Of a stretch of DNA of 33,033 nucleotides, positions 1-33,033 are shown piece after piece. Source of the DNA: Lachnospiraceae bacterium (lineage in GTDB: Bacteria; Bacillota; Clostridia; Lachnospirales; Lachnospiraceae); the NCBI GenBank assembly GCA_024691015.1, contig JAILOD010000152.1, positions 1 to 33,033 on the forward strand. The letters are read 5' to 3'. The notes under the pieces were generated by a model. The model was not told the origin of the DNA. It did no database searches and saw only the letters and a list, made by a program, of their open reading frames with translations. The position numbers and the translations under genes are program-made. Position 1 is the stretch's first letter. Every line of letters starts with the position of its first letter.

Positions 1-1
1 T

Positions 2-1459
2 CCGGATGAACTTATAGACAAGGTCAATCTGCTGAATAACGAAGAAGAAAAGATATACCAAAGTCATACATTAACCGGAGAAAAGATCCTTTCGGAGGTT
101 AAGGAGTACTCTTATCTTGCGGAGGTATCACATTTTCATCATGAACGATATGACGGAGGAGGTTATCCGGATAAGCTTAAAGGAGAAGAAATACCCGAGC
201 TTGCCCGGCTTGTTGCTGTTGCCGATGCATATGACAACCTGACTTCCAATAACGAATTCGGAGAGGTCGCACCACAGTTTGCCGTACGTGAGGAATTTGT
301 CAAGGAGGGCGGTATCCGTTTCGATCCCGATTTTGCTAAAGCAATGGTTGCACTTATATGTGCGGACAGTGAATACCGTTTGAGAGAGATAGAGGATGAG
401 ACAGAGAGTGTTTGGAAAACCGAGATAAATTGTACCTCTTACAGAAGTGAAATATCAAACGGGATCATTGTATCCGAGAATATAAAAAAGATCACCTTTA
501 AATACGAATCCAATACGGAGGATCCTAATGCCTTCTCACAGCCTTCACTTATTGTTTATGACTCACTTGATTCAAGAGTTCATTCTACAAAGCAGTCAAT
601 CATAAACAGTAATTATACCGAGTACGGAGAAATATGGTTTGACGGTCATACAATTTGTACGGTTGCCAGAAACATTGAGAGTAAGATTACCGATGTGGCA
701 GAAAGCGGTATATTTAAAAAGAAGGATCATTCGATCCAGTATGAGATTGAAACGGCAAGATATAAAGATCATATCCGCATAATAATAAAGGGTGGAGAAA
801 AGATCGTTGAAATTACCGTTGCACTTCCCGACAGCATAAGGTTTGCATATATCGGAATTACGGGAGAGAATGCTCATATAAGCGGGATCAGTGTTGAAGA
901 AACACAAGAGCAGCTTAAGGAAGGCGATATTAAAAGAATTGCCGAGGAGGTCAGCTATATTGACCGGATGGAATCAGATATTGCCAATATTCAGGTCAAC
1001 GGTTACAGGACACTCAGTACCGAAGGTGTAAAGATCTTTGACGGAATGAGATTGGAATTCCATACTATGAGTCTTCCTACAGCAAATCTGATATGGCATT
1101 GTCCTTACATGGTTTTGTATACTGCAGATGATAAAAAGATAAACGGTGAGAATTATCGTGAGCTGGTACTCATCCGTATAGATGGAGAAGTGGAACCGGC
1201 AGACGATCTCGTGGACAGAAATAAAATACTTGTTACAAAGAGTAATGAGTTTGAAGGCTGGGATAACTGGAAAGAGGTAAACAAAACGGGAATGGAGTGC
1301 GTGGTAAGGTTTAACAAAAGGGGAAATAAGCTTACCGTTACCACTGATAATCTTGGCATATCCATAAAAAGCGTGTTGACTATCGATAAGGATATGGGAG
1401 ATATCTATGTGTCTCTCACGGGAGATCAGGTTGCGTTAACTGACATAAGAGTTCTGTAA
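2..1459 (+). CDS. HD-GYP domain protein (5'-truncated by the window edge) with a duplicated beta-rich C-terminal region
   Basis: The frame is open from position 2 and reads ...HFHHERYDGGGYPDKLKGEEIPELARLVAVADAYDNLTS..., the C-terminal half of an HD-GYP domain. The listed ORF at 344 is only an internal Met of this reading frame. Confidence 0.9.
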   Translation, partial: PDELIDKVNLLNNEEEKIYQSHTLTGEKILSEVKEYSYLAEVSHFHHERYDGGGYPDKLKGEEIPELARLVAVADAYDNLTSNNEFGEVAPQFAVREEFVKEGGIRFDPDFAKAMVALICADSEYRLREIEDETESVWKTEINCTSYRSEISNGIIVSENIKKITFKYESNTEDPNAFSQPSLIVYDSLDSRVHSTKQSIINSNYTEYGEIWFDGHTICTVARNIESKITDVAESGIFKKKDHSIQYEIETARYKDHIRIIIKGGEKIVEITVALPDSIRFAYIGITGENAHISGISVEETQEQLKEGDIKRIAEEVSYIDRMESDIANIQVNGYRTLSTEGVKIFDGMRLEFHTMSLPTANLIWHCPYMVLYTADDKKINGENYRELVLIRIDGEVEPADDLVDRNKILVTKSNEFEGWDNWKEVNKTGMECVVRFNKRGNKLTVTTDNLGISIKSVLTIDKDMGDIYVSLTGDQVALTDIRVL

Positions 1460-1519
1460 TGTAAGGCAGTATTATCTGATAGTTGTTTTCAGGTTTATTT
1501 AACCGGCAGAGGAATCGAT

Positions 1520-2911
1520 ATGAATACTATTTTGGTAATTGATGACGAAAATATGAATCTAATAAGCACCAGGCATATTCTTGAAAGCTGCGGTTACAAT
1601 GTTGTGACTGCAGATTCCGGTGAGAAGGGTATAGCAATCCTGGAGGAGATTTCTATCGATCTCCTTCTTCTGGACGTTAAAATGCCCGGGATGGACGGGA
1701 TAGAGACCTTAAAGGAAATCAGAAGAAAATCGAGATTTTCGAAGCTTAAGGTTATATTCTTTACCTCCTCGGATTCGGAGGATGCACTGGTTCAGGCAGC
1801 GCATCTTTACGCCAGCGGTTTCCTGAAAAAACCCTGTATGCCTGAGGATATTAAGGAAATTGTCGGTTCGGTCCTGGAGGGAAGCTATGAAAAGACCATA
1901 CTTGCGGTGGATGATGAACCTATAAATCATATCTTTATCAGGAAGATTTTTGAAGGGGAATACAGAGTTGATTCGGTTTCTTCCGGCGCAGAGGCGCTTG
2001 AGTATTTGAATAATAACCTGCCCGATATTATCCTTATGGATCTGAAGATGCCTGAGGTAAGCGGTACGGATACATACCTGGCAATAAGAGAGGTAGAGGC
2101 GTGGTCGAAGATACCGGTTGTCTTCATTACGGCGGATGAGGACGGTGATACCGAGGTAAGGCTTCTTAAAATGGGTGCAAGGGACTTTATAACAAAGCCC
2201 TTTGTTCCTGAAGTGGCAAGGGAAAGGATAAAACGTATAATTGAGCTTTCCACACTTCAGGATTTCCTGCAATCCGAAGTTGATCGTAAGACCAACGACC
2301 TCGAAAAAGCATACAGGAGACTTAAGGACTTATCGGAACAGATCGTTATGGCCCTTTCCGGTACCATAGATGAAAAGGACCAGTATACAAACGGTCATTC
2401 AAAAAGAGTGGCTATCTATTCCAGAGAGATCGCCATAAGAATGAAAAAAAGCGAAGAAGAGATCAATAATATATTTTTTGCGGCAATGCTCCATGATGTC
2501 GGGAAGATAGGTATTCCGCTGGAGATCATAAATAAACCCGGAAGGCTTACCGATGAGGAATTTGAGATAATAAAGAGTCATACGGAAAAGGGGGCAAAGA
2601 TATTAAGTACGATCTCTGCATTACCAAGTCTTTCGGTTGGAGCTCACTGGCACCATGAAAGATACGATGGAACAGGATACCCCGATGGGTTAAAGGGGAC
2701 GGATATTCCCGAGATCGCGCGTATCATCTGTGTTGCGGACTGCTATGATGCAATGAGTTCAAACAGAAGCTACAGGCAGGCGCTGGCGCAACAGGTTGTA
2801 AGAAGTGAGATCGAAAAAGGAAGAGGGTCTCAGTTCGATCCCGCTATAGCGGATATTATGCTTGATATGATAAGTGAAGATAAAGATTATAAAATGAGGG
2901 AAGAAAAATGA
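1520..2911 (+). CDS. Response regulator with two REC domains and an HD-GYP phosphodiesterase domain
   Basis: Two receiver domains (ILVIDDEN...LLLLDVKMPGMDG; ILAVDDEP...IILMDLKMPEVSG), then HDVGKIGIP and HHERYDGTGYPDGLKGTDIPEIARIICVADCYDAM. Confidence 0.95.
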   Translation: MNTILVIDDENMNLISTRHILESCGYNVVTADSGEKGIAILEEISIDLLLLDVKMPGMDGIETLKEIRRKSRFSKLKVIFFTSSDSEDALVQAAHLYASGFLKKPCMPEDIKEIVGSVLEGSYEKTILAVDDEPINHIFIRKIFEGEYRVDSVSSGAEALEYLNNNLPDIILMDLKMPEVSGTDTYLAIREVEAWSKIPVVFITADEDGDTEVRLLKMGARDFITKPFVPEVARERIKRIIELSTLQDFLQSEVDRKTNDLEKAYRRLKDLSEQIVMALSGTIDEKDQYTNGHSKRVAIYSREIAIRMKKSEEEINNIFFAAMLHDVGKIGIPLEIINKPGRLTDEEFEIIKSHTEKGAKILSTISALPSLSVGAHWHHERYDGTGYPDGLKGTDIPEIARIICVADCYDAMSSNRSYRQALAQQVVRSEIEKGRGSQFDPAIADIMLDMISEDKDYKMREEK

Positions 2912-5439
2912 AGTTGAAAAAAAGAGGGGACGAAGTTTTTCACATTTCACACATTATCATTCTTTTATTCTATACAACTTTTTCGATAATACTGATGGCG
3001 GAAGCGATTCTCCTGGGGTGGGAGATCTGGCCGTTTCCGCTTATGGTAGCGGGCATCATCGGCAGTTGGATTTTGCACGTCTTTCAGAGCATACCGGAGG
3101 ATTATCGTACCTGGGTTTATGCAACATTTATTACCATAGAGCTGTTTTATTACGGTATTCATGAGAGCAGTGCCTATGATCTGGCAGGTGTTGTTATCGT
3201 CTGTATGCTTATGTTCACACTGACCGGCAAGAAGCGGCTGATCTATCTTTCTGTCATCACATATCTCATTGTTTTTTCCTACGATATTATTAATATGAGC
3301 TCAGAAGGCGGAGAATTTGATTCCCTGCTTATAACACGTAGTATGCTTCATGTAGCAATAGTTATAGTTGCTGCAATAGTTTTATGTACGCTTATAAGCA
3401 GGCTGGATATGTTGATCACAAATTCCGATGATGAGGTTGCACGGTTAAGTAAGGTATCCGAAAAAATGGATGATTTCCTTGCAAACCTTTCACACGAATT
3501 ACGTACCCCCGTAAATGCGGTTATCGGTTTGTCTGAGGTCCTTGGAGAAGAAAATTCCGATACCAAACAGGGAGAGAGAATAAATGCGATCTCCAAAGCA
3601 GGAAGAAGGATGGCAGATGAGATAAACGATATTCTGGATTATACGGAAATAGATCTGAAGAATATCTCTGTTAACAATGAGGTTTACATGGTTGCATCTA
3701 TTGTAAACGACCTTATGACACGCCTGAATGTGGCAGAAAACTATAAGACACAGCTTGTTGTGGATATAGAGCCGTCTGTTCCGGTTGAGCTTATAGGAGA
3801 TGCCGAAAAGATCGGGAAAACGTTGAGACATCTTATCACCAATGCACTTAAATATACAAGAGACGGTGGGGTATATGCTCATATTTATGCAACAAAAAGA
3901 GATTACGGAGTTAATCTCATCTTTGAGATCAGGGATACCGGGCCGGGGATCAGTGAGGGTGAGATGGAATTTATCTATGATAATTTTTACCAGTCCGATT
4001 CCGGAAGGACAAGAGAAGTCGGAGGACTTGGACTTGGAATTCCTATCGTTAACGGTTTTGCACAGGCAATGTCAGGTTTTCTCACCATAGAAAGTAAGCA
4101 GGGAGAGGGAACCGTGGCAAGGGTATGTATTCCTCAGAAGGTTAACAATTATGCCCCCTGTATTGCAATTGATACCGGAGAAAAGGTGTGCATAGCGGGC
4201 TTTTATGATTTTGAAACCACGTCACATCCGCGTGTCCGGCAATTTTATATGGATATGGTCAGCCATCTGGTGGAAGGGCTCTCGGTTCCCTATCACAGGA
4301 TCACATCCGTAAGTGAACTTGACAGGCTCAAAAGCATTTATAATATCACCCATATTTTCGTGGGAACCAGTGAGTATATTGCAAATAAGAAATATATAGA
4401 TTCACTGTTAAGTGAAATGAATGTTGCTGTTGTTGCGGATCCGGGCTTTAATGAAAAGCTGCCGGCAGAGATCTATCTTATGCCAAAGCCCTTCTATGGA
4501 ATTCAGATAGCCAATTTTCTGAATACTATCGGAAATGAGGACATTTCATCTGATACGAGAAGGATGTTCTGTCCGGGAATAAAGGTACTTGTCGTCGACG
4601 ATGAACCGATGAACCTTTATGTGGCAAGGGGAATATTCGAAAGCTATAAGATGAAGGTTACGACCGTTGACAGCGGATATGATGCATTAATGGTATTCAG
4701 TGAAGAGGATTTCGATATCATTTTTATGGATTATATGATGCCTGGTATGGATGGAACCGAAGCCATGAAGAGGCTTAAGACAGAGGCTGAACGAGAAAAA
4801 AGGGAGTGCACCGTGGTTGCACTTACGGCCAATGCAACCAGTCATGCAAAGGACATGTTTTTGTCGGAGGGATTCGACGGTTTTGTTGCAAAGCCTGTAG
4901 ATAACGCCGAGCTTGAAAGGACATTAAAGAGAGTTCTGCCAAAGAATGCAATAGTATATGAGGATATGCCATCGTTTGACAAAACAGGGGATGAAAGGTT
5001 ACCGGAGGAAGAAAAAAGCTTATATGAAACCAGCGAGTCGGAAGAACCGGAATCTGACGATGAGCTGTTGATACCGGGAATAGACATTGAGAAGGGAATG
5101 GCCTATTGCCAGAATGACATGGAGTTTTATATTTCGCTTCTTGGGGAATATATAAGGGATGCTGAAGAAAAGATAAACTCCTTAAATTCTATTTTTGAAA
5201 AGCTTGAACTGAAGAATTATGAGATCAGAACACACGCTATAAAGAGTACCTCCAGGATGATAGGTGCGATCAATATGTCGGAACGGGCGCAGAGGCTTGA
5301 AGAAGCTGCGGAAAGCGGAAATACCGACTATATTAAAAAATACCATCCGGATTTTGTAAAAGACTACGCTGAATTTTTATCCCTTATTGCAGTAAAGCTT
5401 ACAGCAATGAAAAACAGAACGGCAGGAGGGGAAATATGA
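2908..5439 (+). CDS. Membrane hybrid sensor histidine kinase (TM - HisKA/HATPase - degenerate REC - REC - HPt)
   Basis: N-terminal hydrophobic helices; NLSHELRTPVNAVIGLSEVL H-box; GGLGLGIPIV G-box; REC VLVVDDEPMN...IIFMDYMMPGMDG; HPt-like THAIKSTSRMIGA. ATGA overlap with the previous gene. Confidence 0.93.
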   Translation: MKLKKRGDEVFHISHIIILLFYTTFSIILMAEAILLGWEIWPFPLMVAGIIGSWILHVFQSIPEDYRTWVYATFITIELFYYGIHESSAYDLAGVVIVCMLMFTLTGKKRLIYLSVITYLIVFSYDIINMSSEGGEFDSLLITRSMLHVAIVIVAAIVLCTLISRLDMLITNSDDEVARLSKVSEKMDDFLANLSHELRTPVNAVIGLSEVLGEENSDTKQGERINAISKAGRRMADEINDILDYTEIDLKNISVNNEVYMVASIVNDLMTRLNVAENYKTQLVVDIEPSVPVELIGDAEKIGKTLRHLITNALKYTRDGGVYAHIYATKRDYGVNLIFEIRDTGPGISEGEMEFIYDNFYQSDSGRTREVGGLGLGIPIVNGFAQAMSGFLTIESKQGEGTVARVCIPQKVNNYAPCIAIDTGEKVCIAGFYDFETTSHPRVRQFYMDMVSHLVEGLSVPYHRITSVSELDRLKSIYNITHIFVGTSEYIANKKYIDSLLSEMNVAVVADPGFNEKLPAEIYLMPKPFYGIQIANFLNTIGNEDISSDTRRMFCPGIKVLVVDDEPMNLYVARGIFESYKMKVTTVDSGYDALMVFSEEDFDIIFMDYMMPGMDGTEAMKRLKTEAEREKRECTVVALTANATSHAKDMFLSEGFDGFVAKPVDNAELERTLKRVLPKNAIVYEDMPSFDKTGDERLPEEEKSLYETSESEEPESDDELLIPGIDIEKGMAYCQNDMEFYISLLGEYIRDAEEKINSLNSIFEKLELKNYEIRTHAIKSTSRMIGAINMSERAQRLEEAAESGNTDYIKKYHPDFVKDYAEFLSLIAVKLTAMKNRTAGGEI

Positions 5440-8117
5440 GACTGGTCAGATATCTTAAAAACTATGTCAGGGGAAATGAGCACGACATCAGGGAGCGAAG
5501 CTTTGTAAATATCTGTCTGCTTGTGGAGTTTTTTGTGCTCGTTATATATATATGGAATTTCTTTATAGGGGAGCACAGGACCAAGATCATTGCGCTTTCG
5601 ATGATTGTATTTGTGGTACCGGTGATATTGTTTCTGTCACTTAGATTTGATAAAACCGAGTTGGGAGCCGTCCTGCTGTGTATGTCCGGATCCCTGATCG
5701 TCTTTCCTGCAGTCTTCTTTACGGCAGGGGGGATGCGTGGCTGTGCGATTTTGTGGGATATCTTTTTCTTTGTTTTTATTTCGGTAAGTGTAAGAGGGTT
5801 ATTCAAGATATTTTTACTTATCCTGCATGCGGCATCTATTCTGGTCTGTTATATTGTCTCTTACATTTATCCCGCAACGGTATTACAGAGAAGCTATGAG
5901 ACGGAAATACTGGATTCCGCAGGTTCGGTGATCGCCGTAGGATTTTTGCTCGTTACGATAATGGAGTATCAGAGGCTCTTCTACATAGAAGAAAACAAGA
6001 GAACCAGAGAACAGAGTAAGAGAGTTGAAGAGTTAAATGCTTCACAGAACCGTTTCTTCTCAAGTATGAGCCACGAGATAAGAACTCCGATAAATACCAT
6101 AATAGGCTTTAATGAAATGATACTTCGGGAGGAGATCTCTGAGGAGGTGGCAGAGGATGCCATAAATGTACAATCTGCATCTAAGATGCTCTTAAGCCTT
6201 ATAAACGATATTCTGGATATGTCCAAAATAGAATCCGGACAGATGGAGCTTGTAAAAGGTACATATGCTCCCGGTGACATGTTAAGTGATATTGTAGGTA
6301 TGCTATGGATCAAGGCAAGAGAAAAGAATCTTGACTTCCATATTGAGGTGGATCCCTCTCTCCCGGTCAGAATGGTCGGGGATGAGATGAGGATAAAACA
6401 GGTAATTCTGAATGTTCTGAATAATTCCATTAAATATACTTCGGAAGGAAGTATTTCACTTTCCGTCGGATTCGAAAAGAAAAATGACAGAGAAGGAACC
6501 GTGGTATTCACTATTGCTGATACCGGCATGGGTATAAAGAAAGAAAACATACCTTATCTTTTCAGTGCTTTTAAGAGAGTGGATGAAGAGAAGAACCGGT
6601 ATATTGAAGGCACGGGACTGGGACTTAACATAGTTAAAGAACTGGTGGATCTTATGGGAGGCAAGATAAGCGTAAACAGTATCTATACTAAGGGCAGCAC
6701 GTTTATCATATATATTCCTCAGGAGATCTCCTCGGAAGAGAGTGTGGGTAAACTCAATCTTGAAGAGAGACATACACTGGGTAAGAGAAAAAACAGAAAG
6801 GTTTCTTTTGAGGCACCAAAGGCTAATATCCTGGTTGTAGATGACAATCACGCCAACGTGATGGTGGTGCAGAAGTTACTCCGTGACACCAAAATTCATA
6901 TAGATGCGGCAGAAAGCGGGCAAGAGGCCTTAAAGAAGACACAGTTCAATAAGTACGATCTGATATTTATGGATCATCTGATGCCCGAAATGGATGGTAT
7001 AGAATGTCTGCACGCGATAAGAAACCAGACCGGAGGCTTTAATACCCAGACACAGGTGGTAGTTCTTACGGCAAATTCCGGCGAGAAGAACAGAGTGCTG
7101 TATTCGAGAGAAGGCTTTGACGGTTATCTTTTGAAACCGGTCAGCAGTATAGAACTTGAAGAAGAACTGGTAAACAGGCTTCCCAAGGATTATGTCGCGA
7201 TCAAAGAAGAGGATGTTTTTGAAGCAGGTGATGAATACAGGACAAATATTTTTAAGCGAAAAATGCCGGTTATCATAACAACCGAAAGCGTAAGTGACCT
7301 TCCGGTTAAATTTTATGAGGATAAAGGTGTCGAAGTTATACCTTATTATGTTCATACAGAGAACGGAGATTTTCTGGATGGCCTGGAAACCGGTGTAAGA
7401 GGTCTGGTTTCCTATATCAAGGATGAAAAGAAAAATGCATATTCCGAAGCTCCCAAGGTGTCGGAGTATGAAGAGTTTTTTGCCAGAAATCTGTTGAAGG
7501 CCGTAAACATTATTCATATATCGATGAGCTCTTCTGTGGGATTGGGTTATAAGAGAGCACTGGAGGCTTCGGAATCCTTTGAGAATGTCACGGTCATAGA
7601 TTCAAAGCATCTTTCCAGCGGAATGGGACTTCTGGTGCTTGAAGCCGCCCGGCTTGTAAACGAGACGGATAATCCGGATGTGATCATAAACAGGATAATC
7701 AGATCAGAGAATAAGGTACATACCAGCTTTGTAGTGGATGATACGGAATACTTAAAACGTGCGGGAAGGCTTGCACCCGTTGTATATCACATTGCAACAT
7801 CCCTGTTTATTCATCCCGTGCTTACTCTTAGGAAAGGAAAAATGCTGCCCTCCGGTTTTTATTTCGGTACAAAAGAGCATGCAAGAAAAAAATACATAAA
7901 CAGGGTACTGTCCAATAAAAATATAGATACATCCCTACTGTTTGTGACCTATGTCGATCTGGAGATTGAAGAACAGAAGGAGATAGAGGAGCTGATAAAT
8001 AAAAAGAAACATTTTGACAGGATAATCTTCCAGTGTGCTTCCTCCGCCATTTCCGTTAACTGCGGACCCGGCTCGTTTGGTCTTTTATACAGGGAAAAAG
8101 ATAATACAGAGCAGTAA
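5436..8117 (+). CDS. Membrane hybrid histidine kinase (HisKA/HATPase - REC) with a C-terminal DegV family domain
   Basis: MSHEIRTPINTIIGFNEMI H-box; GTGLGLNIVKELV; REC ILVVDDNHAN...LIFMDHLMPEMDG...LLKPV; then from about aa 610 MPVIITTESVSDLPVKFYEDKGVEVIPYYVHTENGDFLDG...HISMSSSVGLGYKRALEAS...VTVIDSKHLSSGMGLLVLEAARL...FVVDDTEYLKRAGRL...HPVLTLRKGKM, typical of DegV/EDD proteins. Confidence 0.93.
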   Translation: MRLVRYLKNYVRGNEHDIRERSFVNICLLVEFFVLVIYIWNFFIGEHRTKIIALSMIVFVVPVILFLSLRFDKTELGAVLLCMSGSLIVFPAVFFTAGGMRGCAILWDIFFFVFISVSVRGLFKIFLLILHAASILVCYIVSYIYPATVLQRSYETEILDSAGSVIAVGFLLVTIMEYQRLFYIEENKRTREQSKRVEELNASQNRFFSSMSHEIRTPINTIIGFNEMILREEISEEVAEDAINVQSASKMLLSLINDILDMSKIESGQMELVKGTYAPGDMLSDIVGMLWIKAREKNLDFHIEVDPSLPVRMVGDEMRIKQVILNVLNNSIKYTSEGSISLSVGFEKKNDREGTVVFTIADTGMGIKKENIPYLFSAFKRVDEEKNRYIEGTGLGLNIVKELVDLMGGKISVNSIYTKGSTFIIYIPQEISSEESVGKLNLEERHTLGKRKNRKVSFEAPKANILVVDDNHANVMVVQKLLRDTKIHIDAAESGQEALKKTQFNKYDLIFMDHLMPEMDGIECLHAIRNQTGGFNTQTQVVVLTANSGEKNRVLYSREGFDGYLLKPVSSIELEEELVNRLPKDYVAIKEEDVFEAGDEYRTNIFKRKMPVIITTESVSDLPVKFYEDKGVEVIPYYVHTENGDFLDGLETGVRGLVSYIKDEKKNAYSEAPKVSEYEEFFARNLLKAVNIIHISMSSSVGLGYKRALEASESFENVTVIDSKHLSSGMGLLVLEAARLVNETDNPDVIINRIIRSENKVHTSFVVDDTEYLKRAGRLAPVVYHIATSLFIHPVLTLRKGKMLPSGFYFGTKEHARKKYINRVLSNKNIDTSLLFVTYVDLEIEEQKEIEELINKKKHFDRIIFQCASSAISVNCGPGSFGLLYREKDNTEQ

Positions 8118-8142
8118 ACAGCTTAATTTGCGTATATGCCTG

Positions 8143-8176
8143 CCCGGTGACATTAAATGTCACCGGGTGTTTTTTG
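8143..8176 (+). terminator. Rho-independent terminator of the signalling cassette
   Basis: CCCGGTGACATT-A-AATGTCACCGGG (12-bp perfect stem) followed by TGTTTTTT. Confidence 0.9.
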
Positions 8177-8216
8177 GTAATAGGTTTAAACTATAGCAAG
8201 CTCCTGTTTTTTGGAA

Positions 8217-8232
8217 TTATACAGAAGTATAA
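8217..8232. promoter_or_regulatory. Candidate operator: dyad TTATAC-AGAA-GTATAA upstream of the metY-like gene
   Basis: Perfect 6+4+6 dyad in the intergenic region between the terminator and the sulfur-assimilation genes. Confidence 0.3.
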
Positions 8233-8301
8233 AACAGTGGTATTCTCCGAATAGATCAGATGCAGATGATACAAATAAAACAAAAACAGGAGGATATTAA
8301 A

Positions 8302-9606
8302 ATGAGCAATAATGAACATCAGTATAAATTTGAAACTCTTCAATTACACGTGGGACAGGAACAGGCAGATCCGGTTACGGACTCCAGGGCGGTTCCTATC
8401 TATCAGACAACATCCTATGTATTTCACAGTGCAGCACACGCTGCAGACAGATTTAATCTAAGAGATGCAGGTAACATATACGGAAGACTGACTAACAGCA
8501 CACAGGGAGTGCTTGAAGAGAGAGTTGCTGCTCTCGAAGGAGGCGTTGCAGGACTGGCACTTTCAGCCGGGGCAGCAGCGGTAACATATTCACTTATAGC
8601 ACTTGCCGGAGCAGGAGACCATATAGTTGCACAGAATACTATCTACGGCGGAAGCTATAACCTTTTGGACCACACCCTGAGAGATTTCGGTATAGAAACA
8701 ACATTCGTGGATATTCATGATCTCGAAGAGGTAAAAAACGCAATAAACGATAAGACAAAGGCAGTCTTTATAGAGACACTCGGAAATCCGAATTCGGATA
8801 TACCCGATATAGATGCTCTGGCTGCCATAGCACATGAAAACAAAATACCTCTTATTATAGATAATACCTTTGGCACACCGTATTTTATCAGACCGATAGA
8901 GCATGGGGCAGACGTGGTTATTCATTCCGCTACAAAGTTCATAGGAGGTCACGGATCAACGCTTGGAGGAATCATAGTAGATAGTGGAAAATTCGATTGG
9001 AAGGCAAGTGGAAAATTCCCGAGGTTTACCGAGCCGAACCCGAGTTATCACGGTGTTTCGTTTGTTGACGCAGCCGGGGCCGCGGCGTATATTACATATA
9101 TCAGAGCCATTCTTTTAAGAGATACCGGATCGTCAATTGCTCCGATAAGTGCCTGGATATTGCTTCAGAGCCTGGAGACGCTTTCACTCAGGCTTGAGCG
9201 ACATGCCGAGAATACAAAGAAGGTTGTTGAATTCCTTGCAGGGCATCCTCTTGTGGAGAAGGTAAACCATCCTTCTCTTCCCGATCATCCGCAGCACGAG
9301 CTTTACAAGCAGTATTTTCCGAATGGAGGAGGTTCCATTTTTACCTTTGATATAAAGGGCGGACAGAAGGAGGCCTATGCCTTTATAGACGGACTTAAGA
9401 TCTTTTCACTTCTTGCAAATGTCGCAGATGTAAAGAGTCTTGTTATTCATCCGTATGATACGACTCATGCGGAGATGACACCCGAACAGCTTGAGGAGGC
9501 CGGGATACATCAGAATACGATACGTCTTTCAATAGGCACGGAAAATATCGATGATATCATCTGGGATCTTGAACAGGGCTTTGAAGCTGCAAAAGCAGTA
9601 AAATAA
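8302..9606 (+). CDS. metY: O-acetylhomoserine sulfhydrylase / aminocarboxypropyltransferase (PLP-dependent)
   Basis: [32 protein letters not shown]...YGRLTNST...[34 protein letters not shown]. The ATG at 8302 follows an AGGAGG site, so it is preferred over 8260. Confidence 0.93.
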
Positions 9607-9629
9607 TAAATAATATTAGGAGGCATATT

Positions 9630-10553
9630 ATGTTGGATATAAAACAGAGTGCATCAGAGCTGGTTGGAAATACCCCCCTGTTAAGGGCAAAGAGATACAG
9701 TGAGGAGGCCGGAATAAAGGGTGCGGGCTTACTTGCAAAGCTTGAATATCTTAATCCGGCAGGGTCCGTTAAGGACAGGATCGCTCTTAATATGATAATC
9801 GATGCCGAGCAGAAGGGAATACTTAAAGCGGGGGCTACCATAATCGAGCCCACCAGCGGAAATACCGGTATAGGGCTTGCGGCAATAGCTGCAGCAAAGG
9901 GATACAAGGCGATCTTTACACTTCCCGAAACCATGAGCGTTGAGAGAAGAAAGATGCTTGCCGCATACGGTGCTTCCCTTGAGCTCACAGAAGGTGCAAA
10001 GGGAATGAAGGGTGCTATTGAAAAGGCAAAAGAGCTGGAAGGCTCTATTCCCGGTGCCGTGATACTAGGTCAGTTTGAAAATCCGGCTAATCCCGAAGCA
10101 CATTACAAAACGACTGGTCCGGAGATCTATGATCAGACAGAGGGAGCGGTTGATATATTTGTTGCCGGAGTCGGTACGGGAGGAACCTTAAGCGGTGTCG
10201 GAAAGTACCTAAAGGAGAAGAAACCTTCGGTTAAGGTAATAGCAGTTGAGCCGGCTGCTTCTCCTGTTCTGTCGGGAGGACAGAGCGGACCCCATAAGAT
10301 ACAGGGTATCGGTGCGGGCTTTGTTCCGGACACGTTAGATACCGATATTTATGACGAGATCATAACCATAGAGAATGATGACGCCTTTACGGAGAGCAAA
10401 AGGTTTGCAGCTTCTGAGGGCATCCTGGTCGGCATCTCCTCCGGGGCGGCACTGAAAGCCGGAGTGATATTGGCATCAAGAGAGGAATACAGGGATTCAA
10501 ATATTGTTGTATTGCTTCCGGATTCGGGAGACAGATATCTTTCTGTATTATAA
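9630..10553 (+). CDS. cysK: Cysteine synthase A (O-acetylserine thiol-lyase)
   Basis: [12 protein letters not shown]...[19 protein letters not shown]...[12 protein letters not shown]...[18 protein letters not shown]...[12 protein letters not shown]...ISSGAAL. AGGAGG precedes the ATG. Confidence 0.95.
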
Positions 10554-10567
10554 TTAAAAGCGGGATT

Positions 10568-10594
10568 AAAAGGGGATCAATTTCCCCTTTTTTT
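10568..10594 (+). terminator. Rho-independent terminator after cysK
   Basis: AAAAGGGGA-loop-TCCCCTTTTTTT. Confidence 0.8.
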
Positions 10595-10647
10595 CAGTTA
10601 TCAATATGTTATAATCAACACTAAAATTAAAATATAAGGGGGAAAGT

Positions 10648-11553
10648 ATGACTTTACAGCAGATGAAGTATGTCATAGAGATCGCGGAAAGGGGCTCGAT
10701 GAATGAGGCGGCAAAATCCTTGTACCTGTCACAACCAAGTCTTTCGGGCAGTCTTAAGGAACTTGAAAAGGAATTGGGGATCACGGTTTTTTCAAGAAGC
10801 AACAGAGGAATAGAACTTACCACACAGGGAAGAGAATTTATAGGTTATGCCAGGCAGATACTTGAACAGTATGAGCTTATGGAAAACCATTACCATGGCA
10901 AGAACGACACAGAAAAGAAATTCTATGTCTCTACCCAGCATTATACATTTGCGGTGGAAGCATTTTCAAAGGTTTTAAAAAGGGCCGGTATAGATGAATA
11001 TGATTTTGCCATATATGAGACCAGGACTCATGAGATAATTGAAGATGTAAAGAATATGAGAAGTGAGCTTGGTATCCTCTATCTTAATGACTTTAACGAA
11101 AGAGTCATAAACAAGGAGCTTACAGAAAACAATCTGATTTTTACGGAGCTCTTTACCTGTGATACATATGTTTATCTTAGTGCGGATAATCCTCTTTCGA
11201 AAAAGCCGAGTATTTCCTTTAAGGAGCTTGACGGTTATCCCTGTCTGTCGTTCGATCAGGGCAACAAGAATTCGTTCTATTTTGCAGAGGAAGTTTTAAG
11301 TACATATCCCTATAAAAAGACCATTCACGTAAATGACAGGGCCACGGCATTAAATATGATGACACTTCTGAACGGTTTCACGCTCTGCTCCGGCGTGATA
11401 TGCGAAGAATTAAACGGTGACGGATATATAGCCATACCTCTCGAGAGTGATGAAAAAATGAGAATAGGTTATATCAAAAGGACTGACAGCAAGCTCAGTG
11501 ATATAGCAAAAAAATTCATTAAGGAAATGAAAAAGTACGGGCCGATCAAATAG
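10648..11553 (+). CDS. LysR family transcriptional regulator
   Basis: MTLQQMKYVIEIAERGSMNEAAKSLYLSQPSLSGSLKELEKELGITVFSRSNRGIELTTQGREF: classic LTTR winged HTH. Confidence 0.95.
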   Translation: MTLQQMKYVIEIAERGSMNEAAKSLYLSQPSLSGSLKELEKELGITVFSRSNRGIELTTQGREFIGYARQILEQYELMENHYHGKNDTEKKFYVSTQHYTFAVEAFSKVLKRAGIDEYDFAIYETRTHEIIEDVKNMRSELGILYLNDFNERVINKELTENNLIFTELFTCDTYVYLSADNPLSKKPSISFKELDGYPCLSFDQGNKNSFYFAEEVLSTYPYKKTIHVNDRATALNMMTLLNGFTLCSGVICEELNGDGYIAIPLESDEKMRIGYIKRTDSKLSDIAKKFIKEMKKYGPIK

Positions 11554-11580
11554 CAATAAAATAGCGATTAAATAGCGATT
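11548..11580. repeat. Three tandem 11-bp units starting at the LysR stop codon
   Basis: AAATAGCAATA / AAATAGCGATT / AAATAGCGATT; the first unit contains the in-frame TAG stop. Confidence 0.7.
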
Positions 11581-11616
11581 TAATGATTTAATATAGAAAT
11601 AAAGCCATAAAGATAT

Positions 11617-11622
11617 TATAAT
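11617..11622 (+). promoter_or_regulatory. Possible -10 element (TATAAT) for the 11683 operon
   Basis: TATAAT about 60 nt upstream of the start codon; no convincing -35 was found. Confidence 0.4.
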
Positions 11623-11643
11623 ATAAAAGGGTTGTTTCTACCG

Positions 11644-11670
11644 CCGAGACCAGTCACATGGTCGGATCGG
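11644..11670 (+). ncRNA. Putative structured leader hairpin in the 5' UTR of the 11683 operon
   Basis: CCGA-GACCA-GTCACA-TGGTC-GGA-TCGG can form a two-part stem that runs into the Shine-Dalgarno-like CGGAG. No known RNA family was assigned. Confidence 0.35.
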
Positions 11671-11682
11671 AGATGAAATGAA

Positions 11683-14600
11683 ATGAAAAAATATCTTTTC
11701 CCGTTTAACTTACGGAGTATCGCGATCATTATAATAGGCTTTGTTTTTAATCTCATGGGACGGGGGATCACTGAGAATTATTCTTTGCCTCTGTTTGGTG
11801 ATACCATCGGAACCTTCTGGACGGCCATTATGCTTGGGCCGGTTGCCGGAAGCGTTACCGGTATACTTACAAATCTTGTCTCCCTTATCTGGGCTCCTTT
11901 CGATTGGATATATCTTTTTGTCAATGTCACGGGTGCTGTTATAGTAGGACATCGTCTTTACAAGAGGGACAGAGTGGATCTGTTTGCCGTTGTGTCCACT
12001 GCAGTCATGGCAATTCTTGCGATGACAATAGTTTCCACACCATTAAATATGATGCTGAACAGTGGATTCACCGGGAATGCCTGGGGGGATGCTCTTATTG
12101 AAATGCTGTCTATGTATATTGGGGTTAAGGTTATCTGTCAAATAGCGGGGGAACTTATCGTGAATATTCCCGATAAGCTTCTTTCACTTATCATCATTGT
12201 TTATTCCATTCGTTTGTTTGAAAAGATGGGCGTCACAATAAGGCCTGATGAGGAGGAAAAAAGAAAAGAGGCAAAGGATGCGGGGAGTCTTATATTTTTT
12301 ATAGGCTTGCTTTCGGCACTTTCTTTTTATTCTGTACGCTCTGAGACTGTTTATGCCGCTGATAATGTTGATTTCAATTCCGATTTTGTTTCAACAATTT
12401 ATGGGGTAAATGATGGTCTGAATTCTGTGGAGATCAATTCCGTTACACAGACCGGAGACGGCTATATGTGGGCAGGTGCTTATTCCGGGATTTATCGCTA
12501 TGACAGTACGGAATTCAAACAGTTTATTCCCGGTAACCGTATCAGCAATGCGATCTATCTGTTCACTGATAGGAAAGGGAGACTGTGGGTCTGCACCAAT
12601 GACGCCGGAGTTTTCGTGTATGACACGGATACCAGAAGGGGCTCGGTTATCTCAACTGAAGACGGACTGAGTTCAGATTATGTCAGAGGTATTTGTGAGG
12701 ACCGGAACGGAAACATATATCTGGCCACAACATCTTCCATAAATTGTCTTAGGACTTATGTAGGACAGGATAAGCTTGGAGCTGACGGTAGGACAGAAGA
12801 GGATCAGCTGTTTACTTCCTGCGAAATAAGTGAGATCAGGCCAATAGAGGAAATATCAAATGTTTCATCTCTGTTATGTACAAAACACAACGATATCTGC
12901 GGTATTACCGAGACCGGACTGTTGTTTTCCTTAAGTGACGGGGTTCTGATGGACACGATGGAGAGCTCTCTTTCGAGTATGTTTTATACGGCTGCCGGAT
13001 ATGACGGAGATTCACTTTTGCTTGTAGGTACAACATCAAATTCACTTGATCTTGTCCGCATAAAAAACGGAAATCTGATCCGGGAGGATACCATTGAGCT
13101 TCCTCATTGTTCGGGCGTTAACAGGATTCTGTACAAGGACAGATATAAGGGTTTTTTTATATGCTGTGATAACGGTATTGCCTTTGTAGACAAAGAGGGG
13201 AATTTCCAGGATCTTACAATGGACGGCTTTGATTCCGCAATAGCCGATGTAACGGTTGATAAGCAGGGGAATATCTGGTTTTCATCTACAAAACATGGAA
13301 TTCTCAAAATGTCAGTCGATCCGTTCAGCGATCTTTTTGATAAGATAGGTGAGTCTGACAGGGTGGTAAATTCCATATGTATAGATAATAATATCGTTTA
13401 TATCGGTACGGATGACGGTGTTATAAAAACAGATATAAAAGCCGGTAAAAAACTGTATGACGAAAAGCTTTCGCATTTCGATGGCACAAGGATAAGACAT
13501 ATATATAAAGACACAAAGGGAGGCTTCTGGTTTTCGACCTACGGTAAGGAAGGTCTGGTATATTTAAGCCCGGACGGGAATTTTACTGTATATAACGATG
13601 AGAATTCCGGGGCACTCGGTTCGAGGTTCAGGTTTGTACGTGAGCTTAGAGACGGACGTATATTAGCGGCTTCGAATGAAGGGCTTACGTATTTTAAAGA
13701 CAACAAGGTGGTAAAGACTCTCGGAGTGAATGACGGTATTGATGTGCCCAAAATACTTGCCTGCGATGAAGCTGAGGACGGCACTCTTATAATCGGAACC
13801 GACGGTGGAGGTGTATATGAGATAAAGGATGACAAGGTATATAAGCATTGGGGAAAGGCTGAAGGTCTTTTAAGCCTGGTAGTCATGAAGATAGTACCCG
13901 TATCCGGTGGGAGTATATATGTTGCCAGTAACGGGCTTTACTATCATCCTCATAATGCACTTATAAAAAAGCTTGTAAATTTCCCGTATCAGAATAACTA
14001 TAATATATATATAAGCGAAGACCACAGGGCTTTTATAAGCTCGAGTGCGGGGCTTTATGTAGCAGAAGAGGCTGACATTATAAGTGACAATGAGGACTAT
14101 CCGTATTCCCTGCTTAACAGAAAATATGGGCTGAATACAACTCTTACATCCAATTCATTCGATGGGTTCTGTGAAGATAAAATGTATCTTTGCTGTACGG
14201 ATGGAGTTAAAGTTTTGAATATAAATGAATACGATAAGGTTGATCCGAATTACAGCATAGTGTTAAACAGCCTTACCAAAGAAGGAGAAGATGCAAAGCT
14301 GACTAAAGGAATGTATATACTTGAACCAGGTAACGGACAGGTTCTTATTACACCCGCGGTATTAAATTATACAGCCACCGATCCGCTGGTAAGCGTTTTT
14401 CTGGAAGGAGTTGATAAGGAAGCGATAGTCGCAAGACAGTCGGCTATGGAAACCATGTATTATCCCGAGATACCGTTTGGTGATCATAAGCTCATAGTAA
14501 GCGTTTTATCCGATTCGGGACAGAGTATAAAAGAAAAGGTATTCCTTATCCATAAAGATGCAAAGCTTTACGAGAAGACCTATTATAAGGTTTATCTTAT

Positions 14601-16572
14601 AATCTGCTCTATGATCCTTTTTATCCTTATTATCTGGCTTCTTGCAAAGATGGGAAATATGGCCGTTATCAACAGGCAGTATAACGAGATAAGGGAAGCC
14701 AAGGAAGATGCCGAGCTTGCCAATCAGGCAAAGTCCAGGTTTTTGGCTCAGATGTCTCATGAGATAAGGACACCTATAAATGCGGTTCTCGGTATGGATG
14801 AGATGATCTTAAGAGAGACGACCGATCCGGATATCAGGAGCTATGCAAGAGATATATACACAGCCGGACAGACTCTGCTTTCGCTGATAAACGATATTCT
14901 GGATTCATCAAAGATGGAGTCCGGAAAGATGGAGATAGTTCCCGAGGATTATGAGCTTTCGGGAATGATAAAGGATCTGGTCAACATGATAACAGCCCGT
15001 GCACAGGCGAAAGATCTGAAGCTTATCACAGAGGTGGATAAGGAGCTGCCGAGGGTGTTAAACGGTGATGATATAAGGATAAAACAGGTAGTTACCAACA
15101 TCCTTACGAACGCTGTTAAATATACAAATACCGGCTCTGTTACATTGAGAGTCGGAGGAGAGAGAAGGGGTGATATACTTCTTTTAAAGGTAGAGGTTGA
15201 GGACACCGGAATAGGTATAAAAGAAGAGGATCTGCCTAAGCTGTTTATGGCTTTCCAGCGTATTGAAGAAAACCGGAACCGTACCATAGAGGGAACCGGG
15301 CTTGGAATGAACATAACCATCCAGTTGCTCGAAATGATGGGTTCTGAGCTTAAAGTAAGCTCCATATACGGAAAGGGATCGAAATTTTCCTTCGAGCTTG
15401 AACAGCCTGTTGTTGACGACTCGCCGATAGGGGACTTTGATAAGAGATTAAAAGAAGATGACATTTTTGAAACCGAAAGTAAGGCCTTTACAGCCGAAAA
15501 TGCCCATGTACTCGTCGTGGATGATAACTCCATGAACAGGAAGGTGTTTAAGAGTCTGTTAAAACCGCTTCTGGTTAAAGTAAGCGAGGCGGGCAGCGGG
15601 GCAGAGGCTCTTGCAAAGGTTGGAATGGAAAGCTTCGATATGATCTTCATGGATCACATGATGCCCGAAATGGATGGCGTGGAAACTATGAAGAAAATAA
15701 AGGAACAAGAGGAGTTTAAGGATATACCGGTCTTTGTTCTTACCGCAAATGCGGTTGCCGGCGCAAAGGATGAATACATAAAAATGGGCTTTGACGGTTT
15801 TCTGTCAAAACCGGTGGCTTTAGATAAGCTTGAAGATGCTATGAGAGAAACCCTTCCGGATGAACTCATTCATTATCTGACACCTGAGGAGGCAGCAGAA
15901 CAAAGAGGCGTAAGCAGTTCAAAGAATACTCTTCCCGAGGGGCTTCCGGATGTGGACGGCCTGGATTGGAGCTATGCCTTTATGCATCTGCCTGGTGAAG
16001 AGCTTCTTCGCGAAAATGTCGGATCCTTTTTCGATATCATTTTACCTCAGGCGGATAAGCTGGACAGGTTCTATGCTGCACTTAAGGATAATGAAAATGA
16101 TGAGGCACTGGAAGAATATCGCATTCTGGTTCACGGAATGAAGAGTGCTGCAGCAACCGTTGGAATAGTTCCTCTGGCAGGTATGGCAAAGGTACTGGAA
16201 TTCGCCGCTCGTGATAAAAACCTGAAGGTGATATACTCTATGCATGAGACCTTTATATATGAATGGAGGTCCTATGAAGAAAAGCTTAAGGCGGTGATCG
16301 GTGAAAGAGAAAGCACAGAAGAAGCAGCCGAAAAAAAGAACGGGGACAGCGCAATACTTGAAGCCAGCTTTGATATCCTTTCCACAGCACTTGAAGATAT
16401 GGATATTGATGCGGCGGATGATATAATGAATAAGCTTACCGGTTACAGCTTTGGTGAAGATATTGACGGGCTTATAAAAAAACTGAACGGAGCGGTGAAA
16501 AACCTTGATGAGGATGAAGCACATGCTATTATGGATCAGATAAAAAATAATATGGAGAATAACGGAAAATGA
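11683..16572 (+). CDS. Giant hybrid sensor: ECF-S-like membrane domain, Reg_prop beta-propeller, Y_Y_Y, HisKA/HATPase, REC, HPt
   Basis: N-terminal multi-TM YSLPLFGDTIGTFWTAIMLGPVAGSVTGILTNL; repeated propeller strands (GYMWAGAYSGIYRYD, GRLWVCTNDAGVFVYD, GNIWFSSTKHGILKM); MSHEIRTPINAVLGMDEMI; GTGLGMNI; REC VLVVDDNSMN...MIFMDHMMPEMDG; HPt VHGMKSAAATVG. Confidence 0.93.
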   Translation: MKKYLFPFNLRSIAIIIIGFVFNLMGRGITENYSLPLFGDTIGTFWTAIMLGPVAGSVTGILTNLVSLIWAPFDWIYLFVNVTGAVIVGHRLYKRDRVDLFAVVSTAVMAILAMTIVSTPLNMMLNSGFTGNAWGDALIEMLSMYIGVKVICQIAGELIVNIPDKLLSLIIIVYSIRLFEKMGVTIRPDEEEKRKEAKDAGSLIFFIGLLSALSFYSVRSETVYAADNVDFNSDFVSTIYGVNDGLNSVEINSVTQTGDGYMWAGAYSGIYRYDSTEFKQFIPGNRISNAIYLFTDRKGRLWVCTNDAGVFVYDTDTRRGSVISTEDGLSSDYVRGICEDRNGNIYLATTSSINCLRTYVGQDKLGADGRTEEDQLFTSCEISEIRPIEEISNVSSLLCTKHNDICGITETGLLFSLSDGVLMDTMESSLSSMFYTAAGYDGDSLLLVGTTSNSLDLVRIKNGNLIREDTIELPHCSGVNRILYKDRYKGFFICCDNGIAFVDKEGNFQDLTMDGFDSAIADVTVDKQGNIWFSSTKHGILKMSVDPFSDLFDKIGESDRVVNSICIDNNIVYIGTDDGVIKTDIKAGKKLYDEKLSHFDGTRIRHIYKDTKGGFWFSTYGKEGLVYLSPDGNFTVYNDENSGALGSRFRFVRELRDGRILAASNEGLTYFKDNKVVKTLGVNDGIDVPKILACDEAEDGTLIIGTDGGGVYEIKDDKVYKHWGKAEGLLSLVVMKIVPVSGGSIYVASNGLYYHPHNALIKKLVNFPYQNNYNIYISEDHRAFISSSAGLYVAEEADIISDNEDYPYSLLNRKYGLNTTLTSNSFDGFCEDKMYLCCTDGVKVLNINEYDKVDPNYSIVLNSLTKEGEDAKLTKGMYILEPGNGQVLITPAVLNYTATDPLVSVFLEGVDKEAIVARQSAMETMYYPEIPFGDHKLIVSVLSDSGQSIKEKVFLIHKDAKLYEKTYYKVYLIICSMILFILIIWLLAKMGNMAVINRQYNEIREAKEDAELANQAKSRFLAQMSHEIRTPINAVLGMDEMILRETTDPDIRSYARDIYTAGQTLLSLINDILDSSKMESGKMEIVPEDYELSGMIKDLVNMITARAQAKDLKLITEVDKELPRVLNGDDIRIKQVVTNILTNAVKYTNTGSVTLRVGGERRGDILLLKVEVEDTGIGIKEEDLPKLFMAFQRIEENRNRTIEGTGLGMNITIQLLEMMGSELKVSSIYGKGSKFSFELEQPVVDDSPIGDFDKRLKEDDIFETESKAFTAENAHVLVVDDNSMNRKVFKSLLKPLLVKVSEAGSGAEALAKVGMESFDMIFMDHMMPEMDGVETMKKIKEQEEFKDIPVFVLTANAVAGAKDEYIKMGFDGFLSKPVALDKLEDAMRETLPDELIHYLTPEEAAEQRGVSSSKNTLPEGLPDVDGLDWSYAFMHLPGEELLRENVGSFFDIILPQADKLDRFYAALKDNENDEALEEYRILVHGMKSAAATVGIVPLAGMAKVLEFAARDKNLKVIYSMHETFIYEWRSYEEKLKAVIGERESTEEAAEKKNGDSAILEASFDILSTALEDMDIDAADDIMNKLTGYSFGEDIDGLIKKLNGAVKNLDEDEAHAIMDQIKNNMENNGK

Positions 16573-17324
16573 TCAAAATACTGTTTATCGGAAAAATGGA
16601 TAATGAAATGCAGGAGAAGAACGAATATCTGAGGAACTTTGCGAGAGTTGTGCTTTGTGTTGAGACTACACAGAATGCAGCTGCAATGCTTGAGCTTACG
16701 GATCCTGATCTGGTACTGGTCCTGCTTCAGGGTGTTTATGATGTGGATATGAGTATTTTCGAGGTTTTATGTCGTGACTATCCCTCCATTCCTGTTCTTA
16801 CCGTGGGGAGCGTCGGAGAGTTCAGGAATTTTTCAACCTATTTCAGCGGTAATCAGTTTGAAAATCTATTGAGTCCTGTGGAAAATGAGGATCTCTTACT
16901 TGCGATCTGCAGACGTTTGTCGCTTACACCGGATGAAGTGAAGGGTGTAAGTGGAGCCGATACAGGGAAGAAGCATCTTCTTCTGGTTGATGATAATGCA
17001 ATGACGCTTCGTTCATTAAAGAGCATGCTCGAGAGTAAATATAAGATATCACTGGCTAATTCGGGAATGAAGGCTATGACAAGTATCGGAAAAGACAGAC
17101 CGGATCTCATACTTTTAGATTATGAAATGCCGGTGTGCGACGGAAGGCAGACTCTGGAAATGATAAGAGCGGATGATGAGATAAAGGATATCCCTGTGAT
17201 CTTTCTTACCGGAGTAAATGACAGAGAGCATATCCAGGCGGTTTTAAAGCTGCAACCCTCCGGCTATCTTTTAAAACCGGCGGATCAGCAGACACTTATG
17301 GACACCATAGAAAAGGCTTTGTGA
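16569..17324 (+). CDS. Double-receiver protein (N-terminal degenerate REC + canonical REC)
   Basis: The second half LLLVDDNAMTLRSLKSMLES...LILLDYEMPVCDGRQ...LLKPAD is a canonical REC. The first half (ILFIGKMDNE...LVLVLLQGV...LLSPVENED) has a REC-like layout without the phosphoacceptor Asp. ATGA overlap with the upstream kinase. Confidence 0.88.
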   Translation: MIKILFIGKMDNEMQEKNEYLRNFARVVLCVETTQNAAAMLELTDPDLVLVLLQGVYDVDMSIFEVLCRDYPSIPVLTVGSVGEFRNFSTYFSGNQFENLLSPVENEDLLLAICRRLSLTPDEVKGVSGADTGKKHLLLVDDNAMTLRSLKSMLESKYKISLANSGMKAMTSIGKDRPDLILLDYEMPVCDGRQTLEMIRADDEIKDIPVIFLTGVNDREHIQAVLKLQPSGYLLKPADQQTLMDTIEKAL

Positions 17325-17345
17325 TCTTATATGGGAGGGGAAAAA

Positions 17346-19544
17346 TTGAGTGTAGATAATAAGGAAACAAATAATCCGGATAAAGACGAAGGAAAGCTTG
17401 CAAGTATTACTTCGGGAAAAACGGAAAATAAAAAAAGCAAACGGATGCAGTTATTGCTGCCGGCAGTTTCCTGCTTAATAGGAATCCTTCTCAATGTCGG
17501 AGGAAAACAACTGGCGGCATCGCTGTCTCTTCCGTTTTATTTTGATACACCGGGAATGATACTTTGCGGAATACTTGGGGGATATATTCCTGCTATTGTC
17601 GTTGCCATCCTGACAAATATCTTAAACTATTTCAGCGATCCTGTATCCATTTATTATTTGATAACCAGCGCATTGATAGCACTTGTTACAACATATCTTC
17701 ATAAAAGAGGGAAACTGAAAAAAATCGGAGGTTTTTTTCTTCTGCTTTTCCTGCTTGCATTAATCGGAGGCGGTATAGGCGGAGCAATAACGCATTTTAT
17801 CTACGGGATCGGAATAGATGATAAGAATGGACCTTTTATTCATTTTCTTATGGGCTACGGGATGAGTGAGACAGCTTCATGGTATATTTATACCTTCATT
17901 GTGGATCTTGTTGACAAGGCGATCACACTGATATTTGTCTCTCTTGTTCTTTACCTTATTCCGAAAGCTGTCTGGCCTAAATTTGAATTGGTATATTGGC
18001 TTCAGGAGCCTTTCAAGGAAACCTCCGCTCAGAAAAAGGCTAGGAGAAAACTCTTTTCTTTTAAATCCCTGTCTTCAAAGATATTTATGGTACTGATTTT
18101 GTTTGCCGGCATCACCTCTGCCATTTGTATAGTTGTAAGTCTTGTACTGTTTAACAATTATACCGTGGATCAGCATACCTATCTTGCTCAGGGAGTGGCC
18201 AAAATGGCTGCGGCAACCGTTAATGGGGATGAGGTGGACAGATATTTAAGCGAGGGAGATGATTTTGACAGCTATAAGGAAACCTACAGGCTCCTTACAA
18301 ATATTCTTAAGAATACTCCTGACGTGTCATACGTTTATGTATATAAGATAATGTCTGACGGCTGTCACGTTGTTTTCGATCCCGATACAGAGACGGTTAA
18401 GGGAGCGAAGCTTGGTGAGGTAATACCCTTTGACGAGAGCTTTATGGCATATCTTCCGGATCTGTTAAGCGGAAAGAAGATAGATACTGTAATTTCGAAT
18501 GATAAATTCGGATGGCTTTTAACGGTTTATGAACCGGTTTACGATTCCGGCGGAGAATGTGTCTGCTATGCGGCAGTAGATATTGCAATGGCAGATATCG
18601 GAAATTACAAGGTGGAGTTTGTATTTAAGATCCTGATAGTGTTCAGCAGTTTTCTTATCCTTTTCTTTGCTTTTGTTATCTGGCTTGCAAAGTATCATCT
18701 GATAATGCCCATAAATGCTATGGCGCATACCGCTGATGAATTTGATTACTCTGATGAATATGCCAGAAAGACCAATGTTAAAAAGCTCTCGAGCCTCGAC
18801 ATAAGGACGGGTGAAGAAATAGAACGGCTATACAAGGCTTTCCTTACTACAACTGAGGAGAGTACACGATACTTTGAGGCCAATAAAAAGCAGCATGAAA
18901 AGATAGAAGAGATGCAGAGCAGTCTGGTTATGGTTCTGGCGGATCTGGTTGAAAACAGGGATGAGCTTACAGGTGATCATGTCCGAAAGACGGCAGCCTA
19001 TGTTGATATCATCTGCCACAAGATGAGAGAGCTGGGTTATTACAAGGACCAGCTGACGGACAAGTTCATAACCGATGCCGTAAGAAGTGCTCCTCTTCAT
19101 GATATAGGAAAGATATCCATACCCGATATGATCCTTAAAAAGCCGGGGAAGCTTACCGATGAAGAATTTGAAATTATGAAGACACATTCCACGGAGGGTA
19201 TGAAGGATATAGAAAAAGCCATAGAAACGCTTCCCGATGCCGACTATCTTGAGGAAGCAAGGAATATGGCCGGGTATCATCACGAAAAATGGAACGGAAA
19301 AGGCTATCCCAAAGGGCTCTCCGGTGAAGAGATACCGCTATCGGCCCGTATTATGGCTGTGGCTGATGTGTTTGATGCTCTGGTGTCAAAACGTTGTTAC
19401 AAGGAGGCTTTCAGCTATGATAAGGCTATGAATATCATAAAAGAAGATGCGGGAACACATTTTGACCCTCTTGTTGCGGATGCATTTATAAAGGCAAGAG
19501 ATCAGATCGAAGAAGTGGCAAACAGGTTTGCCGGAGAAACATAA
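17346..19544 (+). CDS. Membrane HD-GYP protein with ECF-S-like N-terminal module and Cache-like extracytoplasmic region
   Basis: LSLPFYFDTPGMILCGILGGYIPAIVVAILTNILNYFSDPVSIYYLITSA; second TM pair flanking a sensor region; HDIGKISIPDMILKKPGKLTDEEFEIMKTHS...YHHEKWNGKGYPKGLSGEEIPLSARIMAVADVFDAL. TTG at 17346 follows GGGAGGGG, so it is preferred over the ATG at 17331. Confidence 0.9.
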   Translation: MSVDNKETNNPDKDEGKLASITSGKTENKKSKRMQLLLPAVSCLIGILLNVGGKQLAASLSLPFYFDTPGMILCGILGGYIPAIVVAILTNILNYFSDPVSIYYLITSALIALVTTYLHKRGKLKKIGGFFLLLFLLALIGGGIGGAITHFIYGIGIDDKNGPFIHFLMGYGMSETASWYIYTFIVDLVDKAITLIFVSLVLYLIPKAVWPKFELVYWLQEPFKETSAQKKARRKLFSFKSLSSKIFMVLILFAGITSAICIVVSLVLFNNYTVDQHTYLAQGVAKMAAATVNGDEVDRYLSEGDDFDSYKETYRLLTNILKNTPDVSYVYVYKIMSDGCHVVFDPDTETVKGAKLGEVIPFDESFMAYLPDLLSGKKIDTVISNDKFGWLLTVYEPVYDSGGECVCYAAVDIAMADIGNYKVEFVFKILIVFSSFLILFFAFVIWLAKYHLIMPINAMAHTADEFDYSDEYARKTNVKKLSSLDIRTGEEIERLYKAFLTTTEESTRYFEANKKQHEKIEEMQSSLVMVLADLVENRDELTGDHVRKTAAYVDIICHKMRELGYYKDQLTDKFITDAVRSAPLHDIGKISIPDMILKKPGKLTDEEFEIMKTHSTEGMKDIEKAIETLPDADYLEEARNMAGYHHEKWNGKGYPKGLSGEEIPLSARIMAVADVFDALVSKRCYKEAFSYDKAMNIIKEDAGTHFDPLVADAFIKARDQIEEVANRFAGET

Positions 19545-19546
19545 AT

Positions 19547-19577
19547 TTTACACAATTTAATAATTATATGATATAAT
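19547..19577 (+). promoter_or_regulatory. Candidate sigma-A-type promoter for the cyclic nucleotide module
   Basis: TTTACA (19547-19552), 19-bp spacer, TATAAT (19572-19577), upstream of an AGGAGG RBS and the GTG start at 19627. Confidence 0.5.
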
Positions 19578-19626
19578 CATTCTAGTTTTTATTGAGTTTT
19601 ATTATACTTAACAGGAGGAAAAATCT

Positions 19627-20079
19627 GTGGAAGAAAACGTAAAAGAATATAAAAAAGGCGAAATTATATTCGAAGAGGGTACACAACAGTCTAAAATGTA
19701 TGAGGTCGCTTACGGTAAGGTAGGTATATACAAGGACTATGGTAAAGCTTCAGAGGTGAAGCTGGCAGATATCAACAAGGGGTATTTCGGAGAAATGGGT
19801 TTCGCCAGAAGCTTAAAGAGAAATGCCACAGCGGTAGCACTCGAAGATACCGGGGTTATCGAGATAGATGAAAAAGTTATGAGTGACTATTTTGAAAAAG
19901 AATCGATAAAGGTAGATATTCTCCTTCAGGACCTCAGTAAGCGTGTAAGAGAAGCTGACAGAAAATATGTCAGGGCCTGTGGTCTTGTCGATCAGTATCT
20001 TACTGCTGACAGTAAGGGTGCAGTACAGGATCCCGAATTGATAGCTGAGATGAAAAACTTTGTTTCGGGATTGGCTTAA
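19627..20079 (+). CDS. Stand-alone cyclic nucleotide-binding domain protein
   Basis: CNBD phosphate-binding cassette FGEMGFARSLKRNATAVAL; 150 aa with no recognisable HTH; GTG start after AGGAGG. Confidence 0.88.
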   Translation: MEENVKEYKKGEIIFEEGTQQSKMYEVAYGKVGIYKDYGKASEVKLADINKGYFGEMGFARSLKRNATAVALEDTGVIEIDEKVMSDYFEKESIKVDILLQDLSKRVREADRKYVRACGLVDQYLTADSKGAVQDPELIAEMKNFVSGLA

Positions 20080-20096
20080 TAAGGAGGAGAATAAAA

Positions 20097-20561
20097 ATGG
20101 CAGATAAATTGATCGATTATAAAAAAGGTGACATTATTTCCAAACAGGGTTCATACGAACTTTGGATGTATGAGATTCTTTCGGGTACCGTAGGAATTTA
20201 CCAAAACTACGGTGAATCCGATGAAAAGAAGATAGCTGAAGTAAATGATAATTATGTTGGCGAGATGGGGCTTATTTCATCAATGCCCAGAAATGCAACA
20301 ATAGTTGCAATGGATGATGTTCTGGTAGCACAGATAGAAGAACAGACCTTCGTTGAATATTTCCGTGAGCATCCCGATAAGATATATTCACTGATCTGTT
20401 GTCTTGCAGACAGGCTTGCAAGTATCGATACAGAGGTTCAGTCCGTAAGTAATACTATAAAGGATATGATAGCTGTTGAAGAAAAGAATGAAGAAAAGAA
20501 TGGCGCTTTGGTTAATGCCATGAAGAAATTCAGTTCAATCTTTAAGAGCAGGAGCGTATAA
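20097..20561 (+). CDS. Stand-alone cyclic nucleotide-binding domain protein (paralog of 19627)
   Basis: VGEMGLISSMPRNATIVAMDDVLVAQIEE; same length and layout as the upstream neighbour; no HTH. Confidence 0.88.
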   Translation: MADKLIDYKKGDIISKQGSYELWMYEILSGTVGIYQNYGESDEKKIAEVNDNYVGEMGLISSMPRNATIVAMDDVLVAQIEEQTFVEYFREHPDKIYSLICCLADRLASIDTEVQSVSNTIKDMIAVEEKNEEKNGALVNAMKKFSSIFKSRSV

Positions 20562-21316
20562 TGATTCAGATCCAGCCGCGTTATTCGCAAAAAGAAGAAT
20601 GGTTTAGGTTGGCTAAAGAGAGAACTCTAAGATTTGAAATCTTAGAGTTCTCTTCAGCTTTCCTGAACAATGATATAAAGGACGATGTATATAACTGGTA
20701 CCGGGATACCACCTTATGTGATTCCATCCATGGTGTATTTATGGATAATTATCCGGTAAGTCCGGATGAGGATATAAAAACACTTTCCCGAAAAAAATGT
20801 GAGCATAGTGTGTTTCAGGCGGATATGGTAGGGGCGGATAATATAGTATTTCATTCGACGGCGTTGACCTTCTGCCGTGACGGAAAACTGGAAAATTATT
20901 GGGGGAAGGATGCTGCGGAGTATTATAGTGAACTTGCAGAGAAGTCAGATAAAAATATCTTTATAGAAAATTTTGCGGATGTTGATTATGTTCCTCTTAA
21001 GATAATGATGGAAAACGTAAAAACCGAAAAGGTTAAGATCTGTTTTGACATAGGACATGCCAACTTCTCCAGGCATTCTCTTAAGGAATGGTTTGATGAG
21101 ATAGGTGAGTATATCGGGTATATGCATATTTCCGATAATCACGGACTTTGGGATGATCATCTAAATCTGGGAGAGGGCAATGTGGATTTCGCCCTGGCCA
21201 GTGATTTTGTAAAAAGTCTCGGAAGGGATATTCCTATCACAATGGAGGTTCCTACGATAGAAAGCGTTGAGAATTCTCTTGCCTTTCTTGAAAAAAATCA
21301 TTATTTCGGATATTAA
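20561..21316 (+). CDS. Xylose isomerase-like TIM barrel (sugar phosphate isomerase/epimerase family)
   Basis: RFEILEFSSAF...NIFIENFADVDYVPLKIMME...VKICFDIGHANFSRHSLKEWFDEIGEYIGYMHISDNHGLWDDHLNLGEGNVDF. TAATG overlap with the preceding CNBD gene. Confidence 0.85.
   Translation: MIQIQPRYSQKEEWFRLAKERTLRFEILEFSSAFLNNDIKDDVYNWYRDTTLCDSIHGVFMDNYPVSPDEDIKTLSRKKCEHSVFQADMVGADNIVFHSTALTFCRDGKLENYWGKDAAEYYSELAEKSDKNIFIENFADVDYVPLKIMMENVKTEKVKICFDIGHANFSRHSLKEWFDEIGEYIGYMHISDNHGLWDDHLNLGEGNVDFALASDFVKSLGRDIPITMEVPTIESVENSLAFLEKNHYFGY
20619..20653. repeat. Perfect 35-bp palindrome (17-bp arms, 1-nt centre) inside the TIM-barrel coding sequence
   Basis: AGAGAACTCTAAGATTT-G-AAATCTTAGAGTTCTCT, read directly. 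Confidence 0.97.
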
Positions 21317-21333
21317 GGAGTTGGGAGTCTAAA

Positions 21334-22698
21334 ATGGACAGAAGTTATGACAGTTTAAATGCACGGGTTATGCAGGATATGAACGAGGGAGTTCTTGTTA
21401 TCGGAAATGACGGGAAGATCCTTATGACAAATAACAAAACCATCAGTATCCTGGAAAAGGAAAAAGAGGAGCTTGAGGGAAGAAAGTTTGCAACCGTTTT
21501 TTTCGGAGAAGAGGAAAATGATGCGTTTAATCAGACTATATTAGATGCGATCTATGATATGGACAAGGTTCACAGCAATGTTGTGTCCTATCATACAGGG
21601 GATCGGGTTAAATATATAAATGTTATAAGCTCGGGGCTTAAGGAAGATAACCGTATCATAGGTGTTATTATCGTTCTCTCGGATATAACTGAGCTTGTAG
21701 AGGTAAGAGAACATTTGAAGATGATGCGGCAGATCGAGGAACTTAATGAACAGCTTGAGGAAAGAAACCGCTTCATTAGAAAAGCCTTCGGGAGATATCT
21801 TTCGGATGAGATAGTACAGAAGGTGCTGGATACTCCTGACGGGCTCAGCGTGGGCGGAAATATGGAACATATAACGGTTCTTATGAGCGATCTGAGAGGC
21901 TTCACAGCCATGTGTGAATCGGTCCCACCGGGAGATCTTATCACAGTCCTTAACCACTACCTGGACGGAATGGGTAAGATCATAAAGGAAATGAATGGAA
22001 CCGTTATAGAATATGTGGGCGACGGGATTTTAGCCATATTCGGAGCACCGGTGAAGGATGAGGACCACGGGTTGAATGCCGTTATCGCTGCGGTAAAAAT
22101 GCAGCAAGAAATGGAAAAGATCAATAAATGGAATGAAGCTCATGGTTATCCCATTCTGAAGATGGGTATCGGTATAAACACAGGAGATGCCGTAGTCGGA
22201 AACATGGGAAGCGAATATGCCATGAAATACAATGTTATCGGAAGTTGTGTAAATCTTTGCGGAAGGATCGAAAGTTATACTACAGACGGACAGATCTTTA
22301 TTTCTGACGCAACAAAGGAGGAGATAAAGACAACTCTTACCATAGATGATGAGATGAAGATCACTCCGAAGGGAGTTAAGGAAGAGATGCTTATCCATTC
22401 CGTTAAGGGAGTGGGTGAGCCCTATAATATAAGTTATAAGTTGAAAAAGAAAAAGATAACACCTCTTGAAAAAAAGGAGAAGGTAACTCTTCATACCTTG
22501 GAAGGAAAGCATGTTAGTACTGAGGGGACGGTGTCCTATATAACAGGCAGATCCAGTGAAGAAATCCTTCTGGAAACCAAGGTAAAACTTGACATTTTCG
22601 ATAATGTGGTTTTAAAGGGTGAAGAATGCGACCTGTATTGTAAGGTGACGGCCCAGGGGTCTAAGGGTATTGTACTTACAGTAACCGGAAAAAACTGA
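21334..22698 (+). CDS. PAS domain / class III nucleotide cyclase
   Basis: PAS-like N-terminus; FGRYLSDEIVQKVL; VLMSDLRGFTAMCESVPPGDLITVLNHYLDGM...VIEYVGDGILAIFGAPVKDEDH...MGIGINTGDAVVGNMGSEYAMKYNVIGSCVNLCGRIES. Both metal Asp residues and the transition-state Asn/Arg are present. Confidence 0.93.
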   Translation: MDRSYDSLNARVMQDMNEGVLVIGNDGKILMTNNKTISILEKEKEELEGRKFATVFFGEEENDAFNQTILDAIYDMDKVHSNVVSYHTGDRVKYINVISSGLKEDNRIIGVIIVLSDITELVEVREHLKMMRQIEELNEQLEERNRFIRKAFGRYLSDEIVQKVLDTPDGLSVGGNMEHITVLMSDLRGFTAMCESVPPGDLITVLNHYLDGMGKIIKEMNGTVIEYVGDGILAIFGAPVKDEDHGLNAVIAAVKMQQEMEKINKWNEAHGYPILKMGIGINTGDAVVGNMGSEYAMKYNVIGSCVNLCGRIESYTTDGQIFISDATKEEIKTTLTIDDEMKITPKGVKEEMLIHSVKGVGEPYNISYKLKKKKITPLEKKEKVTLHTLEGKHVSTEGTVSYITGRSSEEILLETKVKLDIFDNVVLKGEECDLYCKVTAQGSKGIVLTVTGKN

Positions 22699-22702
22699 CA
22701 GG

Positions 22703-23719
22703 TTATTTTTCAAGTGCGGGAGGTGTCCATTGTTCCACGGCACCGTTTGACAGGTCCTGATGATAGAAGATGACGTTATTATTGTCCCAGAGTCTGAAAT
22801 ATACAAATCTTGAAGTGGAGTTGATATCTGTAAACATTCCGTTTGCAACCATCTCTTTGGAGCTGCCGTTAAGGCGCATACGCATAAGAGCCGGACTATC
22901 CGTGCTCGTCTGATAATATATAAAATTGCTGTTAACAATGTTATAGCATTCCACACGCTCCTCGGTGAGTTTGACCTCTGTAGAGGCGTCTCCGTTCATG
23001 GGGCGGGCGTAGAGACAGTAATTATCCTTATTGTTCAAATAGTAAATGTTACCGCTGTCGATTATTGGCAAAGAAATATTTCCCTCAAAAACCGTACCTA
23101 TAGTCTTTGATTGAATATTGAAGGTGTGCAGGTTATGGTCTTCTTCTATGCCGGCATAGTAAAAATATGAAGCATAATACATCGAACAGTCAAAAACTCT
23201 GTCCGAAAGTATTTCCTGACTTTTTTTGTCGATCGAAATGCGGTTTATCTGCAACCCTTTTTTTTCGTTAAAATCCTCATAGTATATGTCATTTCCGACC
23301 AGATTCAAACTTGCAACGGGATCGCGGACAAGGCATAGGGTGTTTTTGCCGTTTTTCCTGGAACGGTAAACGCCGGTGTTGTGCCCTAAGAAACCGAGGT
23401 TCGACCCGCCAAGGGAGCTTTGATAATAAAAGATGTAATCGCCGGCTGCACTGATCAGGCTGATACAGTTTTCATTAAGCTTTTTCAGATTGCTTTCATC
23501 GGGGTTCATAGAGTAGAGATGATAGTCGTCGGAGGGATTTGCAAAATAAACCACACCTTCGTTTTCCGCAAAGTAACCGTTGTTGTACAGGTTACCGGCA
23601 GTGTTTCCCGTGGCATTGTCGGGAAGGGGCTCTGTATGTGATAGAATGCTGCTGGCAACAATAAAGCCGATTATTGCAAATAAAAGAATGGCTATAAAAA
23701 TTATATTGGATTTTTTCAT
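22703..23719 (-). CDS. DUF5050-like beta-propeller protein, membrane-anchored or secreted
   Basis: N-terminal hydrophobic segment MKKSNIIFIAILLFAIIGFIVASS, then repeats of the YFANPSDDYHLYSMNPDESNLKKL / NIYYLNNKDNYCLYARPMNGD type. Confidence 0.8.
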   Translation of the reverse strand: MKKSNIIFIAILLFAIIGFIVASSILSHTEPLPDNATGNTAGNLYNNGYFAENEGVVYFANPSDDYHLYSMNPDESNLKKLNENCISLISAAGDYIFYYQSSLGGSNLGFLGHNTGVYRSRKNGKNTLCLVRDPVASLNLVGNDIYYEDFNEKKGLQINRISIDKKSQEILSDRVFDCSMYYASYFYYAGIEEDHNLHTFNIQSKTIGTVFEGNISLPIIDSGNIYYLNNKDNYCLYARPMNGDASTEVKLTEERVECYNIVNSNFIYYQTSTDSPALMRMRLNGSSKEMVANGMFTDINSTSRFVYFRLWDNNNVIFYHQDLSNGAVEQWTPPALEK

Positions 23720-23877
23720 TATTTATACAGCCTCCGATTTTGAAATGATAACAGCCCGGTCAGGGTTTGATCTGTATTTATTTTACCAAAACATGCGGCT
23801 ATTTTCAATGAAACCAAAACGTGATAAAATAGCTGATATATGCTGAATTTACGATAAAAACGGATGGTAATCAAATA

Positions 23878-25005
23878 ATGAATGAACTTGAAAAATGCAG
23901 AGCTGAAATCGACAGAATAGATAAAGAGATCGTTAAGCTTTACGAAGAACGTATGAAGGTGAGCGAGAGTGTTGCCGAATACAAAATAGGAGCAGGTAAG
24001 AACGTTCTTGAGAGGACAAGGGAAGAGGAAAAGCTTGCGGCTGTAAAAGCTCTTACAAACAACGATTTTAATTCTAAAGGTATAGAAGAATTATATCAGC
24101 AGATAATGAGCATGAGCCGTAAAAAGCAATATGCTCTTATGAATAAAAAGGGAATGGGGCTGCAGCTTCCGTTTATTGCAGTGGATAAGCTGTACGATAA
24201 TCCTCCCAGGGTGGTTTTTCAGGGAGTAAAGGGTGCCTATTCCGAGGAGGCAATGATCAGGTTTTTCGGAGAGGGAGTGGATTCGATAAATGTTCCGTCC
24301 TTCAGGGATGCCATGTGCAGTGTGGAAGAGGGAAGTGCAAATTTTGCCGTACTTCCCATAGAAAACTCCAGTGCCGGGATAGTAAGTGCGAATTACGATC
24401 TTCTGTCTGAGTTTGAGGATTATATCGTCGGAGAACAGATAATAGAGATAAACAATTGCCTTATCGGTCTTCCGGGAGCAACAGAGAATGATATAAAAAC
24501 CGTATATTCACATCCTCAGGCTCTTATGCAGTCTGCGGGTTTTCTTGAGAAACACGACTATACCCTTGTAAGCTATGACAATACGGCAATGGCCGCCAAA
24601 AAAGTAAAGGATGACAACGATATCACCCAGGGGGCTGTTTGCGGAGAGAGAGCGGCAAAGCTCTACGGTCTTGATGTAATAAAGAAAAACATAAATTTCA
24701 GTGACGGTAATTCTACACGTTTTATCGTGGTTACAAATCAGAAGATCTTTCTGAAGGATGCAAAAAAGGTCAGTATTTCGTTTGAAATACCGCACCAGAG
24801 CGGTTCGCTTTACCGTATCCTTTCACACTTTATATACAACGATCTCAATATGAACAACATAGAGAGCCGGCCTATTCCGGACAGGCCATGGGAATACCGT
24901 TTCTTTGTGGATTTTGACGGAAATCTTGTGCAGGCTTCGGTTAAAAACGCACTTATGGGAATAAGAGAGGAGGCCAGAAACCTGAGGGTTCTGGGTAATT
25001 ACTGA
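23878..25005 (+). CDS. pheA: Bifunctional chorismate mutase / prephenate dehydratase
   Basis: CM MNELEKCRAEIDRIDKEIVKLYEERMKVSESVAEYK; PDT VVFQGVKGAYSEEA...VLPIENSSAG...SHPQALMQ...GNSTRFIVV; ACT HQSGSLYRIL...NIESRP. Confidence 0.95.
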   Translation: MNELEKCRAEIDRIDKEIVKLYEERMKVSESVAEYKIGAGKNVLERTREEEKLAAVKALTNNDFNSKGIEELYQQIMSMSRKKQYALMNKKGMGLQLPFIAVDKLYDNPPRVVFQGVKGAYSEEAMIRFFGEGVDSINVPSFRDAMCSVEEGSANFAVLPIENSSAGIVSANYDLLSEFEDYIVGEQIIEINNCLIGLPGATENDIKTVYSHPQALMQSAGFLEKHDYTLVSYDNTAMAAKKVKDDNDITQGAVCGERAAKLYGLDVIKKNINFSDGNSTRFIVVTNQKIFLKDAKKVSISFEIPHQSGSLYRILSHFIYNDLNMNNIESRPIPDRPWEYRFFVDFDGNLVQASVKNALMGIREEARNLRVLGNY

Positions 25006-26339
25006 TGAAAACGGACAAGCTTCTGTTATACGGAAATCTTTCGGAGGACGTAATAATCGAAAACATTACGGGTCTCTATGAAATGTCACGGAACGAACTG
25101 GAGGCCGATGTTAAAGATGAAGAGATCGCAGCACTTGCATCCCAGACCGTAGGCGAGCTCATAAAGGTCGGAGTGGAGCATGGCTTTGAAGGAAATCTGT
25201 TACATGCCTATATTGCGTACAGTCTTGTAAACGATGAGAATGCATTCAGTACTTCGATGGAAAGAAAGAGGGAATTAAGCGGAACCTTAAACGAGATCGC
25301 CCTTCATGATTTTGAGATCATAAAGACATTGTTTGATATCGATCTTAAAGAGCTTGACAGGGTAAGCTCGGTTACGGCGTTTTCTCTTATAGAGGATTTC
25401 AAACCCGATAACGGCGAGGGCAAGACCTTTAATAAAAGGATCCGAGACAGGATATGTGAGCTTGCCGTGAAGCTGTCAGGGGCTCGTGAACCGCGTGAAT
25501 TTCTTCAGATAATGACGGAGTTTTACGGGGATTTCGGGGTCGGAAAATTCGGACTTCATAAGGCTTTCAGAATAAGCGTGGATAGCGATGATAAGGTGAG
25601 CGTGGATCCCATAACCAGAGTAAAACATATTTATCTTGAGGATCTTGTGGGTTATGAATCCCAGAAGAAGAAGCTTACGGACAATACCGAGGCCTTTCTC
25701 GCAGGGAGACCTGCCAATAATGTTCTTCTTTTCGGAGATGCCGGTACCGGAAAAAGCTCCTGTATAAAGGGAATCTTAAACAGGTACTATGATGACGGGC
25801 TCAGGATAATAGAGATCTTCAAGCACCAGTTCAGGTATTTAAATGCGGTAATAAGTCAGATAAAAGACAGAAATTACAAGTTTATAATCTATATGGATGA
25901 TCTTTCGTTTGAGGATCAGGAGATCGAATACAAATACCTTAAGGCAGTCATTGAGGGAGGTCTTGAAAAACAGCCCGGAAACATTCTTATCTATGCGACC
26001 TCGAACCGCAGACATTTGATCCATGAGGGCTTCGCGGATAAGCTCGACAGAGGTGAGAATGACGATATACACGAGAGCGATACGGTTCAGGAAAAGCTTT
26101 CGCTTTCGGCCCGCTTCGGAGTTACCATTTATTTCGGAAGGCCGGATAAAAAAGAGTTTAACAACATAGTCAAGGTTCTGGGAGAGAGAGTAAAAACAGG
26201 TATAGACGAGGATGAACTCATATATCTTGCAAATCAATGGGAATTAAGCCACGGCGGGCTCTCGGGGCGTACCGCGGCACAGTTTATCGATCATATTATG
26301 GGTACCTATAACCTAAAAGGGGGAAACGGAGGTAAGTAA
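25005..26339 (+). CDS. DUF815-type AAA+ ATPase
   Basis: Walker A LLFGDAGTGKSS; Walker B FIIYMDDLSFE; NILIYATSNRRHLIHEGF as in DUF815 proteins. Confidence 0.85.
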   Translation: MKTDKLLLYGNLSEDVIIENITGLYEMSRNELEADVKDEEIAALASQTVGELIKVGVEHGFEGNLLHAYIAYSLVNDENAFSTSMERKRELSGTLNEIALHDFEIIKTLFDIDLKELDRVSSVTAFSLIEDFKPDNGEGKTFNKRIRDRICELAVKLSGAREPREFLQIMTEFYGDFGVGKFGLHKAFRISVDSDDKVSVDPITRVKHIYLEDLVGYESQKKKLTDNTEAFLAGRPANNVLLFGDAGTGKSSCIKGILNRYYDDGLRIIEIFKHQFRYLNAVISQIKDRNYKFIIYMDDLSFEDQEIEYKYLKAVIEGGLEKQPGNILIYATSNRRHLIHEGFADKLDRGENDDIHESDTVQEKLSLSARFGVTIYFGRPDKKEFNNIVKVLGERVKTGIDEDELIYLANQWELSHGGLSGRTAAQFIDHIMGTYNLKGGNGGK

Positions 26340-27880
26340 TGAAGATATTTGCCGCTATAGACATAGGTTCATATGAAACGGGAATGAAGATATTTCAGAT
26401 TTCGAAAAGGAACGGACTTAAACAGCTGGACTTTGTAAGGCACAGGGTTGAACTGGGTACGGACACCTACAGGACCGGAAGGATTTCAAATACTCATATG
26501 GATGAGCTCTGTTCTGTTCTTGAAGGCTTTAATCAGATAATGGCTTCGTATAAGGTAGACGATTATGTGGCCTACGGCACCTCGGCGTTAAGAGAGGCTG
26601 AAAGTACCATGATAATCCTGGATCAGATCAGGATAAGGACAGGCCTTAATGTAAAGGTTTTAAGTAACTCGGAGCAGAGATTTCTGGATTACAAATCCGT
26701 GGCCTTAAAGGGAGGGAAGGATTTCGATGAACTTATAAACCATGGGACACTCTTTATAGATATAGGAGGAGGAAGCACACAGGTTTCGATCTTCGAAAAA
26801 GGAATCCTTAATTCCACGGTAAATCTGCCTCTCGGGATATTAAAGATACGTTCGCTTCTTCGTGCTTTGGAGCCCGGAAGGAGTAAGTACATAGAGCTTT
26901 TGAACGAAGAGATCGTGAACGAGCTTTTCAGCTTTAAAAGGCAGTATTTAAGGGATAAGGATATAGAAAACCTGGTTGTCATAGATGACTATCTGCCCTA
27001 TATGATGCAGAAATTCAGAGGAGCAGGTGCACCGGATGAGGTTACAGCGGAATCCTACACCGCCTATACGGATGAAATAAAATTAAAATCCGCGGAGGAA
27101 ATAGCAAAATCGGTGGGGATAGCTCCGGAAAATGCGTCTCTTATGCTTCCCTCAGCAATGCTGATAAATCATCTTGTGAAGGACACGGGATGCAAGCGGG
27201 TTAAGATCCCCGGTGTTACACTTTCGGATGGTATTGCGTACGACTATGCGGATAAGGCAAAGGTGATAAAGGCAGTCCATGATTTTGATATGGATATCCT
27301 TTCATGTGCCGATGTCATTTCGGCAAAATACAAGTGTAACGGTTACAGACAGCAGGCTCTTCTTATGACCTCTCTTGCGATATTTGATAACATGAAAAAG
27401 ATTCATGGGTTGTCAAAACGTGACAGGCTTCTTCTGGAGCTTTCGGCACGTTTGAGAAACGTTGGGCGGTATGTATCCTTAAGCTCCCCCGCGCACAGCT
27501 CATACAGCATAATAATGGGTACCGAGATCATAGGTATCTCTCATGTCGAGAGAGCGATGGTGGCAAATATCGTATTCAATTCCTTTACTGATGAATTTTC
27601 CTATGCGGATTTTAATAACGAGGAGCTGGATGCGGATCAATCCTTAAGAGTTATCAAGCTTGCGGCCATCCTGCATCTATCCGCATCGCTGGCGCAGAAT
27701 CCCAAGAAGAAATATGCAAAGGTTATGGCTGCACTTAAGGACAGTGAGCTTCTGATAACCATTCAATCAAAATCGGATATAACCTTAGAGAGAGGCAATT
27801 TCAACAACAGGGCGGATTGCTTTGAAGAAGTATTCGGAATAAAGCCCGTATTAAAGTACAAAGGGGTAAATGAAATATGA
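26339..27880 (+). CDS. ppx: Exopolyphosphatase / guanosine pentaphosphate phosphohydrolase family (Ppx/GppA)
   Basis: AAIDIGSYETGMKIF...YGTSALREAES...FIDIGGGSTQVSIF...LPLGILKIR; C-terminal HD-like helical region. Confidence 0.9.
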   Translation: MKIFAAIDIGSYETGMKIFQISKRNGLKQLDFVRHRVELGTDTYRTGRISNTHMDELCSVLEGFNQIMASYKVDDYVAYGTSALREAESTMIILDQIRIRTGLNVKVLSNSEQRFLDYKSVALKGGKDFDELINHGTLFIDIGGGSTQVSIFEKGILNSTVNLPLGILKIRSLLRALEPGRSKYIELLNEEIVNELFSFKRQYLRDKDIENLVVIDDYLPYMMQKFRGAGAPDEVTAESYTAYTDEIKLKSAEEIAKSVGIAPENASLMLPSAMLINHLVKDTGCKRVKIPGVTLSDGIAYDYADKAKVIKAVHDFDMDILSCADVISAKYKCNGYRQQALLMTSLAIFDNMKKIHGLSKRDRLLLELSARLRNVGRYVSLSSPAHSSYSIIMGTEIIGISHVERAMVANIVFNSFTDEFSYADFNNEELDADQSLRVIKLAAILHLSASLAQNPKKKYAKVMAALKDSELLITIQSKSDITLERGNFNNRADCFEEVFGIKPVLKYKGVNEI

Positions 27881-30111
27881 GTAAAACTAAGGAAAAAAAC
27901 AACACACAGATAGATTTTTCATCTCCCGAATACTTTACCAACAGAGAGATATCCTGGGTGAAGTTTGATGAAAGAGTAATGGGTGAAGCAAGAGATAAAA
28001 ACATACCTCTTTTTGAAAGACTGAAGTTTTTGAGCATTACAGCTTCCAATCTGGATGAGTTTTTCATGGTACGTGTTGCTTCTCTTAAGGATATGGAAAA
28101 TGCCGGTTATACCAAGCCGGATATTGCCGGACTTACACCGACCCAGCAGTTAAAGGAGCTCAACGGTCTGACCCATGAGCTGGTGGATACACAGTATTCT
28201 ACATATAACCGATCGCTTCTTCCGTTATTAAAAACCAACGGGCTCACGGTTGTCGAAAGTCACGAGGAATTGAACGAGGAACAGAAGGAGTTTGTAGACA
28301 GGTATTTTGCGGATACTGTTTATCCTGTTCTGACTCCGATGGCGGTAGATTCGGCCAGGCCGTTCCCTCTGGTCCGTAATAAATCCTTAAACATAGCGGC
28401 TCTGGTTACGGAAAAGAGCGGAGACAACAAGAACGGCACAGGCCTTTTCAAGCGCGGAAAGGGAAAGAAAAAAACAAACCTTCCCGTTGAATTTGCAATG
28501 GTTCAGGTCCCGGATGTTCTTCCCAGGATCGTTAACATTCCTTCAAAAGGTGATGGCAAGTCGGTCATCCTTTTAGAGGAAGTGATCGAGAGAAATATAG
28601 ATAAGCTGTTTTTAAATTATACGGTTGTGTGTGCCCATCCCTTCAGGGTTATGAGAAATGCTGACCTCTCTATAGACGAGGATGAGGCTGAAGATCTTTT
28701 AAAAGAGATAGAGAAGCAGCTTAAACGTCGTCAGTGGGGAGAGGTTATAAGACTGGAGGTGGAAGCCGGAATAGACAGAAGGCTTTTGGGTATTCTGAAA
28801 AAGGAACTCTCCATAGAAGAGCCCGATATCTACTTTATTCCGGGCCCTTTGGATCTCACCTTCCTTATGAAGATGTATTCCCTCGAGGGGTTTGACCATC
28901 TGAAGACGCCGGATCATGTGCCGGAGCTTCCCAAATATATGTCGCTGGATAAGAATATTTTTGAACAGATAAAAGAAGGGGACATACTTCTAAAGCATCC
29001 TTACGAGACCTTCGAACCGGTAATAAAATTTGTGCGTGAGGCCGCAAAGGATAAGGATGTGCTGGCTATCAAGCAGACACTATATCGTGTAAGCGGAAAT
29101 TCGCCGATCATTGCAGCGCTTATTCAGGCAGCGGAGAACGGCAAGCAGGTAACGGTTCTCTTCGAGCTAAAGGCCCGTTTCGATGAGGAGAACAACATCA
29201 TCTGGGCGAAGGCTCTTGAGAAAGCCGGCTGTCACGTTATTTACGGTATTGTGGGTCTTAAAACCCATTCGAAGATCACACTTGTGGTTCGTCGTGAAGA
29301 GGATGGTATAAGAAGATATGTTCATCTTGGAACCGGTAACTATAATGACAAGACCGCAAGGATGTATACCGATATGGGCATACTTACCTGTGCGGAGGCA
29401 ATAGGTGAGGATGCTACTGCTGTATTTAATATGCTGTCCGGTTATTCGGAGCCCGTTACCTGGAACAAGCTTTCGGTTGCACCTCTTTGGATGAAGAGTC
29501 GTTTCCTCTATCTTATCGGACGTGAGGCGGATCACGCACGTGCCGGGAGAGAGGCGAGGATAGTTGCAAAGATGAATTCCCTTTGTGATCCGGATATCAT
29601 CGAGGCTCTTTACAAGGCTTCAAATGCCGGAGTCAAGATAGACCTCATCATCAGAGGTATCTGCTGTTTAAAGGTTGGAATTCCGAAGGTAAGCGAGAAT
29701 ATAACTGTTCGCTCCATTGTCGGGAATTTTCTGGAGCACAGCCGTATCTTCTGGTTTCTGAATGAAGGAAACGAAGAGATATATATGGGAAGTGCTGACT
29801 GGATGCCGCGTAATCTTGAGAGAAGAGTAGAGATCGTTTTCCCGGTTGAGAGAATGGAGCTTATAGAGGATTTAAAGGCTTTCCTTAAATTGCAGCTCAA
29901 CGATAATGTCAAGGCATCTCTGCTGCAGCCGGACGGAACGTACGTAAAACCCGACAGGCGCGGACGCAGTGTTATTGATTCACAGGCCGAATGTGTAAAA
30001 GAGGCGGCTAAGGTTGCAAAATCCAGGAAAAACAGTGTTGTTAAGACAAGAACCTTTATTCCGGAAAGGAGTCCCGAGTTTAATGAGAACGGTGAAAGCG
30101 GCGATATTTGA
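27877..30111 (+). CDS. ppk1: Polyphosphate kinase 1
   Basis: FTNREISWVKFDERVMGEARDKNIPLFERLKFLSITASNLDEFFMVRVASL...LKTHSKITLVVRREEDGIRRYVHLGTGNYNDKTARMYTDMG...GSADWMPRNLERRVEIVFPV. Confidence 0.96.
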   Translation: MSKTKEKNNTQIDFSSPEYFTNREISWVKFDERVMGEARDKNIPLFERLKFLSITASNLDEFFMVRVASLKDMENAGYTKPDIAGLTPTQQLKELNGLTHELVDTQYSTYNRSLLPLLKTNGLTVVESHEELNEEQKEFVDRYFADTVYPVLTPMAVDSARPFPLVRNKSLNIAALVTEKSGDNKNGTGLFKRGKGKKKTNLPVEFAMVQVPDVLPRIVNIPSKGDGKSVILLEEVIERNIDKLFLNYTVVCAHPFRVMRNADLSIDEDEAEDLLKEIEKQLKRRQWGEVIRLEVEAGIDRRLLGILKKELSIEEPDIYFIPGPLDLTFLMKMYSLEGFDHLKTPDHVPELPKYMSLDKNIFEQIKEGDILLKHPYETFEPVIKFVREAAKDKDVLAIKQTLYRVSGNSPIIAALIQAAENGKQVTVLFELKARFDEENNIIWAKALEKAGCHVIYGIVGLKTHSKITLVVRREEDGIRRYVHLGTGNYNDKTARMYTDMGILTCAEAIGEDATAVFNMLSGYSEPVTWNKLSVAPLWMKSRFLYLIGREADHARAGREARIVAKMNSLCDPDIIEALYKASNAGVKIDLIIRGICCLKVGIPKVSENITVRSIVGNFLEHSRIFWFLNEGNEEIYMGSADWMPRNLERRVEIVFPVERMELIEDLKAFLKLQLNDNVKASLLQPDGTYVKPDRRGRSVIDSQAECVKEAAKVAKSRKNSVVKTRTFIPERSPEFNENGESGDI

Positions 30112-30745
30112 TCTGGACGGCACCTTAAACGACACACTTGAAGCTATTGCATACTGCACCAATAAAACGCTTGCCGAATTCGGACTGGACAGTGTTCCGA
30201 TTGAACGTTTTAAGACATTCGTCGGTGACGGGGCAAGAAATCAGATAAACAGGGTTTGCGCATATCTTTGTGTTAAAGACGAAGACCTTATAAACCGTAT
30301 ATACGAAAGATATCTTCAGATATTTAAGGTTGACTGTATGTATAAGGTGCATCCCTATGATGGTATACCTGAGCTTCTTAAGGAGCTTAAGGAACGGGGG
30401 ATAAAGCTTGGAGTACTGTCCAATAAACCCGATATGATGACACAAAAGACCATAGAGGATGTTTTCGGGACAGAGGTTTTTGACCGTGTTCGAGGTCAGT
30501 TTGACGGGTTTCCTATAAAGCCTGCTCCTGACGGGGCACTTGCTCTGGCGAAGGATTTTAATGCAGAGCCTTATGAATGCATTTATCTTGGAGACACCAA
30601 TACGGATATGAAAACCGGAAAGAGTGCGGGAATGTATACAGTGGGAGTTCTTTGGGGATTCAGGGACGAAAAAGAGCTTCGTGAAACACACGCGGACGCC
30701 ATAATAGAGCATCCGCTTCAGGTGCTCAAGTTAATTGACACTTGA
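30083..30745 (+). CDS. HAD family hydrolase (phosphoglycolate phosphatase-like)
   Basis: AAIFDLDGTLNDTLEAIAYCTNKTL...LGVLSNKPDMMTQKT...YLGDTNTDMKTGKSAG. ATG at 30083 follows AAAGGAG; it overlaps the ppk1 end by 29 nt. Confidence 0.92.
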   Translation: MRTVKAAIFDLDGTLNDTLEAIAYCTNKTLAEFGLDSVPIERFKTFVGDGARNQINRVCAYLCVKDEDLINRIYERYLQIFKVDCMYKVHPYDGIPELLKELKERGIKLGVLSNKPDMMTQKTIEDVFGTEVFDRVRGQFDGFPIKPAPDGALALAKDFNAEPYECIYLGDTNTDMKTGKSAGMYTVGVLWGFRDEKELRETHADAIIEHPLQVLKLIDT

Positions 30746-30769
30746 AAATAGCGGTTTTATCTGTATAAT
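30742..30769 (+). promoter_or_regulatory. Candidate promoter for the ABC-F gene
   Basis: TTGAAA, 16-bp spacer, TATAAT. Confidence 0.5.
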
Positions 30770-30813
30770 AACAAAAGTCGGACGAACATTGATTTAACAG
30801 AGGAGTTTATATT

Positions 30814-32451
30814 ATGATCGCAGCAAATAATGTTACATACAGAGTCGGCAAGAAGGCTCTTTTTGAGGATGTAAATATCAAGTTTACCGAAGGAACCTGT
30901 TATGGTCTTATCGGTGCCAACGGAGCCGGTAAGTCGACTTTTTTAAAGATCCTTTCCGGTAAGCTTGAAACAACAAACGGAGATATTTCGATCACACCCG
31001 GCGAAAGGCTTTCGGTGCTGGAGCAGGATCACTTCAAATATGATGAATATACAGCTCTGGATACCGTTATCATGGGTAATAAAAGACTTTATGAGGTAAT
31101 GCAGGAAAAGGATGCCATCTATGCAAAGCCTGATTTTTCGGATGAAGACGGGATAAAGGTAAGCGAGCTTGAGGCGGAGTTTGCCGAGATGAACGGCTGG
31201 GAAGCTGAGAGCGATGCAGAAAGCCTGCTCAACGGCCTCGGAATAGGTAATGAATTTCACAGAGAGATGATGAAGGACCTTCCGGGTCCCATAAAGGTTA
31301 AAGTTCTTCTGGCAAGGGCTCTTTTCGGTAATCCCGATATCCTGCTTCTGGATGAGCCTACAAACCATCTGGATCTCGATGCCATCGAATGGCTTGAAGA
31401 GTTTCTTATTAACTTTGAAAATACAGTAATAGTCGTATCCCACGACCGTTATTTCTTAAATAAGGTCTGCACGGCAATAGCCGATATCGATTACGGAAAG
31501 ATCACTCTTTTTGCAGGAAACTACGATTTCTGGTATGAGTCCAGCCAGCTCCTTGTTCAGCAGATGAAGGAAGCAAACAAGAAGAAGGAAGAAAAGATAA
31601 AGGAACTTAAGGAATTCATCTCACGTTTCTCAGCAAATGCTTCCAAGTCAAAGCAGGCTACATCCAGAAAGAGAGCTTTGGAGAAGATCGAGCTGGATAA
31701 TATCAAGCCTTCATCCAGAAAATATCCCTATATAGATTTCAAGCCCGACCGCGAGATCGGAAACGAGGTGCTTGAGGTCCACGGACTTTCAAAATCCATT
31801 GATGGTAAGAAAGTTTTAGATAACATTGAATTTGTTTTAAACCGTAACGATAAGGTTGCATTTGTTGGTTCAAACGAGCTTGCGATCTCAACTCTTATGA
31901 AGATCCTTATGGGAGAGATGGAGCCTGATGAGGGAGATTACAAATGGGGTATCACTACCAGTCAGGCATATTTCCCGAAGGATTACAATCAGCTTTTTGA
32001 CAACGATTACAATATAACGGAGTGGCTTACCGGTTATTCCGAAATCAAGGATGTTACCTATGTCCGCGGTTTCCTCGGAAGAATGCTCTTCCCGGGTGAA
32101 GATGGTGTTAAGAAGGTAAAGGTCTTATCCGGAGGAGAAAAGGTACGCTGCCTGCTCTCAAGAATGATGATAAGCGGGGCTAATGTGCTTCTGCTCGACG
32201 AGCCCACAAACCATCTCGACATGGAGGCCATTACCGCATTGAACAACGGTCTTATCAAATTCCCGGGAGTTGTGCTTTTTACCTGTCATGACCATCAGTT
32301 TGTGGAGACTACGGCAAACAGGATAATGGAGATCCTTCCCGACGGAGGTCTTATCGATAAGATCACCACTTATGATGAATATCTTGCTTCCTCCGATGAC
32401 TTCAGGAAGCGTACAGTATACACAGCTAATATAGAAGAGGATGAAAACTGA
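30814..32451 (+). CDS. ABC-F family ATP-binding protein
   Basis: Two NBDs without TM segments. NBD1 GANGAGKSTFLKIL and LLLDEPTNHLDLDAIEWLEEFL; NBD2 LSGGEKVRCLLSRMM and LLLDEPTNHLDMEAI; linker-like helix between the NBDs. Confidence 0.94.
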   Translation: MIAANNVTYRVGKKALFEDVNIKFTEGTCYGLIGANGAGKSTFLKILSGKLETTNGDISITPGERLSVLEQDHFKYDEYTALDTVIMGNKRLYEVMQEKDAIYAKPDFSDEDGIKVSELEAEFAEMNGWEAESDAESLLNGLGIGNEFHREMMKDLPGPIKVKVLLARALFGNPDILLLDEPTNHLDLDAIEWLEEFLINFENTVIVVSHDRYFLNKVCTAIADIDYGKITLFAGNYDFWYESSQLLVQQMKEANKKKEEKIKELKEFISRFSANASKSKQATSRKRALEKIELDNIKPSSRKYPYIDFKPDREIGNEVLEVHGLSKSIDGKKVLDNIEFVLNRNDKVAFVGSNELAISTLMKILMGEMEPDEGDYKWGITTSQAYFPKDYNQLFDNDYNITEWLTGYSEIKDVTYVRGFLGRMLFPGEDGVKKVKVLSGGEKVRCLLSRMMISGANVLLLDEPTNHLDMEAITALNNGLIKFPGVVLFTCHDHQFVETTANRIMEILPDGGLIDKITTYDEYLASSDDFRKRTVYTANIEEDEN

Positions 32452-32455
32452 TAAT

Positions 32456-33033
32456 ATGGACAGAAAGATCCTGTTTTCGGATTTAGACGGAACACTGCTT
32501 AATGATCAGAAAAAAATAACGGAAGGGAATCTGGAGGCTATCCATTCCCTTATAGAGGCGGGGCATGGCTTCGCCTTTGTTACGGGGAGGCCTACCTTTT
32601 CGGGGATAAAGATCGCAAAAAAATACGGGCTCTTAGAGGACGGGTTTTTTGTTGTCGGCTATAACGGCGGAGAGATCTATGATGCCGGCTCCGATAGTTT
32701 TATTTTCCGGAAAAGCATGAGCTACGAGGAAGGTGATTTTCTTTTAAAGCTCGCCTACGAAAAAGGCTTTACGGGTATCACCTATGATTCGCACCAGGTT
32801 TTATGTAAGAGTGCAGGTGAGGCACTGGACGTGTATTGCAGAGATCTTGGGGCACCCTACAGGGCGATCGATGACCCGATCGAATATCTTAAGGAGCATG
32901 ATTATGAACCTTTAAAGGTAATACTTTGCACGTTAAAGGGGAGAGAGCATCTGGAAAAATGCCGTGATGAGATAGAACCGAAGGTCGGCGATTCGCTGTA
33001 TACATTGGTTACCAGCGACATACTGCTTGAGAT
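32456..33033 (+). CDS. Cof-type HAD family hydrolase (3'-truncated by the window edge)
   Basis: MDRKILFSDLDGTLLNDQKKITEGNLEAIHSLIEAGHGFAFVTGRP..., the typical Cof/HAD-IIB N-terminus; open to the window end. Confidence 0.9.
   Translation, partial: MDRKILFSDLDGTLLNDQKKITEGNLEAIHSLIEAGHGFAFVTGRPTFSGIKIAKKYGLLEDGFFVVGYNGGEIYDAGSDSFIFRKSMSYEEGDFLLKLAYEKGFTGITYDSHQVLCKSAGEALDVYCRDLGAPYRAIDDPIEYLKEHDYEPLKVILCTLKGREHLEKCRDEIEPKVGDSLYTLVTSDILLE

Follow-up and report, generated by a model that had tools for sequence, protein, structure and literature searches.

A hybrid histidine kinase with a C-terminal DegV domain in a putative two-kinase phosphorelay of the Lachnospiraceae

DegV domains are known as stand-alone fatty-acid carriers for FakA. 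The locus described here raises the question of whether such a domain has become part of a sensor kinase and, if so, what it does there. The locus lies in a stretch of 33,033 nt, referred to below as the window, from Lachnospiraceae bacterium (GCA_024691015.1, contig JAILOD010000152.1, positions 1 to 33,033, forward strand), and encodes an 893-residue hybrid histidine kinase ending in a DegV domain. No description of an HK-REC-DegV fusion was found in the literature searched, which covered few subscription journals and is thus weak evidence of novelty; proteins of this architecture are surely already present in protein databases, filed under generic names.

Architecture of the HK-REC-DegV protein

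The gene (5436..8117) starts with ATG, overlaps the gene upstream by 4 bp and lies, like the other genes and the hairpin of its operon, on the plus strand. The open reading frame, Pfam and a full-length structural model together give the order TM6-HisKA-HATPase-REC-DegV, in agreement with the first-pass annotation, which had described membrane helices, HisKA/HATPase, a receiver and an in-frame DegV domain and is borne out by Pfam and hydropathy. The N-terminal membrane region (5436..6005) has six helices predicted by hydropathy and the full-length model, which places them at residues 18-44, 48-70, 74-96, 104-118, 122-144 and 154-231. By both methods the last of these continues into the kinase helix, and neither reveals a sizeable extracellular domain. 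HisKA (residues 204-268, 6045..6239; Pfam, 2.3e-17) carries the phospho-acceptor His213 (6072-6074), which is histidine in 119 of 120 relatives. It is followed by HATPase_c (residues 315-430, 6378..6725; Pfam, 2.4e-26), in which Asn330 and Asp362 are conserved among relatives, and by the receiver (Response_reg; residues 465-577, 6828..7166; Pfam, 2.6e-25) with phospho-acceptor Asp513 (6972-6974), an aspartate in 119 of the 120. All residues of a hybrid kinase are thus present in the window protein (H-box His, N-box Asn, G1 Asp, and the receiver Asp and Lys); a Pfam domain search of the protein found no HPt domain.

The HisKA-HATPase-REC core has its best NCBIfam scores with the BarA/TorS-type hybrid kinases, with which it shares that core. 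The 893-residue protein nevertheless falls far under every curated cut-off and has its DegV domain where the BarA/TorS type has a further receiver or an HPt domain. Membership of the BarA/GacS equivalog was rejected, the score being 298.5 bits against an NCBIfam cut-off of 890.

The C-terminal domain (residues 613-887, 7272..8096; Pfam, 2.7e-40) is a complete member of the DegV family with the EDD/DegV fold, and belongs to a lineage distinguished by an asparagine described below. It matches the Pfam DegV profile (PF02645) from position 3 to 279 of 280 with 138.9 bits (cut-off 27) and NCBIfam TIGR00762 with 153.6 bits (cut-off 99.7). The domain was modelled with a pLDDT of 93.6, and the top 45 Foldseek matches in the PDB are all DegV or FakB proteins, several with bound fatty acid, with TM-scores of up to about 0.85 (1pzx, FakB1) and of 0.82-0.85 for the fatty-acid-loaded structures. 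The structural comparison with FakB and DegV that had been proposed for this region returned those proteins as the closest solved folds. The earlier span of residues 600-893 does hold a complete DegV domain, but its bounds take in part of a disordered linker (residues 591-607, 7206..7256; pLDDT below 50), which indicates that the domain is tethered to the receiver rather than rigidly coupled to it. In the model, this disorder agrees with a DegV domain that acts in trans. The full-length domain and fold are common to the fused DegV and the DegV/FakB proteins (PF02645; FakB1, 1pzx, 2dt8), whereas the fused domain differs in being joined to HK-REC and in the polar character of its membrane-anchor position. 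Phage proteins were also considered as relatives of the domain and set aside as ordinary weak DegV matches of about 27% identity.

Recurrence and descent of the fusion

It could be argued that an assembly or frameshift error has joined separate kinase and degV genes, a danger that the first-pass annotation itself had raised. The genome is fragmented (340 contigs), and the kinase and the DegV are separate genes in some relatives. Such an artefact was looked for in the relatives and can be excluded, barring the slimmest of chances, because a search of 200 genomes of the family, almost every one from a different genus, found the same fused frame in at least 34, and because 120 non-identical full-length proteins were collected from many assemblies, isolate genomes included, though this set is redundant by descent and its domains were called with profiles built from the window proteins. 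The fused frames are of about 890-930 or 1110-1160 residues. The phospho-acceptor His, N-box Asn, G1 Asp, and receiver Asp and Lys are intact in 118-120 of the 120, so that kinase and receiver can be regarded as intact in the group as in the window protein. Spacing is nearly constant, at 31-35 residues between kinase and receiver in all 120 and 31-36 between receiver and DegV in 116 of 118. Mean pairwise dN/dS is 0.04 for the kinase, 0.06 for the receiver, about 0.09 for DegV and 0.15 for the membrane part, and the value for DegV indicates purifying selection on that domain.

A scan of GTDB species genomes with a seven-row alignment returned 494 relatives, the best 80 of which come nearly all from Lachnospiraceae or other rumen and gut Clostridia and include the isolate genomes Ruminococcaceae bacterium AB4001 and YAD3003 and Lachnospiraceae bacterium P6B14. 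In a class-wide draw of genomes, fusions outside the Lachnospiraceae were confined to a single genus from one further family. One contig labelled Treponema (L149) has the operon, for which transfer and mis-binning are both possible. Two loci (L153, L164) have tandem duplicate HK-REC-DegV genes after a single HK-REC-HPt gene, and one (L219:6887-9803) has a split form, possibly a frameshift, in which an HK-REC gene (559 residues) overlaps a DegV-HPt gene (414 residues).

In a tree built from 68 DegV domains, those of the fused proteins form one clade (99/97). Its sister (90/84) consists of four unfused DegVs that have the same asparagine, lack Arg205 (FakB1 numbering) and are each encoded directly behind an HK-REC-HPt gene, in four genomes, and the FakB-like stand-alone proteins fall outside both clades (100/100). 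The first tree built, with 117 rows, likewise places the unfused DegVs at the base. Since the asparagine, the loss of Arg205 and the operon are common to both lines, they were present in their ancestor; the fusion would have arisen after that ancestor, or have been lost in the sister line. Since four genomes have a DegV of this lineage as a separate gene behind HK-REC-HPt, the domain can probably act in trans, and the sister lineage offers the best evidence that DegV works with the kinase pair with no need of a covalent link.

The operon and its candidate phosphorelay

In the window, the DegV kinase is the third of three genes joined by 4-base overlaps. The first (1520..2911) encodes by Pfam a 463-residue REC-REC-HD-GYP response regulator, a probable c-di-GMP phosphodiesterase, and the second (2908..5439; open reading frame and Pfam) an 843-residue partner hybrid kinase, HK-REC-HPt. 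A strong hairpin resembling an intrinsic terminator, with a 13-pair stem followed by TTTTTT, lies 24 bases past the stop codon of the third gene (8141..8169) and probably marks the end of the operon; promoter-like sites are no commoner than in shuffled sequence. The contig opens inside another HD-GYP gene (2-1459; HD_5 match in the first 83 residues, then an unassigned tail of about 370 residues). Further along, 11683-19544 holds a second phosphorelay, with a 1629-residue Reg_prop hybrid kinase (HK-REC and a weak HPt), a 251-residue protein with a C-terminal receiver and a 737-residue HD-GYP protein. It is followed at 19627-22698 by consecutive genes for two cyclic-nucleotide-binding proteins of one domain each (150 and 154 residues), a TIM-barrel protein and a PAS-adenylate/guanylate cyclase protein, likely a cyclic nucleotide signalling cluster to judge by these predicted products.

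The kinase pair is conserved in most of the group. The gene directly upstream of the DegV kinase encodes HK-REC-HPt in 97 of 120 loci and a fragment of one in 5 more, the median gap between the two genes is -1 bp, and 73 of 101 gaps are zero or less. In 51 of 69 loci the gene before the pair encodes an HD-GYP domain; in some others it encodes REC-GGDEF. Downstream, genes for a family 3 solute-binding lipoprotein and for REC-GGDEF are common; the lipoprotein gene often comes directly 3' of the DegV kinase (for example L116:8883-9686 and L106:8883-9692), with REC-GGDEF often next, and it is possible that the lipoprotein is an extracellular sensor for the pair. In one subclade, genes for a receiver, a CheA-like and a CheW-like protein and an MCP-type receptor stand upstream of the pair (L070, L072, L073, L074, L077, L079, L081 and L082, with a Pfam check on L082), which suggests coupling to a chemosensory array.

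Nearly all loci have one HPt domain per kinase pair. In the window pair it is supplied only by the upstream partner. In seven loci the DegV protein has its own C-terminal HPt, and there the upstream HK-REC lacks one in all seven; in three others (L058, L064, L078) the HPt is a separate neighbouring gene. The HPt-bearing DegV form arose perhaps twice in the first tree, so these are few independent events, though the pattern holds in each. The genome of the window also encodes a DegV-HPt protein (L075:3-1559), truncated by the end of its contig and with about 20 extra residues in the lid region, the part that in FakB covers the ligand.

An arrangement of this kind has been described in P. aeruginosa, where the hybrid kinase LadS requires its own kinase and receiver and signals via the HPt of GacS in the order H1 LadS > D1 LadS > H2 GacS > D2 GacA (PMC4866733). 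As here, an HPt-less HK-REC kinase is paired with an HK-REC-HPt kinase. The systems differ in that both kinases here belong to one operon, in the phosphotransfer, which is a prediction here, and in the output, which is GacA and small RNAs there and probably HD-GYP/GGDEF regulators here. To our knowledge, LadS has no DegV domain. By this analogy, HK-REC-DegV would be the second kinase of a phosphorelay of two hybrid kinases that most likely controls c-di-GMP turnover. Phosphate would pass from His213 to Asp513, from there to the HPt of the upstream partner, and then to the receivers of the HD-GYP protein, a putative target suggested by its place in the gene neighbourhood, whose phosphorylation would alter c-di-GMP. 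The domains, intact residues, operon, HPt partition, lineage and selection were computed directly; the phosphate route and the c-di-GMP output we infer from the LadS/GacS precedent. The two-kinase relay itself is judged probable. The first-pass annotation had suggested a lipid-coupled phosphorelay but had left out two products of the operon, the partner kinase with its HPt and the response regulator for c-di-GMP. The phosphorelay part of that suggestion is likely, and the lipid part is only partly supported, given the residue changes described below.

Some observations sit less easily with a relay. RetS acts on GacS by heterodimerisation, and the present pair may do the same, as the partner has a kinase and receiver of its own. 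The position C-terminal to a receiver is often that of output domains, and DegV sits there. A sister pair of DegV kinases (L069, L071) has receivers too diverged for the profile and lacks the partner kinase; the DegV kinase gene of L071 is followed by two sensor-GGDEF genes.

The ligand pocket and the role of the DegV domain

In S. aureus FakB1, the fatty-acid carboxylate network comprises Ser171-His270-Thr62-Ser95 (PMC8892158). Arg173 and Arg205 are reported to be completely conserved in FakB (PMC8892158), Arg173 being required for catalysis and Arg205 docking FakA and the membrane (PMC8892158, PMC9136124). For comparison, 126 fused DegVs were aligned to FakB1, numbered after a chain carrying A121I, a change that leaves the positions used unaffected. 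The window protein retains Arg173 (Arg778) and the hydroxyl of Thr62 (Ser670) but has Asn875 (8058-8060) for His270, Gly702 for Ser95, Ala776 for Ser171, Phe810 (7863-7865) for Arg205 and Phe808 for Lys203. The His270 position is asparagine in 119 of the 126 fused domains, and those of Arg205 and Lys203, both FakA- and membrane-docking residues in FakB, are mostly hydrophobic, with arginine at the former in about 1%. Arg173 is kept in 82 of 120 fused relatives, the Thr62 position is mostly Ser or Thr, and that of the membrane anchor Trp180 is mostly polar. In contrast, His270, Arg205 and Lys203 are kept in all 25 FakB-like stand-alone rows, which represent 23 distinct proteins (two were counted twice with different starts) chosen from the same family and the genome of the window among good matches to the window. 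That genome encodes FakA separately, as well as two FakB-type stand-alone DegVs that keep His and Arg.

These changes make the fused domain a DegV but not a FakB, membership of which was rejected on the absence of Arg205 and His270, and the FakB-like role suggested earlier is not supported. The sequences point to descent from fatty-acid-binding DegVs with loss of the charges for docking FakA and the membrane and of the carboxylate-network histidine; acyl binding is possible, though not implied. As seven fused relatives lack the asparagine and further pocket positions vary, ligand binding need not be uniform.

What, then, might the domain do? A globular module in the cytosol, flexibly tethered C-terminal to the receiver, it would most likely regulate the relay via a small ligand, plausibly amphipathic or acyl. 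Such regulation is weakly inferred and is favoured by a little; for a c-di-GMP two-kinase phosphorelay and a ligand-responsive DegV taken together, the chances stand about even. Alternatively, DegV could bind no ligand and serve for protein interaction or docking, keeping the two kinases, or the HPt, in contact. The altered docking and carboxylate residues, the unfused form in the same type of operon, the position of DegV between receiver and HPt in seven proteins and the flexible linker would all suit a scaffold, which would however need neither Arg173 nor a hydroxyl at Thr62 and does not explain why the whole 280-residue fold has been kept at a dN/dS of about 0.09; docking is therefore rather unlikely.

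Both lipid readings of the first-pass annotation appear less likely still. A long-chain fatty-acid sensor that gates the kinase would be a special case of regulation by a small ligand, and is compatible with the fold of fatty-acid-loaded DegV/FakB, Arg173 and the serine hydroxyl, but His270>Asn and Ser95>Gly break the carboxylate network in the window protein and the ligand might carry another head group, which leaves this sensor doubtful. Improbable is the converse, that phosphorylation of the receiver governs whether a FakB-like carrier binds or releases lipid and so feeds lipid metabolism: DegV does occupy an output position, with a FakB fold and FakA in the genome, yet Arg205, which FakA binding requires, is missing, as is Lys203, the Trp180 position is polar, the same genome has separate FakB-type DegVs, and the surrounding genes encode c-di-GMP and signalling proteins rather than lipid enzymes. 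Returning to the ligand-regulated relay, a fuller account may be offered tentatively, in which a distinct DegV lineage, first an operon partner and then fused, senses a non-FakB ligand and sets c-di-GMP through a shared-HPt relay widespread in gut and rumen Clostridia.

A DegV lineage that has been placed inside a phosphorelay, selected across many species and stripped of its FakA-docking residues suggests that the fold has found a new use in sensing or regulation. The pattern of one HPt per kinase pair makes the route of the relay directly testable. If the ligand is a lipid, the system would provide a direct route from the state of membrane or host lipids to c-di-GMP in a dominant gut family.
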